Shown one piece after another: positions 1 through 64,000 of a DNA stretch of 64,000 nucleotides. The number at the start of each line of letters is the position of its first letter. The stretch's first letter is position 1. The stretch covers positions 7,361,001-7,425,000 of the forward strand of contig NZ_CP108455.1 in the NCBI RefSeq assembly GCF_036241575.1, read 5' to 3'. The stretch comes from Streptomyces sp. NBC_01267. GTDB taxonomy: Bacteria > Actinomycetota > Actinomycetes > Streptomycetales > Streptomycetaceae. The notes under the pieces were generated by a model. That model searched no databases and had not been told where the DNA came from. It worked only from the letters and a program-made list of their open reading frames with translations. The position numbers were made by a program, and so were the translations under genes.

Positions 1-660
1 CAGTACCAGTGGATGGTGCCGCAGGACCTGTCCGGGGTGGTGGACCTGATCGGCGGCAAGGACGCGGCCAACCAGCGTCTCGACTCCTTCTTCGCGTACG
101 ACCAGCTGCTCGCCGACCCGGCGAAGACGGCCCGCGAGGTGTGGGTCAACGGTCCGTACGACTACTACAACGCCGACAAGTACAACCCGCAGAACGAGCC
201 GGACCTGATCGCCCCGTACACCTACCTGTCGACCGGCCAGCCGTGGAAGACGACCGACGTGGTGCACGCCGCGCTCACCCTCTTCACGGACACCCCGACG
301 GGTATGACGGGCAACGACGACATGGGCACCATGTCCGCCTGGGACGTCCTGTCCTCCATCGGCGTCTACCCGGTGCAGCCGGGCAGTGACACCTGGGGCC
401 TGTCGACGCCGGCCTTCCAGCGGGTCGACATCAAGCTGGACCGCCGCTACTACCCGCACGGAAGCTTCACGGTGACGGCGCCGGGCGCCTCCGACACCGA
501 CCGCTACATCCAGTCGGCCTCCGTCGACGGCAAGGGGCACGCGAAGACGTATCTCACGACCGCCGAGATCCGCAAGGCGCGCACGCTGTCCTTCACCGTC
601 GGGGCCGAGCCGTCCGACTGGGGCACGGGCGCCTCGGCGGCGCCGCCGTCCATCGGCTGA
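1..660 (+). CDS. GH92 alpha-1,2-mannosidase, C-terminal part
   Basis: The gene enters from the left edge, so only the last 219 residues are visible. The segment GNDDMGTMSAW followed by a GVYPVQPG stretch is the hallmark of the C-terminal catalytic (alpha/alpha)6 domain of family 92 glycosidases; the Asp pair there belongs to the general-base region in characterised members. GH92 enzymes are calcium-dependent exo-mannosidases that trim alpha-mannosides from glycoproteins and are usually exported in Streptomyces. The final ~60 residues form the beta-rich tail, and no extra carbohydrate-binding module follows before the stop. It converges on the next gene across a shared hairpin. Linkage specificity cannot be judged from this fragment. 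Confidence 0.9.
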   Translation, partial: QYQWMVPQDLSGVVDLIGGKDAANQRLDSFFAYDQLLADPAKTAREVWVNGPYDYYNADKYNPQNEPDLIAPYTYLSTGQPWKTTDVVHAALTLFTDTPTGMTGNDDMGTMSAWDVLSSIGVYPVQPGSDTWGLSTPAFQRVDIKLDRRYYPHGSFTVTAPGASDTDRYIQSASVDGKGHAKTYLTTAEIRKARTLSFTVGAEPSDWGTGASAAPPSIG

Positions 661-683
661 CCACAGCGCAGCACAACACGGAA

Positions 684-714
684 CCGCCCGCCCCCGGTGA
701 CCGGGGACGGGCGG
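684..714. terminator. Bidirectional hairpin terminator
   Basis: A 15-bp arm (684-698) pairs with 700-714 through one G:U-type mismatch, giving a very GC-rich stem between two convergent genes. It probably ends transcription from both sides. No long T tract follows, as is usual in Streptomyces. Confidence 0.7.
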
Positions 715-727
715 CTCTTGTGGTGGG

Positions 728-1141
728 TCAGCCCTTGGCGCCGCGCGGAGCGACGAAGGTCTGGCTTCCGTCGCGCATGACGTCCTTGCAGTACTGCACG
801 TAGCCGGTGTTGTCCATGTACTTCGCCGAGACCCAGGTGGAGCGGTCACGCAGCAGGTACCAGATGTCGTTGCCCTCGATGTTCTGGGCGCGGACCTTGC
901 AGCGCAGGCCGACCTGCTCGCGGTAGCGGAGCGACCCCTTCGCGGAAGAGTCGGTGCTGGGGTACTGGCGCTCGATGAGACCGGCGCCGGCGGTGACCGT
1001 GCCGTACGGACGCGGCGGAGCTGCCTGCGCAGGGGCCGCGGCGAGCAGCGTCGCGCCGAGAGCGGCGGCGGTGGCCAGTGCACCCGCCCCGGCGACGATC
1101 TTCTTGCCTCGGACAGAGCGGAGGACGGCATGTGTGGACAA
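728..1141 (-). CDS. Small secreted protein, SH3-like
   Basis: 137 residues if read from a TTG at 1141, which I prefer because a GGAG sits six bases upstream. The ATG at 1213 would add residues that do not look like a signal peptide. The N-terminus is a clear Sec signal (SVRGKK, then an Ala/Leu core ending AAPAQA). The mature ~95 residues contain two Cys that could form a disulfide and a pattern (Y-x-Q-V-G-L-R-C and W-V-S-A-K-Y-M) resembling bacterial SH3 domains of secreted actinobacterial proteins. The biochemical role is unknown; cell-wall or surface association is an inference from fold and export. Confidence 0.7.
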   Translation of the reverse strand: MSTHAVLRSVRGKKIVAGAGALATAAALGATLLAAAPAQAAPPRPYGTVTAGAGLIERQYPSTDSSAKGSLRYREQVGLRCKVRAQNIEGNDIWYLLRDRSTWVSAKYMDNTGYVQYCKDVMRDGSQTFVAPRGAKG

Positions 1142-1414
1142 GGAAGTCTCCTGTTCTTGTTGCGCAATGACACCCATTGACGCGAAAGAGACATTACGGC
1201 TCAAAGGTCCCAACGAGTCGGAGAAACCACGGTGTTGGGCCGAACGTGTGAGGTGAAAGTTGTCCGGGGCGCCGCGCGGGCGGCGGCTCGGGGTGTCCGA
1301 GCGCCCGGCTGGCGTTTTTGGCTTCCGGCCCGGCTGCGTATATCTTCGTCAGTTGGCCGTCGGTCGACTGCTGACCTGGGGCTACGGCGTAAGACATAAG
1401 ACAGAGGAACGACG

Positions 1415-2869
1415 ATGACGGTGACAGAGGACAGCCAGGCGTTCGGCCCCGGCATCGATCCGGAGCGGCTGGCTCTCTGCCTCAGCGTGCTCGAGGAACT
1501 GGACAGGATCGACGTCGACCACCCGGACGCGGTGGCCGTACGCCGGGCCACCGCGGGTGTCTACCGGACCGTGAAGCAGCGCCGCCGCCAGGAGCGCCGC
1601 GCCGCCAAGACCGCCCACGACAAGGCCGTCACCGAGGCCACCGCCACCGGCTCCGCCGAGCGCATCGACGACGAGACGCAGGGGGTGCTGCCGTCGTCGA
1701 CGGCCAGTGGGGAGATCGCGGGCATACTCCAGCGCCCCCGGTCCTGCTACATCTGCAAGAAGCGGTACGTCGAGGTCGACGTCTTCTACCACCAGCTCTG
1801 CCGGGACTGCGCCGCGGAGAACCGTTCCCGGCGTGACGCGCGTACCGACCTGACCGGCAAGCGGGCGCTGCTCACCGGCGGCCGGGCGAAGATCGGCATG
1901 TACATCGCGCTGCGGCTGCTGCGCGACGGCGCGCACACCACCATCACCACGCGCTTTCCCAAGGACGCGATCCGCCGCTTCAAGTCGATGCCGGACAGCG
2001 CCGAGTGGATCCACCGTCTGAAGATCGTCGGTATCGATCTGCGCGACCCCGCCCAGGTCGTCGCGCTCGCCGATTCGGTCGCCGCCGAGGGGCCGCTGGA
2101 CATCCTGATCAACAACGCCGCGCAGACGGTACGCCGCTCCCCGCAGGCGTACAGCGAACTGATCGCCGCCGAGACCGCACCCCTGCCCGCGGGCGAGCTG
2201 CCCTCGTCGCAGGTCATCGGTGCCTTCGGCAGCGGCGCGCAGGTGTCCCTGCCCAGCGCGCGGCCCGGCGGGCTGAGTGCCCAGGACGTCTCCGAGCTGG
2301 CGCTGGTCACCGGGTCCGCCTCGCTCGCCCGGATCGAGGCGGGCACGGCGATCGACGCCGGAGGTTTGGTGCCCGATCTGCACGACACCAACAGCTGGAT
2401 CCAGACCGTCGAGGAGGTCGACGCGGTCGAACTGCTGGAGGTCCAGCTCTGCAACTCCACCGCGCCGTTCATCCTGATCAGCCGGTTGCGCCCGGCGATG
2501 GCCGCGGCCGAGGCCAGGCGCACCTACGTGGTGAACGTCTCCGCGATGGAGGGCGTCTTCAGCCGCGGTTACAAGGGCGCGGGCCACCCGCACACGAACA
2601 TGGCCAAGGCCGCACTGAACATGCTCACCCGCACCAGCGGCCAGGAGATGTTCGAGTCCGACGGCATCCTGATGACCGCGGTGGACACCGGCTGGATCAC
2701 CGACGAGCGCCCGCACCCCGACAAGATGCGGCTCGCCGACGAGGGCTTCCACGCCCCGCTGGACCTCATCGACGGGGCGGCCCGGGTCTACGACCCGATC
2801 GTGCGCGGTGAGGGCGGCGAGGACCTGCACAGCGTCTTCCTCAAGGACTACGCCCCCGCCAACTGGTAG
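1415..2869 (+). CDS. SDR-family protein with N-terminal zinc finger
   Basis: 484 residues with an SD (GAGGA) seven bases before the ATG. Residues 1-100 are a charged helical region; about 110-132 hold CYICKK and CRDC, a four-Cys zinc-finger pattern. A Rossmann domain follows: RALLTGGRAKIG is a diverged TGxxxGxG nucleotide site, then INNAAQT (the NNA motif). Near the C-terminus the catalytic Y-x-x-x-K is replaced by HTNMAK, so Thr lies where Tyr is expected while Lys is kept. A long insert (about 255-330) separates the core strands. The fold is SDR, but classical oxidoreductase chemistry is doubtful. It is monocistronic, divergent from the secreted-protein gene and convergent with the HD-domain gene. 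Confidence 0.8.
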   Translation: MTVTEDSQAFGPGIDPERLALCLSVLEELDRIDVDHPDAVAVRRATAGVYRTVKQRRRQERRAAKTAHDKAVTEATATGSAERIDDETQGVLPSSTASGEIAGILQRPRSCYICKKRYVEVDVFYHQLCRDCAAENRSRRDARTDLTGKRALLTGGRAKIGMYIALRLLRDGAHTTITTRFPKDAIRRFKSMPDSAEWIHRLKIVGIDLRDPAQVVALADSVAAEGPLDILINNAAQTVRRSPQAYSELIAAETAPLPAGELPSSQVIGAFGSGAQVSLPSARPGGLSAQDVSELALVTGSASLARIEAGTAIDAGGLVPDLHDTNSWIQTVEEVDAVELLEVQLCNSTAPFILISRLRPAMAAAEARRTYVVNVSAMEGVFSRGYKGAGHPHTNMAKAALNMLTRTSGQEMFESDGILMTAVDTGWITDERPHPDKMRLADEGFHAPLDLIDGAARVYDPIVRGEGGEDLHSVFLKDYAPANW

Positions 2870-2892
2870 GCCCGTCCCGCCGACTGCCGGGT

Positions 2893-2917
2893 CCGGCCGC
2901 CACGTGTTTGCGGCCGG
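2893..2917. terminator. Hairpin between convergent genes
   Basis: CCGGCCGC (2893-2900) pairs perfectly with GCGGCCGG (2910-2917) around a nine-base loop. It lies in the 75-bp gap between the convergent SDR and HD-domain genes, so it can serve both. Confidence 0.55.
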
Positions 2918-2944
2918 GCCGCCCGCAGTGCCCGGGGCGGCCCG

Positions 2945-3487
2945 TCAGAAGGCCTGTGAGGCAACCAGCTCCAGCACCGGACGCCAGTCCTCCATGACGC
3001 CCGCGTCGAGTCCCACGACCTTGCCCTCGTCGTCGGCCTGCCGCAGGATGACGGCGGCCTCCGCGAGTGGATCCGCCGCGAACGCGGCAGCCTCGGCAGG
3101 CGCCATCGCGCCGCCCTGGGCCCGCAGTGTCAGTGCGCTCTGCGGCGACAGCGGCCGTCCCGGCTCGATCGCCGCGAGATAGCGCTTCGCGGGCACGTGC
3201 AGCCGTACGAGTCCGGCCACCCGCCCGCCGAGCAGCGGGCGCACCGCGTCGGCGGCCCGGTCGGCGTGGCCCGCGTCGTCGCCCGGATGGAGCAGATGCC
3301 CCAGGTCGTGGACGAGCCCCGCGACCTGCAGCTCCTTGTCGCTGGGGTGCGAGCGGCGCAGCAGATGCGCGGTCTGGAGCGCGTGGTCGTGCAGGTCGAC
3401 GGGATCCCCGCTGCGGTCCGGGGCGTCCCACGCGCCCCGGCAGCCGTGCAGCAGATCCATCAGTTCGTCCACGGTGGCCGGTGTCAT
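2945..3487 (-). CDS. HD-domain phosphohydrolase/oxygenase-like protein
   Basis: 180 residues. The metal-binding HD signature is clear: LHDHALQTAHLL, then GLVHDLGHLL, then a downstream His and Asp. Its size and layout match the group containing PhnZ and myo-inositol-oxygenase-like mixed-valence di-iron proteins, as well as generic HD phosphohydrolases; I cannot separate these by eye. No phosphonate genes lie nearby, so a PhnZ role has no contextual support. The ATG at 3487 is preceded by GGAGGAA at good spacing. It is transcribed alone, divergent from the small-peptide gene. Confidence 0.75.
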   Translation of the reverse strand: MTPATVDELMDLLHGCRGAWDAPDRSGDPVDLHDHALQTAHLLRRSHPSDKELQVAGLVHDLGHLLHPGDDAGHADRAADAVRPLLGGRVAGLVRLHVPAKRYLAAIEPGRPLSPQSALTLRAQGGAMAPAEAAAFAADPLAEAAVILRQADDEGKVVGLDAGVMEDWRPVLELVASQAF

Positions 3488-3779
3488 GGCGATTCCTCCC
3501 CGGAGTGCCTTCGGGCGGAATCGAGCAGATCATGACGGGATGAACGTGCCGCTGAACACAGGGCAAAGAAAACTTGGCCATCCGAATGCCGCCCCTATCG
3601 AGCGGAACCCCGCTCATTTGGTTACTCTGATGTGGACGGTCAGCCGGCGGGACTCCACAAAGTTCCTCGGCCCGTCCCGGGACAGGCACGTACCAAGGCC
3701 GGGGTCCCGCCAGAAGACCGGCGCCACCGCGTCCGAACTGCCCCTGTCCACGCGGTAACGCGACACAAAGGAGTGCGCG

Positions 3780-3950
3780 GTGACACCAGAGACCATGACG
3801 AAGCGCGAGCAGCGCCCCGCAGAACGCAGTGATCGGGCCCGGCCCGAGAAGCTCCTCAACCTCGACGTCTGGGCCAGGTCGGCCCCGATCAGGCTGGCAG
3901 GTTACGAGGACGATCTCGCCGAGCCGCACATCCTGCAGGGAATCGACTGA
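3780..3950 (+). CDS. Small unrecognised peptide, 56 aa
   Basis: A GTG start with AAAGGAG upstream opens a 56-residue frame that ends directly before a strong hairpin terminator, so this looks like a complete small gene. The first ~20 residues are basic and polar (KREQRPAERSDRARPEK); the remainder (LLNLDVWARSAPIRLAGYED, then DLAEPHILQGID) is mixed hydrophobic and acidic with one Trp and no Cys. There is no signal peptide or membrane segment. I do not recognise the family. The highly charged head followed by a distinct tail would suit a small regulator or a peptide precursor, but no maturation genes are adjacent. Confidence 0.6.
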   Translation: MTPETMTKREQRPAERSDRARPEKLLNLDVWARSAPIRLAGYEDDLAEPHILQGID

Positions 3951-3970
3951 CCGCTTCTCTTCTGAGCGCA

Positions 3971-4020
3971 CGGCGCCCGACGCATGCAGTACTGATGCGC
4001 CGGGCGCCGTTCTCGTTTTC
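3971..4020 (+). terminator. Rho-independent terminator
   Basis: A 15-bp stem (3971-3985 with 3995-4009, one G:U) around a nine-base loop is followed by a T-rich run, TTCTCGTTTTC. This is one of the few canonical intrinsic terminators in the window, and it begins 21 bases after the small-peptide stop codon. Confidence 0.85.
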
Positions 4021-4129
4021 TCCGCCCGGCCGGTGGGGTGCGCGGTGCGGAGACCCGTACGTACAGGTTCATTTCCTCAGGCATCCGATGTCTGGGTGAT
4101 GCAACTTCCACTCTGTGCGGTGAAGTGTA

Positions 4130-4158
4130 TTGACAGGCGCCTGTGGTGCTTCAATCAT
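4130..4158 (+). promoter_or_regulatory. Fucosidase promoter with operator; leaderless start
   Basis: TTGACA (4130-4135) and AATCAT (4153-4158) are separated by 17 bases. The expected transcription start, about 4165-4167, coincides with the ATG at 4167, so the mRNA is probably leaderless. ACAGGCGCCTGT (4133-4144), a perfect 12-bp palindrome, overlaps the -35 box and looks like a repressor site. Confidence 0.6.
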
Positions 4159-4166
4159 CGGACCTC

Positions 4167-6536
4167 ATGACCGAACTTCCTAGGCGCCATGTACTCGGAA
4201 TGACGGCGGGCGCGGCAGTCGGCGCTGCCCTGCTCACCCCGGCCACGGCCGAAGCGGCTCCGGGAGCTCCAGCACTTCCGGGAGCGACGGAGACCGCCGG
4301 AAAGGCGAAGGGCGACTGGGGCGCGGTCCCGGCCGCCGTTCCCGTACCGCTCGACAGTTGGTTCGACAACGACGGGATCGACACGGCGGATGCCCGCGGA
4401 GGCGACTTCGACGGCTCCGGATACACCTTCCCCGGTGAAGAACTCCCCTCAGGAACAGTGCAGTTGAACGGCGTCCCGTTCCTCTTCCCGGCTTCCGCGG
4501 CGGGCGCCAAGAACAACATCGTGGCCCTCGGACAGCACATCGACCTGCCCCGGGGGAAGTATCTGTCCGGGTCGTTCCTCGTCTCGTGCAGTTACGGAGA
4601 GGCGTCCGGCCAGGCGACCCTGCACTACGCGGACGGCTCCACGTCCACGGCGGGGCTCGGGGGGCCGGACTGGTACGCGGGCGGCGGGCCGCTCTCGGCC
4701 CCCTACCGCTACACGGCCTCCGGCGAGAAGGACCAGCACCAGGTCAGTTTCGGGGTCGCCGAGCTGTCGATCGACCCGGCCAAGGAGGTGGTGGGCCTCA
4801 CGCTGCCGACCACGAACCCCGCCGAGGCCGACAAGTCGTCCCTCCATGTCTTCGCGCTCTCCCTGCAGCCCGCGGCGGACGGAAGGGCGCTGGCCCTGCG
4901 GGACGCCCACTCCACCACCAGCCTCCTCGACTCCCGCGCGCAGAGCGTCGAGGTCACCGTCGTCAACGCGGGGACCGTCGCGATCCTCGGCGCCGACGCA
5001 CTCACCGTCTCCGTGGATGTCGACGGCGCCGGGACGGTGATCCCCGCCCGGATCCCGAGGCTTGCCCCCGGCGACCAGGCCAGGGTGCGGATCGGGATCC
5101 GCAACAAGCCCGGCGTGAAGCCCGGAACCGCCCGCGACGGCCAGGTCGTGGCGCGGGGCCGCGGCCAGGACGCGGCCACGGCCCGGAGCAGGCTCACCCT
5201 CGGGGTGCCGGACTTCGCGGCCACCGACGAGTCGCTCTCCACCCATCAGGCGCCCTACTGGTTCCAGGACGCCAAGTTCGGGATCTTCATCCACTGGGGG
5301 GTCTACTCGGTACCCGCCTGGGCGCCGGTCGGCAAGCAGTACGCCGAGTGGTACTGGAACCAGATGCAGGACCCGAACAACGCGACCTACGCCCACCACC
5401 GCGACGTCTACGGCGAGAACTTCACCTACGACGACTTCATCCCGCGGTTCAAGGCCGAGAAGTTCGATCCGCGCTCCTGGGTCGAGCTGTTCCGGGACGC
5501 CGGAGCCCAGTACCACGTGCTCACCTCCAAGCACCACGAGGGCTTCGCGCTCTGGGACACCAAGGTCTCCGACCGCAACGCCGTGAAGATGGGCCCGAAG
5601 CGCGATCTCGTCAAGGAGCTCTTCGACGCGTCCCGCAGATACGCGCCGGAGCTCCACCGGGGCCTGTACTTCTCGATGCCCGAGTGGTTCAACCCGGACA
5701 ACCCCTGGAGCGGGTACGCGCCGCGCAACCCGTACACCCTGGAGCCCGTCCCGTACACCGGCTACACCGCGGGCAAGGACTACATCAAGGACTACCAGGC
5801 CCCGCAGATGCTGGAACTGATCGACGGCTACGACCCCGAGGTGCTGTGGTGCGACATCGGCGGGGCGAACGACAGCCACCGGGTGCTGGCGGAGTACTAC
5901 AACCACGCCAAGAACCGTGCCCGGCCGATCGAGGTCGCCGTGAACAACCGGTCGGGCATCGGCCCGCACGACTTCACGACGCCCGAGTACGCGACGTACG
6001 ACTCGATCGTCACCGACAAGTGGGAGGCCAGCCGGGGGCTCGACCCGTACAGCTACGGCTACAACCAGGCCACTCCCGACAGCATGTACATGACCGCTGA
6101 GGAGATCGTGCACACGCTCGTCGACACGTCCAGCAAGAACGGCAACTTCCTGCTGGACATCGGACCGCGCGCGGACGGCACCATCCCCGAGATCATGCAG
6201 ACCCGGCTGCGTGAGACGGGGAAGTGGCTGGAGGTCAACGGGGAGGCGATCTACGGCAGCACCTACTGGGCGCGGATGCCGCAGCTGGGTCAGGACCTGC
6301 GCTTCACGGTCCGGCCGGGCAAGGCGTTCTACATCCACTCGCTGGCCCGGCCCGGCGCCACGCTCACGGTCGAGGCGCCGGTACCGGCCCGCAGTGGCGA
6401 CAAGATCACCATGCTCGGCCACGGGCGCCCGCTCAACTGGCGCACCAGCGGCGCCAAGCTCGTGATCGACGTACCCGCGGCGGCCCGTTCGGCGGGCAGG
6501 TACGCGTGGGTCTTCAAGGTCGAGCAGGTCAAGTAG
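4167..6536 (+). CDS. Tat-exported GH29 alpha-L-fucosidase
   Basis: 789 residues from the ATG at 4167. An upstream in-frame ATG at 4143 overlaps the promoter and would put extra residues before the twin-arginine signal (PRRHVLGM, then an Ala-rich core). Residues ~40-340 are beta-rich (two putative beta domains); ~360-690 are the GH29 TIM barrel, with KFGIFIHWG, TSKHHEGFALW and the nucleophile Asp563 in EVLWCDIGG. A C-terminal beta domain ends the protein. Layout and the KHHEGF motif fit a GH29-A-type fucosidase hydrolysing terminal alpha-L-fucose outside the cell. A strong hairpin follows. A second GH29 gene lies at 53.6 kb, and fucose-oxidation-like genes at 10.3-12.1 kb. Confidence 0.92.
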   Translation: MTELPRRHVLGMTAGAAVGAALLTPATAEAAPGAPALPGATETAGKAKGDWGAVPAAVPVPLDSWFDNDGIDTADARGGDFDGSGYTFPGEELPSGTVQLNGVPFLFPASAAGAKNNIVALGQHIDLPRGKYLSGSFLVSCSYGEASGQATLHYADGSTSTAGLGGPDWYAGGGPLSAPYRYTASGEKDQHQVSFGVAELSIDPAKEVVGLTLPTTNPAEADKSSLHVFALSLQPAADGRALALRDAHSTTSLLDSRAQSVEVTVVNAGTVAILGADALTVSVDVDGAGTVIPARIPRLAPGDQARVRIGIRNKPGVKPGTARDGQVVARGRGQDAATARSRLTLGVPDFAATDESLSTHQAPYWFQDAKFGIFIHWGVYSVPAWAPVGKQYAEWYWNQMQDPNNATYAHHRDVYGENFTYDDFIPRFKAEKFDPRSWVELFRDAGAQYHVLTSKHHEGFALWDTKVSDRNAVKMGPKRDLVKELFDASRRYAPELHRGLYFSMPEWFNPDNPWSGYAPRNPYTLEPVPYTGYTAGKDYIKDYQAPQMLELIDGYDPEVLWCDIGGANDSHRVLAEYYNHAKNRARPIEVAVNNRSGIGPHDFTTPEYATYDSIVTDKWEASRGLDPYSYGYNQATPDSMYMTAEEIVHTLVDTSSKNGNFLLDIGPRADGTIPEIMQTRLRETGKWLEVNGEAIYGSTYWARMPQLGQDLRFTVRPGKAFYIHSLARPGATLTVEAPVPARSGDKITMLGHGRPLNWRTSGAKLVIDVPAAARSAGRYAWVFKVEQVK

Positions 6537-6572
6537 GGGAAACCCCTCCCGGAGCCCCTCGGGTGACGGGTG

Positions 6573-6608
6573 GCGGGTCCGCCGGAGCACGTGAACCGGC
6601 GGACCCGC
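6573..6608. terminator. Hairpin after fucosidase gene
   Basis: A perfect 13-bp inverted repeat (6573-6585 with 6596-6608) with a ten-base loop. It lies between the fucosidase stop and the next gene. Confidence 0.75.
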
Positions 6609-6684
6609 AGGCCGGTGTGCCGAGCCCGTCCCCGGCTGAACGGGACCCCTCGAAGAATAGGACAAACCATGGCAGAGTGATCGC

Positions 6685-8757
6685 ATGGTTGAACGGGCAC
6701 CGGGCGCCTTCTCCCTTCCTGCGGACTGGCCCGCCCATCCCGATCTGAGTCTTGCCCTCAACCGCATGGGCAGCTTCGACTGGGACCTCGACAGCGGGCT
6801 GATGCACCTCGATCAGGCCGCGCTCGACGTGTTCGACCTCTACGCGGACGAGTACGACGGCCGGCCCGGCTCGCTCGCCCGGCGGGTACCCCGGGAGGAG
6901 TCCTCCCGGCTGGACGCGCTGGTGTCCCAGGCGCTCAAGAACGGCAGCACGTTCTACGGTGCGTACTTCCGCATCCGCCGCCGGGACGGTTCGCTGCGCT
7001 GGACCCATACGCAGGGCGTCGTCCGCCGGGACACCACCGGCCGGCCGCACCGCATCATCGGCATCGTCAGACACGCGGCCCAGGAACTCGCGGACGCCTC
7101 CGTCCGGATCGCGCTCGACACCGAGGGCCGTCGCAGGACCAGCGTCGTCGCGGGCACCACCGCTGCCCTGGCGCACGCCCGTACCGTGCAGGACGTCATC
7201 GATGTGCTCAACGACTCCCGCGGGCTCGAATACCTCGGCGCGGCCAGCCTCGTGATGGGGCTCGTCGAGGCGGGCCGGCTCGTGCTCGTCGCCGAGGGGC
7301 CGGTGGGGGGTTTCGTGCCCGGTACCCGCTACACCCGCGTGGACGAACACTTCCCGATGAGTGAGGTGGTCCGGACCTTCGCCCCCCGTTTCATCGAATC
7401 GGCGGAAGACTTCGCTGCTTCCTATCCGCAGCTGTGGCGGCAGATCAAGGGTCTCGGCATCAGTTCGGCCGCCTACCTCCCGCTGATCGCGCAGGCCCGC
7501 CCCATCGGGGCGATCGGGCTGCTCTACCGCGACAAGACCGGCTTCAGCGCCGACGAGCGCAATCTGCTGATCGCGCTCGGCAGCTCCGTCGGCCAGAGCC
7601 TACAGCGGGCCATGCTCTACGAACAGGAACACGACCTGGCCCAGGGCCTCCAGCAGGCCATGCTGCCGCGCCGGATCCCCTCCGTTCCCGGCGCACAGCT
7701 CGCGGTCCGCTACCGCGCGGCCCGCATCGGCCGTGACATCGGCGGCGACTGGTACGACGTGATCCCGCTGCCCAGCGGCCGGGTGGGCGCCGTCATCGGG
7801 GACGTGCAGGGGCACGACATCCATGCCGCGGCGGTGATGGGCCAGCTCCGCACGGTGCTCCGGGCCTACGCCGCCGAGGGGCACAGCCCGGCGACGGTGA
7901 TGGCGCGCGCCTCCGAATTCCTGCACGACCTGGACACCGATCGGTTCGCGACGTGTCTCTACGCCGAGGCCGATCTCGCCACCGGCGTCGTCCAGCTCGT
8001 CCGGGCCGGGCACGTCGACCCGCTGCTGCGGGCACCCGACAGGACCTGTCGCCGGGTAGGGGTGGACGGCGGTCTGCCGCTGGGGCTCTCGGCGGAGTTC
8101 GGGGAGCTCGACTACCCGGTCACCACCGCCGAACTGGACCCGGGGCACACCCTGCTGCTCTTCACCGACGGTCTCGTGGAGGAGCCGGGCGCCGATCTGG
8201 ACGACGGGATGCAGCAGCTCACCCGGCTCGTGGAGGGCGGCCCCCGGGATCTCCAACTGCTCGCCGACCAGCTGTGCGAGGTGGTCGACGAGCGGGGCGG
8301 CGAGGACGACGTCGCGCTGTTGCTGCTCCGCAGACAGGGCCTCGACGCGCCCCAGGACGGTGGCCGTCTCCAGCAGCAGGTGGGGCAGTCGGATCCCGCA
8401 GCGCTCAGCTCCGCCCGCCACATGCTCCGGGCGGCGGTACAGGCCTGGGGGGCCGGAGAGCGCGCGGACGCGGTCGAACTCGCCGCGGACGAGCTGATGA
8501 CCAATGCCCTGATACACACCGACGGCGGCGCCGTCGTCACCATCAGGATGCTCTCGCTGCCGCGCCGCAGGCTGCGCATCGAGGTCGACGACACCTCCAG
8601 CGCGCTGCCGCGCCGCAGGGAGGCGGGGGAGTCGGGGGTCTCCGGGCGCGGGCTGCTGCTCGTGGACCAGCTCGCGGACGAATGGGGCGTCGAATCCCGG
8701 GGCGCGGGCAAGTGCGTCTGGTGCGCATTCGACGTACCGGACCAGACGGAAATGTGA
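6685..8757 (+). CDS. PAS-GAF-SpoIIE phosphatase with kinase-like ATPase domain
   Basis: 690 residues, no membrane segment. Order: PAS (~25-130, with DGSLRWTHTQG), GAF (~150-315), PP2C/SpoIIE-type phosphatase (~325-545; GGDWYDV and GDVQGHD are the metal-binding motifs; FTDGLVE also fits), and a C-terminal HATPase_c_2 domain (~565-685; ADELMTNALIHT, then SGRGLLLVD). This architecture is abundant in Streptomyces, where such proteins act in partner-switching control of anti-sigma-factor antagonists; the ATPase part resembles RsbW-like kinases. The PAS and GAF parts presumably sense a small ligand. No antagonist gene is adjacent, so the target is unknown. Confidence 0.9.
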   Translation: MVERAPGAFSLPADWPAHPDLSLALNRMGSFDWDLDSGLMHLDQAALDVFDLYADEYDGRPGSLARRVPREESSRLDALVSQALKNGSTFYGAYFRIRRRDGSLRWTHTQGVVRRDTTGRPHRIIGIVRHAAQELADASVRIALDTEGRRRTSVVAGTTAALAHARTVQDVIDVLNDSRGLEYLGAASLVMGLVEAGRLVLVAEGPVGGFVPGTRYTRVDEHFPMSEVVRTFAPRFIESAEDFAASYPQLWRQIKGLGISSAAYLPLIAQARPIGAIGLLYRDKTGFSADERNLLIALGSSVGQSLQRAMLYEQEHDLAQGLQQAMLPRRIPSVPGAQLAVRYRAARIGRDIGGDWYDVIPLPSGRVGAVIGDVQGHDIHAAAVMGQLRTVLRAYAAEGHSPATVMARASEFLHDLDTDRFATCLYAEADLATGVVQLVRAGHVDPLLRAPDRTCRRVGVDGGLPLGLSAEFGELDYPVTTAELDPGHTLLLFTDGLVEEPGADLDDGMQQLTRLVEGGPRDLQLLADQLCEVVDERGGEDDVALLLLRRQGLDAPQDGGRLQQQVGQSDPAALSSARHMLRAAVQAWGAGERADAVELAADELMTNALIHTDGGAVVTIRMLSLPRRRLRIEVDDTSSALPRRREAGESGVSGRGLLLVDQLADEWGVESRGAGKCVWCAFDVPDQTEM

Positions 8758-8896
8758 CGGATACCGAACGGTAACTGTCAGTATCGGGATCGCACTTGAC
8801 CGTAACCGACCATCGGGGGTTGGCTGCTGAGTCCGGAGACTCCGCCCCCGGACGTGCAGTACCGGCTCCCGACGACATCGAGGATCTGAGGATCTG

Positions 8897-10300
8897 TTGA
8901 GCACCGAGCTTCTGGCCCCGCTTGATCTCGCGTTCTGGCACCTCGAATCCGCCGAGCACCCCATGCACCTCGGGGCCCTCGCGGTCTTCGGGCCCGCTCC
9001 CGGCTTCGGGCCCGAGGAGGCCGTGGACCTGCTGGCGTCCCGGGCCGCTGCGATTCCCCGGCTGCGGATGTGCGTACGGACGGTGTGGCTGCCGCTCGGC
9101 GGGGCGGCCTGGTCCGAGGACCGGCACTTCGACGTGCGCCGTCATGTCCGGCCGGTCGCTGTCCCCCTCGGGGACGCCGACGGCGCCGGTGACTTCGGTG
9201 ACTTCGCGGCCGGGGCCAACCGGCTCGCCGGAGAGCTGATGGAGCGACCGCTCGAACGGGGCAGGCCGCCCTGGGAGATGTACGTCCTGACCGGCGGCCG
9301 GGAACCGGGCGGCCCCTTCGCCGTACTGGTCAAGCTGCACCATGCGCTGGCCGACGGGATGCGTGCCGTCGCGATCGGCGCCGGGATCTTCGACCAGATC
9401 GCCGGCGGGCGCGCGGCCCCCGGCCGGCTGGTGCGCGCCGTACCGCCCCGGTCGTGGATGCCCGGACCGCGGCAGTTCGCCGGGTTCGCCAGGGAGCGGA
9501 TCGAGGAGCTCGGGCAGGCCGTGGGGATCGGGGCCTCCGTGATGCGGGCGAGCCGGCTCGATCTGCGGGGCGGCTCGGCGCTGGCCGCGAGCTCCAGCGG
9601 CACCCGGCGGCTCGCCACCGCCGTGCTGGACCAGGAGGACGTCCTGCGGGTCCGCAGGACCGTGGGCGGCACGGCGAACGACGTCCTGCTCGCGGTGGTC
9701 GCGGGCGGGCTGCGGCGCTGGATGCTGGAGCGCGGTGAGCGACTGCCCGGGGCCGATCCGCGCGCCCTGGTGCCGGTGTCCCGCCGGCGTCCCGGCTCCC
9801 CGCCCGGCTCCGCCAACAAGCTCTCCGCCTATCTGCTCGGACTGCCGGTCTCCGAGCCCGACCCCTGGCTGCGGCTCTGCCGGGTACGTACCGCCATGGA
9901 CCGCAACAAGGCCGCAGGGCCCTCGCGCGGCGCCGGCGCGGTGGCCGTCCTGGCCGACCGGCTTCCCCCGCTCGCCCACCGGGTCGGCGCCCAACTGGCC
10001 GGGAACGCGGCGCGCGTCCTCTTCGACGTCCTGGTGACCAGCGTGCCGCTGCCGCGCTCGACCCTGTCCCTGGGCGGCTGCCCGCTCCGCGAGCTGTACC
10101 CGCTGGCGCCGCTGGCCCACGGACAGTCCCTGGCGGTGGCGCTGTCGACGTACGGCGGGCAGGTGCATGTCGGCCTGGTCGCGGACGGCAAGGCGGTCCC
10201 GGATGCCGGACGGCTGGCGGCGTGTTTCTCGGACGAGCTCGGTGAACTGCTGAAAGTCACGGCCGCGAGATCCCTCCCAGGTGTTGACGCCCCGAAGTGA
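8897..10300 (+). CDS. WS/DGAT-family acyltransferase
   Basis: 467 residues from a TTG start with GAGG five bases upstream. HHALADG at ~148-154 is the catalytic HHxxxDG motif of bifunctional wax-ester synthase/acyl-CoA:diacylglycerol acyltransferases, which make triacylglycerol or wax esters in actinobacteria. The C-terminal half has the usual NDVLLAVVAGGLRRW and VPVSRR segments. Streptomyces genomes carry several paralogues, and not all are active DGATs. It stands alone; the next gene starts four bases after its stop, so co-transcription with the AKR gene is possible, though no shared function is obvious. Confidence 0.85.
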   Translation: MSTELLAPLDLAFWHLESAEHPMHLGALAVFGPAPGFGPEEAVDLLASRAAAIPRLRMCVRTVWLPLGGAAWSEDRHFDVRRHVRPVAVPLGDADGAGDFGDFAAGANRLAGELMERPLERGRPPWEMYVLTGGREPGGPFAVLVKLHHALADGMRAVAIGAGIFDQIAGGRAAPGRLVRAVPPRSWMPGPRQFAGFARERIEELGQAVGIGASVMRASRLDLRGGSALAASSSGTRRLATAVLDQEDVLRVRRTVGGTANDVLLAVVAGGLRRWMLERGERLPGADPRALVPVSRRRPGSPPGSANKLSAYLLGLPVSEPDPWLRLCRVRTAMDRNKAAGPSRGAGAVAVLADRLPPLAHRVGAQLAGNAARVLFDVLVTSVPLPRSTLSLGGCPLRELYPLAPLAHGQSLAVALSTYGGQVHVGLVADGKAVPDAGRLAACFSDELGELLKVTAARSLPGVDAPK

Positions 10301-10304
10301 TCCG

Positions 10305-11276
10305 ATGAATATTCGTCCTATGCGGCGCAACAAGATCGGAAACAGCACGGTCGACATCACCGAACTGGCCTTCGGGGCAGCCGGTATCGGCAATCTCTAT
10401 ACTCAGGTCGCCCCGGAGGAGGCCCGGGAGGCAGTCGACGCGGCCTGGGAATCAGGCATCCGGTACTTCGACACAGCGCCGCACTACGGCCTCGGGCTCT
10501 CCGAGCGGCGGCTCGGCGAAGCGCTGCGTGACCGACCGCGCGGGGAGTACGTCATCTCGACCAAGGTCGGACGACTGCTGGAGCCCGACAGCGGCGAGGG
10601 CGACGACCTCGGGAACGGATTCGCGGTCCCCGCCACGCACCGCAGGGTCTGGGACTTCAGCGCGGACGGAGTACGGCGCAGCATCGAGGACAGCCTGGTC
10701 CGGCTCGGCCTGGACCGGATCGACATCGCCTATCTGCACGATCCGGACGGCCACGCCGCCGAGGCATTCGGCGCCGCGTATCCGGCCCTGGAGAAGCTGC
10801 GCTCCGAAGGCGTCGTGGGTGCGATCGGCGCCGGGATGAACCAGACCGCGATGCTGACCCGCTTCCTGCGGGACACCGATGTCGACCTGGTGCTCTGCGC
10901 CGGGCGCTACACCCTGCTCGACGGCTCCGCGCTCACCACCCTGCTGCCCGAGGCCACCGCCCGGGGCAGGAGCGTCGTCGTCGGCGGAGTCTTCAACTCC
11001 GGGCTGCTGGCCGATCCCAGGCCCGGGGCGACCTACGACTACAGCGCGGCACCCGCCGCCGTGCTCGACCGCGCCCTGCGGATGAAGGCGGTCTGCGAAC
11101 GGTACGGCGTCCCCCTGCGGGCCGCGGCCCTCCGCTACCCCCAGCGCCATCCGGCGGTCGCCGGTGTCCTCGTCGGCACCCGGTCGGCGGCCGAGGTACG
11201 GGACGCCGCCGAACTGCTGGGTCGCGACATACCGGAAGCCCTGTGGGGCGAGCTCGCCGAGCTCCAGGAGGTCTGA
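10305..11276 (+). CDS. Aldo/keto reductase (aldose dehydrogenase-like)
   Basis: 323 residues from ATG 10305 (GAAG seven bases upstream); a GTG at 10281 overlaps the preceding gene and is less likely. The AKR catalytic set is visible: YFDTAPHYG (Asp, Tyr), ISTKVGR (Lys), IAYLHDPD (His). The sequence resembles the branch of L-fucose/D-threo-aldose 1-dehydrogenases and pyridoxal dehydrogenase. The gene directly downstream is a lactonase-type amidohydrolase, a pairing typical of the first two steps of oxidative L-fucose catabolism (fucose to fuconolactone to fuconate). With two fucosidases in the window this is the most coherent reading, but fuconate dehydratase and aldolase genes are not present here. 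Confidence 0.85.
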   Translation: MNIRPMRRNKIGNSTVDITELAFGAAGIGNLYTQVAPEEAREAVDAAWESGIRYFDTAPHYGLGLSERRLGEALRDRPRGEYVISTKVGRLLEPDSGEGDDLGNGFAVPATHRRVWDFSADGVRRSIEDSLVRLGLDRIDIAYLHDPDGHAAEAFGAAYPALEKLRSEGVVGAIGAGMNQTAMLTRFLRDTDVDLVLCAGRYTLLDGSALTTLLPEATARGRSVVVGGVFNSGLLADPRPGATYDYSAAPAAVLDRALRMKAVCERYGVPLRAAALRYPQRHPAVAGVLVGTRSAAEVRDAAELLGRDIPEALWGELAELQEV

Positions 11277-11280
11277 GCAG

Positions 11281-12123
11281 ATGCGGATCATCGACGCGCA
11301 CCATCATGTGTGGGACCTCTCCGTGCGGGACCAGGACTGGATCACCGGTCCGGAACTCGCCCCGCTGAGAAGGAACTTCGAGCTCGACGAGCTGGCCCCG
11401 CAGGCCCGCGCCGCGGGAGTGGACGCCACGGTCCTCGTGCAGACCGTCACCGTCGCCGAGGAGACCCCCGAGTTCCTGGCCCTCGCCCACGGAAGCGACC
11501 TGGTCGCCGGAGTCGTCGGCTGGACCGACCTGACCGCCCCCGGCGTCGCCGACACACTCGCCGCCCTGCGCGAACTGCCGGGCGGGGAGCACCTCGTGGG
11601 GATCCGCCACCAGGTGCAGGGGGAACCCGACACCGGCTGGCTGCTGCGCCCCGACGTCCGGCGCGGACTGGCGGCAGTCGCCGCGGCGGGGCTCGCCTAC
11701 GACCTCGTCGTGCTCCCGCACCAGCTGCCCGTCGCCGCCGCTGTCGCGGAGCAACTGCCCGAACTCACCTTCGTACTCGACCATCTGGGCAAGCCGCCCA
11801 TCGCCGACGGGACGCTTCAGCCGTGGGCCGCGGACGTACGCGCCCTGGCCGCACGCCCCAACACCGTCTGCAAGCTCTCCGGCATGGTGGGCGAGGCGGG
11901 CGCCGGCTGGACGACGGAGGGGCTGCGTCCCTACGCCGACACCGTGCTGGACGCCTTCGGCCCCGGGCGGCTGATGTTCGGCTCCGACTGGCCGGTGTGC
12001 GTCCTGGGCGCCTCGTACGGTGAAGTGGTCGACACCGCGAAGCGGTTGACGGAAGGACTGAGCGCCGACGAGCGCCGCCAGGTCTTCGAATCCACCGCCT
12101 CACGGGTCTACGGAATCGTCTGA
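11281..12123 (+). CDS. Amidohydrolase, sugar-lactonase-like (COG3618 type)
   Basis: 280 residues, starting four bases after the AKR stop, so clearly the second gene of an operon. DAHHHVWD at the N-terminus, LDHLGKPP in the middle and FGSDWPV near the end are the metal-site motifs of TIM-barrel amidohydrolases of the 2-pyrone-dicarboxylate/L-rhamnono- and L-fuconolactonase group. Coupled to the AKR it would hydrolyse the sugar lactone to the aldonic acid in the cytoplasm. Substrate identity (fuconolactone) is inferred from context only. Confidence 0.85.
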   Translation: MRIIDAHHHVWDLSVRDQDWITGPELAPLRRNFELDELAPQARAAGVDATVLVQTVTVAEETPEFLALAHGSDLVAGVVGWTDLTAPGVADTLAALRELPGGEHLVGIRHQVQGEPDTGWLLRPDVRRGLAAVAAAGLAYDLVVLPHQLPVAAAVAEQLPELTFVLDHLGKPPIADGTLQPWAADVRALAARPNTVCKLSGMVGEAGAGWTTEGLRPYADTVLDAFGPGRLMFGSDWPVCVLGASYGEVVDTAKRLTEGLSADERRQVFESTASRVYGIV

Positions 12124-12157
12124 GAGCCCACCGGGCCGGCGCCTACACTCCAGCCTC

Positions 12158-12910
12158 ATGCTGCGCGTACTGGCCGTGGACGACGAAGCACCCGCCCTCG
12201 AAGAGCTGCTCTACCTCCTCCGCTCCGACACCCGCGTCCGTAGCGCGGAGGGCGCCGTCAGCGCCACGGAGGCGCTGCGCCGGATAGGCGGCGCCCTCGA
12301 AGCGGACGCCGACGACACCGCGGCCATCGACGTCGTCTTCCTCGACATCCACATGGCGGGGCTGACCGGCCTGGACATCGCCCAGCTGCTCGCGGGCTTC
12401 ACCAGACCCCCGTTGATCGTCTTCGTCACCGCGCACGAAGGCTTCGCCGTCCAGGCCTTCGACCTGAAGGCGGTCGACTACGTACTGAAACCGGTCCGCC
12501 GGGAGCGCCTCGCCGAAGCCGTGCGCCGGGCGGCCGAACTGGTCACCGACCGGGCCGCCCCGGTCCTGGACACCGCGGCCGACCAGATCCCGGTCGAACG
12601 CGGAGGCGTCACCCGCTTCGTCGCCGTCTCCGACATCACCTACGCCGAGGCCCGGGGCGACTACGCCCGCCTGCACACCATGGACGACAGCCATCTCGTC
12701 CGCGTCCCGCTGTCCACCCTGGAGGAGCGCTGGCGTACGCGCGGCTTCGTGCGGATCCACCGCAGCCATCTGGTCGCGCTGGACCGGATCGACGAACTGC
12801 GCCTGGACGCCGGATCCATGAGCGTCCGGGTCGGCGCGGTCGAACTCCCGGTCAGCAGACGCCACTCCCGTGCGCTGCGCGACCGGCTCATGCGCGGGGC
12901 GGGCCGCTGA
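12158..12910 (+). CDS. LytTR-type response regulator
   Basis: 250 residues. The N-terminal receiver (1-~125) has AVDDEAPA acidic residues, the phosphoacceptor in VVFLDIHMAG, VTAHEG, and Lys in YVLKPV. The C-terminal ~105 residues form a LytTR DNA-binding domain (ARGDYARLHT, then GFVRIHRSHLVALDRI), which binds DNA with beta strands rather than an HTH. The matching LytS-like kinase is encoded at 14885-16075, with a small membrane protein and a symporter between them. The layout suggests that the system controls, or is tuned by, the intervening transporter, as in nutrient-sensing LytS/LytTR pairs of other bacteria. Confidence 0.92.
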   Translation: MLRVLAVDDEAPALEELLYLLRSDTRVRSAEGAVSATEALRRIGGALEADADDTAAIDVVFLDIHMAGLTGLDIAQLLAGFTRPPLIVFVTAHEGFAVQAFDLKAVDYVLKPVRRERLAEAVRRAAELVTDRAAPVLDTAADQIPVERGGVTRFVAVSDITYAEARGDYARLHTMDDSHLVRVPLSTLEERWRTRGFVRIHRSHLVALDRIDELRLDAGSMSVRVGAVELPVSRRHSRALRDRLMRGAGR

Positions 12911-13038
12911 CAGGCTGTCGGGTGGCCTCGGACCGGACACGTGTGCGTGCCGGGGCACGGCCGCCCGGCCGGCGGTCACCCGTCAGCCTCCGAGGCAGAG
13001 CTTCCCAGCGGTTCGCCGCGCTGCGTACACTCCGCGCC

Positions 13039-13401
13039 ATGTCAGCAGAGCCGGTGCCCCGACGCGAGACCGTGACCGGCGAGCCCCGGCGGGTGCGACC
13101 GCTGCCGCGCTACCGGGCGCAGTCGGAGATCGACGAGCAGACCGCACTCGGCGACGCCTATGTACGCTCTCTGATGCGCAGTCAACTCCGCGCCGGTCTC
13201 AGTGCGTTCGCCCTGCTCGCGCTCCTCGCCGGCACTCTGCCGCTCGCCTTCGTCGCGCTCCGCAGCGACCTGGCCGTCTGGGTCGTACTCGGCTGCGGGG
13301 CCTACCCTCTGCTGGTGCTCATCGCCTGGTGGTACGTACGCCGCGCCGAGCGCAACGAACAGGACTTCGCCCGTCTCGTGGAAGGCCGCCCCGCGCAGTG
13401 A
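13039..13401 (+). CDS. Small two-helix membrane protein before the symporter
   Basis: 120 residues from ATG 13039. After a basic cytosolic head (~60 residues) there are two hydrophobic helices (~55-80 and ~85-103) and a charged tail. Position and topology match the small DUF485-like proteins commonly encoded just upstream of SSS acetate/monocarboxylate symporters. Its stop overlaps the GTG of the symporter, so the two are translationally coupled. It may be an accessory subunit, but this is not proven by the sequence. Confidence 0.75.
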   Translation: MSAEPVPRRETVTGEPRRVRPLPRYRAQSEIDEQTALGDAYVRSLMRSQLRAGLSAFALLALLAGTLPLAFVALRSDLAVWVVLGCGAYPLLVLIAWWYVRRAERNEQDFARLVEGRPAQ

Positions 13402-14888
13402 GCCGGACGTACGCGGTGGTGGCAGTGGCCGCCGTCGTCCTCGCCACCGTCCTGGTCGGCGGCTTCGGGCTGCGGATCTCCCGTACCACCTCCGACTTCT
13501 ACGTGGCGTCCCGCACGGTGGGACCCCGGCTCAACGCCGCCGCGATCAGCGGCGAGTACCTCTCCGCCGCCTCCTTCCTCGGCATCGCCGGCCTGGTGCT
13601 GGTCCACGGCCCCGACATGCTCTGGTACCCGGTCGGCTACACCGCCGGATACCTCGTCCTGCTGGTGCTCGTCGCCGCGCCGCTGCGTCGCTCCGGGGCG
13701 TACACACTGCCCGACTTCGCCGAGGGGCGGCTCGAATCGCGGCAGGTCCGCAGCCTGGTGAGCATCTTCGTCATCGGGGCGGGCTGGCTGTACCTGGTGC
13801 CTCAACTCCAGGGTGCCGGGCTGACGTTGAAGATCCTCACCGGGGCGCCCGACTGGCTGGGCCCGGTGATCGTCGCCGCGGTCGTCGTGCTCTCGGTGGC
13901 CGCGGGCGGGATGCGCAGCATCACCTTCGTCCAGGCGTTCCAGTACTGGCTCAAGCTCACCGCGCTGCTGGTCCCCGCGCTCTTCCTGGTGCTCGCCTGG
14001 ACGGGCGACGGGCGGCCGGGCGTGCCGTCGGACGGGCCCTCGCTCGCGCTGTCCGCCGGTTTCGGCCGTGCCGACCACCCGCTGTACGCGACGTACGGAC
14101 TGATCGTCGCGACCTTCCTCGGCACGATGGGGCTGCCCCACGTGGTCGTCCGCTTCTACACCAGCCCGGACGGGCGCACCGCGCGCCGTACCACCGTGGT
14201 GGTCCTCGCGCTGATCGGCGTGTTCTATCTGCTGCCGCCGGTGTACGGCGCGCTGGGGCGCCTGTACGCGTCCGAGCTGCCGCTCTCCGGCGACGCCGAC
14301 GCGGCCGTGCTCCTCCTCCCCGGCCGGGTGATCGGCGGCGCGGGCGGCGATCTGCTCGGCGCGCTCGTCGCGGGCGGCGCCTTCGCGGCGTTCCTCTCCA
14401 CCGCCTCGGGGCTCACCATGGCCGTCGCCGGGGTCCTCACCCAGGGCTCCCGCGGCATACGCCACTTCCGGCTGGCCACCCTGCTCGCGATGGGAGTTCC
14501 CCTCGCGGGCGCCCTGCTGGTCAGCGGCGTACCGGTGGCCGACGCCGTCGGGATGGCCTTCGCCGTCTCCGCGTCCTCCTTCTGTCCGCTGCTGGTGCTC
14601 GGCATCTGGTGGCGCCGGCTCACCCCGCCGGGCGCCGTGGCGGGTCTGCTGCTCGGCGGCGGCTCGGCGCTGATCGCCGTCGCCGTCACGATGGGCGGCG
14701 CCGTACGACCGGGCTGGGCCCACACCCTGCTCGCCTGGCCCGCCGTGTGGTCCGTGCCGGTGGGCTTCCTCGCGATGATCCTGGTCTCACTGGCCACCCC
14801 CGGCCGCGTCCCGCCGGGAACCAGCGCCGCCATGGCCCGCTTCCACCTGCCCGAGGCGCTGGCCGTCGCCAGGGGAGCCCGCAGATGA
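13398..14888 (+). CDS. Sodium:solute symporter (acetate/monocarboxylate-like)
   Basis: 496 residues from a GTG that overlaps the upstream stop (GTGA). About 12-13 hydrophobic helices are visible, with SSS-family segments SDFYVASRTVGP, SGEYLSAASFLG and FLGTMGLPHVVVRFYT; the last is typical of ActP/MctC-type carriers. The likely role is Na+-driven uptake of a short monocarboxylate such as acetate or pyruvate at the cytoplasmic membrane. It sits inside a LytTR/LytS locus and overlaps the kinase gene by four bases (ATGA), so expression of transporter and sensor is tied together. Confidence 0.9.
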   Translation: MSRTYAVVAVAAVVLATVLVGGFGLRISRTTSDFYVASRTVGPRLNAAAISGEYLSAASFLGIAGLVLVHGPDMLWYPVGYTAGYLVLLVLVAAPLRRSGAYTLPDFAEGRLESRQVRSLVSIFVIGAGWLYLVPQLQGAGLTLKILTGAPDWLGPVIVAAVVVLSVAAGGMRSITFVQAFQYWLKLTALLVPALFLVLAWTGDGRPGVPSDGPSLALSAGFGRADHPLYATYGLIVATFLGTMGLPHVVVRFYTSPDGRTARRTTVVVLALIGVFYLLPPVYGALGRLYASELPLSGDADAAVLLLPGRVIGGAGGDLLGALVAGGAFAAFLSTASGLTMAVAGVLTQGSRGIRHFRLATLLAMGVPLAGALLVSGVPVADAVGMAFAVSASSFCPLLVLGIWWRRLTPPGAVAGLLLGGGSALIAVAVTMGGAVRPGWAHTLLAWPAVWSVPVGFLAMILVSLATPGRVPPGTSAAMARFHLPEALAVARGARR

Positions 14889-16075
14889 GCGGGGCGGCGC
14901 AGGCCGCGCTGATCGTGCTCGGGCCGCTCCTGCTCGTCGGCGGGTTCGTGCTGGGCAGGCGCACCGCACGTCCCGCCCGCAGCAGCGACGTCGGCACACC
15001 GGTCGAACACGCGACCTTCGAGACCCTGCACACCGCCTCGCTCGCGGCGCCCCCGCTGCGCGCGGGGCTCACCGAGGAGAGCGCCCGCAGATCCGCCCGC
15101 CGACTGCGGTCGCTGCTCGGCACGGACGCGCTCTGCCTCACCGACGGCGAGCGCGTCCTCGCCTGGGACGGGCTGGCGGAGCACCACTGCGCCCAGGTCA
15201 TGGACCAGCTGGGCGGCCTGCTGGAGAACGGCAGGGACCGGGCGTTCAGCAGCGCCTGCGACGATCCGGACTGTCCGCTGCGCTGGGCCGTCGCGGTCCC
15301 GCTGACCGTCGACCACCGGGTGCTCGGCGCCCTCGTGGCCTTCGCGCCACGTGAGTCCGCGGTACTGGCGCGGGCGGCCGGTGAAGTGGCCCGCTGGGTC
15401 TCCGTGCAGCTGGAACTCGCCGAACTCGACCGCTCACGGACCCGGTTGATCGAAGCCGAGATCAAAGCGCTGCGGGCCCAGATATCCCCGCACTTCATCT
15501 TCAACTCGCTCGCCGCCATCGCCTCCTTCGTCCGTACCGACCCCGAACGCGCCCGTGAACTGCTCCTGGAATTCGCCGACTTCACCCGGTACTCGTTCCG
15601 CAGCCGAGGCGACTTCACCACGCTCGCCGACGAACTGCACTCCATCGACCAGTACCTGGCGCTGGTGCGGGCCCGCTTCGGTGACCGGCTGGACGTCACG
15701 CTCCAGGTCGCGCCGGAGGTGCTGCCCGTCGCGATGCCTTTCCTCTGTCTGCAGCCGCTGGTCGAGAACGCCGTCAAGCACGGCATCGAGGGCGACGCAG
15801 GGCGCAGCCGCATCACCATCAGCGCTCTCGACGCGGGCTCCGAGGCGGAGGTGGTCGTCGAGGACGACGGCATCGGCATGGAGCCCGACCGGCTACGCCG
15901 GATCCTGCGCGGCGAGGTCGGGCCCTCGTCCGGCATCGGGCTGCTCAATGTCGACGAACGGCTGCGTCAGGTGTACGGGGACGCCTACGGGCTGGTCATC
16001 GAGACGGGTGTGGGCGCGGGGATGAAGGTCACCCTGCGGATTCCGAAGTACCGTGCGGGCGTGCACGGTTCGTAG
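14885..16075 (+). CDS. LytS/YehU-like sensor histidine kinase
   Basis: 396 residues. One N-terminal membrane helix (~5-25), a GAF-like sensing region (~60-195, with three closely spaced Cys around SACDDPDC that could bind metal or sense redox), then the His_kinase domain with the phosphoacceptor in ISPHFIFNSLAAI and an HATPase (LQPLVENAVKHGIEG, VEDDGIGM, GIGLLNVDERL). This is the YehU/LytS class that partners LytTR regulators. It lacks the multi-helix 5TM sensor of LytS, so sensing is probably cytosolic and may involve the adjacent symporter. Confidence 0.9.
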   Translation: MSGAAQAALIVLGPLLLVGGFVLGRRTARPARSSDVGTPVEHATFETLHTASLAAPPLRAGLTEESARRSARRLRSLLGTDALCLTDGERVLAWDGLAEHHCAQVMDQLGGLLENGRDRAFSSACDDPDCPLRWAVAVPLTVDHRVLGALVAFAPRESAVLARAAGEVARWVSVQLELAELDRSRTRLIEAEIKALRAQISPHFIFNSLAAIASFVRTDPERARELLLEFADFTRYSFRSRGDFTTLADELHSIDQYLALVRARFGDRLDVTLQVAPEVLPVAMPFLCLQPLVENAVKHGIEGDAGRSRITISALDAGSEAEVVVEDDGIGMEPDRLRRILRGEVGPSSGIGLLNVDERLRQVYGDAYGLVIETGVGAGMKVTLRIPKYRAGVHGS

Positions 16076-16082
16076 CGCGACC

Positions 16083-16176
16083 GCACCGGAGGAGTCCGCG
16101 GTTCATCCGCACCGGACGAGCCGGGGGTTCATCCGCACCGGAGGGAGTCCCCGGTTCATCCGCACCCGAACGGATC
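16083..16176. repeat. 26-bp tandem repeat at a gene 3' end
   Basis: Three near-identical units (16083-16108, 16109-16134, 16135-16161) sharing GCACCGGA and GGTTCATCC, then a partial fourth. The third unit contains the stop codon of the minus-strand gene below, so the array repeats the tail of that gene into the intergenic gap. Confidence 0.85.
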
Positions 16177-16665
16177 CGGCTGGAAGAGATGGATCGCCAG
16201 ATGCCCCAACGGCAGCCCCAACTGCCAGGCCGGGGTCCAGATCTGCGGCCCGCCCTCCTGGCCGGACACCGCGACCGGCGTGACCGCGTCGAGGTCCGCG
16301 GCCAGCAGTTCGGTGTCCTCAAGCCACTGCCAGGCCGCCCTGGCCAGCGGCAGATCGGGGCCGTGACCGCCCCCCGCCGTCAGCTCTCCGAGCCGGGCGC
16401 AGACCCATTCCCGCCACCCGGTGTCGTACGCGGTGAGCGACAGCCACTCGTCGAGCCGCAGCACCGACCCGGCCCCCGTGACCGCACCGTCCGACAGGAA
16501 GACGGTCAGCGCCAGCGCGTCCCGTCCCGCCCGGTACTCGATCGTCGTGGGCGGCATCAGATCGCCGGTGCGCAGCAGTTCATCCGCGATGTACTCGGCG
16601 TACATCCAGTCCATCGGTACCAGCAGTTCGCCACCACTGGTCCCGTTGGTGCTCTCGGGACGCAT
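16156..16665 (-). CDS. Uncharacterised protein, 169 aa
   Basis: I do not recognise the family. The protein is acidic, with no signal peptide or membrane helix. It is rich in Trp and Leu, with segments such as VPMDWMYAEYIADELL and ARAAWQWLEDTELLAADL that look helical, and a Phe-Gly-Cys-Gly C-terminus. Codon usage is ordinary for the region, which supports it being real. The last codons lie in the first unit (minus-strand order) of a tandem repeat that copies the stop region downstream. It is transcribed in the same direction as the sigma-factor gene, 214 bp away. Confidence 0.6.
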   Translation of the reverse strand: MRPESTNGTSGGELLVPMDWMYAEYIADELLRTGDLMPPTTIEYRAGRDALALTVFLSDGAVTGAGSVLRLDEWLSLTAYDTGWREWVCARLGELTAGGGHGPDLPLARAAWQWLEDTELLAADLDAVTPVAVSGQEGGPQIWTPAWQLGLPLGHLAIHLFQPDPFGCG

Positions 16666-16879
16666 CCCGTCTCGCCTCTTTCATCTCTTGGCCAGGCACT
16701 TCCGGTCACCGTCCAGGCGCGCGCGTCAGCACTCCGCCGGACCTCCAGGGAGCATTGAACCGGTGCAGGAGGCCCCACGTCGCCAGAAGCACAGGATTTC
16801 CCGTTCCTGCGCGAGGTGTTCATGTCCGCCGAGTATTCTGCGGCCCCGCACGGGCGACGGCCGCTCCGCGCACCGGCGC

Positions 16880-17548
16880 TCAGCGCACTGCCGCCCGACG
16901 GGCACCGCCGGGCGGTGCGCCGGCTCCGGCGGTGCGTTCCGTGTAGCCCGGCAGATTCCGCCCCAGGACGCGCAGCGCGTAGTGGGAACGGGACTTGACC
17001 GTTCCGGGCGGTATACCCAGGACGCCCGCCGCCTCCCGCACACTCAGCCCGCGGAAGTAGATCTGCACCAGCACCGCCCGGTGCTCGGGACTCAGCGCCC
17101 GCACGGCCCGGCGCACGTCCAGCGCGGCGGCCGAGCGCTCGGTGAGGTCCCCCGGGGCCGCGGTGGACTCCAGTACGTGATCGCTGACCTCGGCCGGCCG
17201 GGCGAGCCGGGACCGGCGTGCGTCGATGGCCAGCCGACGGCCCACGGTGAACAGCCAGGGCCGCATGGACTCGTAGGGGCCCTCGAAGGCCTCGGGATGC
17301 TGCCAGGCGCGCAGCAGTGTCTCCTGCAGCAGGTCCTCGGCGCGCTGCCGGTCGCCGTACGACAGCCCCAGCAGGAACTGCAACAACGCTGCGCCGTGGG
17401 TGCGCTGGAGTTCCCGGAGCGCCCGCTCGTCGGTTCCGTGGGGTATCGGTGTGAAGGTCACGGGCGTATACGAGCGCAGCACGGCGGGAACGGACAGCGG
17501 CCCGGCACGGCTCTGCGACGAGCGGTTGAAACGTGCGACGAGCGGCAC
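16880..17548 (-). CDS. ECF-type RNA polymerase sigma factor
   Basis: 222 residues as given; the start is uncertain because no good SD precedes 17548, and a GTG ~28 residues in (VTFTPIPH) is an alternative. Region 2 (RAEDLLQETLLRAWQHP, then SMRPWLFTVGRRLAIDARR) and region 4 (LSPEHRAVLVQIYFRGLSV, then GIPPGTVKSR) are well conserved, matching the SigL/SigK-like ECF group. No zinc-binding anti-sigma gene is adjacent, which is unusual for this group; the unknown protein downstream lacks the HxxxCxxC signature. Its target promoters are unknown. Confidence 0.88.
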   Translation of the reverse strand: MPLVARFNRSSQSRAGPLSVPAVLRSYTPVTFTPIPHGTDERALRELQRTHGAALLQFLLGLSYGDRQRAEDLLQETLLRAWQHPEAFEGPYESMRPWLFTVGRRLAIDARRSRLARPAEVSDHVLESTAAPGDLTERSAAALDVRRAVRALSPEHRAVLVQIYFRGLSVREAAGVLGIPPGTVKSRSHYALRVLGRNLPGYTERTAGAGAPPGGARRAAVR

Positions 17549-17627
17549 GCCGAGCGGTCGGCGGGGGAAACACGCGTCCGATTCGGCGACGTCAGCCCTC
17601 CTGCACGTCGAGTGCGGGACGGGCGGT

Positions 17628-18089
17628 TTACGGCACGACGGTGACGGGCCAGCGCCCGGCCTTGACCAGCCGGACGGCCACCGATCCGATGATCCGGTGC
17701 CCGGCCGACTCCGACGCCCCGACCACCACGGCGTCCGCCTTGAGCTCGTCGGCGGCGGTGACCAGACCGTTGTACGGGTCGCCGCGGAAGGTGTGGAACT
17801 CCCAGCGCACGGCGAATATTTCCTTCACCCGCTCGGTGGCCGTCCGGATCTCGTTGACCAACCCCTCGGCGATCTCACCCGTGGTGTCGGCGACCGGGGC
17901 CCCCAGGGAGGCCCCGGCGGCGAGTACCGGCTGTACGTACACGATGGCGAGCAGCGCGTTCTGCCGTCGGGCGAGCCCGCCGGCGTACGAGGCGGCCCGC
18001 AGGGACGACTCCGATCCGTCTATGCCGACGACGATCACCTTGGGGCCGTCCGTGCCGCGTTCGAACTGGTGAGGCTGCTGATCTGTCAC
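17628..18089 (-). CDS. Universal stress protein (UspA family)
   Basis: 153 residues from a GTG. The UspA fold is clear: VIVVGIDGSESS at the N-terminus and the ATP-binding tail VVVGASESAGHRIIGSVA (the G-x2-G-x9-G-S/T pattern, with Ala/Glu substitutions), ending PVTVV. It probably binds ATP and acts in dormancy or stress physiology. It is the last gene of a likely operon with the DUF4239 protein 32 bases upstream and the proline-rich protein before that. Confidence 0.9.
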   Translation of the reverse strand: MTDQQPHQFERGTDGPKVIVVGIDGSESSLRAASYAGGLARRQNALLAIVYVQPVLAAGASLGAPVADTTGEIAEGLVNEIRTATERVKEIFAVRWEFHTFRGDPYNGLVTAADELKADAVVVGASESAGHRIIGSVAVRLVKAGRWPVTVVP

Positions 18090-18121
18090 GCGCAGAGGCT
18101 ATCGCCTCCCCGTTCGGGCAC

Positions 18122-18886
18122 CTATTTCGAGAGGTTCGGGAAGAGCGCGCGGAACGGCTCGGCGGTGGCGGCGATGCCGCGGCCGAACGGTGCGTCGAAG
18201 TCCCAGATCAGGAAGAGCAGGAAAGCGATGAGCGCGGTGAACAGTCCGGCGAGAAGCAGCTCTCTGGGAGTGCGCCTGATCTGGAACGTGAAGATCAGTC
18301 CGACGGTGATGACGGCCCCGACGACCAGACCGAACCAGACCACCCCCGGCATGGTGGCCCCGGCGTTCTGCCCCCGGGAACTCCGGGCGTCGTCCGCCGC
18401 CGCCACCTGGTCGACGAGGGGCTGGTAGGCCTCGCCCTCGTGGTCGTTCCTCGGCTTGTAGTCGGTGACGTCCCGCCGTACCTGGTCCAGGAGTTGACCG
18501 CCGCGCGGGGTGAGGCCGCCGTGCTCGCCCATGTGTTTCCACTCGGTGTCCAGGACATAGCTGACATAGGTGCCGACATCGGTGTGGATGCGCTGCCGGA
18601 CATCGGCGGGGTAGACGGCCGAGCGGGCGTCGACCTCGTGCAGCGCCTGGGCCTCCGTACGTACGGATTCCTGCGCGGCGCCGCGTCCCTCCCAGACGCC
18701 GGCGATGGCCAGACCGAGCACGATCGCGTAGATCACGCCGATCATCATGGTCATGTATTCGATGACGTCTGGGGTCTCCGAGGGGTCGTCGTCATCGCCG
18801 ATCCGGCGGTTGTTGATGAGAGTGATGGTCAGGACGACGGCGCAGGCCGCCGCCATCGCGATCGTGAGAACAAGCCATTCCGACAC
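18122..18886 (-). CDS. DUF4239 membrane protein
   Basis: 254 residues. Two N-terminal helices (~5-25 and ~45-65), a soluble central region of ~110 residues rich in charged helices, and two C-terminal helices (~180-200 and ~210-230). This four-helix layout with the IEYMTMMIGVIYAIVLGLAI segment matches the DUF4239 (bestrophin-like) family; a channel function is only suggested by fold predictions for the family. Gene order with a universal stress protein suggests a membrane-stress role. Confidence 0.8.
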   Translation of the reverse strand: MSEWLVLTIAMAAACAVVLTITLINNRRIGDDDDPSETPDVIEYMTMMIGVIYAIVLGLAIAGVWEGRGAAQESVRTEAQALHEVDARSAVYPADVRQRIHTDVGTYVSYVLDTEWKHMGEHGGLTPRGGQLLDQVRRDVTDYKPRNDHEGEAYQPLVDQVAAADDARSSRGQNAGATMPGVVWFGLVVGAVITVGLIFTFQIRRTPRELLLAGLFTALIAFLLFLIWDFDAPFGRGIAATAEPFRALFPNLSK

Positions 18887-18901
18887 GGGTGTCTCCGTCG
18901 G

Positions 18902-19444
18902 TCATCGGGAGGAACGAGGGCGCAGCACAGCCACGGCGAAGACCGCGGGAGCCATGATCAGGAGAACGCGGGTGAGCACCGGCGAGTCGTTGCGCGGCTT
19001 CTTGCGCGCAGGCGCCCGGTACGCGGGGAGGGCCACCGGCTTCAGCGTGGGCGGCTCCGGGCGTACCGACGGTTTCGGCGGTGCGGGTGCTCTCGGCGGC
19101 GCCGGCGGTTTCGACGGCCGGGGCGGCGGCGTCGGCCCGGGGGCCGGGCGGTACACGTGCCGGGGCGGGGGAGGCGGAGGCGGGGGCGCCGGTGGTGGGG
19201 GCGGTTTCGGGCGGGGCGGGGCTTTCGGTACGGGGGTGGTGTGCTCCGCCGTACAGCTGCCGCTCCCGCCGATGGCGACCGCGGTCCCCGAAGGGGCCTG
19301 ACCTGACTGGGAGACGTAGGCGTAGGAACAGTCGTCCGCTGCTGCGGGTACGGGTATCAGGGCGAGCCAGAGGAGGCCCGAGGCCGCCAGCAGCCTGGCG
19401 AGCGGAACGAACGTCCGCGGCGATCGGTACATGCCGAGCAGCAT
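18902..19444 (-). CDS. Exported proline-rich, membrane-anchored protein
   Basis: 180 residues if started at ATG 19444 (19432 is equally possible; neither has a good SD). A signal peptide (LARLLAASGLLWLALIPVPAAA) precedes a short region with two Cys (DDCSYAYVSQS, GSGSCTAEH). Then ~75 residues are almost pure Pro with Lys/Arg/Ala, an extended wall-spanning rod, and a C-terminal helix (VLLIMAPAVFAVAVL) followed by RPRSSR acts as an anchor. It reads as a surface protein threaded through peptidoglycan. Its stop is 15 bases from the DUF4239 gene, so an operon is likely. Confidence 0.65.
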   Translation of the reverse strand: MLLGMYRSPRTFVPLARLLAASGLLWLALIPVPAAADDCSYAYVSQSGQAPSGTAVAIGGSGSCTAEHTTPVPKAPPRPKPPPPPAPPPPPPPPRHVYRPAPGPTPPPRPSKPPAPPRAPAPPKPSVRPEPPTLKPVALPAYRAPARKKPRNDSPVLTRVLLIMAPAVFAVAVLRPRSSR

Positions 19445-19751
19445 GATCCGGACGAGCGGGTGGCATCCGGGTGTTGCCGTGGATTCGCCGGAAGGGGGGA
19501 GATCTCTGGCTTTGTGTTTGAATCGGTCATCTCGCATACCCGGCAAGGGAATTGTCATCGGAGGCGTTGAACACAACGTTTCCGGCCAACCACACAGCGT
19601 GTGGCCGGAGGCACTTGCCACAGGCGTGTGACGAATAACGGACCGCCAATTTCCGTTTCTGCTCGCTCTCTTGGCAGGCGGTCAGTAGATTCGGCTCGAA
19701 CACTGGCCATGGACATGGCCGGACCGTCGCACCGACCTGTTGGAGACATTG
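19445..19751. other. Divergent intergenic region with hairpin
   Basis: 307 bases between the proline-rich gene and the methyltransferase gene. It is more AT-rich than its surroundings. A hairpin, CCACAC (19590-19595) with GTGTGG (19599-19604), is flanked by CCGG on both sides. A TAGATT hexamer near 19686 could be a -10 box for the rightward genes. No coding frame or known riboswitch was recognised. Confidence 0.4.
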
Positions 19752-20564
19752 ATGGAGCGTCCTGCCTGGGCCCCGCAGGGCATCGATCTTTCGGTGCCGA
19801 GTGTGTCGCGGATCTACGACTACTACTTGGGCGGTTCGCACAATTTCGAGGTGGATCGGGAGGCCGCGCGCAAAGCCATGGAGTTCATGCCGGGGCTCCC
19901 GAAGGTGATGCAGGCGAACCGCGCCTTCATGCGCCGCGCGGTCCGATTCGCCGTCGAGTCCGGCATCACACAGTTTCTCGACATCGGTTCCGGCATACCG
20001 ACCTTCGGGAATGTCCACGAGGTCGCCCAGGCCATGGCCCCCGAGGCCCGGGTGGTGTACGTCGATCACGACCCGGTCGCCGTCGCCCACAGCAAGGCTG
20101 TACTCGACGGCAACGAACTGGCCTCGGTGGTCGCCGCCGATCTGCGCAAGCCGCAGGAGATCCTGGACAGCCCGGAAGTCGTCGCCGGTCTCGATCTCGA
20201 CCGGCCGGTGGCACTGCTGCTCGTCGCCGTCCTCCACTTCATCGAGGACGCCGACGACCCGTGCGCGGCCGTGGCCGCCCTGCGCGACGCGCTGGCTCCC
20301 GGAAGTCTGCTGATCCTCACCCACGCGTCGTACGAGGGCATCCCGGTCCCCGAGGAGCAGGCGGGCGGTGCGGTCGGTGTCTACCGGAACATCCGCAATC
20401 CGCTGGTGATGCGTTCGCGCGAGGAGGTCGCCCGGTTCTTCGACGGCTTCGAACTGGTGGAGCCCGGACTGGTCGCCATGCCGGAGTGGCGGCCCGAGGC
20501 CCCGGTCGACCAGGAGGACCCGTATGCCTTCGCAGGCTTCGTGGGTGTGGGGCTAAAGGCGTGA
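19752..20564 (+). CDS. SAM-dependent methyltransferase, DUF574 family
   Basis: 270 residues from ATG 19752 with GGAG six bases upstream. The family signature is obvious: RIYDYYLGGSHNFEVDREAA near the start and FLDIGSGIPTFGNVHEVAQ as the SAM-binding loop, followed by VYVDHDPVAV. DUF574 proteins are very numerous in Streptomyces and substrates are mostly unknown. Its stop overlaps the GTG of the c-di-GMP enzyme gene by four bases, so the pair is one translational unit. Confidence 0.9.
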   Translation: MERPAWAPQGIDLSVPSVSRIYDYYLGGSHNFEVDREAARKAMEFMPGLPKVMQANRAFMRRAVRFAVESGITQFLDIGSGIPTFGNVHEVAQAMAPEARVVYVDHDPVAVAHSKAVLDGNELASVVAADLRKPQEILDSPEVVAGLDLDRPVALLLVAVLHFIEDADDPCAAVAALRDALAPGSLLILTHASYEGIPVPEEQAGGAVGVYRNIRNPLVMRSREEVARFFDGFELVEPGLVAMPEWRPEAPVDQEDPYAFAGFVGVGLKA

Positions 20565-22750
20565 ACGTGCCGCAGCAGAAGTCGGCGTCCCTGGCGGACC
20601 AGGACAGCCCGGAAGACAGACTCGGCCGCTTCGCGACGATCTGGAGCCGGGCCATCTTCCCGTCGACCGCCACTTCCCTGACCCGTCCCGAGTTCGAGCG
20701 GCACCTGCTGCCTCTCGCCGGCCGGCTGAGCGCCGCGCTGCACGCCCGGCCCTTCGACCCGGCGCCCGCCCACCGCGTCGGCGGTGACCTCGTCGCCGCC
20801 CACTGCACGGATTCCGATGCGCTCAGCCAGACCCTCGGGGTGGTCGACTCGTATCTGGTGCTCTACTGCGGCACGAGCGGGGCGGATCCCGCGCTGGCAC
20901 CCGAGGAGATCCGGATCCGCTGCTCGCGTCTCCAGCACGCGCTGGCCGCCGGGTTCGCCCAGGCGCTGCGCGAGCGCACGCTCAGCGAGCAGGAGGCCAT
21001 CGCCCGCTCGGCGCTCTCCGCCCGCAGCGCCGCCGAGGAGGCGCTGCACATCACCGAGACGCGCTTCCGCGCGGTCTTCGAAGGAGCTGCGGTCGGCATC
21101 GGCATCGCGGACCTGGACGGCAACGTCCTGGAGGTCAACGACGCGCTGCTGCGGATGTTCGGCGGGGTCGACCACCACGTGCGCAGCCGCAACGTGAACG
21201 AATGGGTGCACCCCGAGGACGCCCCCCAGGTCTGGGGAATGCACGCCGAGTTGGTACGCGGCGAGCGGGACCACTACCGGGTGGAGAAGCCGTACTACCG
21301 CAACGACGGCACCGTGCTGTGGACCAATCTCACGGTGTCGCTGCTGCGCGACGCCGAGGGCTGCCCGCAGTACCAGCTGGCGCTGATGGAGGACACCACG
21401 GAGCGCCGGCTGCTCAATCTGCGGCTGCGCTACGAGGCGACGCACGACGCCCTGACCGGGCTGCCGAACCGGACGCTCTTCTTCGAACGGCTCGACAAGG
21501 CGCTCTCCGCGGGGCAGGCGCAGGGGATGCCCTTCGGCCTCTGCTATCTGGACCTCGACGGGTTCAAAGCGATCAACGACAGTCTCGGACACTCGGCGGG
21601 CGACCGGCTGCTGGTGGAGGTCGCCGACCGGCTGCAGAGCTGTGCGACGGCATCCGGCGAGATGGTGGCCCGGCTCGGCGGTGACGAATTCGTCGCCCTC
21701 ACCACGGGGTACGAGTCGCCGGACGCGGTCGAGGAACTCGCGGTGCGCATCCTGTCGGTCCTGGCCACTCCCATCAGGATCGACGGCCGGGAACTGACCG
21801 TGCGGGGCAGCATCGGTGTGGTCGAGGGGCTCGCGGGCACCCAGAGCCCCGCCGAGGTGCTGCGCAGCGCCGACATCACGATGTACCGGGCGAAGGCGGC
21901 GGGCGGCAACCGTTTCCAGCGGGCCGACGCCGAGGCGGACGCCCGTGCCATCACCCGGCACGGGCTGACGACCGCGCTGCCCGCGGCCCTGGAGCGCGGT
22001 GAGTTCTTCATCGAGTACCAGCCGCTGGTCCACCTCGGGGACGGCAGCGTGCACGGGGCGGAGGCGCTGGTGCGCTGGTCCCATCCGCAGCACGGGGTGC
22101 TCGGACCCGACCGGTTCATCTCGCTGGCGGAGCACACCGGACTGATCGTGCCGCTGGGCCGCTGGGTCCTGGAGGAGTCCGTACGGCAGGCCAGGGGCTG
22201 GCAGCAACTGCATCCGGCACACACCGACGGCGGCCCGCTGCGGATCAACGTCAACCTGTCGCCGACCCAGCTCTACCACCCCGGCCTGGTCGCCGACACG
22301 GTGGCCGTGCTGGAGCGCACCGGTCTGGATCCCGGGGCGCTCTGCCTGGAGGTCACCGAGTCGGCGCTGATCGGCGCGGACGACGATCTGCTGAAGCCGC
22401 TGCGGCAACTGGCCGAGATGGGCGTGGACATCGCGCTGGACGACTTCGGCACGGGGTACTCCAACCTCGCCAATCTGCGCAGGCTGCCGGTGAGCGTGCT
22501 GAAGCTGGACCGGTCGTTCACGCGGTCGATGCAGCAGCATCCGGCGGACCCGGTCGACCTCAAGATCGTCGAGGGGATCGTCGCGCTGGCCCACAGCCTG
22601 CAGCTCGCGGTCACCGTCGAGGGGGTGGAGACCGGGGCGCAGGCCGACCAGCTGAAGGAGCTGGGCTGCGACACCGCGCAGGGCTGGTACTACGCCAGGC
22701 CGGGAGCGCCCGACCGGATTCACCGCCTGTCGCTGGCCGACGCCGTGTGA
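20561..22750 (+). CDS. rmdA: PAS-GGDEF-EAL c-di-GMP enzyme, RmdA-like
   Basis: 729 residues, cytosolic. Residues 1-150 form a helical N-terminal region; PAS/PAC ~160-290 (FRAVFEGAAVGIGIADLDG); GGDEF ~300-460 with an intact RLGGDEF at ~373; EAL ~470-725 with EALVRW at ~501, NVNLSP, EVTES, DDFGTGYSN, KLDRSF and VEGVET, so both domains keep catalytic residues. It could make or degrade c-di-GMP, which controls development in Streptomyces. The architecture and the neighbouring LysR and sdh genes match what I recall of the S. coelicolor rmdA locus (SCO0928 next to SCO0922-0924). The last 31 bases overlap the end of the convergent LysR gene. Confidence 0.85.
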   Translation: MNVPQQKSASLADQDSPEDRLGRFATIWSRAIFPSTATSLTRPEFERHLLPLAGRLSAALHARPFDPAPAHRVGGDLVAAHCTDSDALSQTLGVVDSYLVLYCGTSGADPALAPEEIRIRCSRLQHALAAGFAQALRERTLSEQEAIARSALSARSAAEEALHITETRFRAVFEGAAVGIGIADLDGNVLEVNDALLRMFGGVDHHVRSRNVNEWVHPEDAPQVWGMHAELVRGERDHYRVEKPYYRNDGTVLWTNLTVSLLRDAEGCPQYQLALMEDTTERRLLNLRLRYEATHDALTGLPNRTLFFERLDKALSAGQAQGMPFGLCYLDLDGFKAINDSLGHSAGDRLLVEVADRLQSCATASGEMVARLGGDEFVALTTGYESPDAVEELAVRILSVLATPIRIDGRELTVRGSIGVVEGLAGTQSPAEVLRSADITMYRAKAAGGNRFQRADAEADARAITRHGLTTALPAALERGEFFIEYQPLVHLGDGSVHGAEALVRWSHPQHGVLGPDRFISLAEHTGLIVPLGRWVLEESVRQARGWQQLHPAHTDGGPLRINVNLSPTQLYHPGLVADTVAVLERTGLDPGALCLEVTESALIGADDDLLKPLRQLAEMGVDIALDDFGTGYSNLANLRRLPVSVLKLDRSFTRSMQQHPADPVDLKIVEGIVALAHSLQLAVTVEGVETGAQADQLKELGCDTAQGWYYARPGAPDRIHRLSLADAV

Positions 22751-23622
22751 TGCCCGAGCAGGACGTCCTGCAGGACCCGTGCGGCGCGCGGCGGCGCGAC
22801 GTCGCTGCGGTGCGCGAGCGCGATCGTGCGGCGCAGCCCCGGACGGGCCAGCGGTGTCACGCGCAGGCCGTGGCCGGCGCGGACGGCGATCATGCTGGGG
22901 ACGACGGCGATGCCGAGACCGGCCCGCACGAACCCCAGCACGGCGTCCATCTCGCCGCCCTCGACGGTGAAGTACGGCTCGAAGCCCTCGGTGCGGCAGG
23001 CGGACAGGGTGAGGTCCCGGAGGTCGTAGCCGTGCCGGAACATCACCATCGGCTCGCCTTCGAGGTCGGTGATGCGCAGCGGTGAGCGCGGCGCGGCGGC
23101 GGCGGGCGACGAGACCACGACGAGATCCTCCTGGAGGAGCTCGATCGTGGTGAGCGCCGGTGACGGGGTGGGCAGCGGAAGGACGACCAGCGCGAGATCG
23201 AGGGCGCCGCGCGCCAGCTCCCGTACGAGGTCGTGGGAGCCGCCCTCCTCGATCAGCAGCTGGATGCCGGGGTGCTGGTCGTGGAAGGAACGCAGGACGT
23301 CGGGGAGCAGCCCGGTGCAGAGGCTCGGCGTCGCACCGAGCCGCACCCGGCCGCGCCGCAGCTGGGCCAGTTCCTGCACTTCGTGGCGGGCGGTCTCGGC
23401 GTCCGCGAGGATGCGCCGGGCGAGCGGGAGCAGGGTCTCGCCCGCGTCGGTCAGGGTGATGTTGCCCCGGGCCCTGCTGAACAGCTCGGCCCCCAACTCC
23501 TTCTCCAGCGCCCTGATCTGCTGGGAGAGGGACGGCTGCGCGACGTGCACCTCCTCGGCGGCGCGGGTGAAGTGGCGGGTCTCGGCGACCGCGACGAAGT
23601 AGCTGAGCTGCTGGAGCTGCAT
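22720..23622 (-). CDS. LysR-family transcriptional regulator
   Basis: 300 residues from ATG 23622; a GTG three codons earlier is less typical. The N-terminal winged HTH is canonical (MQLQQLSYFVAVAETRHFTR, then QPSLSQQIRALEKELG), followed by the periplasmic-binding-like effector domain. It is divergent from sdhCAB, with a LysR-type box in the 85-bp gap, so regulation of succinate dehydrogenase and of its own gene is the natural inference. The gene end overlaps the rmdA-like gene end by 31 bases on the opposite strand. Confidence 0.92.
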   Translation of the reverse strand: MQLQQLSYFVAVAETRHFTRAAEEVHVAQPSLSQQIRALEKELGAELFSRARGNITLTDAGETLLPLARRILADAETARHEVQELAQLRRGRVRLGATPSLCTGLLPDVLRSFHDQHPGIQLLIEEGGSHDLVRELARGALDLALVVLPLPTPSPALTTIELLQEDLVVVSSPAAAAPRSPLRITDLEGEPMVMFRHGYDLRDLTLSACRTEGFEPYFTVEGGEMDAVLGFVRAGLGIAVVPSMIAVRAGHGLRVTPLARPGLRRTIALAHRSDVAPPRAARVLQDVLLGHHTASASDRR

Positions 23623-23632
23623 GGATTCCACG

Positions 23633-23647
23633 ATAGACGATGGCTAT
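23633..23647. promoter_or_regulatory. Putative LysR operator
   Basis: ATAG-N7-CTAT (ATAGACGATGGCTAT) is a perfect T-N11-A dyad, the core LysR-type recognition pattern, located between the divergent lysR and sdhC start codons. Confidence 0.65.
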
Positions 23648-23707
23648 GGAGATGAGCCGTGTCATGTCTTGGACCTCTGGCCAGGTGGAGCCGTAACGTC
23701 TTGTGAC

Positions 23708-24412
23708 ATGGCACTGGCAACCAAGACGGATCGACGGCCGTCCATGGCGCAATCGGTCTGGGGATCGACCGTCGGCAAAAAAACGATCATGGCCGTGAGC
23801 GGTCTGGTCATGCTGCTGTACCTGGTGGTCCACATGCTGGGCAACCTCAAGATCTTCTTCGGGTCGGGGCAGTTCAACAGCTACGCGCACTGGCTGCGCA
23901 CCCTCGGAGAGCCGTTCCTGCACTACGAGTGGGCGCTGTGGATCATCCGCGTCGTGCTCGTCGCCGCCGTGGTGCTGCACGCCGTCTGCGCCTACCAGCT
24001 CAGCCGCCGCGACCTCCGGGCCCGCCCGGTCGCCTATGTGCACAAGCGCCCGCGCGCCAGCTACGCCACCCGCACCATGCGCTGGGGCGGCATCATCCTC
24101 GCGCTGTTCATCGTCTGGCACCTGCTCGACTTCACCACCCTCACGGTGAACGACAACGCCCAGCCCGGCCACCCGTACGAGAACGTCGTGGCGACGTTCC
24201 ACACCTGGTACGGCGACGTCATCTACATCGTCGCGATGCTCGCGCTCGGCCTGCACATCCGGCACGGCTTCTGGAGCGCGGCCCAGACCCTCGGCGCGGG
24301 GAAGGCCACCCGCGACCGCGTCCTGAAGGCCGTCGCCAACGTCCTCGCGCTGGTGCTGACCGTGGGCTTCATATCCGTACCCGTCGCCGTGATGACCGGA
24401 GTGGTGAGCTGA
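23708..24412 (+). CDS. sdhC: Succinate dehydrogenase cytochrome b subunit
   Basis: 234 residues. Five membrane helices with several conserved His in [34 protein letters not shown] and [10 protein letters not shown], consistent with the single-anchor di-heme (B. subtilis-like, type B) SdhC. It anchors the flavoprotein and iron-sulfur subunits and passes electrons to menaquinone. Its stop is one base before the sdhA ATG. Upstream lies the LysR operator. Confidence 0.93.
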
Positions 24413-24413
24413 C

Positions 24414-26359
<1,946 letters not shown>

Positions 26360-26363
<4 letters not shown>

Positions 26364-27106
26364 AGCTCACCCTGCGCGTCTGGCGCCAGAAGAACGCGAC
26401 CGCCGCCGGAGCCATGACCACCTACCAGGTCGACGGCATCTCCCAGGACATGTCGTTCCTGGAGATGCTCGACACCCTGAACGAGGAGCTCACGCTCAAG
26501 GGCGAGGAGCCCGTCGCCTTCGACCACGACTGCCGGGAGGGCATCTGCGGAGCGTGCAGCCTGGTCATCAACGGCGACGCCCACGGCCCGGAGCGCACCA
26601 CCACCTGTCAGCTCCACATGCGCTCCTTCCAGGACGGCGACACCATCGACGTCGAGCCGTGGCGGGCCTCGGCCTTCCCGGTCGTCAAGGACCTCGTCGT
26701 CGACCGGTCGGCCTTCGACCGGATCATCCAGTCCGGCGGGTACGTCAGCGTGCCCACCGGCGCGGCCCCCGAGGCGCACTCCACGCCCGTGCCGAAGCCG
26801 GACGCCGACTTCGCCTTCGAGCACGCCGAGTGCATCGGCTGCGGAGCGTGCGTCGCGGCCTGCCCCAACGGCTCCGCGATGCTCTTCACCTCGGCGAAGA
26901 TCAACCACCTCAACGTGCTCCCGCAGGGCGCCCCCGAACGCGAGACCCGTGTCCTCGACATGGTCGCCCAGATGGACGACGAGGGCTTCGGCGGCTGCAC
27001 CCTCACCGGCGAGTGCGCCACGGCCTGTCCCAAGGGCATCCCGCTGCCGTCGATCACCGCGATGAACAAGGAGTGGCTGCGGGCGGCCCGCAAGGTCAGC
27101 CGCTGA
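26360..27106 (+). CDS. sdhB: Succinate dehydrogenase iron-sulfur subunit
   Basis: 248 residues. Three cluster motifs are intact: plant-ferredoxin 2Fe-2S (CREGICGAC plus a later Cys), 4Fe-4S ([14 protein letters not shown]) and the third cluster ([15 protein letters not shown]). It carries electrons from the SdhA flavin to the SdhC haems. The last gene of sdhCAB; its stop codon lies in the first unit of a 29-bp tandem repeat that continues into the intergenic region. Confidence 0.95.
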
Positions 27107-27170
27107 ACCCCGGCCGCTGCACCCCGGCCCGCTGAACCCTGGGCCCTGCACCCCGGGCCGCTGAACCGGC
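27102..27170. repeat. 29-bp tandem repeat spanning the sdhB stop
   Basis: Units at 27102-27130 and 27131-27159 both begin GCTGAACCC and contain CTGCACCCC; a partial third copy starts at 27160. The first unit includes the sdhB TGA, so the stop region itself has been tandemly copied. Confidence 0.8.
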
Positions 27171-27212
27171 CGGCGGAAGACGGGTGACCGGCCGGCGGCA
27201 CGGACCGGCCGG

Positions 27213-29555
27213 TCACGACCGGGACAGCGCCCGCGCGAGATAGGGAGCGGTCCGGCTGCCGGCCGTCAGCGCCACCTCTTCCGGCGGCCCCGCGGCGACG
27301 ATCCGTCCACCCTCGTCGCCACCGCCGGGCCCCAGGTCGATCACCCAGTCCGCCCCGGCCACCACCGCCATGTCGTGCTCCACGACCACCACCGAGTGCC
27401 CCGCGTCGACCAGCCCGTGCAACTGCCGCATCAGCACCTCGACATCGGCCGGGTGCAACCCGGTGGTCGGCTCGTCCAGGACGTACAGGGTGTGACCGCG
27501 GCGGGCACGCTGGAGCTCGGCCGCCAGCTTGATGCGCTGCGCCTCGCCGCCGGACAGCTCGGTCGCGGGCTGTCCCAGCCGCAGATAGCCCAGGCCCACG
27601 TCGAGCAGCGCCCGCAGACTGCGCACGGCCGCGGGTGAACCGGCGAAGAAGTCCGCCGCCGACTCCACCGTCAGATCCAGCACCCCCGCGATGTCGAGCC
27701 CCTGGTAGGTGATCTCCAGGGTCTCGGGGTTGTAGCGCGCGCCGTGACAGTCCGGGCACGGGGTGTACGTACTCGGCAGGAACAGCAGTTCGACGGAGAC
27801 GAACCCCTCGCCCTGGCAGGTCTCGCACCGCCCGCCCGTCACGTTGAAGGAGAACCGGCCCGCCCGGTAACCGCGTGCCTGTGCCTCTTCGGTGGCGGTG
27901 AAGAGCTTCCTCACGACGTCGAAGAGGCCGGTGTACGTGGCGAGGTTGGACCGCGGCGTCCTGCCGATCGGTTTCTGATCCACCGTCACCAGCCTTTTCA
28001 CGCCGGGCAGTTCCTCGGTGATCTCGCCGACGAGGGTGGACTTGCCGGAGCCCGAGACGCCGGTCACGGCGGTGAAGGCACCCAGCGGGACCGTGGCCCG
28101 CAGGGCGACGAGGTTGTGCCGGGTGACCGGGCCGATCTCCAGCAGCCCGGACGCCTCCCGCACGGCGCGCGCGGGAGCGGCGGATTCACCGAAGAGATAG
28201 CGGCGGGTCACGGACTCGGCCACCTCCGCGAGGAGTCCGGGCGGCCCGCTGTGCAGCACCCGGCCGCCGTGCTCGCCCGCGTGCGGTCCCACGTCGACGA
28301 GCCAGTCCGCACGGCGTACGACATCCAGCTGGTGCTCCACGACGAAGACGGAGTTGCCGGACGCCTTCAGCCGGTCGAGTACCACCAGCAGGGCCTCGGT
28401 GTCGGCCGGGTGCAGCCCCGCGGACGGCTCGTCGAGCACATACACGACACCGAACAGTCCGGAGCGCAACTGGGTGGCCAGCCGCAGGCGTTGCAGCTCG
28501 CCCGACGACAGGGTGGGCGTGCCGCGGTCCAGGCTCAGATATCCCAGCCCCAGCTCGGTGACGACCGCGATACGGGCCAGCAGATCCGCGGTCAGCACCC
28601 GGGCCGTCTCACCGCTGTGCTCTCCGGCAAGCACCGTGGCCAGCACGGACAGCGGCTGCGCGGCGAGTTCGGCGATGGTCCGGCCCGCGAAGGTCACCGC
28701 GAGGGACTCCGGCCGCAGCCGGTTCCCGCCGCACACCGGACACGGCGTGCTCGCCAGGAACCGCTCCGCCCTGGCGCGCAGCGACTGGCTCCTGGAGTCC
28801 GCGAAGGTGTGCAGGACATAGCGCCGGGCGCTCATGTACGTGCCCTGGTAGGGCCGGTGGATCCGCCCCGCGTCCCGCACCGGGTGCACGGTCACCACCG
28901 GCTGCTCGTCGGTGAAGAGGATCCAGTCCCGCTCCTCCTGGGGAAGCTCGCGCCACGGCCGGTCCACGTCGTACCCGAGCGCGTCCAGCACATCGCGGAG
29001 GTTCTTGCCCTGCCAGGCACCGGGCCAGGCGGCGATCGCCCCCTCCCGTACCGACAGCGAGGGATCGGGCACGAGCAACGCCTCGCTGGTGCGGTGCACC
29101 CGGCCCAGTCCGTGGCACTCCGGGCAGGCCCCGGCCGTCGTGTTCGGTGAGAAGGCGTCCGAGTCCAGCCGCTCGGCGCCCGCCGGGTAGTCGCCCGCGC
29201 GGGAGAAGAGCATCCGCAGGGAATTGGAGAGCGTGGTGACCGTGCCCACGGAGGACCGTGAGGTCGGGGCCGACCTGCGCTGTTCGAGCGAGACCGCGGG
29301 CGGCAGCCCGGTGATCTCGCCGACCGCGGGCGCGCCCACCTGGTGGATCAGCCGCCGGGCGTACGGCGCGACCGATTCGAAATACCGGCGCTGGGCCTCG
29401 GCGTAGACCGTCCCGAAAGCGAGCGAGGACTTACCCGAACCCGAGACCCCCGTGAACACCACCAGGGCGTCACGGGGGATGTCCACATCGACGTCGCGCA
29501 GATTGTGCTCACGGGCGCCACGGACGCGTACGTACGGGTCATGAGGGCTTTGCAT
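27213..29555 (-). CDS. UvrA-like ABC excinuclease subunit (UvrA2 type)
   Basis: 780 residues, shorter than housekeeping UvrA (~950-1000). Two ABC ATPase halves: Walker A GVSGSGKSSLAF and GVSGSGKSTLVG, signatures TLSSGELQRLRLA and ELSGGEAQRIKLA, and two zinc modules (CPECHG and CETCQGEGF, then CPDCHG). The region used to bind UvrB appears shortened, as in UvrA2/DrrC-type paralogues linked to drug tolerance or DNA-adduct protection. Stand-alone gene. A TAGAAT -10 box six bases before the ATG predicts a leaderless transcript. Confidence 0.88.
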   Translation of the reverse strand: MQSPHDPYVRVRGAREHNLRDVDVDIPRDALVVFTGVSGSGKSSLAFGTVYAEAQRRYFESVAPYARRLIHQVGAPAVGEITGLPPAVSLEQRRSAPTSRSSVGTVTTLSNSLRMLFSRAGDYPAGAERLDSDAFSPNTTAGACPECHGLGRVHRTSEALLVPDPSLSVREGAIAAWPGAWQGKNLRDVLDALGYDVDRPWRELPQEERDWILFTDEQPVVTVHPVRDAGRIHRPYQGTYMSARRYVLHTFADSRSQSLRARAERFLASTPCPVCGGNRLRPESLAVTFAGRTIAELAAQPLSVLATVLAGEHSGETARVLTADLLARIAVVTELGLGYLSLDRGTPTLSSGELQRLRLATQLRSGLFGVVYVLDEPSAGLHPADTEALLVVLDRLKASGNSVFVVEHQLDVVRRADWLVDVGPHAGEHGGRVLHSGPPGLLAEVAESVTRRYLFGESAAPARAVREASGLLEIGPVTRHNLVALRATVPLGAFTAVTGVSGSGKSTLVGEITEELPGVKRLVTVDQKPIGRTPRSNLATYTGLFDVVRKLFTATEEAQARGYRAGRFSFNVTGGRCETCQGEGFVSVELLFLPSTYTPCPDCHGARYNPETLEITYQGLDIAGVLDLTVESAADFFAGSPAAVRSLRALLDVGLGYLRLGQPATELSGGEAQRIKLAAELQRARRGHTLYVLDEPTTGLHPADVEVLMRQLHGLVDAGHSVVVVEHDMAVVAGADWVIDLGPGGGDEGGRIVAAGPPEEVALTAGSRTAPYLARALSRS

Positions 29556-29561
29556 ACCGGA

Positions 29562-29567
29562 ATTCTA
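29562..29567 (-). promoter_or_regulatory. -10 box of uvrA paralogue
   Basis: TAGAAT on the minus strand lies six bases before the start codon, placing +1 at or next to the ATG. No convincing -35 hexamer was found. Confidence 0.45.
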
Positions 29568-29663
29568 AGACCGACCAGCGATTGCCGGCCGGTCGAGGAG
29601 CGCCCCGCGGCCCCCGCACCGCGAGGCACCCCGGCCCCGCCCGAACCCCGTACCTCGCCCGGT

Positions 29664-31025
29664 CTAGATCCCCACGTCCCGGCGCCGCATGTCGTCCAGC
29701 GACTCCCGCCGCACCAGCACCCGGGCCGAGCCGTCCCGTACGGCGATCACCGGCGGCCGGCCGACCAGGTTGTAGGCGGAGGCCATGGAGAGGTGGTAGG
29801 CGCCGGCGGCCGGTACCGCCAGCAGATCACCGGGCCGTACGTCCGCGGGCAGCGCCACCGCGTCCGCCAGCACGTCGCCCGCCTCGCAGTGCCGCCCCAC
29901 CACGGTGACCACGGCGGGCCCCGCGGTCGGACGGCGGCCGATCAGCCGCGGTGCGTACCGGACGCCGTACAGGGCCGGTCTGGGGTTGTCGCTCATCCCG
30001 CCGTCGACCGCCACGAACGTACGCCCACCGGTGCGTTTGACGGAGAGCACCCGGTAGACGGCGACCCCGGCGGGCCCGATGACCGCGCGGCCCGGCTCCA
30101 GGGTGAGCCGCGGCACCGGCAGTGCGTTCCGCGCGCAGCCGTCCGCCAGCTCCGCGTGGACCCGGGAAGCCAGGACGGCGGTGTCGAGGCTCTCCTCGCC
30201 GGGCCGGTAGGCGATGGCATGGCCACCCCCGATGTCCAACTGCCCCAGTACCACGCCGTGTTGTTCCCGCACCCGGGCCATCAGCCCGACCAGGCGCCGC
30301 ACCGCCGCGACATACGGTCTGGCCGAGGAGATCTGGGACCCGATGTGGCAGTGCAGGCCCACGAGTTCGAGGTGCGGCTGGCCGAGGATCTTGGCGATGG
30401 CGTGCTGCGCGGAGCCGTCGGTGATCGACAGACCGAACTTCTGGTCCTCCGTACCGGTACGGACCGCGGCGTGCCCGCCCGCGGCTATCCCCGGCACCAC
30501 CCGGACCATCACCGACTGCCGCTCGCCCGGGGCGACGGTCGCGGCCAGCCGGGCGATCTCGGACGCGCTGTCGACGACGATCCGTCCCACGCCCAGCCGG
30601 ACAGCGGCACGCAGGTCGGCCGGGCTCTTGGCGTTGCCGTGCATCACGATCCGCTCGGGCGGGAAGCCCGTGGTGACCGCCAGTTCCAGCTCGCCCGCGG
30701 AACAGACGTCGAGGCCCAGGCCCTCCTCCTCGGCCCAGTGGGCGACGGCCCGGCACAGGAACGCCTTCGCGGCGTAGACGACATCGGCCTCCGGGAAGGC
30801 CGCGCGGTAGGCGCGGCAGCGCCCCCGGACCTCGGCCTCGTCGAGCACGTACACCGGGGTGCCGAACCGGTCGGCGACCTCGGCGAGCGAGACCCCGCCC
30901 ACGGTCACGTCCCCGTCGGGCACGGACCGGGCGGAGGCGGGCCAGACGGAGAGCCCGTCGGTGTCCGGCTGTTGACCGGACGGGGTGGAGGCCGCGCAGA
31001 GGGGAGAGGGGACGGAGACAGTCAT
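29664..31025 (-). CDS. lysA: Diaminopimelate decarboxylase
   Basis: 453 residues, fold-type III PLP enzyme. The PLP Lys is in VVYAAKAFLC; HCHIGSQ, LDIGGGHAIAY, LEPGRAV and the HCEAGDVL substrate loop mark the DapDC/alanine-racemase-like group. It converts meso-diaminopimelate to L-lysine, the last step of lysine synthesis. It begins nine bases after the stop of the upstream small gene and so is probably translated with it. Streptomyces usually has another lysA beside thrA/hom; this copy may be a paralogue with a specialised role or act on a related amino-acid substrate. Confidence 0.88.
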   Translation of the reverse strand: MTVSVPSPLCAASTPSGQQPDTDGLSVWPASARSVPDGDVTVGGVSLAEVADRFGTPVYVLDEAEVRGRCRAYRAAFPEADVVYAAKAFLCRAVAHWAEEEGLGLDVCSAGELELAVTTGFPPERIVMHGNAKSPADLRAAVRLGVGRIVVDSASEIARLAATVAPGERQSVMVRVVPGIAAGGHAAVRTGTEDQKFGLSITDGSAQHAIAKILGQPHLELVGLHCHIGSQISSARPYVAAVRRLVGLMARVREQHGVVLGQLDIGGGHAIAYRPGEESLDTAVLASRVHAELADGCARNALPVPRLTLEPGRAVIGPAGVAVYRVLSVKRTGGRTFVAVDGGMSDNPRPALYGVRYAPRLIGRRPTAGPAVVTVVGRHCEAGDVLADAVALPADVRPGDLLAVPAAGAYHLSMASAYNLVGRPPVIAVRDGSARVLVRRESLDDMRRRDVGI

Positions 31026-31034
31026 GGGTACTCC

Positions 31035-31469
31035 TCAGCCGATCAGCGGACGGAGAGCGGAGCCCGTCGACGGACTCGCGGCGCGCGGCGTGGCGGCGGG
31101 CCGCTCGCCCCGGTCGGGCCGGACGGCCTCCCGTCCGCCGGACTCCGGGTACGGGTACGGGTACGGGTACGGGTACGACTGGGCCGCGGGCGCGGAGAAC
31201 GGCGGGTCGACGGTGAGCGCGGCGATCCCGAGCGGCCCGACCAGCGCCCGCAGCGCGGCCTCGGAGAGCCTGATCCACGGCTGGCCGCCGCCCAGCGTGT
31301 TCCGCAGCCGTGCCTCCGAGGTGAAGCCGACTGCCGTACGGACACCGGGCGGAGTGCGGAAGACCCGGACCGAGCAGCTCGTGCATCCCGGCCGGACGGG
31401 CACGAAGAGGGGTCCGGCCGGGAGTTGTTCGGGAGGTTCTGTGGTGTCGGCGTTCTCACTCGTGGGCAT
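31035..31469 (-). CDS. SAV_915/SseB-like protein with YP repeat
   Basis: 144 residues from ATG 31469, chosen because AGGAG lies seven bases upstream. Residues ~15-95 form a compact alpha/beta domain ([12 protein letters not shown], then GFTSEARLRNTLG) that resembles SseB-type or SAV_915-type conserved Streptomyces proteins; function unknown. The C-terminal third is disordered and contains SYPYPYPYPYPE, encoded by five in-frame copies of a hexanucleotide. It sits directly upstream of lysA on the same strand. Confidence 0.7.
   Translation of the reverse strand: MPTSENADTTEPPEQLPAGPLFVPVRPGCTSCSVRVFRTPPGVRTAVGFTSEARLRNTLGGGQPWIRLSEAALRALVGPLGIAALTVDPPFSAPAAQSYPYPYPYPYPESGGREAVRPDRGERPAATPRAASPSTGSALRPLIG
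31147..31176. repeat. Hexanucleotide microsatellite (GGGTAC x5)
   Basis: Five perfect GGGTAC units inside the gene at 31035-31469, encoding alternating Tyr-Pro on the minus strand. A change by whole units keeps the frame, so copy number could vary without killing the gene. Confidence 0.95.
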
Positions 31470-31649
31470 GACGGTTCTCCTGGACGAAGAGGTGGGTGGG
31501 CGCCCTCGGCCCGGTCGGGCCGCGGACACATCGGTGACGCTATGCCCCTGTCCCGGGGGACCTCCCGTCCCGCTGACGGATGCTTGACGCGCGGCTGCCC
31601 GGTACTGACGCGACGCTGACGCCGGAGGGCGAAAAGGCGCGTGCGGACG

Positions 31650-33623
31650 TCAGCCGACGTGCACGCGGGGCCGCAGCGCCGGGTCGGGTTCCGCGCGGCG
31701 CAGGACCTCGCGGGTCACCGGGGCCACCTCTCCGTCACCGAACACCAGGAAGCGCAGCAGATGCCCGACCGGGTTGCCCTCGGTCCAGTTGAAGTAGGCG
31801 TGCGGAACCTCGCCGGTGTGTTCCCGGAGCTGGAGCAGCACGGCCGCGATGGTGTTCGGCACCCCCGGCCCGACGACCCGCAGGATCTGGACCCCGTAGC
31901 GCTCCTCGCCGTGTACGGCCACGTCCACGGTGAAATCGGACGAGTCCTGGACGGTGACTTCGAGGAAGAGCACCGCCCGTCCGCCCGGGATGTACGTCGC
32001 CTCGCGCTGGCTGTTCTCCTTGGCGCGGTACTCGGCCGCACTGTGCTCGTGCGGTTCGTTGGCGATGAGCTGCAACGGTCCGGAACGGGCGGCCAGGTCG
32101 ACCAGCCGGACCGCGGCGGCGTCGAGCGTCACCTCGGCGGCGCGCAGTTCGAAGGCGCGCCGCACCCGCGAGGCGAACGAGGTCAGCAGGATCCCGACGA
32201 TGAAGAGGGAGGCGATCTTCAGGCCGTCGGGGCGCTCGATGACATTGGTGACCAGGGTGTAGGCGAAGACCGCGGTGATGGCGCCGAAGCCCAGCGCGGC
32301 CCGGCGGCGGCGCCGGTGGAGGACGGCGACCGTGGAAGCGAACGACGCGGAGAGCATCAGGACCAGCACACCGGTGGCGTAGGCGCCGCTCTGCTTGTCG
32401 ACGTTGGCGTCGAACTGCCAGGTGATGAAGAAGGCGATGGCCACGAAGATGAGCACGAGGGGGCGGACCGCGCGGGTCCACTCGGGGGCCATGCCGTAGC
32501 GCGGCAGATAGCGCGGTACGAGATTGAGCAGCCCGGCCAGCGCCGACGCGCCCGCGAACCACAGGATGGCGATCGTGGAGACGTCGTAGACCGTCCCGAA
32601 GGCCTCGCCGAGATACGTGTGGGCGAGATAGGCGAGCGCGCGCCCGTTGGCCTGGCCGCCCGCCTTGAACTCGGGGGCGGGGATGAGGATCGTGGTGGCC
32701 AGGCTGGACACCAGCAGAAAGCCGCTCATGATGAGTGCGGCCGTGGTGAGCAGCCTGCGGGTGTCCCGGATCCGCCCGGCGGGGTTCGCGTACGTGTCGG
32801 AGGCGGCGCCGCGGATCTGTGGCATCACCGCGACCCCGGTCTCGAAGCCGGACATACCGAGCGCGAGCTTGGGGAAGACCAGCAGCGCCACGCCGATCAT
32901 GGCGAGCGGTGAGGAGTGCGCCGCCCTCGCCGCTTGCCACCAATTGCTCACGTCCACCGGTTTGTTCGCCACGTTCCAGACCGCGTCGGCGAGGACGATC
33001 AGGTTCAGCCCGAGGTAGATCGCCACCAGGACGACCGCGATGCCGATCGCTTCCTTGAAGCCCTTCAGGAAGATCGCGCCGAGTCCGGAGATCAGGCCGA
33101 GGGTGATCCAGAGGTTGGCACCGTGCAGCCAGTGCGGGGCGAACGGGTTCTCCACCACATGGGCGGAGGCGTCGGCGGCCGACAGAGTGATGGTGATCAT
33201 GAAGTCGGTGGCCGCGAAACCGAGCAGCACCAGGACGAAGAGCTTCCCCGCCCACCAGGGCAGCAGTCTCTCGAGCATGGCGATCGAGCCCTCGCCGTGC
33301 GGGCTCTCGTGCGCCACCCGCCGGTAGACGGGCAGCGCCCCGCCGAGCGTCAGGGCCAGCAGCACCAGGGTGGCGAGAGGGGAGAGCAGCCCGGCGGCCA
33401 GCGCGGCGATACCGGGCTGGTAGCCGAGTGTGGAGAAGTAGTCCACACCGGTCAGACACATGACCCGCCACCAGGCATGTCCCTTGTGCTCGGCCGGGGG
33501 AGTGCCGTGCGGACCGGGGTGCCGCGCCGTCTGCTCGCTCAGCCCCTCCAGCAGCCAGGCGCGCCAGGAACGGGAGGACCCGGCAGCCTTTTCCGGGGTG
33601 GGCTCGGCCTGGGTGCCGGTCAT
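31650..33623 (-). CDS. APC-superfamily amino-acid permease with C-terminal domain
   Basis: 657 residues. About 12 membrane helices between ~50 and ~480 ([20 protein letters not shown] and [13 protein letters not shown] [14 protein letters not shown] are substrate-pocket segments of APC carriers), then a ~170-residue soluble tail beginning near [14 protein letters not shown]. The tail may be a regulatory domain, an arrangement seen in long Streptomyces APC permeases. Likely imports an amino acid or related cation; substrate not inferable. Transcribed alone. Confidence 0.82.
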
Positions 33624-33741
33624 GCGGGGTCCCCCTGGCGGACGGTCGGACGACGGAAGGGCAACGGGCGGTGAGCGTTCCCCACATCGTCACCCGGCGC
33701 GCCGCCGGGCCCCGGCCGCCGCCCCTTCCCCGGCGTGTCCT

Positions 33742-33763
33742 CGGGCGGCGGCACCGCCGCCCG
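33742..33763 (-). terminator. Hairpin after DAHP synthase gene
   Basis: CGGGCGGCGG (33742-33751) and CCGCCGCCCG (33754-33763) form a perfect 10-bp inverted repeat downstream of the minus-strand DAHP synthase gene. Confidence 0.6.
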
Positions 33764-33822
33764 GTACCGGGCGCCGTCACGGCGGAGGTCCGCGGCGAGC
33801 CGCGGCGCCCGGCCCGGGTGCG

Positions 33823-34920
33823 TCAGCCGCGTGCCGCGCGCCGCTCGGCGACGGCAGCCGCCAGCTCGCCCAGCAGCCGTTCGGTCTCCTCCCAGCCGAC
33901 GCAGGCGTCCGTCACGCTCTGTCCGTGGACCAGCGTGTCCAGCGGGCCGGGCTCCTGGCGCCCCGCCAGCAGGAAGCTCTCCAGCATCACCCCGGCGATC
34001 CCCTGCTCGCCCGCGGCCACCCGGGCGGCGATCTCCCGTACGACCTCGGCCTGACGCACATGGTCCTTGCCGCTGTTGGCGTGGCTGGCATCCACCACCA
34101 GCCGGCCGGGCATGCCCGCGGCGTCCAGCAGCGCGAGCGCCTCGCGGACGTCCTGCGGACCGTAGTTGGGGCCGCCGCGGCCCCCGCGCAGAATCACGTG
34201 GCAGTCGGGGTTGCCGGACGTCGAGACGACCGAGCCGTGGCCGTCGCCGTCGATCCCGAAGAACACATGACTGCCCGCGGCGGTGCGACAGCCGTCGACC
34301 GCGGACTGCACGTCTCCGTCCGTGGCGTTCTTGAACCCGACCGGCATCGACACCCCCGAGGCCAGCTGCCGGTGCACCTGGCTCTCCGGCGTTCGCGCAC
34401 CGATGGCGCCCCAGGTCACCGCGTCGGCGATGTACTGCGGACTCGTCGGCTCCAGGAATTCGCAGCCGACCGGAAGCCCCGTGTCGAGTACGTCCAGCAG
34501 CACCTGACGGGCGAGGCGCAGCCCCCGCTGCACGTCGTGCGTGCCGTCCAGACCGGGGTCGTTGATGAGTCCCTTCCAGCCCAGCGTCGTCCGCGGCTTC
34601 TCGAAGTAGACGCGCATCACGACGCAGAGCTCACCGCGGAGCGGAGCAGTGGCCGCGGCCAGCAGCCGCGCGTACTCCAGGGCCGCGGCGGGGTCGTGGA
34701 CGGAGCAGGGCCCCACGACGAGCAGGAGCCGGTCGTCCGCTCCGGTGAGCACGTCCCGTACCTCACGCCTGCTCTCGCGGACCAGCGCCACGCGCTCGGC
34801 GCCGAGGGGGAGTTCGTCCCGCAGCGCGGAGGGTGGGACGAGCCGCTGGAAGTCGGTGACCCGGAGGTCGCCGGTGTCGGACGTGCCGGTGGACGAGGCG
34901 GCGGTGGTGGCGGTGTGCAT
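33823..34920 (-). CDS. Class I DAHP synthase (attenuator-controlled)
   Basis: 365 residues, AroF/AroG-type, not the class II type usual for primary metabolism in actinomycetes. Conserved segments: LLLVVGPCSVHDP, RVYFEKPRTTLGWKG, GARTPESQVHRQLASG, HVILRGGRGGPNY and VDASHANSGKDH. It condenses PEP and erythrose-4-phosphate, the entry to the shikimate pathway. SD GGGAAG precedes the ATG. The ~200-base leader carries a Trp/Tyr-rich leader peptide and a terminator, so expression is predicted to respond to charged Trp/Tyr tRNA. A second, class II enzyme probably exists elsewhere. Confidence 0.93.
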   Translation of the reverse strand: MHTATTAASSTGTSDTGDLRVTDFQRLVPPSALRDELPLGAERVALVRESRREVRDVLTGADDRLLLVVGPCSVHDPAAALEYARLLAAATAPLRGELCVVMRVYFEKPRTTLGWKGLINDPGLDGTHDVQRGLRLARQVLLDVLDTGLPVGCEFLEPTSPQYIADAVTWGAIGARTPESQVHRQLASGVSMPVGFKNATDGDVQSAVDGCRTAAGSHVFFGIDGDGHGSVVSTSGNPDCHVILRGGRGGPNYGPQDVREALALLDAAGMPGRLVVDASHANSGKDHVRQAEVVREIAARVAAGEQGIAGVMLESFLLAGRQEPGPLDTLVHGQSVTDACVGWEETERLLGELAAAVAERRAARG

Positions 34921-35001
34921 GGTGCTTCCCGTTTCTGCTGCGGCGGGAGGCCGTCGGCAGTGACGTGTGTGTCACCCGGTACCAGCCCGCCTGTACGACG
35001 A

Positions 35002-35029
35002 AAGGCAGAGACGGATGCGTCTCTGCCTT
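35002..35029 (-). terminator. Attenuator terminator of DAHP synthase leader
   Basis: A perfect 12-bp stem (35002-35013 with 35018-35029) and four-base loop, followed on the minus strand by TTTCGTCG. It lies between the leader peptide and the DAHP synthase start. Confidence 0.8.
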
Positions 35030-35032
35030 GCT

Positions 35033-35088
35033 GGCTCCGGGTGATCGGTGGGTCAGCGCACGTGACCTCCGGCTCCACCCGGAGCCGG
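35033..35088 (-). promoter_or_regulatory. Alternative RNA pairings of the attenuator
   Basis: In the leader RNA, CCGGCTCC/GGAGCCGG (35069-35088) forms an 8-bp hairpin. The same left arm, extended to 11 bases (35076-35086), is also perfectly complementary to 35033-35043, which lies three bases before the terminator stem. The two pairings are mutually exclusive, as in ribosome-controlled attenuators. Confidence 0.6.
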
Positions 35089-35124
35089 CTCATAGCGCCA
35101 ATACCAACAGTTCACTGCGGACAT
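35053..35124 (-). CDS. Trp/Tyr leader peptide of DAHP synthase
   Basis: 23 codons, MSAVNCWYWRY followed by a Pro/Gly-rich tail and a TGA. Two Trp and two Tyr codons lie in a five-codon window, far above chance. The stop precedes the antiterminator-like segment. No SD is present, but TACGGT on the minus strand (35132-35137) ends seven bases before the ATG, so the transcript is probably leaderless. Stalling at Trp/Tyr codons when the charged tRNAs are scarce would keep the transcript from terminating and raise DAHP synthase. Confidence 0.8.
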   Translation of the reverse strand: MSAVNCWYWRYEPAPGGAGGHVR

Positions 35125-35131
35125 GGGAGAG

Positions 35132-35137
35132 ACCGTA
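35132..35137 (-). promoter_or_regulatory. -10 box of attenuator transcript
   Basis: TACGGT on the minus strand, seven bases before the leader-peptide ATG; a weak TTGCCG about 19 bases further upstream may be the -35 element. Confidence 0.45.
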
Positions 35138-35221
35138 GCAGAGCGTGCGGACAGCCCGGCAACCCGTCCGGGCGGTCGGTGCCGGAGGACACCTGCGCCT
35201 GATGGGCGACGGAAGAGCCGG

Positions 35222-36250
35222 TCACCCGGTAGCGGGCGGGGCCGTGCGGCGGCCGGTGATCCGGGCCAGCCGCCGGTAGGAGTCCAGCATCGCCGTCCGG
35301 TCGTACGTACTGGTCGTCACCAGGAACTCGTCGGCACCGCTGCGCCCGAGGACCTTTTCCAGCCCGTCGGCCACCTCGTCCTCGGTGCCGTGCAGCTGAC
35401 CGCGCTGGGCCTTCTCGAAGAGCGCCCGTTCCCGCGCGGTCATCCGCCGGCCCGCGATCTGCTCGGCAGGGGCGAGCGGGGGAAACGCGCCGTGCGTACG
35501 GGAGTAGGCGGTCGACCACGCCTCGGGCAGCAGGATCCGCCGGGCCTCCTCCGTGGAGGAGGCCACGGCAACGGTGCCGGAGAGCACGACGTACGGCCGC
35601 TCGCTCCACGCGGAGGGCCGGAAGGCGTCCCGGTAGCCGTCGACGGCGCGCAGCATCTCGTCCTCGCCCCGCACGGCGGCGATCACCAGCGGCAACCCGG
35701 CAGCAGCCGCCACCTGGGCGCCCGCGCCCGTCGCCAGAATGAATGCGGGCAGGTGCAGCCCCTCTGCGGGGTGGGCGTGGACCTGCGGGTGCACGTCCTG
35801 CGTGCCGGAGAAATAGCCCAGCAGTTCGGCCACTTGGGCGGCGAAGTGCTCGGCGTCGCCGCGGTCGTGGCCCAGAGCCTTGCGGATGCCGTCGGTGAAT
35901 CCGACCGACCGCCCCAGGCCCATGTCGATCCGGCCGGGGAAGAGCGACTCCAGCACCCCGAACTGCTCGGCGACGACGAGGGGCTGGTGGTTGGGCAGCA
36001 TCACCCCGCCCGTACCGACCCGGATCGTCGAGGTGGCGGCGGCGACCGCGGCGGCCAGGACAGTGGGTGCCGAGCCCGCGACGCCCGGCACGCTGTGATG
36101 CTCCGAGACCCAGAACCGGTGGTAGCCGAGCGACTCCGCCTGCTGGGCGAAGCGCACCGTGTCGCGCAGCGCCTGCGGGGCGTCGTGCCCCTCGCGGGTG
36201 CGGGACCGGTCGAGTACGGAGAACCGGGTCGAGGAGATCACAGAGCTCAC
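35222..36250 (-). CDS. Luciferase-like (LLM) flavin-dependent oxidoreductase
   Basis: 342 residues, TIM-barrel of the bacterial-luciferase family. The start (STRFSVLDRS) and YHRFWVSEHHS, VGTGGVMLPNHQPLVVAEQF, and LFPGRIDMGLGRS are signatures of the MsnO8-like LLM subgroup. Members use FMNH2 or F420; the exact cofactor is not decided here. Monooxygenase on an unknown small molecule. Lies next to, and in the same orientation as, the dodecin gene (a flavin-storage protein), which is compatible with flavin use. Confidence 0.85.
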   Translation of the reverse strand: MSSVISSTRFSVLDRSRTREGHDAPQALRDTVRFAQQAESLGYHRFWVSEHHSVPGVAGSAPTVLAAAVAAATSTIRVGTGGVMLPNHQPLVVAEQFGVLESLFPGRIDMGLGRSVGFTDGIRKALGHDRGDAEHFAAQVAELLGYFSGTQDVHPQVHAHPAEGLHLPAFILATGAGAQVAAAAGLPLVIAAVRGEDEMLRAVDGYRDAFRPSAWSERPYVVLSGTVAVASSTEEARRILLPEAWSTAYSRTHGAFPPLAPAEQIAGRRMTARERALFEKAQRGQLHGTEDEVADGLEKVLGRSGADEFLVTTSTYDRTAMLDSYRRLARITGRRTAPPATG

Positions 36251-36349
36251 GCAGGGTTCAACGCGCGGAGAGCGCGGGCATTCCCCGGCCCGGTCCGGTG
36301 CACCCCGGCCGGGGCGGGGGGCCGAGCGGCGCGGGGGGCCAAGGGCCGG

Positions 36350-36565
36350 TCACTCGCTGTCCTCCAGCCGGAAGCCGACCTTCAGGCCGACCTGGTAGTG
36401 CTCGACCTGGCCGTCCACGATCTGGCCGCGCACCTGGGTGACCTCGAACCAGTCGAGGCTCCTGAGCGTTCGGGACGCCCGTCCCAGACCGTTGCGGATG
36501 GCCTGGTCGATGCCTTCGTGCGAGGTGCCGACGATCTCCGTCACCCGGTAGGTGTTTCCCGACAT
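36350..36565 (-). CDS. Dodecin
   Basis: 71 residues from ATG 36565; earlier in-frame ATG codons would add residues not seen in the family. GNTYRVTEIVGTSHEG, the flavin-stacking Trp in SLDWFEVTQVRG, and the VEHYQVGLKVGF strand match dodecins, which form dodecameric shells storing riboflavin, FMN or CoA. Located just upstream (minus-strand sense) of the LLM oxidoreductase. Confidence 0.95.
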   Translation of the reverse strand: MSGNTYRVTEIVGTSHEGIDQAIRNGLGRASRTLRSLDWFEVTQVRGQIVDGQVEHYQVGLKVGFRLEDSE

Positions 36566-36680
36566 GCGCGTCACACTCCTTTGGTCGCCCCACTCCACCG
36601 TCCCCCACCCGGCGCGGCTCCGCGAGGCGACCCAGGAGCCTCATGAACATCAGGAATCGCAAGAGTGTGCGTTCAGTGAC

Positions 36681-36710
36681 TTGACCGCGACGAATGGTCT
36701 GTACCAAAAT
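36681..36710 (+). promoter_or_regulatory. Promoter with DasR-like operator (dre)
   Basis: TTGACC (36681-36686) and CAAAAT (36705-36710) are spaced by 18 bases. Between and overlapping them lies TGGTCTGTACCA (36695-36706), which matches the DasR consensus TGGTCTAGACCA at 10 of 12 positions. The GlcNAc-responsive repressor DasR would block this promoter when bound. Confidence 0.7.
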
Positions 36711-36791
36711 CCAGCCAACCCGTTCAAGCCGTCAGTGCTTCCCCCACGTCGGGTCATGAACTGTCGTGTCCTTACGTCAGAGGTGACCTCC

Positions 36792-38045
36792 GTGAAGAAC
36801 CGTCTCGGTCTGTGCTGCACCGTCCTGCTCACCGCCACCGCCCTCAGCGGCTGCGGCTATCTGCCGGGCACCGGCGGTGACACCAGCACGGTCACTGTCT
36901 GGCTGATGAAGGGCAGCGCGTCCGACGGCTTCATCCATGACTTCACCCAGCAGTTCGAGAGCGAGCACAAGGACATCAAGCTGGATGTCCGGATCCAGGA
37001 GTGGGGCGGCATCGGGGCCAAGGTCACCGCGGCGCTCCAGTCCGGTGACGGCCCCGACCTGATCGAGGTCGGCAACACCCAGGTCGCGATGTACGCGCAG
37101 AGCGGCGGTCTGCGCGATCTCACCCTCGAAGCCGTCCGCGACCTCGGAAGCAAGGACTGGCTGCCGGGTCTCGCCGATCCCGGAAGCATCAACGGCGCGC
37201 AGTTCGGCATCCCCTGGTACGCCGCCAACCGCGTCGTCATCTACAACAAGGACCTGTTCAAGGACGCCGGGATCACCAAGCCGCCCAGGACCCGCGCGGA
37301 GTGGATCCACGACACCGGGCTGCTCAACCAGGGCGGTCGGCAGGGCATCTACCTGGCAGGGCAGGACTGGTACACCCTCTCCGGCTTCATCTGGGACGAG
37401 GGCGGCGAACTGGCCGAGGAAGCGGGCGGGAACTACACCGGCGTCCTCGACAGCCCGGCCGCCCTCCGGGCGATGTCCTTCTACAAGGAACTGCAGTCCC
37501 TCGGCGACGGGCCGAGGAACGCGGACGAGGCCCACCCGCAGCAGGCCGACGTGTTCGCGGGTGGCGATGTCGCCCAGATCGTCGCGGTGCCCGGCACCGC
37601 CCAGACCATCCTGAAGAAGAATCCGGAACTCAAGGGCAAGCTCGGCTTCTTCCCGATTCCGGGGAAGACGGCCGCCAGACCGGCGGCGGTGTTCACCGGC
37701 GGATCGGACCTGATCATCCCCGACAAGGCCCATGACGGTGACGCTGCGGTCAAGGTCGTCGAAGCCCTGGCCGGAAAGAAGTGGCAGACCGAACTCGCCC
37801 GGACCATGAGCTACGTCCCCAACAAGGCCGGCCTCGCCGGTGTGGTGCAGGGCGAGGAGGGCACCGCCGCGATGGCCGCGGGCGCCGCGCACGGCAGGGC
37901 CACCCCGAACTCGCCGCGCTGGGCGGCGGTCGAGGCGGACAACCCGATCAAGCCCTACATGACGGAGGTCCTCACCGGCCAGGACCCCGAGGCGGCTGCG
38001 AAGAAGGCATCGAAGCGGCTCACGGACGAGTTGGTGGACCGCTGA
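36792..38045 (+). CDS. DasA-like sugar-binding lipoprotein
   Basis: 417 residues from GTG 36792 with GAGGTGA upstream. The signal ends in a lipobox (ALSGC, lipidated Cys21), so it is anchored outside the membrane. ABC-type extracellular sugar-binding fold; segments TVTVWLMKGSASDGF, DLIEVGNTQVAMYA and GIPWYAANRVVIYNKDLF resemble the chitobiose-binding DasA group. It lacks adjacent permease genes, so it is an orphan that may feed a DasBC/MsiK system. Combined with the operator upstream, uptake of chitin-derived sugars is the likely role. Its end is part of a 35-bp tandem repeat. Confidence 0.87.
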   Translation: MKNRLGLCCTVLLTATALSGCGYLPGTGGDTSTVTVWLMKGSASDGFIHDFTQQFESEHKDIKLDVRIQEWGGIGAKVTAALQSGDGPDLIEVGNTQVAMYAQSGGLRDLTLEAVRDLGSKDWLPGLADPGSINGAQFGIPWYAANRVVIYNKDLFKDAGITKPPRTRAEWIHDTGLLNQGGRQGIYLAGQDWYTLSGFIWDEGGELAEEAGGNYTGVLDSPAALRAMSFYKELQSLGDGPRNADEAHPQQADVFAGGDVAQIVAVPGTAQTILKKNPELKGKLGFFPIPGKTAARPAAVFTGGSDLIIPDKAHDGDAAVKVVEALAGKKWQTELARTMSYVPNKAGLAGVVQGEEGTAAMAAGAAHGRATPNSPRWAAVEADNPIKPYMTEVLTGQDPEAAAKKASKRLTDELVDR

Positions 38046-38122
38046 GCGACGTGGCTCACGGACGGGCTGGTGGATGGTGAGCGACGCGGCTCACGGACGG
38101 GCCGGTGGTCCGCTGAGCGACA
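38017..38122. repeat. 35-bp tandem repeat joining two convergent gene ends
   Basis: Three units (38017-38052, 38053-38087, 38088-38122) share GGCTCACGGACG and GAGCGAC. The first contains the stop codon of the DasA-like gene, the third the last ten codons and stop of egtD on the other strand. The middle unit is non-coding. Confidence 0.85.
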
Positions 38123-39062
38123 GGGCGAACCTGCCCCCGGTGTCCGTCCACCAGTGGTGCAGCTCCAGCCCGGCAGCGGCGAGTTCCGTACGGACCCCGT
38201 CCTGCCGGAACTTGGCGGACACCTCGGTCCGTACCTCCTCGCCCGCCGCGAACGGCACCACCAGATCCAGTTCGGGAATCTTCACGGTGACTGCCCGGCG
38301 TGCCCGCAGCCGCATCTCGATCCACTCGTTCTCCCGGTCCCAGAGCGCGACATGGGCGAAGCCGGCCGGATCGAAGTCGGCCCCCAGTTCACGGTTGATG
38401 ACGCTCAGGACGTTCTTGTTGAACGCGGCGGTCACCCCGGCCGCGTCGTCGTAGGCAGTCACGAGGACCCGCTCGTCCTTCACCAGGTCGGTGCCGAGCA
38501 GCAGGCTGTCGCCGGGTTCCAGCAGATCCCGGACGGACCGCAGGAAGGCGGCCCGTTCGGCGGGCAGCAGATTGCCGATGGTGCCGCCGAGGAAGACGAC
38601 GAGCCGCGGGCCGGGCGCCGCGGGCAGCGCCAGTTCGCGGGTGAAGTCCGCGATCAGCGCGTGCACGGCGAGGGTGGGACGCTCGGCGAGCAGCGCGTCG
38701 GCCGCGGCGGTGAGCGCGCTCCCGCTGACGTCCACCGGAACGTAGCTCTCCAGCTCCGGCAGCGCGTCGAGCAGATGCCGGGTCTTCTCCGAGGACCCCG
38801 AACCCAGCTCGATCAGGGTGCGTGCCCCGGTGGCCCGTGCGATCCCGTCGGCGCGGGCGAGCAGGATCTCCCGCTCCGCACGCGTCGGGTAGTACTCGGG
38901 CAGCGCGGTGATCTCCTCGAAGAGATCACTGCCACGGGCGTCGTAGAACCACTTGGGCGGCAGGGTCTTGGGCGCGCGCGTCAGGCCGTCGAGGACGTCG
39001 GCGCGCAGTGCGGCGTCCGTGGCGTCCTCGGGCAGGGTGCGGGTCAGCAGGAACGGACTCAC
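38091..39062 (-). CDS. egtD: L-histidine N-alpha-methyltransferase EgtD
   Basis: 323 residues from GTG 39062, overlapping the egtC stop by four bases. LIELGSGSSEKTRHLLD is the SAM site; FLGGTIGNLLPAE and NVLSVINRELGADFD are typical EgtD segments. It trimethylates histidine to hercynine, the first committed step in ergothioneine synthesis. The final residues (LSGPPARP) are encoded inside the third unit of a tandem repeat, so the C-terminus may have been changed by repeat spread. Last gene of egtABCD. Confidence 0.95.
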   Translation of the reverse strand: MSPFLLTRTLPEDATDAALRADVLDGLTRAPKTLPPKWFYDARGSDLFEEITALPEYYPTRAEREILLARADGIARATGARTLIELGSGSSEKTRHLLDALPELESYVPVDVSGSALTAAADALLAERPTLAVHALIADFTRELALPAAPGPRLVVFLGGTIGNLLPAERAAFLRSVRDLLEPGDSLLLGTDLVKDERVLVTAYDDAAGVTAAFNKNVLSVINRELGADFDPAGFAHVALWDRENEWIEMRLRARRAVTVKIPELDLVVPFAAGEEVRTEVSAKFRQDGVRTELAAAGLELHHWWTDTGGRFALSLSGPPARP

Positions 39063-39814
39063 GCCGTGGGCTCCTTGAGGGGGGTCAGCAGGACTTCGGT
39101 GCGGGTGGCCACCAGCAGGGTGCGGTCCGGTGCCTCGCGCCAGGCGGGATCGTCGTCGTACGGCTCGGACGCCACCACCGTGCGGTGACCGGGCTCCACG
39201 CGGTACCAGAGGGTGTCGCCCCACGCGGTGGCGGTGATCGCATCGCCGTCGGTCAGCAGCAGATTCAGCCGGGAAGCGGGCGCCGCCTCGGCGAGCTCCG
39301 TCACGGTGTCGGCGAGGGCCTGCCCCATCGGGTCCCCCTCGCGCAGCCGGTGCAGGACGAGCGCCCAGACCAGCGCGGAGTCGCAACGCGCCTCCAGGGC
39401 GAGCAGTTCGGCGACCGGGAGCGAAGCGGCGAGCGGAGCGGCGCTCGCGGGCCAGCCGCTGACCGCGCCGTTGTGACTGAACAGCCAGCGGCCCGCGGCG
39501 AACGGCGCCGCCGCGGCCTCCCCGTCGGCGCCCGCCCCGGTGGCGTCGCGCACCGCGGCGAGCAACGCCCGGCTGCGCACCACCCGGGCCAGATCGGCGA
39601 AGGAGAGGTCGCCCCAGATCGGCCCGGCGCGGCGGTAGCGGGCGGGGACCGGATCGTCCTGCGCGTACCACCCGACGCCGAATCCGTCCGCGTTGACCGT
39701 GCCGTGGCGCTGACGGCGTGGCTCCCAGGACTGGCGCAGCAGCGCGTGTCCGGGTTTCACGAGGACCTCGCCGAGTGGTTCCGCCGGTCCCAGACAGGCG
39801 ATATGACGGCACAT
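39059..39814 (-). CDS. egtC: EgtC, gamma-glutamyl hydrolase
   Basis: 251 residues. The N-terminal MCRHIACLGP leaves Cys2 as nucleophile of a class II glutamine-amidotransferase (Ntn) fold; FSHNGAVSGW and NADGFGVGWYA are family segments. EgtC removes the gamma-glutamyl group from the EgtB product. ATG overlaps the egtB stop (ATGA). Confidence 0.95.
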   Translation of the reverse strand: MCRHIACLGPAEPLGEVLVKPGHALLRQSWEPRRQRHGTVNADGFGVGWYAQDDPVPARYRRAGPIWGDLSFADLARVVRSRALLAAVRDATGAGADGEAAAAPFAAGRWLFSHNGAVSGWPASAAPLAASLPVAELLALEARCDSALVWALVLHRLREGDPMGQALADTVTELAEAAPASRLNLLLTDGDAITATAWGDTLWYRVEPGHRTVVASEPYDDDPAWREAPDRTLLVATRTEVLLTPLKEPTA

Positions 39815-41115
39815 CAGGCATCCTTCGCGGTACGGAAACCGGAGAAGATCTGACGGCGCACCGGCAGGTCCCAGTTGCGGAAGGTGGCCCGGCAGGCCAC
39901 CTCGCCCACGGCGAAGGCGCCGCCGCGCAGCACCTTGTGGTCCGGGCCGAAGAAGACTTCCGAGTACTCCCGGTAGGGGAAGGCGACGAAGCCGGGATAG
40001 GGCAGGAAGTCGCTGGACGTCCACTCCCACACGTCACCGATCAACTGGCGTGCGCCGGACGGTGCTCGGCCCTCCGGATAGCTTCCTGCCACGGCGGGGC
40101 CGAGGTGCCGCTGGCCGAGATTGGCCCGCTCGGGGGTCGGGTCGGCGTCGCCCCAGGGGTAGCGGTACGACGTGCCGGTCGCGGGGTCGTGCCGGGCGGC
40201 CTTCTCCCACTCCTCCTCGGACGGCAGCCGCCGCCCGGCCCAGCGGGCGTACGCGTCCGCCTCGTACCAACTCACGTGCAGCACCGGCTCGTCGAGCGGC
40301 ACGGGCTCCACCGCGCCGAACCGCCGGCGCAGCCACTGGCCGCCCTCGCGGTGCCAGAAGAGCGGCGCGCCGAGCTCCTGCCCGCGGACCAGGTCCCAGC
40401 CCTTCGCCTGCCACCAGCGCTCCTCGCGGTACCCGCCGTCCTCGATGAAGTGCAGGAACGCGCCGTTGGTCACCGGGGTGGTGTCGATATGGAAGGCCGG
40501 TACCAGGCGCTGGTGCGCGGGCCGCTCGTTGTCCAGCGCCCACGGCTCCGTCGAGGTGCCCATGGTGAACGGGCCGCCGGGCACCAGGACTTCGCCGGGG
40601 AGCCCGGCGGCATCGGTGGACGGCGGCGGGGGAGCGGTGAGCGCGACCGGGCCCCGCCGCAGCTGATGGGTGATCAGCATGGTCTCGTCGTGCTGCTGTT
40701 CGTGCTGGGCGATCATGCCGAACGCGAAGGCCGCGTCGACCAGGGGACGGCCGTGCAACGGAGTGTTCTCCAGTACGTCGAGGACCCGGCCGCGTACGTC
40801 CGAGGCGTAGCGGCGCGCCTCGGCCGGGGGCAGCAGCGGCAGCGAGGGGCGGGTCGCCCGCGGGTGCTCGAAGGCGTCGTAGACCGAGTCGATCTCCGGG
40901 CGCATCGCCTCCCGGCCCGCGACCGCCCGCAGGAGCCACTGCTCCTCCTGGTTGGAGATGTGCGCCAGGTCCCAGACCAGCGGGGACATCAAAGGCGAGT
41001 GCTGGGCGGTGAGTTCATCGTCGTCGACACAGTCCGTCAGGGCGCTGGTACGGCTGCGCGCCGTGGTGAGCGCGTCCAGCGCGGTCCGGCGCAGCGCCGT
41101 CGGGTCGGCGGTCAT
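39814..41115 (-). CDS. egtB: EgtB, iron-dependent sulfoxide synthase
   Basis: 433 residues. The N-terminal DinB-like helical half carries the iron ligands (DLAHISNQEEQ and AQHEQQHDE); the C-terminal half is a formylglycine-generating-enzyme/C-type-lectin fold (GGPFTMGTS, LPSEEEWEKAARHD, LIGDVWEWTSSDF, VLRGGAF). It couples hercynine with gamma-glutamylcysteine using O2. Second gene of the operon, overlapping egtA by four bases. Confidence 0.96.
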   Translation of the reverse strand: MTADPTALRRTALDALTTARSRTSALTDCVDDDELTAQHSPLMSPLVWDLAHISNQEEQWLLRAVAGREAMRPEIDSVYDAFEHPRATRPSLPLLPPAEARRYASDVRGRVLDVLENTPLHGRPLVDAAFAFGMIAQHEQQHDETMLITHQLRRGPVALTAPPPPSTDAAGLPGEVLVPGGPFTMGTSTEPWALDNERPAHQRLVPAFHIDTTPVTNGAFLHFIEDGGYREERWWQAKGWDLVRGQELGAPLFWHREGGQWLRRRFGAVEPVPLDEPVLHVSWYEADAYARWAGRRLPSEEEWEKAARHDPATGTSYRYPWGDADPTPERANLGQRHLGPAVAGSYPEGRAPSGARQLIGDVWEWTSSDFLPYPGFVAFPYREYSEVFFGPDHKVLRGGAFAVGEVACRATFRNWDLPVRRQIFSGFRTAKDA

Positions 41116-42365
41116 CGGCAGTGTTCCTTCCCCTGGTCGGGATCGAGCAGGTCGTCGGCCGGGCAGCGGCCCCGTACGACATAGCGGTCGGCGAACGAGG
41201 CGACCGCGTCCTGCACCGCGACGCCGGCGCCGAGCCGGGGGAGTGCCTCCAGCGCGGCGTCGAAGCAGGCCGCGGCTGCCGCCCGCAGTTCCGGGTCGGC
41301 GAGTCCGGACCTGGCGGCGGTGACCCAGAGCGGATTGCAGGGGGCGGGAGCCCGACCTGCCGTCTCCGCGAGGGGTTTGACGGCCCGGTACACCGTCTCG
41401 GCCGCCGCCGGGTCGTCGAAGAGCGCGGTGGTCACCGCCAGCGGGACGATCCACCCGTCCTCACCGGACTGGGCGTCGATCATGCGCAGTTCGAGATGGC
41501 CACGGGGGCGTACCGGAGGGAACAGCGTGGTCAGGTGGTAGTCGAGGTCCTCGCGGGTCGGCGGCCGGGGCAGGCCCGTGCGCAGCCAGTCGCGGAACGA
41601 CAGGTCCTCCGGCACCGGCCAGGGGCCCTGTTCGGCGCGGATGCACATCACCGGGGCATCCAGGACGTGCGCCGCCCAGGCCTCCCGCGGCTCCCGGTCG
41701 CCGGGCGGCGCCAGGGAGCGGACCGGGTCGAGATCCGCCCACTGGGACTGGCGGGTGGAGAGCCAGCCGGTGCGACGGCGCTGGCGGTGCGGGGAGTTGG
41801 CGAACGCGGCCACCAGCACCGCGCCCAGCAGATGGGCCAGCTGCCAGCGCCTGCCGTAGCCGAGCGGCCCCGGCTCCGCGTGCCCCGCGTCCAGACAGAC
41901 CTGGATGGAAGCCGAACCGCACATCATGGCGCGGCCCGCGGTCCCGTTGCGGTCCAGGCAGATCTCCATCGCGTCGTACCGCGGCTCACGCAGCAGCCTG
42001 CGCGGAGGATGCCAGGGGTCCTGGCCCAGACCGGTCAGCACCAGGTCCGAGCCGCGCAACGAGGCGCGAACGGCGTCCAGATCCGCGGAGACGGACTCGA
42101 TGCACTGTGTCAGGGAAGCGGCGGGAAGCGAGCTGAGCTCCAGCTGGCCGCCGGGTTCGAACGTGAGAGCCGAAGAGAGAGGCAGCGCCCGCACCGCGGT
42201 GTACGCCTGCTCGATCCGGGCCTCGGACAGAGGGATGTGTGGCCGGTACCGGTCGTGGACGAGCCATTCGAGTTCGACACCGACGGTCCGGGGCGGGCCC
42301 GTCTTGAAGCAGATACATCGAAGCAGATGCTCCGCGGCCGCTTCGGTGAGCAGGGGTGGGGGCAT
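41112..42365 (-). CDS. egtA: EgtA, glutamate-cysteine ligase
   Basis: 417 residues from ATG 42365 with GAGGAG six bases upstream. VGVELEWLVHD near the start and the GCS2-type core (FEPGGQLELSSLPA, GSASIQVCLDAG, HLELRMIDAQ) identify a carboxylate-amine ligase making gamma-glutamylcysteine for EgtB. First gene of egtABCD; each following start overlaps the previous stop. No EgtE C-S lyase gene is in the cluster, so the last step must be done by an enzyme encoded elsewhere. Confidence 0.93.
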   Translation of the reverse strand: MPPPLLTEAAAEHLLRCICFKTGPPRTVGVELEWLVHDRYRPHIPLSEARIEQAYTAVRALPLSSALTFEPGGQLELSSLPAASLTQCIESVSADLDAVRASLRGSDLVLTGLGQDPWHPPRRLLREPRYDAMEICLDRNGTAGRAMMCGSASIQVCLDAGHAEPGPLGYGRRWQLAHLLGAVLVAAFANSPHRQRRRTGWLSTRQSQWADLDPVRSLAPPGDREPREAWAAHVLDAPVMCIRAEQGPWPVPEDLSFRDWLRTGLPRPPTREDLDYHLTTLFPPVRPRGHLELRMIDAQSGEDGWIVPLAVTTALFDDPAAAETVYRAVKPLAETAGRAPAPCNPLWVTAARSGLADPELRAAAAACFDAALEALPRLGAGVAVQDAVASFADRYVVRGRCPADDLLDPDQGKEHCR

Positions 42366-42557
42366 GATCGGCTCCTCGTTCCGAAGACACCTTCCGGCGT
42401 CCTCCGGTCGCCTTTCGGAGAACGCTCCGTTCCACCTAAGCCACTGTCGATCGTCCGCACAAGTGCGCCCCGGGAGACCGGATCGTTCACGGGTCCACGG
42501 TGCCCGACAGGGCCCCACCCGGCCACCCGGGTGCGGCCCTCGGTGCGATCACGCAGG

Positions 42558-43010
42558 TCAGCGCCAGCCGTAGCGCTCCCTGAGTCGTTCCACGACGGCG
42601 TCGAACCGCGGCCGGTCGAGCGCGCACGCCTCACGCCGCATTCCGTCCTCGTACACCCGCAGGACCCGGTCCAGGTCGACCCAGGACTCCCGGCCCTCGC
42701 GGTCCCAGGGCCCGGCCCCGATCGCCAGCCACTCCCGGTCGCGGTCGTGCGGCTTGCTGGAGAGGCGTACCGCGAGCAGGGTGCCGGCCTCCTCCCTGGC
42801 CACCACCAGGACCGGACGGTCCTTGCCGCGGCCGTCGTTCTCCTCGTACGGCACGAAGGTCCAGACGATCTCGCCGGGGTCGGGTGCGCCGTCACGGTCG
42901 GGGGCGTAGGAGGTCCGGACGGGGCCGATGTCGCGGGGCTCGGCCTCGGTCGTGGCGGTCGGGCCGGAGCTGCCCGGCAGGTCGGTGCGGTCAGCCTGAT
43001 ACGTAGTCAT
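42558..43010 (-). CDS. PemK/MazF-like protein, solitary
   Basis: 150 residues from ATG 43010. After ~45 disordered residues there is a PemK/MazF-type SH3 barrel (GEIVWTFVPYEENDGRGKDR, then PVLVVAREEAG). In toxin systems this fold is an mRNA interferase, but no antitoxin gene is next to it and the N-terminal extension is long. Many Streptomyces solo PemK-like proteins are probably not toxins. It lies between egtA and the GH18 gene, divergent from the latter. Confidence 0.75.
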   Translation of the reverse strand: MTTYQADRTDLPGSSGPTATTEAEPRDIGPVRTSYAPDRDGAPDPGEIVWTFVPYEENDGRGKDRPVLVVAREEAGTLLAVRLSSKPHDRDREWLAIGAGPWDREGRESWVDLDRVLRVYEDGMRREACALDRPRFDAVVERLRERYGWR

Positions 43011-43081
43011 CCGGGTCACGTGAGAGCCTGGACGGACCACTCCGCGGGGCGGGACCTCCGACCGGGCTCCAGGCTCGGGCC

Positions 43082-44164
43082 ATGCCCCTGCCGCGTACCT
43101 CCCGTCGGGCGCTCCGCCCGGTGTCCGCCCTGGTGTCCCTGCTGCTTGCCGCCCTGCCCGCGACCACGGCGCTCTCGCCCCCGCCGGACGCCCCGGCCGC
43201 CGGACCGGTACCCCGTACGGCGTCGGCCTGGCTCCCGTACTGGGACCGGGAGAACGCCTACCGGGACGCGCTGCGTCACGCCGGCCAACTGCACACCGTG
43301 AGCCCCTTCTGGTACAGGACCGCGGCGGCCGACCGCATCGAGGGCCACCCGGGCGCCGGTGACGCCCGGATCGTCGCGGGGCTGCACCGGGCCGGGATCG
43401 ACGTGGTGCCCACCGTCATGGACATGGACACGATGAAGCCGGGCGAGCTGGCGGCGATCCTCACCACGCCCGGCCTGCGCTCGGCACAGATCAGCACGCT
43501 GGTGCGGCTCGCGAACAGCCACGGATACGACGGCATCGACCTCGACTACGAGACCATCGCCCCGACGCCCGATGCCATGTACCGGAAGGTGCGTGCCGCC
43601 TTCGCGGAGTTCGTGACCGAGCTCTGCGCCGCCCTCCACGCGAGGCACAAGCAGTGCGTCGTCACGGTCTCGCCGCAGACCGCCACCACCGGCCGCATCT
43701 GGGACTACGCCGCGATCGGCCGCGCCGCCGACCGGATGCGGATCATGGCGTACGACCTCCACTGGTCGGGCGGGGAACCCGGACCCGTGTCCGGCACCGG
43801 CTGGTACGACCGGATCCTGCGGCGGGCCACGGCGCTGGTGGCACCCGCGAAGATCGAGATGGCGTTGCCCGCGTACGGATGGGACTGGCGCGCCGACGGC
43901 ACCCGCCCGGCGCGCCACGTGACGTGGAAGGAGGCGGAGGCGCTGCGCCGCAAGGTGGGCGCGCCCTACGCGCTGGACCCGGCCTCCGGCACTCCGCACT
44001 TCACGTACGACGAAGGGCCGGTGTCCAGGACGGTCTGGTACGAGGACGCCCGCGGGATCGGTGTGCAGCTGGCCCCGCTCCGGAAGTACGGGGTGCGCAA
44101 CACTTCGCTCTGGGCCCTCGGGTTCGAGGACCCCGGCCTGTGGAAGGTGCTCGCCCGGGGCTGA
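43082..44164 (+). CDS. Secreted GH18 glycosidase
   Basis: 360 residues with an N-terminal signal (RRALRPVSALVSLLLAALPA). The GH18 motif is complete: DGIDLDYE at 150-157, with Glu157 as acid; also RMRIMAYDLHW and PAYGWDW. It resembles SleL/YaaH-type spore-cortex-lytic or chitinase-like enzymes rather than large modular chitinases; no chitin-binding module is attached. Substrate could be peptidoglycan GlcNAc linkages or chito-oligosaccharides. Confidence 0.88.
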   Translation: MPLPRTSRRALRPVSALVSLLLAALPATTALSPPPDAPAAGPVPRTASAWLPYWDRENAYRDALRHAGQLHTVSPFWYRTAAADRIEGHPGAGDARIVAGLHRAGIDVVPTVMDMDTMKPGELAAILTTPGLRSAQISTLVRLANSHGYDGIDLDYETIAPTPDAMYRKVRAAFAEFVTELCAALHARHKQCVVTVSPQTATTGRIWDYAAIGRAADRMRIMAYDLHWSGGEPGPVSGTGWYDRILRRATALVAPAKIEMALPAYGWDWRADGTRPARHVTWKEAEALRRKVGAPYALDPASGTPHFTYDEGPVSRTVWYEDARGIGVQLAPLRKYGVRNTSLWALGFEDPGLWKVLARG

Positions 44165-44259
44165 CCGGGCGGACGGGGTTCCGCTTCCCCGCGGGTTCCC
44201 GTCCGGTGCCCCGTTGACAGGGGCCGGAGTTGGACAGACACTCGGGCAGCAGCCATTCA

Positions 44260-44273
44260 TGAACAATAGTTCA
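44260..44273. promoter_or_regulatory. Palindromic operator before thiolase gene
   Basis: TGAAC-AATA-GTTCA is a perfect 14-bp palindrome 31 bases before the thiolase start. A second GTTC-N7-GAAC pair overlaps it downstream (44269-44283). It looks like a TetR- or IclR-type operator; the cognate regulator is not in this window. Confidence 0.5.
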
Positions 44274-44304
44274 CTGGGCGAACAGTGCGCGTGGGAGAGA
44301 TTCG

Positions 44305-45489
44305 ATGAGTATCCGCGACGTCTACATCGTCGACGCAGTCCGTACGCCGGTCGGGAAGTTCGGAGGGGCGCTCTCCGCGGTACGTCCCGACGACCTCGCG
44401 GCCCATGTCGTCAAGGCGCTCGTGGACCGAACCCCGGACCTCGACCCGTCGCGCATCGACGACGTGTACTTCGGCGATGCCAACGGCGCGGGCGAGGACA
44501 ACCGCGACGTGGCCAGAATGGCCGTACTCCTGGCCGGACTTCCGGTCTCCGTGCCCGGTGTCACCGTCAACCGGCTGTGCGGCTCCGGGCTCGAAGCCGT
44601 CATCCAGGCGGCCCGCGCCATCGCGCTCGGCGACGCGTCCGTGGCCGTCGCGGGCGGGGTCGAATCCATGTCCCGGGCGCCCTGGGTGGTCCAGAAACCC
44701 GAACGCGCCTTCCCGGCCGGACACCAGCAGATGCACTCCACGACGCTGGGCTGGCGGATGACCAACCCGCGGATGCCGCAGGAGTGGACCGTCGCCCTCG
44801 GGGAGGGCGCCGAACTCGTCGCCGACAGACACGGCATCACCCGCGCCCAGCAGGACGCCTTCGCGCTGGCCAGCCACGGCAAGGCAGCCGCCGCCTGGGA
44901 CGCGGGCCTCTACGACGGTGAGGTCGTCCCGTACGACGGCGCCACTCTGTCGCGCGACGAGTGCATCCGCGCGGGGTCGAGCATGGACGCCCTCGCCGGG
45001 CTGAAGCCCGTCTTCCGCGCGGGAGGCACGGTCACCGCGGGCAACGCCTCCCCGCTCAACGACGGCGCGGCGGCGCTGCTGCTCGTCGACGACGAAGGGC
45101 TGCGGGCCACCGGCCGTGAACCCCTCGCCCGCATCCGGGCGTCGGCGGTCACCGGAATCGAGCCGCAGCTCTTCGGGCTCGGCCCGGTGGAAGCGGTCCG
45201 GCGGGCCCTGGCGAAGGCGGGCAAGGGTTTCGGTGACCTCACCACCTTCGAACTGAACGAGGCGTTCGCCGCGCAGGCGCTCGGCTGCCTCGCGGAGTGG
45301 CCGGAACTCGACCCGGCCCTCGTCAACCCGCGCGGCGGCGCCATCGCCATCGGCCATCCGCTCGGCGCCTCGGGTGCGCGGCTCGCCGGATCCGTGGCGC
45401 ACCAACTGGCCGCCGCCGGTTCCGGAACGGGACTCGCCGCGCTGTGCATCGGCGTCGGCCAGGGCCTCGCGCTCGTACTCGAACGCTGA
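44305..45489 (+). CDS. Acetyl-CoA acyltransferase (beta-ketoadipyl-CoA thiolase-like)
   Basis: 394 residues, full-length thiolase. Nucleophile Cys92 in VNRLCGSGLEA, His in NEAFAAQ region and GHPLGASGARL, and second Cys in ALCIGVGQG are all present. Sequence features (DNRDVARMA, RMTNPRMP) suit the PcaF/PaaJ branch that cleaves 3-oxoadipyl-CoA in aromatic degradation, or a general degradative thiolase. No other pca/paa genes are beside it. The downstream aldehyde dehydrogenase gene, broken by a frameshift, is also aromatic-type, so a small aromatic-catabolism locus is possible. Confidence 0.9.
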   Translation: MSIRDVYIVDAVRTPVGKFGGALSAVRPDDLAAHVVKALVDRTPDLDPSRIDDVYFGDANGAGEDNRDVARMAVLLAGLPVSVPGVTVNRLCGSGLEAVIQAARAIALGDASVAVAGGVESMSRAPWVVQKPERAFPAGHQQMHSTTLGWRMTNPRMPQEWTVALGEGAELVADRHGITRAQQDAFALASHGKAAAAWDAGLYDGEVVPYDGATLSRDECIRAGSSMDALAGLKPVFRAGGTVTAGNASPLNDGAAALLLVDDEGLRATGREPLARIRASAVTGIEPQLFGLGPVEAVRRALAKAGKGFGDLTTFELNEAFAAQALGCLAEWPELDPALVNPRGGAIAIGHPLGASGARLAGSVAHQLAAAGSGTGLAALCIGVGQGLALVLER

Positions 45490-45737
45490 CGGCCGGGGTC
45501 GGACCGCACCGAACTCGCGTCGAAGCGGCCGGACTTGGGGTCGGGCGCAGGTGCGTGAGGGCGTTCCTTCCCCGGGCCGACCTTCCCCGGACGGACTGGT
45601 TACGATGCTGCACGCGGGCGCATCGGCAGCGTGTTCGATCCGGGCGGGTTCTGCGCGCCTGCGCAGCGCTGATGACCCGCCGTCCGAGCCACGAATGATC
45701 CGCTACCGAGCTGTCATTGAGCCGCTGGAGATGTGCG

Positions 45738-47173
45738 ATGCCCCTGCTCGACCCCAAGACCTGGCAGCCCCGGAAGCTCAGCGGCGATGAATCCCCCGTC
45801 ATCGAGCCCGCCACCGGGGAGACCCTCGCCACGGTCGTCCTCGCCACCGCCGAGGACGTCGCCCCGGCCGCCGAGGCCGCGCACCTCGCGCAGGGCGCCT
45901 GGGCGCGAACCCCGCACTTCCTGCGCGCCGCTGTCCTGCGCAAGGCCGGTGACCTCTTCACCGCACACGCCGAGGAACTGAGCGAGTGGCTGGTCCGCGA
46001 ATCCGGCTCGATCCCCGGCAAAGCCGCCTTCGAGCTGCACGTCGCGGCGCAGGAGTGCTACGAGGCCGCGGCTCTCGCCTCCCGGCCCACCGGCCAGGTG
46101 CTGCCCAGCGAGGAACCGCGTCTCTCCTACACGCGGCGGGTCCCGGTCGGGGTCGTCGGTGTCATCGCACCGTTCAACGCACCGCTGATCCTCTCCATCC
46201 GGTCCGTCGCCCCCGCCCTGGCCACCGGCAACGCCGTACTGCTCAAGCCCGACCCGCGCACCGCCGTCTGCGGGGGAATCTCCCTCGGTGCGGTCTTCGC
46301 CGAGGCCGGTCTGCCCGAAGGGCTGCTGCAGATCCTGCCCGGCGGCGCCGAAGCAGGCCAGGCGCTGATCGCCGACCCCCGTGTCCCGGTCATCTCCTTC
46401 ACCGGCTCCACCGCGGCGGGCCGGGCGGTGGGCGCCGCTGCGGGCCGGCTGCTCAAGCGGGTGCACCTGGAACTGGGCGGCAACTCGGCCCTCGTCGTAC
46501 TGGAGGACGCAGACATCGAGGCGGCCGTCGCCCAGGCGTCCTGGGTTCCTTCTTCCACCAGGGCCAGATCTGCATGACCACCGGACGCCACCTCGTCCAC
46601 GCGTCGCTGTACGAGGAGTACGTGGAGCGGCTGGCGGCCAGGGCCGAATCGCTCGCCGTCGGCGACCCCTACCGCGAGCAGGTACACCTGGGCCCGGTCA
46701 TCGACAGGGCCCAGCTCGGGAAGATCCACGAACTGGTACGGGCGAGCACGGCCCGTGGCGCCGAACTCGCCGCCGGAGGCACCCACCAGGACCTCTTCTA
46801 CCGGCCCACCGTGCTCGCGGGCGCCGACGACCACACGCCCGCATACACGGAGGAGGTGTTCGGGCCCGTGGCACCCGTGCGCTCCTTCGCCACCCTCGAC
46901 GAGGCCGCGTCCCTGGCCGCCGCAGGCCCGTACGGTCTCTCCCTGTCCGTCATCACCAGGGACACCGCACTCGGCCTGGAACTGGCGGAACGCATCCCCA
47001 CCGGGATCGCCCACATCAACGACCAGACGGTCAACGACGAGGCGGTCGCACCCTTCGGCGGAGTGGCGGCCTCGGGGACGGGAGCGCGATTCGGAGGTGA
47101 GGCCAATCTGGACGCCTTCACCGAACTGCGCTGGACCACCGTCCGCCGGGAGCCGCCCGGCCATCCCTTCTAG
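45738..47173 (+). pseudogene. Aldehyde dehydrogenase (benzaldehyde/vanillin type), frameshifted
   Basis: The frame starting MPLLDPKTWQP runs to about 46,545 then loses register; the rest continues in the +2 frame (FFHQGQICMTTGR onward). One base is missing in the G run at 46543-46545 (TGGG where TGGGG would restore the frame), inside the segment just before the catalytic-Cys motif QGQIC. Both halves are otherwise well conserved: ELGGNSALVV before and EEVFGPVAPVRSF, DQTVNDEAVAPFGG after. The homopolymer context means a sequencing error is as likely as a true pseudogene. SD GGAG precedes the ATG. Confidence 0.85.
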
Positions 47174-47185
47174 GCCCTGCCGGCC

Positions 47186-47213
47186 GGTCTCCGCCGGGCC
47201 CCCGACGGAGACC
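47186..47213. terminator. Hairpin between convergent genes
   Basis: GGTCTCCG (47186-47193) pairs perfectly with CGGAGACC (47206-47213), in the 45-bp gap between the aldehyde dehydrogenase and thioredoxin genes. Confidence 0.65.
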
Positions 47214-47218
47214 TGACG

Positions 47219-47584
47219 TCACGCGTTCTTCGCGTCCTCCACCGACTTGCGGACCTCGTCCATGTCCAGCGCGCGCGCCTGGCCGATCACATCCTCCAGA
47301 GCGGCTTCCGGCAGCGCGCCGGGCTGGGAGAAGACCGCGACATTGTCACGCACGATCATCAGCGTGGGGATGGACCGGATCTCGAAGGCCGCGGCCAGTT
47401 CCTGCTGCGCCTCCGTGTCGACCTTGGCGAAGACCAGATCGGCATGCCGCTCCGAAGCACCCTCGTAGACAGGGGCGAACTGACGGCACGGTCCGCACCA
47501 GGAAGCCCAGAAATCGATGAGGACGAAATCGTTGTCGCTGACGACGTCGTCGAAGTTTTCCTTGGTGAGTTCCACCGTGCTCAT
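47219..47584 (-). CDS. trxA: Thioredoxin
   Basis: 121 residues with the active site WCGPC at ~29-33 and a cis-Pro in IRSIPTLMI. Small cytosolic disulfide reductant with a slightly extended C-terminus (VRKSVEDAKNA). Streptomyces has several; this one is not next to a thioredoxin reductase but is divergent from a disulfide-flavoprotein gene 118 bp away. Confidence 0.93.
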   Translation of the reverse strand: MSTVELTKENFDDVVSDNDFVLIDFWASWCGPCRQFAPVYEGASERHADLVFAKVDTEAQQELAAAFEIRSIPTLMIVRDNVAVFSQPGALPEAALEDVIGQARALDMDEVRKSVEDAKNA

Positions 47585-47701
47585 ACTGTGCCCGCTTTCT
47601 CTGACTGACCGGTGTATTCGCCCGCGTCAACCGTCGCGTCCGCTGTCGTATTCCGACTGCCCATGTGGCCGCCCCGCACACCCCGTATCAGACTGGCTTG
47701 C

Positions 47702-49135
47702 ATGACGGATCGCATGGAAGACAGGGCGTACGACGTGGTGGTCCTCGGCGCGGGCCCGGTCGGCGAGAACGTGGCGGACCGGGCCAGAGCCGCGGGGCTC
47801 AGCGTGGCGGTGGTCGAGAGCGAACTTGTCGGCGGTGAGTGTTCCTACTGGGCCTGCATGCCCAGCAAGGCGCTGCTGCGCCCGATGACCGCGCGCGCCG
47901 ACGCACGGAAGGTTCCCGGACTGCGCGAGGCCGTCCAGGGCCCGCTCGACGTACCGGCCGTGCTCGCCCATCGTGACGCGTACGCCTCGCACTGGAAGGA
48001 CGCCGGCCAGGTCGCCTGGCTGGACGCCATCGGAGCCGACCTCTACCGCGGACACGGGCGTCTGCAGGGCAAGAAGACGGTCGCCGTGACCGGCCCCGAC
48101 GGCGGAGAACAGGTACTGACCGCACGGCACGCGGTGGCCGTGTGCACCGGCTCCCGGGCAGTCGTGCCGGACCTTCCCGGACTCGCGGACGCCCGGCCGT
48201 GGACCAGCCGCGAGGCGACCAGCGCCCAGGCCGTGCCCGGACGGCTGGTGGTCGTCGGAGGGGGAGTGGTGGGCGTCGAGATGGCCGCCGCCTGGCAGGC
48301 TCTCGGCTCCCGGGTGACCATGCTGGTGCGCGGCGGCGGACTGCTGCCGCGGATGGAGCCCTTCGCCGGTGAACTGGTCGGCGCGGCGCTCACCGAAGCG
48401 GGCGTGGACATCCGTACCGGTACGTCCGCCGCGTCCGTCGAACGGGACAACGGGCCGGTGACCGTGGTGCTGGAGAGCGGCGAACGGATCGAGGCCGATG
48501 AAATCCTGATCGCCACCGGCCGGGCCCCACGCTCCGAGGACATCGGCCTGGACACGGTGGGCCTGGAAGCGGGTTCCTGGCTGACCGTGGACGACAGCTG
48601 CCGGGTGGAGGGCAGCGACTGGCTCTACGCCGTCGGAGACGTCAACCACCGGGCGCTCCTCACCCACCAGGGCAAGTACCAGGCCCGCATCGCCGGTGCG
48701 GCGATCACCGCGCGGGCCCAGGGCGTCCCCCTCCTGGAGACGGACCGGTGGGGAGCCCACTCCGCCACCGCCGACCACGCCGCGGTGTCCCAGGTGGTCT
48801 TCACCGACCCGGAGGCGGCCTCGGCCGGGCTGACCCTGGCCGAGGCGGAGAGCGCGGGCCTGCGCGTCCGGGGCGTCGACTACGACATGTCGGTGGTGGC
48901 CGGAGCGGGGCTGTACGCGGACGGCTACCGAGGACACGCCCGGATGGTCGTCGACCTGGACCGGGAGGTGATCGTCGGCGCGACCTTCGTGGGCCCGGGA
49001 GTCGGCGAACTGCTCCACTCGGCGACGGTGGCGATCGCGGGCGAGGTACGGGTCGACCGGCTGTGGCACGCGGTGCCCGCGTATCCGACGATCAGCGAGG
49101 TATGGCTGCGGCTGCTGGAGACCTACCGCGGATGA
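47702..49135 (+). CDS. Pyridine nucleotide-disulfide oxidoreductase
   Basis: 477 residues. FAD Rossmann (VVVLGAGPVGENVADRA), redox Cys pair C47/C52 in GECSYWACMPSKAL, NAD(P) site VVVGGGVVGVEMAAAWQALG, and the dimerisation domain ending in PTISEVW. This belongs to the lipoamide-dehydrogenase/mercuric-reductase family, but the usual His-Glu active-site dyad is not clear (HAVPAYPTIS carries a His), and no lipoyl E2 gene is near. A soluble thiol-disulfide reductase of unknown partner; the adjacent thioredoxin is a candidate. Confidence 0.87.
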   Translation: MTDRMEDRAYDVVVLGAGPVGENVADRARAAGLSVAVVESELVGGECSYWACMPSKALLRPMTARADARKVPGLREAVQGPLDVPAVLAHRDAYASHWKDAGQVAWLDAIGADLYRGHGRLQGKKTVAVTGPDGGEQVLTARHAVAVCTGSRAVVPDLPGLADARPWTSREATSAQAVPGRLVVVGGGVVGVEMAAAWQALGSRVTMLVRGGGLLPRMEPFAGELVGAALTEAGVDIRTGTSAASVERDNGPVTVVLESGERIEADEILIATGRAPRSEDIGLDTVGLEAGSWLTVDDSCRVEGSDWLYAVGDVNHRALLTHQGKYQARIAGAAITARAQGVPLLETDRWGAHSATADHAAVSQVVFTDPEAASAGLTLAEAESAGLRVRGVDYDMSVVAGAGLYADGYRGHARMVVDLDREVIVGATFVGPGVGELLHSATVAIAGEVRVDRLWHAVPAYPTISEVWLRLLETYRG

Positions 49136-49192
49136 ACCGTACGGGGGGCGACAACTCAGGGCGAGCATCTTCACGCTGAAGGTTGACGAACT

Positions 49193-49942
49193 ATGAGCCA
49201 ACGGGTCGCTGCGCATTCTCGTACAGATGAGTGTACGGACGGGCTTCACCGGGAAGTCGCCAAATTCGTGACGGTCGGGGCCGCGGGAGTTGCCGTCAAT
49301 CTCGTGGTGTTCAATCTGGCCCGCCATTTCGCCCATCTGCAGGTGATCCGGGCCGGAGTCGTCGCGACCGTGGTCGCGATCGCCTTCAACTACGTGGGAT
49401 TCAAATACTTCACCTACCGGCACAGAGGAAGGCAGCAGCGTACGCGGGAGATCGCCCTCTTCGTCTTCTTCAGCCTGATCGGGCTGGTCATCGAGAACGG
49501 CATTCTCTACATGGCGACGTACGGCTTCGGCTGGGACAGTACGTTGCAGAGCAATATCTTCAAGTTCCTCGGTATCGGTGTCGCCACGCTCTTCCGCTTC
49601 TGGTCCTACCGGACCTGGGTGTTCAAGGCGCTGCCGAAGAGCGAGGGCGCGGATTCGGTTCCGGCCGATGCCCGTGGCGGGGACGCCCGAAGGCGATTAG
49701 GACCTGTCCGGCCGATCTTCGCCGGGCCCGGGGCGTCTGATACGGCACCTCGCCGCGTTGCCGAAGTGCCCACAGGAAACCACCCTGCGGACACTTCGGC
49801 GCCTTGCGATGCACCGCACCAGACGCCCCGGGCTGACCCGACAAGACCGGCGGGGCAGGTCCTGGGACCTGCCCGGCCCGGAGCGAGCCGAATGCGTGGG
49901 CAACTCGTCGGACCTACGGCAGAGGTGAGCTGTGCCCGCTGA
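49193..49942 (+). CDS. GtrA-like membrane protein with transposon-derived tail
   Basis: 249 residues as an open frame. Residues ~20-150 form the GtrA fold, four membrane helices (FVTVGAAGVAVNLVVFNLAR, VVATVVAIAFNYVGFKYFT, IALFVFFSLIGLVIENGILY, then NIFKFLGIGVATLFRFWSYR). GtrA proteins move lipid-linked sugars. From ~residue 169 the sequence comes from the MITE-like element (49699-49863) and looks like ordinary non-protein DNA in frame, so the natural protein was ~165 residues. The frame overlaps the next gene's start by 11 bases. Confidence 0.8.
   Translation: MSQRVAAHSRTDECTDGLHREVAKFVTVGAAGVAVNLVVFNLARHFAHLQVIRAGVVATVVAIAFNYVGFKYFTYRHRGRQQRTREIALFVFFSLIGLVIENGILYMATYGFGWDSTLQSNIFKFLGIGVATLFRFWSYRTWVFKALPKSEGADSVPADARGGDARRRLGPVRPIFAGPGASDTAPRRVAEVPTGNHPADTSAPCDAPHQTPRADPTRPAGQVLGPARPGASRMRGQLVGPTAEVSCAR
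49699..49863. mobile_element. MITE-like inverted-repeat element, 165 bp
   Basis: The two ends are near-perfect inverted repeats (AGGACCTGTCC at the left, GGGCAGGTCCT at the right), GGGGCGTCTG/CAGACGCCCC pair further in, and the centre is another hairpin (CCGAAGTG with CACTTCGG). There is no transposase. It lies in the 3' end of the gtrA-like gene. I recall similar end sequences near IS5-type transposases in Streptomyces, but could not check. Confidence 0.7.
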
Positions 49943-51131
49943 TCCCGCGACGCATCCGCCGCTGTCCCCGCCCCGGGGACACGCGCCCCCTCCGTTCCAA
50001 CGGCTGGCCGGGGCGCTGCGCAGGGCGGCTCCGGCGCTCCTGCTCTACGTGGTGGTGCGGCTCGCAGGCATTGTCGTGGTGGCGATCGTCGCCCACCACA
50101 CGGGCCGGTCGATGTGGTCGGCGCTCGGCAATTCCTGGGACAGCCGGTGGTACGCGGGCATCGCCCAGCACGGTTACGGCACCACGCGCCCCTCGCGGAT
50201 CCCCGGCATCGTCCGCAGCGACCTCGCCTTCTTCCCGCTCTTCCCCGGCCTCGAACGGGCTGTCACGGCGCTCGTCCCGGTCAGCCTGGTCGTCGCCGGA
50301 CTGACGGTGGCCTGGGTCTCGGCCGTGTTCGCGGCCTGGGGCATCCACGCCGTCGGTGAGCGGCTCTACGGCCGCCGGGCAGCCACCATGCTCGTCCTGC
50401 TCTACGCGGTGCTTCCGCACGCCGTCGTCATGACCATGGCCTACAGCGAGCCGCTGATGACCGCGCTGGCCGCGTGGTCGCTCTACGCCCTCCTCACCCG
50501 CCGCTGGCTGTGGGCGGGCTCCCTCGCCCTGCTCGCCGGGCTCGCCCGGCCCAGCGGCATCGCCGTTGCCGCTGCCGTGCTCAGCGCGGCGCTGATCGTG
50601 CTGTGGCAACGGGAGGGTGCCCGGCGCGACTGGCGGATCTGGACCGGCGCCCTCCTCGCGCCGCTCGGCTGGCTCGGCTACGTCGCCTGGGTGGGCACCC
50701 GCTCCGGCGGACCGCTCGGCTATTTCCGGATCCAGCGCGAGTGGGGCTCCCGCTTCGATTTCGGCCGGAGCGAACTGGACTTCATCCGGCGGCTCGTCAC
50801 CGACGAGGGCGGGACTCCCCATCTGGCCTACTACATGGGCGTGGCCGGAGTCCTCGTCGCGGTACCGGCGCTCGTCCTGCTCATTCTCGACCGCCCGCCG
50901 CTTCCCCTGCTCATCTACACGCTCGTGCTCTTCGTGCTCGCGGTCGGCGGCTCGCACTACTACTCCTCCAGACCGCGATTCCTGCTCCCCGCCTTTCCTT
51001 TGCTGTTTCCCGCCGCACGGGCCATGGCGAAAGCCAGGCCGCGTACGGTCGCTGTTCTGACGGGCAGCCTGACGGTACTTTCGCTGACGTACGGCGAGTA
51101 CCTGCTGTTGTTCTCCACCACCGCCCCGTGA
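49932..51131 (+). CDS. Polytopic glycosyltransferase/mannosyltransferase-like protein
   Basis: 399 residues from GTG 49932 (GAGGTGA upstream). Eight to ten membrane helices with an early soluble loop (WDSRWYAGIAQHGYG, then LAFFPLFPGLERA), a layout typical of GT-C lipid-linked mannosyltransferases such as GPI/PIG-V-like families. It probably transfers a sugar from a polyprenyl donor outside the membrane. It is coupled to the gtrA-like gene, which fits a glycan-transport/glycosylation pair. Confidence 0.82.
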   Translation: MPADPATHPPLSPPRGHAPPPFQRLAGALRRAAPALLLYVVVRLAGIVVVAIVAHHTGRSMWSALGNSWDSRWYAGIAQHGYGTTRPSRIPGIVRSDLAFFPLFPGLERAVTALVPVSLVVAGLTVAWVSAVFAAWGIHAVGERLYGRRAATMLVLLYAVLPHAVVMTMAYSEPLMTALAAWSLYALLTRRWLWAGSLALLAGLARPSGIAVAAAVLSAALIVLWQREGARRDWRIWTGALLAPLGWLGYVAWVGTRSGGPLGYFRIQREWGSRFDFGRSELDFIRRLVTDEGGTPHLAYYMGVAGVLVAVPALVLLILDRPPLPLLIYTLVLFVLAVGGSHYYSSRPRFLLPAFPLLFPAARAMAKARPRTVAVLTGSLTVLSLTYGEYLLLFSTTAP

Positions 51132-51315
51132 GCGATATCGGCCGCTGATCCGGCGTCCGGCCGCACCCGGCTGCCCGTCATGGCTTGCGGAGGAGCCACC
51201 GCCGAAGTCGAATGGGCACACCGGCGAGAGCTTCGGTGATTCGGTATCAGTCCGCGGCCCGTCCCCTTGCTTTCGGCCGCACTGCTCGGCCCGGACCGTC
51301 TGGAGGCAGATGTTC

Positions 51316-52131
51316 ATGGCAAAAGGCCTGAAGAGAACGGGTCTGGTCAAAGAGCTGTCCGCGGAATTCGCGGGCACGTTCATCCTCATCCTTTTCGGGG
51401 CGGGAGTCGTCGCCCAGGTGGTCGCGGCGGGTCTGGGAGACCACGACAGCATCGCCTGGGCCTGGGGCCTGGGTGTCACCTTCGGCGTCTATGTCGCGGG
51501 CCGGATCAGCGGCGCCCACATCAACCCCGCGGTCACGCTCGCCTTCGCCGTCTTCAGGGGATTCTCCTGGCGCAAGGTCGTTCCCTTTGTGACAGCGCAG
51601 ACCGCCGGTGCGTTCGCCGCCGCTCTGCTGGTCCGCTGGAACTACACGGAGGTGCTGGCGAAGTTCGACCCCGGGCACACTCTGAAGACACAGTTCGTCT
51701 TCTCCACGCTGCCGGGGAACGGAACCCTGCCGGTGAGTGAATGGGGCGCCCTGCGCGACCAGATCATCGGTACCGCGATCCTGCTCTTCGTGCTCTTCGC
51801 ACTGACCGACGCACTGAACGACCCGCCCCTCGCCAACCTGGGACCGCTGCTCATCGGGCTGCTCATCGTGGCGATCGGCATGGCGTTCGGCGCCGACGCC
51901 GGATACGCCATCAACCCCGCACGTGACCTCGGACCCCGGTTCGCGAGCTTCATCACCGGGTACCGGGGCGCCTGGCGGGACCAGTACGGCAATCTCTACT
52001 TCTGGGTCCCCATCGTCGGCCCGCTGATCGGTGGTGTGCTCGGGGCCGCGGTGTACAAGTTCCTGATCGGGCGCTATCTCCCCGGGCTCAAGGGGCAGGA
52101 GGCCGGCAGGATCCCGACTGCTGACAACTGA
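51316..52131 (+). CDS. Aquaporin/glycerol facilitator (MIP family)
   Basis: 271 residues from ATG 51316, which has GGAGG at nine bases; an ATG two codons earlier is too close to the SD. Six helices and both half-helix motifs, HINPAVT and YAINPARDLGPR, are present. The Asp after the second NPAR is characteristic of the glycerol-conducting GlpF branch. Membrane channel for glycerol or water; no glpK/glpD genes adjoin. Confidence 0.92.
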   Translation: MAKGLKRTGLVKELSAEFAGTFILILFGAGVVAQVVAAGLGDHDSIAWAWGLGVTFGVYVAGRISGAHINPAVTLAFAVFRGFSWRKVVPFVTAQTAGAFAAALLVRWNYTEVLAKFDPGHTLKTQFVFSTLPGNGTLPVSEWGALRDQIIGTAILLFVLFALTDALNDPPLANLGPLLIGLLIVAIGMAFGADAGYAINPARDLGPRFASFITGYRGAWRDQYGNLYFWVPIVGPLIGGVLGAAVYKFLIGRYLPGLKGQEAGRIPTADN

Positions 52132-52141
52132 CCTCCCGGCA

Positions 52142-52208
52142 GTGACGAGCACCCGGCCACGGTGCCCGCCGCGCAGCGCGCGGTGCACCACGGCCGGGTG
52201 CTCGTCAC
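52142..52208. terminator. Long bidirectional inverted repeat
   Basis: A perfect 17-bp inverted repeat (52142-52158 with 52192-52208) enclosing a second GC-rich hairpin, in the gap between convergent aquaporin and lectin genes. Confidence 0.75.
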
Positions 52209-52225
52209 GAAGGGTGTGAGGGCCC

Positions 52226-53350
52226 TCAGGCAGGGGTGTTCCACTGCTGGTTGGCGCTGCCCTGGCAGGTGTACACGATCAGCTCGGTGCCGTCGGCGCT
52301 GCCGCCGCCCGAGGCGTCGAGACACTTCCCCGATCCCGTGTTGACCAGGGTGTTCCCCGTGCGCTTCCACTGCTGGGCGGTGGAACCGTCACAGGACTTG
52401 AGCTGGACGTCCGTGCCGCTGACGGCCATGCACTTGAAGAACGCGTGCACCGTGCCGTCACCGGCGAGTACCCAGTTCTGCATGTCGCCGCCGCTGCACG
52501 TCCACAGCTCCAGCGGGGTGCCGTCGGCGCTGTTGCCGCCCGTGATGTCGACGCACTTGCCGCCCGTGCCGGTGATGGCCCCCGACGACGAGTTGCCGAT
52601 GCCGTCCTGGTGAACACTGCCGCCACTGGGTGTGGTCACCGCGGCGTACGGGTCGCAGGTGCCGCTCTTCGACGTGCCGCTGACGGAGGCCGTGACGCCG
52701 CCACCGCTGGTCGACGTTCCGGTGGGCAGATCGAAACGGGCCTGGGAGAAGGGCTCGTCCTGGCAGGTCGCGGCGTTGTTGTTCCAGTCGAAGTACTCCA
52801 CCCAGTCGGTCATCCCGCCCGCGGCCACCTGCGCGCCCGAACCGATCTGAAGGCTGCCGAGGACGAACGAGGTCCCGGCCGTGGTGTCGGAGATCGTCGC
52901 CTGGTACCAGCCGTCGGTTGCGGCGGGCTCGATGTGGTACGCGTAACGGTGCCCGGCCGTGAACTTCTGCTCGGAGCGGCAGGTGTATCCGGTGCCGCTC
53001 TCGTCGAAGGTCTGGCAGTACGTACCTGCCGAGCCGGCCTTGGCGGCGGTGGAGCCCCAGAGCGAGAACAGGAACATTCCGTTCCCGGTGCGCCAGCGCT
53101 GTTGTCCGATGTATCCGCCGACTCCATTGGTGAAGCCGAACTGGTGCGACCAGAAGACATTGCCACGCCCGGGGTCGGACTGCACGGTCGTGGCGAAGGT
53201 GACATCCGTGAGGGAAGTGGTCCCGGACGGGAAGCCGTAGTTGGTGTAGGTGCCGGGGGTCGAACCGCCTGCCTGAGCGGGCCCGGCCAAGCCCAGACAG
53301 GCGGCGAGCGCGAGTACGGCGATGGTGCAGAGTGCTTTGACACGGAGCAC
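52226..53350 (-). CDS. Secreted DUF3472 protein with ricin-B lectin domain
   Basis: 374 residues from GTG 53350 with GGAGGAG five bases upstream, excluding a poor earlier ATG. Signal peptide (ALCTIAVLALAACLGLAGPAQA) then a DUF3472-type domain (GYIGQQRW, NGMFLFSLWG; ~30-235), then a ricin-type beta-trefoil (~245-374) with three QxW repeats (QNW, QQW, QQW). The lectin binds galactose-like sugars in characterised members; the DUF3472 part has no assigned activity. Divergent from the second fucosidase, so a glycan-binding partner is likely. Confidence 0.85.
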   Translation of the reverse strand: MLRVKALCTIAVLALAACLGLAGPAQAGGSTPGTYTNYGFPSGTTSLTDVTFATTVQSDPGRGNVFWSHQFGFTNGVGGYIGQQRWRTGNGMFLFSLWGSTAAKAGSAGTYCQTFDESGTGYTCRSEQKFTAGHRYAYHIEPAATDGWYQATISDTTAGTSFVLGSLQIGSGAQVAAGGMTDWVEYFDWNNNAATCQDEPFSQARFDLPTGTSTSGGGVTASVSGTSKSGTCDPYAAVTTPSGGSVHQDGIGNSSSGAITGTGGKCVDITGGNSADGTPLELWTCSGGDMQNWVLAGDGTVHAFFKCMAVSGTDVQLKSCDGSTAQQWKRTGNTLVNTGSGKCLDASGGGSADGTELIVYTCQGSANQQWNTPA

Positions 53351-53496
53351 GGTGTCTCCTCCGTCGAACGTGGATGATGGCATGTTCACGTCGAGAGTGG
53401 TCTCTCGGGGAGCCGTCGCGGGATGGACTTTCCGAACGGGCAGATGGACTCTTCTCATTCGACACCCCGACGGTGGGCGGGAGTTGAGAGGCTGCA

Positions 53497-53524
53497 TTCC
53501 GTAGAACATCCGATGAATACGGAA
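53497..53524. promoter_or_regulatory. Divergent-promoter operator
   Basis: TTCCGTA (53497-53503) and TACGGAA (53518-53524) form a perfect 7-bp inverted repeat spaced by 14, located 45 bases before the fucosidase ATG in the region shared with the lectin gene. Likely a site for a shared regulator. Confidence 0.5.
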
Positions 53525-53568
53525 CAGGAACCCGCGTCTCACGCTCACTGACACCGGAGGACCCGCCC

Positions 53569-55203
53569 ATGGCTCTCAGCCGCCGCCTCTTCGTCACCGC
53601 ACTCGCCGCAGTCTCCACCACGGCCGGTACGTCCCTGCTCGGCCCGGACGCCTGGGCTGCGGCCCGGGTCCGCTCCGTACCTGTCGAACCGGGCTACCGG
53701 ATCCCGGTCGGCCCGGACGACACCCCGGACCAACTCGTCGCCAAGGCGGCCCGACTCCGCCCGACGGAGCGTCAGATAGCTTGGCAGCGCCTGGAGAAGA
53801 CGGCCTTCCTGCACTTCGGGGTGAACACCTTCACCGGCCTCGAATGGGGCACCGGCGACGAGGACCCCGATGTGTTCCAGCCGGTCGGACTCGACACCGA
53901 CCAGTGGGCACGGGCGCTGCGGGACGGCGGCTTCGAGCTGGCCATCCTCACCGTCAAGCACCACGACGGCTTCGTCCTCTACCCCTCCCGCTACACGGAA
54001 CACAGCGTCGCCTCCAGCAGCTGGCGCAGCGGCGGGGGTGACGTACTGCGCTCCTTCGCCGACTCCATGCGGGCCCACGGGATCAAGGTCGGCGTCTACA
54101 TCTCCCCGGCCGACGAGAACCAGTACCTGCACGGCGTCTACGCCAACGGCAGCGCCCGCACCACCCGCACGGTCCCCGCCCTCGTCGACGGGGACGACCG
54201 GGCAGGAAAGAAGCTGCGGACCTTCGAGCTCCAGGCCACCGACTACGGCGCCCACATGCTCAACCAGCTCTACGAAGTACTCACCGAGTACGGGCCGGTC
54301 GACGAGGTCTGGTTCGACGGAGCACAGGGCCGGATCCCCCCGGAGAAGGTCGAGCGCTACGACTGGGACAGCTGGTACGAGGTCGTCCGCGCCCTCGCCC
54401 CCGGCGCCTCCATCGCGGTGTCCGGCCCCGACGTGCGCTGGGTCGGCAACGAGGGCGGGCTGGCACGCGAGAACGAGTGGAGCACCATCCCGGTGGCGGA
54501 GACGGACTACGGCCGCACCGACTACGCCCTCGCCTACGACGCCCCCGACCAGGGCAGCCGTGACGCGCTCGCCGCGTCGCGGTCCGTGGCGCAGTACCTT
54601 CAGTGGTGGCCGGCCGAGTGCGATGTCTCCATCAGGCCCGGCTGGTTCTACCACGCGGACCAGCAGCCCAAGACGGTCGAGCAGCTCACCGACATCTACA
54701 TGAGATCGGTCGGCCGCAACTCCGTCCTGCTGCTGAACATCCCACCGGACCAGCAGGGCCAACTCCCCGCAGCGGACGTCGCCGTGCTGCGGGCCTTCCA
54801 CGAGCGCATCGGCAGCGAACTGCCCGAGGACCTCGCGCACCGGACGCGGGCCTGGGGCGACGGGCGCTCCCCGGCCCGCGCGGTCGACGGGGACCCGGAC
54901 ACCGCATGGACCGCGCCCGCCGCGTCGAAGGGCACCCTGTACGTGGACCTCGGCCGTTCCCGCGAGGTCGACCGGATCCGCCTCGCCGAGGACATCCACC
55001 ACGGTCAGCAGGTCGAACAGGTCGTCGTCGAGGCCCGTACGGCACAGGGGTGGACGCAGATCGCCGAAGTCGGGACCATCGGCGCGAACCGCATCGTCCT
55101 GCTGCCCGCCCCGGTCACCGCCCAGCAGTGGCGGCTGCGCGTGACGGGCTCCCGACTGCCCGCGCACATCGCTGAGTTCGGCCTCTACCGCTCGCAGGTC
55201 TGA
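53569..55203 (+). CDS. Tat-exported GH29 alpha-L-fucosidase (second)
   Basis: 544 residues. N-terminal LSRRLFVTALAA is a Tat signal. The barrel (~70-430) has AFLHFGVNTFT, LTVKHHDGF and the nucleophile Asp250 in EVWFDGAQG; the KHHDGF and FGVNTF forms point to the GH29-B branch, which prefers branched alpha-1,3/1,4-fucosides. A C-terminal discoidin-like domain (~440-540) follows. Different branch from the enzyme at 4.2 kb, so the two may split linkages. Confidence 0.9.
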   Translation: MALSRRLFVTALAAVSTTAGTSLLGPDAWAAARVRSVPVEPGYRIPVGPDDTPDQLVAKAARLRPTERQIAWQRLEKTAFLHFGVNTFTGLEWGTGDEDPDVFQPVGLDTDQWARALRDGGFELAILTVKHHDGFVLYPSRYTEHSVASSSWRSGGGDVLRSFADSMRAHGIKVGVYISPADENQYLHGVYANGSARTTRTVPALVDGDDRAGKKLRTFELQATDYGAHMLNQLYEVLTEYGPVDEVWFDGAQGRIPPEKVERYDWDSWYEVVRALAPGASIAVSGPDVRWVGNEGGLARENEWSTIPVAETDYGRTDYALAYDAPDQGSRDALAASRSVAQYLQWWPAECDVSIRPGWFYHADQQPKTVEQLTDIYMRSVGRNSVLLLNIPPDQQGQLPAADVAVLRAFHERIGSELPEDLAHRTRAWGDGRSPARAVDGDPDTAWTAPAASKGTLYVDLGRSREVDRIRLAEDIHHGQQVEQVVVEARTAQGWTQIAEVGTIGANRIVLLPAPVTAQQWRLRVTGSRLPAHIAEFGLYRSQV

Positions 55204-55245
55204 ACAGCCGGACGCCGCACCTCCAGAGGGGCCCTGAGCAGTGCC

Positions 55246-55277
55246 ACGGCCCACGCCGTCCGTCCGGCGTGGGCCGT
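55246..55277. terminator. Hairpin after second fucosidase
   Basis: A perfect 13-bp inverted repeat (55246-55258 with 55265-55277) between the fucosidase stop and the clpP3 promoter. Confidence 0.7.
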
Positions 55278-55280
55278 CGC

Positions 55281-55295
55281 TCTGCCCTCAGCGAA
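55281..55295 (+). promoter_or_regulatory. PopR box upstream of clpP3
   Basis: TCTGCC-CTC-AGCGAA. From memory, PopR in S. lividans binds TCTGCC-N3-GGCAGA; the left half is exact and the right half partial. A nearly identical copy lies before popR. Confidence 0.6.
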
Positions 55296-55391
55296 TCTGC
55301 TGCGGGCCGAGAAAGCCGAGGTGGACGCCCGATCGGACCGAGAGTGGTGAGGAGCGCGGCAACGGCAGCCGCACCACCACAAGGAGGACCG

Positions 55392-56045
55392 ATGCGCACT
55401 CTCATCACCGGCGCGGACCCCGCACCCGCCCCGCGGGCGAGCGAGGAAGACACCCCCGCGACACGGTTCGACGACCATCTGGCCGCGCAACTTCTCATGC
55501 AGCGGATCGTCTTCCTCGGCACCCAGGTCGACGAGGTCTCCGCGAACCGGGTCTGCGCCCAGCTCCTGCTCCTCTCGGCGGAGGACCCGCGGAGCGACAT
55601 CAGCCTGTACATCAACAGCCCCGGCGGCTCGGTGACAGCCGGGCTGGCGATCTACGACACGATGCGGCTGATCCCGAACGACGTCTCCACCCTCGCGATG
55701 GGATTCGCCGCGAGCATGGGCCAGTTCCTGCTCACGGTCGGGGAGCCCGGGAAGCGCTTCGCGCTGCCGAACGCGCGGATCATGATGCACCAGCCGTCGG
55801 CCGGGATCGGCGGGACGGCCGCCGACATCGCGATCCAGGCGGAGAACCTCGAATTCACCAAGAAGGCCATCGAACGGATCACGGCCGAGCACACCGGCCA
55901 GAACGAGGAGACGATCTCCCGGGACGGTGACCGCGACCGGTGGTTCACGGCCGAGCAGGCCAAGGAGTACGGAATGGTCGACCATGTCGTCGAGTCGCTG
56001 GACGACGTCCGGCCGGCCGGTACGCAGCGACGGATCGGACTCTGA
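55392..56045 (+). CDS. clpP3: ClpP protease subunit (ClpP3)
   Basis: 217 residues with AAGGAGG upstream. Catalytic triad intact: Ser108 in FAASMGQ, His133 in MMHQPSAG and Asp178 in [20 protein letters not shown] is the oxyanion region. The alternative ClpP tetradecamer subunit expressed when ClpP1P2 fails; pairs with ClpP4 encoded one base downstream. PopR, encoded nearby, is expected to activate this operon. Confidence 0.93.
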
Positions 56046-56046
56046 C

Positions 56047-56652
56047 ATGAGCCAGTACACGATTCCCACGGTCGTCGAACGGACCGCGCAGGGCGAGCGG
56101 GCGTACGACATCTACAGCCGGCTGCTCTCCGAGCGGATCATCTTCCTCGGCACCGAGATCGACGACGGCGTCGCGAACGTGGTGATCGCGCAACTCCTCC
56201 ACCTGGAGTCGTCGAGCCCCGACACGGAGATCGCGATCTACATCAACTCGCCCGGCGGATCCGTCACTTCGCTCATGGCGATCTACGACACGATGACCTT
56301 CATCACCTCACCCGTCTCGACGTTCTGTGTCGGGCAGGCGGCCTCGACCGCTGCGGTACTCCTGGCCGGGGGAGACCCGGGACGGCGCTTCGTCCTGGAC
56401 CACGCCAGGGTGCTGCTGGGACAGCCGGCGAGCGGCGGTCAGCAGGGGACGGTCTCGGACCTCAGCCTGCGGGCCAAGGAGATGCTCCGGATCCGCTCCG
56501 AGATCGAGGACGTCCTGGCCCGGCACACCCACCACGACATCGCGACACTCCGCGCGGACATGGACCGGGACAAGGTCTTCACCGCGCACGATGCCGTGGC
56601 GTACGGCCTCGCCGACCAGGTCCTCAGCCGGCGCGCCGGAGGGCGATTCTGA
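56047..56652 (+). CDS. clpP4: ClpP-like subunit (ClpP4), catalytic His missing
   Basis: 201 residues. Ser100 (VGQAASTAA) and the Asp in LRADMDRD remain, but the histidine is replaced: [10 protein letters not shown] carries Gly125 where MMHQP has His. So the subunit has no complete triad and is probably structural or regulatory in a mixed ClpP3/P4 complex. Follows clpP3 with one base between. I do not know whether other ClpP4 proteins share this; if so, it is a family trait. Confidence 0.9.
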
Positions 56653-56688
56653 GACGCGGCGCCGGCCGGGGCTCCGGGAGGGGCGCGG

Positions 56689-57204
56689 TCAGGCGGCCAG
56701 GCGCACGTTCCCCTGCCGGGACACGGCGGACGGTCCGGCGTAACGGCTGCTCAGCCGCGTCACGGAGGTCACGGCGCCGTCCCGGCCGCCCGAAGCGAGA
56801 GCGCGTCCGGAACTGCGGCCGGGCGCCGAGGTGACGGGGGCCGGGGCGGTGCGGGGCCCGGCGTGTCCCGGCCGGGCGGGACCGGTGAGGCGGGCCAGCT
56901 CGCGCTGGCCCAGGGCGAGGAGGTCACCGAGTCCCAGCCCGAGGGCGCGGGCCGCAGCCGCGAGGACTTCGGACGAGGCCTCCTTGCGCCCGCGCTCCAA
57001 CTCGGAGAGGTACGGCATCGAGATCCGGGCCGCGTCGGCCACATCCTTCAGCGTGCGTTCCTGGGCGAGACGCTCGCGACGCAGGACGTCACCCACGACG
57101 TCACGCCACAGCGGCTCCTTGGCCTCGGAGGGCGGCACCGGCGCGGCGGCGACAACCGGGCGCAGAGGAAGGACGCGGGCTTGGTTCGACGCGTGGCTGC
57201 TCAC
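56689..57204 (-). CDS. popR: PopR-like transcriptional activator
   Basis: 171 residues. An XRE-type HTH at ~33-100 (LRRERLAQERTLKDVADAAR, SMPYLSELERGRKEASSEV) matches the ClgR/PopR group; the tail is disordered and ends in VRLAA. In S. lividans, PopR activates clpP3clpP4 and its two C-terminal alanines make it a ClpP1P2 substrate; VRLAA fits such a degron. GTG start 57204 has an SD that abuts it, so an alternative start a few codons in cannot be excluded. Convergent with clpP4. Confidence 0.85.
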   Translation of the reverse strand: MSSHASNQARVLPLRPVVAAAPVPPSEAKEPLWRDVVGDVLRRERLAQERTLKDVADAARISMPYLSELERGRKEASSEVLAAAARALGLGLGDLLALGQRELARLTGPARPGHAGPRTAPAPVTSAPGRSSGRALASGGRDGAVTSVTRLSSRYAGPSAVSRQGNVRLAA

Positions 57205-57249
57205 TCCTCCAGACTAGGAGCGATGTGCCCGGCAGGGCGACAGCAGCGT

Positions 57250-57264
57250 TCTGCCCTCGGCGAA
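57250..57264. promoter_or_regulatory. PopR box upstream of popR
   Basis: TCTGCC-CTC-GGCGAA, 46 bases before the popR start. Matches the clpP3 box at 14 of 15 positions and the PopR consensus slightly better on the right half (GGCGAA). Suggests autoregulation. Confidence 0.55.
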
Positions 57265-57298
57265 TTCGCCCCGAGCCCCGCCCCGCCCCGCCCCGGCC

Positions 57299-57820
57299 TC
57301 AGACCGAGGGTCCGGCGACCTTCGCGACGAAGCCGTTGAGGTTGTCCATGGTGCGGGTCACCCTCTCTTCCAGAGTGAGTGTCTCCTCGTAACGGCCCGC
57401 CCGGAGTTTGGGCTGCCGCTTGCCGCGGATGTACAGCGAGCACGCGAGGTCCTCGCAGAGGTAGATGCCCACGGAGTTGCCCTCCCGCCCCCGTTTACCC
57501 GCCAGGGGTGCCACGAGAAGGTTCACACCGGACGAGGCGTGGCTGGTCAGGCAGACCTGGCAGATGCTGGACTTCACGGCGCTGGCCGACTTGGCTCCGG
57601 GGACCCGGAAGGTCACGCCGATCGGGCCGGATTCCCGAGGTACGACGACATGGGCCCGCAACGGGGCTCCAGGATCGACCCAGCCGAGGAAGTCCAGGTC
57701 CGGCCACGGCAACTCGCCGAAGTCGAGAGGGAGCCGAAGCCGGCTTGCCTCGCCCTTCGTGCAGTTGACGAACGACGAGCGGATCTGATTCTCACTGAGC
57801 GGTTCCACGAGCGGGACCAT
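57299..57820 (-). CDS. FBP-domain zinc-finger protein
   Basis: 173 residues from ATG 57820; a GTG four codons later (VEPLSENQIRSSF) resembles the usual N-terminus and may be the true start. NCTKGEASRL and a four-Cys treble-clef (CQVC, then CEDLAC) followed by RYEETLTLEERV identify the FBP (fibronectin-binding-protein C-terminal-like) family, related to EF-G-binding fusidic-acid-type proteins. A ribosome-linked role is likely by family; no resistance gene adjoins. Confidence 0.85.
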   Translation of the reverse strand: MVPLVEPLSENQIRSSFVNCTKGEASRLRLPLDFGELPWPDLDFLGWVDPGAPLRAHVVVPRESGPIGVTFRVPGAKSASAVKSSICQVCLTSHASSGVNLLVAPLAGKRGREGNSVGIYLCEDLACSLYIRGKRQPKLRAGRYEETLTLEERVTRTMDNLNGFVAKVAGPSV

Positions 57821-57931
57821 ACAGGGCGTCCCCGACACGGACATCCGCATTTCTCCGCGCCCACCGGGAACCGGCCGCCGCACCACCGGACGGCGCTGAG
57901 CGGCCCCGCGCGAAACAGAACCTCGGCCCCG

Positions 57932-58813
57932 TCAGCAGGACCGGAAGACGTAACCCTTCCGACCGGCACGGCGCACATCGATGTCACGGTTCACGACGGA
58001 CAGCTTCGACCCCCACGCGGAACAGCTCTTGTCGAAGTCGCTCCTGCTGTACTCGATGACGAACACGCGATCGGCGTAGGCCTTGGCGTACGTGCCGCAT
58101 TCGTCGTAGTGACCGCATTCCTCCGCCACGGCGAAGTCGAATCCGATCCCGACGTGCTCGGAGGTGAGATCGGCGGTGTTCTTCTGGCCGATCGCGAGCC
58201 CGGCGCTGTGCGCACGCCGGGCCAGCAGCCTGGCGAAGGCAGCGTTGTCCGCCCGGGACAGCCCGCCCTCCGCGCGCTCGTACGAGTCGAGATTGTCCGG
58301 CTCGACGGCTTGGAAGCCGTGCGCCGCGCAGCCGTCGATCCAACCACCCACGATCTCCGCGAGCTGGGCGCGGTGGGCGGCCGTCGAGGTGTCCAGCAGC
58401 GCCTCGTCCCAGTCCTCGTCCGTGACCGGTCTGCCGTCGTCGTCGCGCAGCAGCAGGTCCGGATGGTGGTGTTCCCACCAGTCCAGCGCGTCGGGTTGAG
58501 CCTGGAAGGCGTTGACGTAGCAGACGTTGTACAGGCCTTCGGCAGGCTTGTCACCACGGTCCCGGGCGACGGCCTCCGTCCCGGCCGGCGGCGGGTAGGC
58601 GCCTCCGATCTGGTAGTCGAAGGCCATACCGGCCGTGGGTGCGACCACGGACCGGGCCGGTTTCTCCGCGGCGGGGGCCGCATCGTCGGGAGAGCTGCCG
58701 GCCAGGGTGTGGCACAGCAACAGACCCGCTCCGAGAGCGGCTACGGAGACCACCGCCATGCCGACGACTGCGCCCCTGCGGCGGAAGAGCGGGGGTCGGG
58801 CGAACTCGGGCAC
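57932..58813 (-). CDS. GH114 endo-alpha-1,4-polygalactosaminidase-like protein
   Basis: 293 residues from GTG 58813 (GGAG five bases upstream). One N-terminal membrane anchor/signal (VVGMAVVSVAALGAGLLLC), then a TIM barrel. FDYQIGGAYPPP, VCYVNAF, and EPDNLDSYER resemble family 114, hydrolases of galactosaminoglycans (as in exopolysaccharide degradation). Surface-located. Confidence 0.85.
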   Translation of the reverse strand: MPEFARPPLFRRRGAVVGMAVVSVAALGAGLLLCHTLAGSSPDDAAPAAEKPARSVVAPTAGMAFDYQIGGAYPPPAGTEAVARDRGDKPAEGLYNVCYVNAFQAQPDALDWWEHHHPDLLLRDDDGRPVTDEDWDEALLDTSTAAHRAQLAEIVGGWIDGCAAHGFQAVEPDNLDSYERAEGGLSRADNAAFARLLARRAHSAGLAIGQKNTADLTSEHVGIGFDFAVAEECGHYDECGTYAKAYADRVFVIEYSRSDFDKSCSAWGSKLSVVNRDIDVRRAGRKGYVFRSC

Positions 58814-58850
58814 ACGTACTCCAGTGCAAGTGGTGGTCGGACACCCGCTG

Positions 58851-59381
58851 TCAGACGCCGGTGCGGCCGTCGATGCGTTCGCGGACGAGATCGGCGTGGC
58901 CGTTGTGCCGGGCGTATTCGGCAATCATATGAACGTAGATCCAGCGCAGCGTCACCTCGCCTCCCATGTAGGGGCTGGTGCCGTCCAGTGCGCGTGAGGC
59001 GCAGTTGCCGCGAGCCAGCGAGACCTCGGTGTGCCAGGTGGCGAGGGCTGTCCTGAAGGAGCCGTCGTCGGTGAGGTCGAACCCGCCGTCGAACCTGCCG
59101 TCGGACCGGCCGGAGTCGGAGTCGGATTCGGACGGATAGATCGGCGGGGCTTCTTCCCCGACCAGCACGCGGCGGAACCAGTTCCGCTCCACCTCCGCCA
59201 TGTGCTGGACGAGGCCGAGCAGGGTGAGGGACGACGGCGCCACGGAAGCCTGTCGCAGCTGCTCTTCGTCGAGGTCCTGGCATTTCATCGCGAGCGTGTC
59301 GCGGTAGAAGTCGAGCCAACTCTCCAGCGTGGTCCGCTCATCGCCGTTCAACGGGGGCATGGTGCGCTCGCTTGCAGTCAT
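58851..59381 (-). CDS. DinB-family (DUF664) protein
   Basis: 176 residues from ATG 59381, chosen because members begin TASERT(M)PP-like; two ATG codons a few residues upstream are possible and no SD helps. Three His of the DinB metal site lie in LVQHMAEVER, YVHMIAEYARHNGHADL. DUF664 proteins are bacillithiol/mycothiol-transferase-like; actinomycetes use mycothiol, so such a role is possible. A Ser/Asp/Arg-rich insert (ESDSDSGRSDGRFDGG) is unusual. Confidence 0.82.
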   Translation of the reverse strand: MTASERTMPPLNGDERTTLESWLDFYRDTLAMKCQDLDEEQLRQASVAPSSLTLLGLVQHMAEVERNWFRRVLVGEEAPPIYPSESDSDSGRSDGRFDGGFDLTDDGSFRTALATWHTEVSLARGNCASRALDGTSPYMGGEVTLRWIYVHMIAEYARHNGHADLVRERIDGRTGV

Positions 59382-59478
59382 GATCTGCATCATGCCAGCG
59401 GGGTACGACAACTCCCTTGGCAGAGAGCAACAGGCCGGGCCGGGCCCGCGCCGGACCGAACGACCACTGACCGCCGCG

Positions 59479-59880
59479 TCATGCCCCCAGAGGCTTGCGC
59501 CGGGCGAGGACCGTGCGGTGAGTGATGCGCCAGCCCTGTGGACCGCGGACGATCGTGTCCTCGTACGTAGCGCTTCCGCATGTTCCGTCCGCGTTCACGC
59601 CGATCCCCTTCGACCGGGCGTGCACCAGGTCCCCGGTCGCCGGTGTGAGGACGATGTTCGTCACATGGTGAGCTACCGGGTTCGCCTCGCCGAGCGCGAG
59701 CGCCGCCTGCTTGATGGCTGCTACTCCCCGCAGTGGGGCCTGGCCGAAGTCCGTGACGTCGTACACCACATCGGCGGTGAACAGTTCTTCCAGGCGGTCC
59801 AGTTCTCCCGCGTCGATCAGATGGCCGTGCATGGAGATCAGATCGGTGATCGCGTCGCGGTCCTCTGCGGCCAGCTCCAT
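59479..59880 (-). CDS. SnoaL-like NTF2-fold protein
   Basis: 133 residues from ATG 59880 (AAAGGA upstream). The alpha+beta barrel is indicated by ELDRLEELFTADVVYDVTDF, then THRTVLARR. SnoaL-like proteins include cyclases and hydratases or are non-catalytic; no polyketide genes adjoin, so no reaction is assigned. Confidence 0.78.
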   Translation of the reverse strand: MELAAEDRDAITDLISMHGHLIDAGELDRLEELFTADVVYDVTDFGQAPLRGVAAIKQAALALGEANPVAHHVTNIVLTPATGDLVHARSKGIGVNADGTCGSATYEDTIVRGPQGWRITHRTVLARRKPLGA

Positions 59881-60577
59881 GACGGTCCTTTCGTCGTGGG
59901 GCCTCTGGACAGACTCGGAGCCCCCGGACATCAACAGCGGCCCGAGGATAGCCGACCGGAACGCGCGGGCGAGCCGGGCGGCTCCGGATACGGGGATCCG
60001 TACGCGATCCGAAGCCGCCTTCCTCCCCTCGAGGAGATGTGTAAATCGGGAAAGTCAGCCCATTTGTGGCATGTGGGCGAATTCGACCATGCCGACAGGT
60101 CAGACTTCGACGACGCGGAGCGGGGCTTAAACAGAGCCTGTTCGAGGTGATCGACGGCATCTACCAGGTCTCTACCAGGTCCGGAACCTGGACCTGTCGA
60201 ACCTGACACTGGTCGAGGGCGACACAGGTGTCGTCGTCATCGACCCCCTGATCTCCGCCGAGACCGCGTCGGCGGCGCTCGCGCTGTACCGCGAACACCG
60301 CGGTGACCGCCCCATGACCGGGCTGATCTACACGCATCGCACGGCGACCACTTCGGCGGCTTGCTCGGCGTGCTGCCGCACGGCCACGCCCCGGTTCCGG
60401 CTTCCGGAACTCATGGATACCCGTCGCGACCGCCATCGCCGTCATGGCGCGGATCAGTGCGGTCTGTCCGGCTGCTTTCCGTCCGGGCACCGCCGCAGCC
60501 GACGCGGACGGGCACGTGGTGCAGAGCGGCGTCTCCCTCCCGTGGTTCGCGGGAGGGAGACGCTGTACGTACTCGGG
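59881..60577. other. Gene-poor interval with decayed gene
   Basis: 697 bases between the SnoaL-like and GlcG-like genes. Holds the alkylsulfatase remnant at 60037-60385. The first ~150 and last ~190 bases show no credible coding frame. Minus-strand AGQTALIRAMTAMAVATG (about 60425-60480) might be another fragment, but it is too short to name. Confidence 0.6.
60037..60385 (+). pseudogene. Metallo-beta-lactamase-fold alkylsulfatase remnant
   Basis: Pieces of one gene in two or three frames: EFDHADRSDFDDAERGL (60085-60130 region), then FEVIDGIYQV and VRNLDLSNLTLVEGDTG, VVVIDPLISAETA, then GLIYTHR. In SdsA1-type alkyl sulfatases these segments lie ~45 residues apart, so an internal stretch was deleted. 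A 10-base direct duplication (CTACCAGGTC twice at 60161-60181) breaks the frame, and the metal motif THxHxDH is damaged (CATCGCACGGCGACC). The rest of the ~600-residue gene is absent. Confidence 0.75.
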
Positions 60578-60991
60578 TCAGCCCGCCGCGGCAGCCGCAC
60601 CCGCCTCAGCGATGGGCTCGTCCTCGCCCTTGGTCCCGCCGGCCACACCGATGGCTCCCGCGATCGCTCCGTCGACGAAGATCGGGATGCCGCCGGGGAG
60701 CAGCGCGGAACCCGGCTGTGTGGCCATGGTGGCGAGCAGGATGGGGTCCTGCGCGGCGAACTTGGCGAAGGCCACCGTGGGCAAGCCGAGCCCGGCTGCC
60801 GTGATCGCCTTGTGGGTGGCGACGTTCGTGGACCAGAACGTGGCGGTGTCCATACGGGCGAGAGTCTGGAGATTGCCGCCGCTGTCCACGACAGCGACGG
60901 TGACGGCGACCTTCAGGTTCGCTGCCTGTGCCAGTGCGGCGTCCAGGACTCGACGGGCGACCTCGGCGGACAGTACCGGAGAAGTGGTCAC
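60578..60991 (-). CDS. GlcG/HbpS-family protein
   Basis: 137 residues. VDSGGNLQTLARMD and the C-terminal GGIPIFVDGAIAGAIGVAGG match the GlcG/HbpS family, which includes the extracellular heme-binding HbpS of Streptomyces; here no signal peptide is present, so it is cytosolic. Last in line after the methyltransferase and the heme-dioxygenase-like genes, a position that makes a heme-related role worth considering. Confidence 0.87.
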   Translation of the reverse strand: MTTSPVLSAEVARRVLDAALAQAANLKVAVTVAVVDSGGNLQTLARMDTATFWSTNVATHKAITAAGLGLPTVAFAKFAAQDPILLATMATQPGSALLPGGIPIFVDGAIAGAIGVAGGTKGEDEPIAEAGAAAAAG

Positions 60992-61051
60992 GGAATGGCT
61001 CCTGTTGTTGTGGTGTCGTTTCTCGGGACGGGGGAGTAGGGGGATCGAGTT

Positions 61052-62227
61052 TTACCGGAGGGCGAAGCGGAACATGGCCTCATTGAGCGGTCCCGGCGTT
61101 CCGGGGAGGCAACTGTCTTTGTCCACGAACCTTTTCAGGTACCCCGCTCCTTCGGTCCCACCGGATCCCTTGAGTTGACGGGGAAGATACAGTCGGCCGA
61201 AGCCGTAGTGCCGTCCCCGCCAGGTCATCAGTGAACGCTCCACCGTAGCGAATGCGGCGCTCAACTCCGGGGAATCAGAGGCCAGAACAGCTCCCCGGAG
61301 TGACCAATGGGCCCGATAGGGTGGATCGTTCAACATGCGCAGATGATCGATTCGTTCGAACACCTCGGATTTCCGGGGGTCGTATCCGAACAGCGCCAAC
61401 TCCATCAGGTGGAAATTCAATGACTGCACCGCGCTGGCAGCCCCGGTGGCCTCTCGGAAGTTCATGAACTGCTCGGGCGAGAGCGTCCTGAGGGCATGGA
61501 AAATCCCCTTGATCAGCTCGGAGCACGCAGCCACCTGACCGATACGGAACTGGGCTTCCTCCCGGTCGCCGGAGTCCATGGCGACGATCGCCCGACAGGC
61601 GGTCCACCGGGAAAGATAGAAAGCGAGTTCGCACGCATGAACGGAGCGCAGAAAGATGTGCTCGTTGTCGTCATCGGATTGCGTGAACGCCGTGCACCGG
61701 GTGAGTACGTACAGCCGCCACCGCAAAGCCGCGTCGGTCCCGGCACCGTGGGCGACATCGGCCCCGTGCACCGGCCCCACCGGGTTGATGACCACGTCGT
61801 CCACCTGCCCGATCACCGCGTGCAGCCGGGCAAGTCGCTCCGGCAGGTAGGGAAGAGCGCCGGGCCGGACATCTTCCCGCGCCTGTTCCCAGGCGGCCAG
61901 ATCGGCGAGGGTCGCGCGCATGGCAAGAGTCACGGCCGCGACCGGATCCTCCCCGTACGGTGCGAGGAACCAGTCGTAGACATGGAGACTGGTGTAGCGG
62001 TAGTACTCGGGAATCCGCTCACTCCGGCTGAACGGCCGGGTCAGCAACCGGATCGTTTCCGCTTCCGTTGCGTGGCTGTCCACCGCCACGGCCTCGTACG
62101 ATCCCGCCAGTCGATCGCGCTCGGATTCGGTCAGCGCGGCCCGGCCGCGGGTGCTCTGGAGTCTGGCTATGTTCTCGGCGTCGCCGGGCAGGCTCGGTCC
62201 GGTCGGCTCGGTCGGCGTGCCGTGCAT
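61052..62227 (-). CDS. Tryptophan 2,3-dioxygenase-like heme enzyme
   Basis: 391 residues versus ~280 for bacterial TDO. The C-terminal two thirds carry the family marks: DDDNEHIFLRSVHACELAFY (distal-type His197), FMNFREATGAASAVQS (257-269 region), and TWRGRHYGFGRLYLPRQLKG with the probable heme-ligand His340, followed by GSGGTEGAGYL, close to the GTGGSSG loop. The first ~170 residues are extra. Relatives include kynurenine-forming TDO, the oxygenase MarE and the PrnB/tyrosine-hydroxylase branch of natural-product pathways. Starts four bases after the methyltransferase stop. Confidence 0.83.
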   Translation of the reverse strand: MHGTPTEPTGPSLPGDAENIARLQSTRGRAALTESERDRLAGSYEAVAVDSHATEAETIRLLTRPFSRSERIPEYYRYTSLHVYDWFLAPYGEDPVAAVTLAMRATLADLAAWEQAREDVRPGALPYLPERLARLHAVIGQVDDVVINPVGPVHGADVAHGAGTDAALRWRLYVLTRCTAFTQSDDDNEHIFLRSVHACELAFYLSRWTACRAIVAMDSGDREEAQFRIGQVAACSELIKGIFHALRTLSPEQFMNFREATGAASAVQSLNFHLMELALFGYDPRKSEVFERIDHLRMLNDPPYRAHWSLRGAVLASDSPELSAAFATVERSLMTWRGRHYGFGRLYLPRQLKGSGGTEGAGYLKRFVDKDSCLPGTPGPLNEAMFRFALR

Positions 62228-62230
62228 GGG

Positions 62231-63241
62231 TCAGCCCCCGTCCTCTGCTGAACGGCCGACGACAAGGTGCTTCTCGCGGCTGGAGCGGCGCACCTCGCAG
62301 TCGACGAAGCCCGATGCGTGCAGCAGATCCAGGAATTCACCAGCGGTTCGGTGCCGGCCCCGGGTTTCGACGTGCATGGAGAGGTTCATCACCGCCGTGG
62401 CCAGCGGTCGGTGACCGTCGTCGTCGAAGAGCCGATCCATCACCAGCACCCGACCGCCGGGTTCGCAGGCCCGATGCGCCTTGCGCAGCAGCTCCAGACA
62501 GGTGGCGTCGTCCCAGTCGGAGAGGATGTAACCGAAGGCGAGGCAGTCACCCCCGGGCAGCTGGTCGCGGAAGAAGTCCCCGGGTGCGAAGGAGAGCCGG
62601 TCGCCGAGGCCGTAGTCCTCCCGGGTCCGCGCGAGGTGAGGTGCCACATGCGGCAGGTCGAAGACGGTGGCGTGGAGCGCCGGCGTACGGAGCAGCGCGG
62701 AGACCGAGAACGGACCGTTCGCCCCGCCGACATCCACCAGTCGGCGGACCCCACGCAGCCCGGCGAGCTCCACCAGTTCACCCGAGACGTCGAAGCTCAA
62801 CTGCCACATGGCACGGAGAAAGTCGGCCACCGACCCGGCGTCCGCGTACATCGCCTCGAAGGGGGCGGGGAGCGCTGCGTCCACCGACGCCTTGCCTTGT
62901 GACAGATAGGCGTCCAGCTGCGGCATCCGACCGGCGGTGCTGGTGACGAGATGCCCGACGAACGCGCCGGCATAGCGGGAATGGGCCGGGTCCAGATACG
63001 GAGCGGATTCCGTGGGCACCAGGTACCGGCCGTGGCTGTCCTCGTCCAGGACCCCGAACGCACGGAGCGCGATGAGTAGCCGGCCGAGAGTCTCCTCGGC
63101 GGCCCCGGTGCCGGCGGCGATCTTCCCGGTACTGCTCGCTCCGTGCTCGATCAGAAACGCGAATACGCCATGCCGGTCGGCCAAGTGAACGGCATGGGTG
63201 GCGTGCATGCCGAATACCGCCCGTTCCAGCGTCTCGGGCAT
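62231..63241 (-). CDS. SAM-dependent O-methyltransferase-like protein
   Basis: 336 residues from ATG 63241 (weak SD; a start at 63343 would add 34 unlike residues). An N-terminal dimerisation wing (HATHAVHLADRHGVF) precedes the SAM domain with VDVGGANGPFSVSA, VFDLPHVAP and GDFF. This is the ASMT/antibiotic O-methyltransferase family, but GYILSDWDD replaces the usual LHDW catalytic His with Ser241, as in variants with altered chemistry such as RdmB. TDO-like gene follows with three bases between. Confidence 0.87.
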   Translation of the reverse strand: MPETLERAVFGMHATHAVHLADRHGVFAFLIEHGASSTGKIAAGTGAAEETLGRLLIALRAFGVLDEDSHGRYLVPTESAPYLDPAHSRYAGAFVGHLVTSTAGRMPQLDAYLSQGKASVDAALPAPFEAMYADAGSVADFLRAMWQLSFDVSGELVELAGLRGVRRLVDVGGANGPFSVSALLRTPALHATVFDLPHVAPHLARTREDYGLGDRLSFAPGDFFRDQLPGGDCLAFGYILSDWDDATCLELLRKAHRACEPGGRVLVMDRLFDDDGHRPLATAVMNLSMHVETRGRHRTAGEFLDLLHASGFVDCEVRRSSREKHLVVGRSAEDGG

Positions 63242-63605
63242 CCCGCTTTCGGTCCGCTCCGGCAGTGCGCCGCCCACCGGGAATTGTGGTGCGGTGCGAC
63301 ATGAGTCCAGGTTGCCGAGGCCGTCTTGTGCAGCGTGCCCCACTGCTGCCCCCTCTCGCCGGCTTTCGCCAGGCCATCGGAATCCACCACGAGCGTGTGG
63401 GCCTCAGCATGGCCCGAATCCGGAGTCCTTCCGGGGCGGCGACCGATAAACCGTCCGGTCGTGCGGGGTGCCGCCCGTGCTGTTGGAGGATCGGCCGCGA
63501 CGGACCATGCATCAACTACCCGTGTCCCCACCCGAACTGGGGATGTGGCAGAGACTGACCGGCCTCAACAATGGGCGGCGAACGTGATCGAGGAAGTTGG
63601 TGCGA
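63242..63605. other. Divergent promoter region of the putative biosynthetic locus
   Basis: 364 bases between the methyltransferase and the amine-oxidase gene. Minus-strand frame near 63300-63440 encodes LVVDSDGLAKAGERGQQWG-like text, possibly a gene remnant. GAGGAAG precedes the oxidase ATG. No clear operator was identified. Confidence 0.4.
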
Positions 63606-64000
63606 ATGCTTAGCATGCCGTCACAGAGCTCTGGGCAGTCCCGCTCCTCACGGGCCGGGACGAAGAAACGGATCACCATCATCGGTGCCGGCATATCCGG
63701 CTTGGTGGCGGCGTACGAACTCGAACGGCGTGGCCACACCGTCGAAATGCTGGAGGGGAGACTGCAACTCGGCGGCAGGGTACGCACTCACCGATTCCTG
63801 CCCGACCGCCCGGGGCCCTCGGTGGAACTCGGCGCCATGCGGGTGCCGGCCACCCACCACCGCACCATGCATTATGTGCGCGAACTCGGACTGGCCGACC
63901 GGGTAAGGGAGTTCAAGACGCTGTTCCAGGACGACACCGGGTACCTGGAGACACACTCGGGGCACCAGCGGATACATGACGCCTCACCGGCTCTCGTACA
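63606..64000 (+). CDS. FAD-dependent amine/L-amino-acid oxidase, N-terminal part
   Basis: Starts at ATG 63606 (GAGGAAG upstream) and runs off the right edge at residue 131. After a ~20-residue polar head, KKRITIIGAGISGLVAAYE is the FAD Rossmann with the family GGRVRTHRF and ELGAMRVPATHH segments, which match L-amino-acid oxidases or monoamine oxidases, including L-tryptophan oxidases. Divergent from the methyltransferase/dioxygenase genes. Substrate not inferable from this part. Confidence 0.85.
   Translation, partial: MLSMPSQSSGQSRSSRAGTKKRITIIGAGISGLVAAYELERRGHTVEMLEGRLQLGGRVRTHRFLPDRPGPSVELGAMRVPATHHRTMHYVRELGLADRVREFKTLFQDDTGYLETHSGHQRIHDASPALV

Follow-up and report, generated by a model that had tools for sequence, protein, structure and literature searches.

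On the minus strand of the window, by which we mean the whole 64,000-nucleotide stretch of Streptomyces sp. NBC_01267 DNA analyzed here, a short open reading frame and a series of complementary strands lie directly upstream of a DAHP synthase gene. The elements are the following:

35132 to 35137, minus strand: -10 element TACGGT of the leader promoter, read from the sequence
35053 to 35124, minus strand: leader peptide ORF of 23 codons (23 aa) from the ORF list, MSAVNCWYWRYEPAPGGAGGHVR and its stop, with an ATG start and predicted to be leaderless
35092 to 35106, minus strand: candidate control codons W7 Y8 W9 R10 Y11, TGG TAT TGG CGC TAT, read from the sequence
35076 to 35089, minus strand: strand A (GCCGGCTCCGGGTG), with either B or C as its partner, from alignments and folding
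35069 to 35076, minus strand: strand B (GGAGCCGG), forming an 8-bp hairpin with A, from alignment and folding
35046 to 35071, minus strand: small stem around the stop codon, the apical part of the A:C arm, from the MFE structure
35030 to 35043, minus strand: strand C (CACCCGGAGCCAGC), the alternative partner of A and also complementary to F, from covariation
35002 to 35029, minus strand: intrinsic terminator hairpin with a 12-bp stem, from covariation and the fold
34973 to 34991, minus strand: strand F (GGCGGGCTGGTACCGGGTG), A-like, past the terminator and able to pair with C around it, from complementarity tests
33823 to 34920, minus strand: class I DAHP synthase of 365 aa, the putatively controlled gene, from profile matches

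Direct reading of the sequence places TACGGT at 35137–35132, followed by seven bases and the ATG at 35124; this element, the 23-codon frame and the W-Y-W-R-Y cluster, all proposed earlier in a sequence-only reading of this DNA, agree with the sequence and with the ORF list. The A:B hairpin is formed by CCGGCTCC/GGAGCCGG (8 bp), and the long-range A:C pairing by GGCTCCGGGTG/CACCCGGAGCC (11 Watson-Crick pairs), which ends three bases from the 12-bp terminator stem. The two are mutually exclusive, strand A being common to both. The terminator arms extend over 35028–35018 and 35013–35003, the count of 12 bp being obtained for 35029–35018 with 35013–35002, that is with inclusion of the outer A-U pair of the fold, and a weak U-tract, TTTCGTCGT, begins at the 3′ end of the hairpin. 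The 8-bp, 11-bp and 12-bp helices and the three-base gap had been given in the same earlier reading, and the strand coordinates bear out each of them. The 125-nt leader (35124–35000) folds with −64.4 kcal/mol, compared with −45.5 ± 3.7 kcal/mol for 200 dinucleotide shuffles (z = −5.14), none of which was as good.

The product of the downstream gene (34920–33823) matches TIGR00034 with 465.5 bits, for a cut-off of 173.2, and PF00793 with 274.3 bits, in agreement with its original assignment as a class I DAHP synthase. DAHP synthase stands at the entry to the shikimate pathway, from which three amino acids and many Streptomyces antibiotics derive. Screening of the window's genome revealed one class I DAHP synthase match only, and two further places that match class II; the gene in the window is thus a second kind of DAHP synthase and not the sole one. 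Elsewhere in the window, between a diaminopimelate-decarboxylase-like gene (29664–31025) and an ORF of 657 aa (31650–33623), there is a perfect tandem repeat of CGGGTA (31146–31177, 5.3 copies).

Comparison of 71 non-redundant actinobacterial leaders preceding class I DAHP synthase genes reveals a TANNNT sequence 6–8 nt upstream of an in-frame leader start in every one of them (71/71; distances of 5–10 nt were allowed, and shifted positions gave an expectation of 1.35), the start codon being GTG in 39 and ATG in 32. For the window, this spacing is compatible with a leaderless transcript beginning at 35124. Codons for Trp, Tyr and Phe occur together within seven codons in 60 of these leaders, and Trp is present in 64. 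Conservation of the peptide frame had been proposed as a check, and indeed both the frame and the aromatic cluster are kept in the leaders of the relatives. The accompanying idea that one gene may read out more than one end product is strengthened by the 60 leaders with all three residues and by the absence of Trp codons from all 17 leaders that precede chorismate mutase genes (see below). When positions are counted from the last aromatic codon, taken as position 0, Tyr occupies position −3 in 61/71 leaders; position −2 holds Trp in 34, Phe in 16 or Tyr in 5, position −1 Arg in 36, Trp in 21 or Tyr in 10, and position 0 Phe in 66 and Tyr in five, among them the window's leader. The last aromatic codon is separated from the core of strand A by 5 nt in 44 leaders, by 8 nt in 20 and by 6 nt in 2, the core not being found in the remaining 5.

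The peptides fall into several types: WYxR[FY] in Streptomyces and Glycomyces, SYRWF in Micromonospora, SYWRF in Kribbella, YWRF preceded by A, G or T in Mycobacterium, Dietzia, Gordonia and Tsukamurella, YFWF in Rhodococcus, Nocardia and Amycolatopsis, and RWYAYF in Arthrobacter and Microbacterium. Codon choice sets the leaders apart from the genes. Tyr is written TAT 77 times and TAC 4 times in the 71 leaders, compared with 5 and 245 times in the enzymes of the same loci for which enough sequence was available; for Phe the counts are 72 TTT and 15 TTC in the leaders and 5 TTT and 324 TTC in those enzymes. This points to codon-level selection, the leaders mostly favoring UAU and UUU, synonyms that the DAHP synthase genes avoid. 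For both UAU and UUU a single tRNA per amino acid is expected, and the strength of the preference raises the question of why the disfavored codon is chosen.

For the RNA pairings we used an alignment of 43 leaders (A1), 11 of the 54 listed (L007, L008, L039, L043, L059, L068, L135, L140, L142, L182 and L207) having been excluded before pairs were counted in order to keep the register. A:C is paired in 97.7% of the cells of A1, and three of its pairs are doubly changed; for the terminator the figure is 94.6%, and double changes affect nine of 11 pairs. On all five measures none of the 500 shuffles equalled A:C and the terminator, and the slid controls were lower without exception. In the same alignment A:B is paired in 93.4% of cells with one-sided changes only, two of its six pairs deviating solely through unpaired cells. 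By eye this hairpin is preserved in A1 despite codon deletions in L185, L195 and L216, and strand B is absent from L205. Of the covariation that had been expected of the stems, the part concerning the long-range pairing and the terminator was found, whereas the 8-bp hairpin is maintained without double-sided changes.

Exchange of strands between 39 leaders showed stronger pairing of A with the C of the same leader than, on average, with swapped C strands (mean z −1.48, Wilcoxon statistic 0), the own C being inside the best 10% of swapped strands in just 19 of the 39. The end of the sequence GAGCC is 2.8 ± 1.7 nt from the terminator stem (n = 42), and the stop codon a median of 10 nt from C (n = 67). 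The automatic search for A:C chose other partners in several leaders, for example in L007 and L008 and in the majority of those of the Rhodococcus type. In the type found in Rhodococcus, Nocardia and Amycolatopsis the hairpin has no U-tract (18/18), and C and F form a direct hairpin (18/18). The sequence-only reading had cautioned that the 11-bp pairing and the terminator do not overlap. This holds in the aligned relatives of the window's type, among which no conserved pairing overlapping the terminator was found. Since A:C shares no base with the terminator, the usual mechanism of a shared-strand antiterminator is not the one to be read from these leaders.

The peptide pattern identified an aromatic leader at 127 of 184 class I DAHP synthase loci, including 28 of the 44 loci from named genomes; the pattern had been widened after the leaders were first viewed, so that 127/184 is not a blind count. 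A further 36 loci (L044–L084 less five, mostly non-actinobacterial) lie outside the 184, and two leaders were added afterwards, L011 via the covariance model R1 and L200 via a peptide pattern. In an even class-level sample the enzyme occurs in 78 of 394 genomes and the leader in 52 of these 78. The other 26 comprise 23 from family f17, in which the enzyme stands without the leader in 23/23, and three single loci (L126, a masked region; L212, of a distant Streptomyces type; L214, a 45%-identical copy). At the same 78 loci R1 gave full-length matches on the gene strand in 46, at E ≤ 1.4e-9. A second family sample, drawn from 210 genomes with the enzyme and including ten chosen for spread, contained the leader at 42/42 loci.

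Within Streptomyces a class I DAHP synthase is present in 21 of 392 genomes. Seven copies that are 76–100% identical carry the leader; in copies of 46–60% identity (L091–L105) neither the peptide pattern nor R1 detected one. R1 matched in 17 of the 392 genomes, strongly (E < 1e-27) in 7, each time before a class I DAHP synthase gene. An occurrence of the element before other Streptomyces genes was considered for ten weak matches (L232–L241) and rejected, no leader being visible by eye; at two of them, L232 and L234, the match is a tRNA gene with a terminator after it. Some further weak R1 rows correspond to the opposite strand of true elements, and two weak matches in the class sample (L292, L293) have no aromatic leader. 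On the basis of these sequence comparisons, the window's element belongs to a conserved actinobacterial leader family.

The same element is found before other genes as well. Among the genomes of the class sample without a class I DAHP synthase match at E ≤ 1e-60, R1 matched in 17 (E 1e-7 to 1e-13), 16 of family f17 and one of f19, and in 17/17 (L274–L278, L280–L291) the element precedes a gene whose product scores above the Pfam cut-off for a chorismate mutase domain; a further match of equal strength, in G676, lies outside these 17 mutase loci. On its N-terminal side the mutase protein partially matches the class I DAHP synthase family in 14 of the 17 cases, 12 of them above the cut-off, three proteins consisting of the mutase alone. 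The leaders, of which MNRSFAFIEPAPGSRS, MGRYSSFTRPAPGGPVA and VDRRYFGFTPPAPDEPVGAP are examples, contain Phe in 17/17, Tyr in 11/17 (in L285 only as the last residue) and Trp in 0/17, the contrast with the 64/71 DAHP synthase leaders that contain Trp having a Fisher p of 6e-13 if relatedness is ignored. In L275, L277 and L280 the Phe at position 0 is the only aromatic codon. A:C is paired in 97.8% of cells of the mutase set, with one doubly changed pair, the stem equivalent to the stop-codon stem in 94.1% without double changes, and the structure as a whole exceeds its shuffles (worst case 3/500). Moreover, a second copy of the element in G729 (L279, on C21) precedes a gene for tyrosyl-tRNA synthetase (TIGR00234, 260 bits, cut-off 113.8), and the leader at this one locus, VLTRRVYPNGSGVSRSPARP, has Tyr as its sole aromatic codon. 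Across these loci the leader codons follow the end products of the gene. The strongest argument for the codons acting as sensors is that Trp is missing when Phe and Tyr are the sole end products to which the enzyme leads. A peptide in which two or three end products are read, with codons that change along with the enzyme, amounts to a natural experiment on the tuning of attenuators.

We consider it likely that the element in the window is a ribosome-mediated attenuator of the class I DAHP synthase gene, most likely a homologue of aroR from C. glutamicum; its tuning would be to Trp and Tyr in the window, with Phe as a third amino acid in most relatives. Attenuation by the ribosome had been suggested from the window alone and is well supported by the comparisons of leaders, codons and covariation, which establish the peptide, the selection of codons, A:C, the terminator and the distances between these parts. 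The conserved spacing of the −10 element indicates that the polymerase would start at or next to the ATG of the leader, which the ribosome would then translate without a Shine-Dalgarno sequence. With ample charged tRNAs the ribosome would reach the stop codon, its leading edge at the start of C; sitting between A and C, it would prevent A:C, and the terminator would form and end transcription. When tRNA-Trp or tRNA-Tyr is uncharged, it would stall at W7, Y8 or W9, where footprint arithmetic predicts that strand A stays free. A:C (11–12 bp, to which the stop-codon stem is added) would then displace A:B and abut the terminator stem, allowing read-through and synthesis of the enzyme. For the last step our best guess is steric hindrance, in which a helix lying about 3 nt upstream may keep the base of the terminator stem from closing in the exit channel of the polymerase. 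In the footprint model, in which the ribosome extends 13 nt beyond the first base of the A-site codon, stalling at W7, Y8 or W9 leaves the core of A free, stalling at Y11 covers A and prevents A:C, and at the stop codon the ribosome extends as far as the first bases of C.

Several results count against this explanation. In folding calculations without proteins or kinetics the terminator has a probability of 0.99 in every modelled position of the ribosome, so that no switch at the terminator emerges from the folding energies. The energy model also retains A:C with the ribosome at the stop codon, where its exclusion is a purely steric argument. L275, L277 and L280, in which only the Phe at position 0 is available, indicate that a stall covering A works too, contrary to the simple version of the mechanism. 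To these are added the want of double-sided covariation in A:B, the missing B in L205, the own C being among the best 10% in only 19/39 leaders, the lack of a U-tract in the Rhodococcus/Nocardia/Amycolatopsis type and the f17 enzymes that have no leader. A classical shared-strand antiterminator was considered and rejected, as no modelled ribosome position removes the terminator and A:C ends 3 nt short of it. This argues against the classical trp layout, not against leader-peptide control as such. Tentatively, and as something possible rather than probable, we propose a single RNA chassis whose codon alphabet can be exchanged (Trp/Tyr/Phe for DAHP synthase, Phe/Tyr for the mutase, Tyr for tyrS) and a steric antiterminator, in which the helix released by the stalled ribosome would dock on the terminator stem without sharing a strand with it. 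A helix that abuts the terminator without overlapping it makes it testable whether an antiterminator must share bases with its terminator.

The prominence of position 0 invites a reversed logic, in which a ribosome stalled there covers A, the freed C favors read-through or expression, and A:C is the "off" structure. Position 0 is indeed the most constant codon (Phe in 66 and Tyr in 5 of 71), the core of A begins 5 or 8 nt after it in 64/71 leaders, so that a ribosome at this position covers A, and in three mutase leaders it is the sole aromatic codon. We nevertheless regard this alternative as unlikely: the Tyr at −3 (61/71) and the Trp, Phe or Tyr at −2 (55/71) are conserved as well and, in the window's geometry, leave the core of A free, the free C has no visible conserved partner inside the terminator, which retains its probability of 0.99, and covering A in place of A:C did not raise the accessibility of the Shine-Dalgarno sequence consistently. 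In that constrained folding of 34 of the 39 non-redundant leaders, accessibility with A:C was higher in 10 and lower in 13 (p 0.35), a negative result weakened by the automatic choice of start sites, some of which look wrong (for example in L185).

Strand F offers another possibility, a relay of helices in which C pairs with A or with F, and F in turn with a strand close to the ribosome-binding site; translation of the leader would then set both initiation and termination for DAHP synthase. The naked full-length leader of the window is predicted to fold as A:B plus C:F around the terminator, and the C:F hairpin is direct in all 18 leaders of the Rhodococcus/Nocardia/Amycolatopsis type. Complementarity of C and F exceeds that with shuffled downstream sequence in 17 of 36 leaders at p ≤ 0.05 (mean z −1.70), being non-significant in the other 19, and a leader's own F pairs with C better than swapped F strands do (39 leaders, mean z −0.71, p 0.0015). 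Nevertheless, the effect on the Shine-Dalgarno sequence that the relay predicts is absent over the 34 leaders just described, in what is a weak test with automatic start sites, and F is synthesized only once the polymerase is past the terminator; we therefore give this arrangement little probability. That the element is a structured or protein-binding RNA in which the short ORF is incidental appears highly improbable: nucleotide conservation is strong, the APGGAG portion of the peptide mirrors hairpin A:B and, in the accessible text of Seliverstov 2005 (PMC1262725), mutations of the candidate control codons in the S. coelicolor ilvB leader are reported to be without effect, yet in-frame aromatic residues are kept while the nucleotides change (WYWRF, RRYPYF, RWYAYF, YFWF, SYRWF, RFYF), codon choice is unlike that of the genes, and a change of gene brings the loss of Trp.

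Returning to attenuation by a leader peptide, the aroR attenuator of C. glutamicum was reportedly first described by Neshat et al. in 2014. According to the available portions of two later sources, leader-peptide control of a DAHP synthase gene has been reported in that organism for aroR/aroF (PMC11802643, PMC4046766), and the aroR peptide carries Phe-Tyr-Phe before aroF and responds to limitation of Phe, not of Tyr (PMC11802643). As far as these descriptions go, the window resembles aroR in having a short leader with an aromatic cluster directly before a DAHP synthase gene and differs from it in the cluster, Trp-Tyr-Trp-Arg-Tyr without Phe instead of Phe-Tyr-Phe. Two of our loci, L205 and L206, which are likely to be from Corynebacterium, have RFYF leaders; L206, which is part of A1, has A, B, C and an adjacent terminator, and L205 has A, C and the terminator without B. 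A search of 171 genomes from the presumed genus did not find the aroF of C. glutamicum itself.

Other known systems share parts of the layout. In the sections available of the survey in PMC1262725, the trp attenuators of Streptomyces and Corynebacterium have control codons in a leader peptide, alternative hairpins and a terminator, as does the window; complementary triples occur in their antiterminator and terminator hairpins, and double or triple UGG repeats in their leader peptides, whereas in the window A:C has no base in common with the terminator, and the leader draws on several different aromatic codons. The LEU element before leuA of Actinobacteria, as outlined in the same sections, likewise combines a leader ORF with alternative pairings over the same strands, but pairs leucine codons with the Shine-Dalgarno box of leuA (PMC1262725), whereas the window has an intrinsic terminator and no consistent link to the Shine-Dalgarno sequence. 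The uORFC-13-1 motif before aroF of Acholeplasma, of which the accessible description is given in PMC8632094, has a uORF with at least one Phe codon beside a terminator, similar to the layout in the window; it belongs to another lineage, comprises 24 sequences and involves Phe only, and the comparison with the window is by description. For the Phe and Tyr operons of actinobacteria the available parts of Seliverstov 2005 (PMC1262725) report no upstream structure that is conserved, and the accessible part of an RNA-seq study of S. lividans contains eight leaders, none of them before a DAHP synthase gene (PMC8079986). In the openly accessible literature we found no description of such leaders for Streptomyces, Mycobacterium or chorismate mutase genes.

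The idea of attenuation thus stands, its novelty being limited by the control of DAHP synthase by a leader already reported for aroR/aroF of C. glutamicum in the portions of the sources cited above. Attenuation is not new here in kind; what is new is the Trp/Tyr/Phe alphabet, the spread of the family, the tracking of the gene by the codons and a design in which, for the window's type, no conserved pairing overlaps the terminator. Rfam 15 yielded no match at the gathering score in the window or in L206, L012, L038, L009 and L274, and a search of 34900–35200 at E ≤ 5 gave just a weak match to a microRNA model, far below its cut-off; a family without an Rfam 15 match could be added to that database.

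As a separate observation, short ORFs with dense runs of Phe, Tyr and Trp, such as MSAKFYFYFFAYLAPLAEGEGL, also occur about 130–225 nt upstream of proteobacterial class I DAHP synthase genes (L041, L051, L054, L055, L057, L071, L079, L083 and L084), in Bordetella, Cupriavidus, Janthinobacterium, Polaromonas, Trinickia, Devosia and others. In L041 the leader appears, by eye, to pair with the terminator's own 5′ arm, which is the classical layout.
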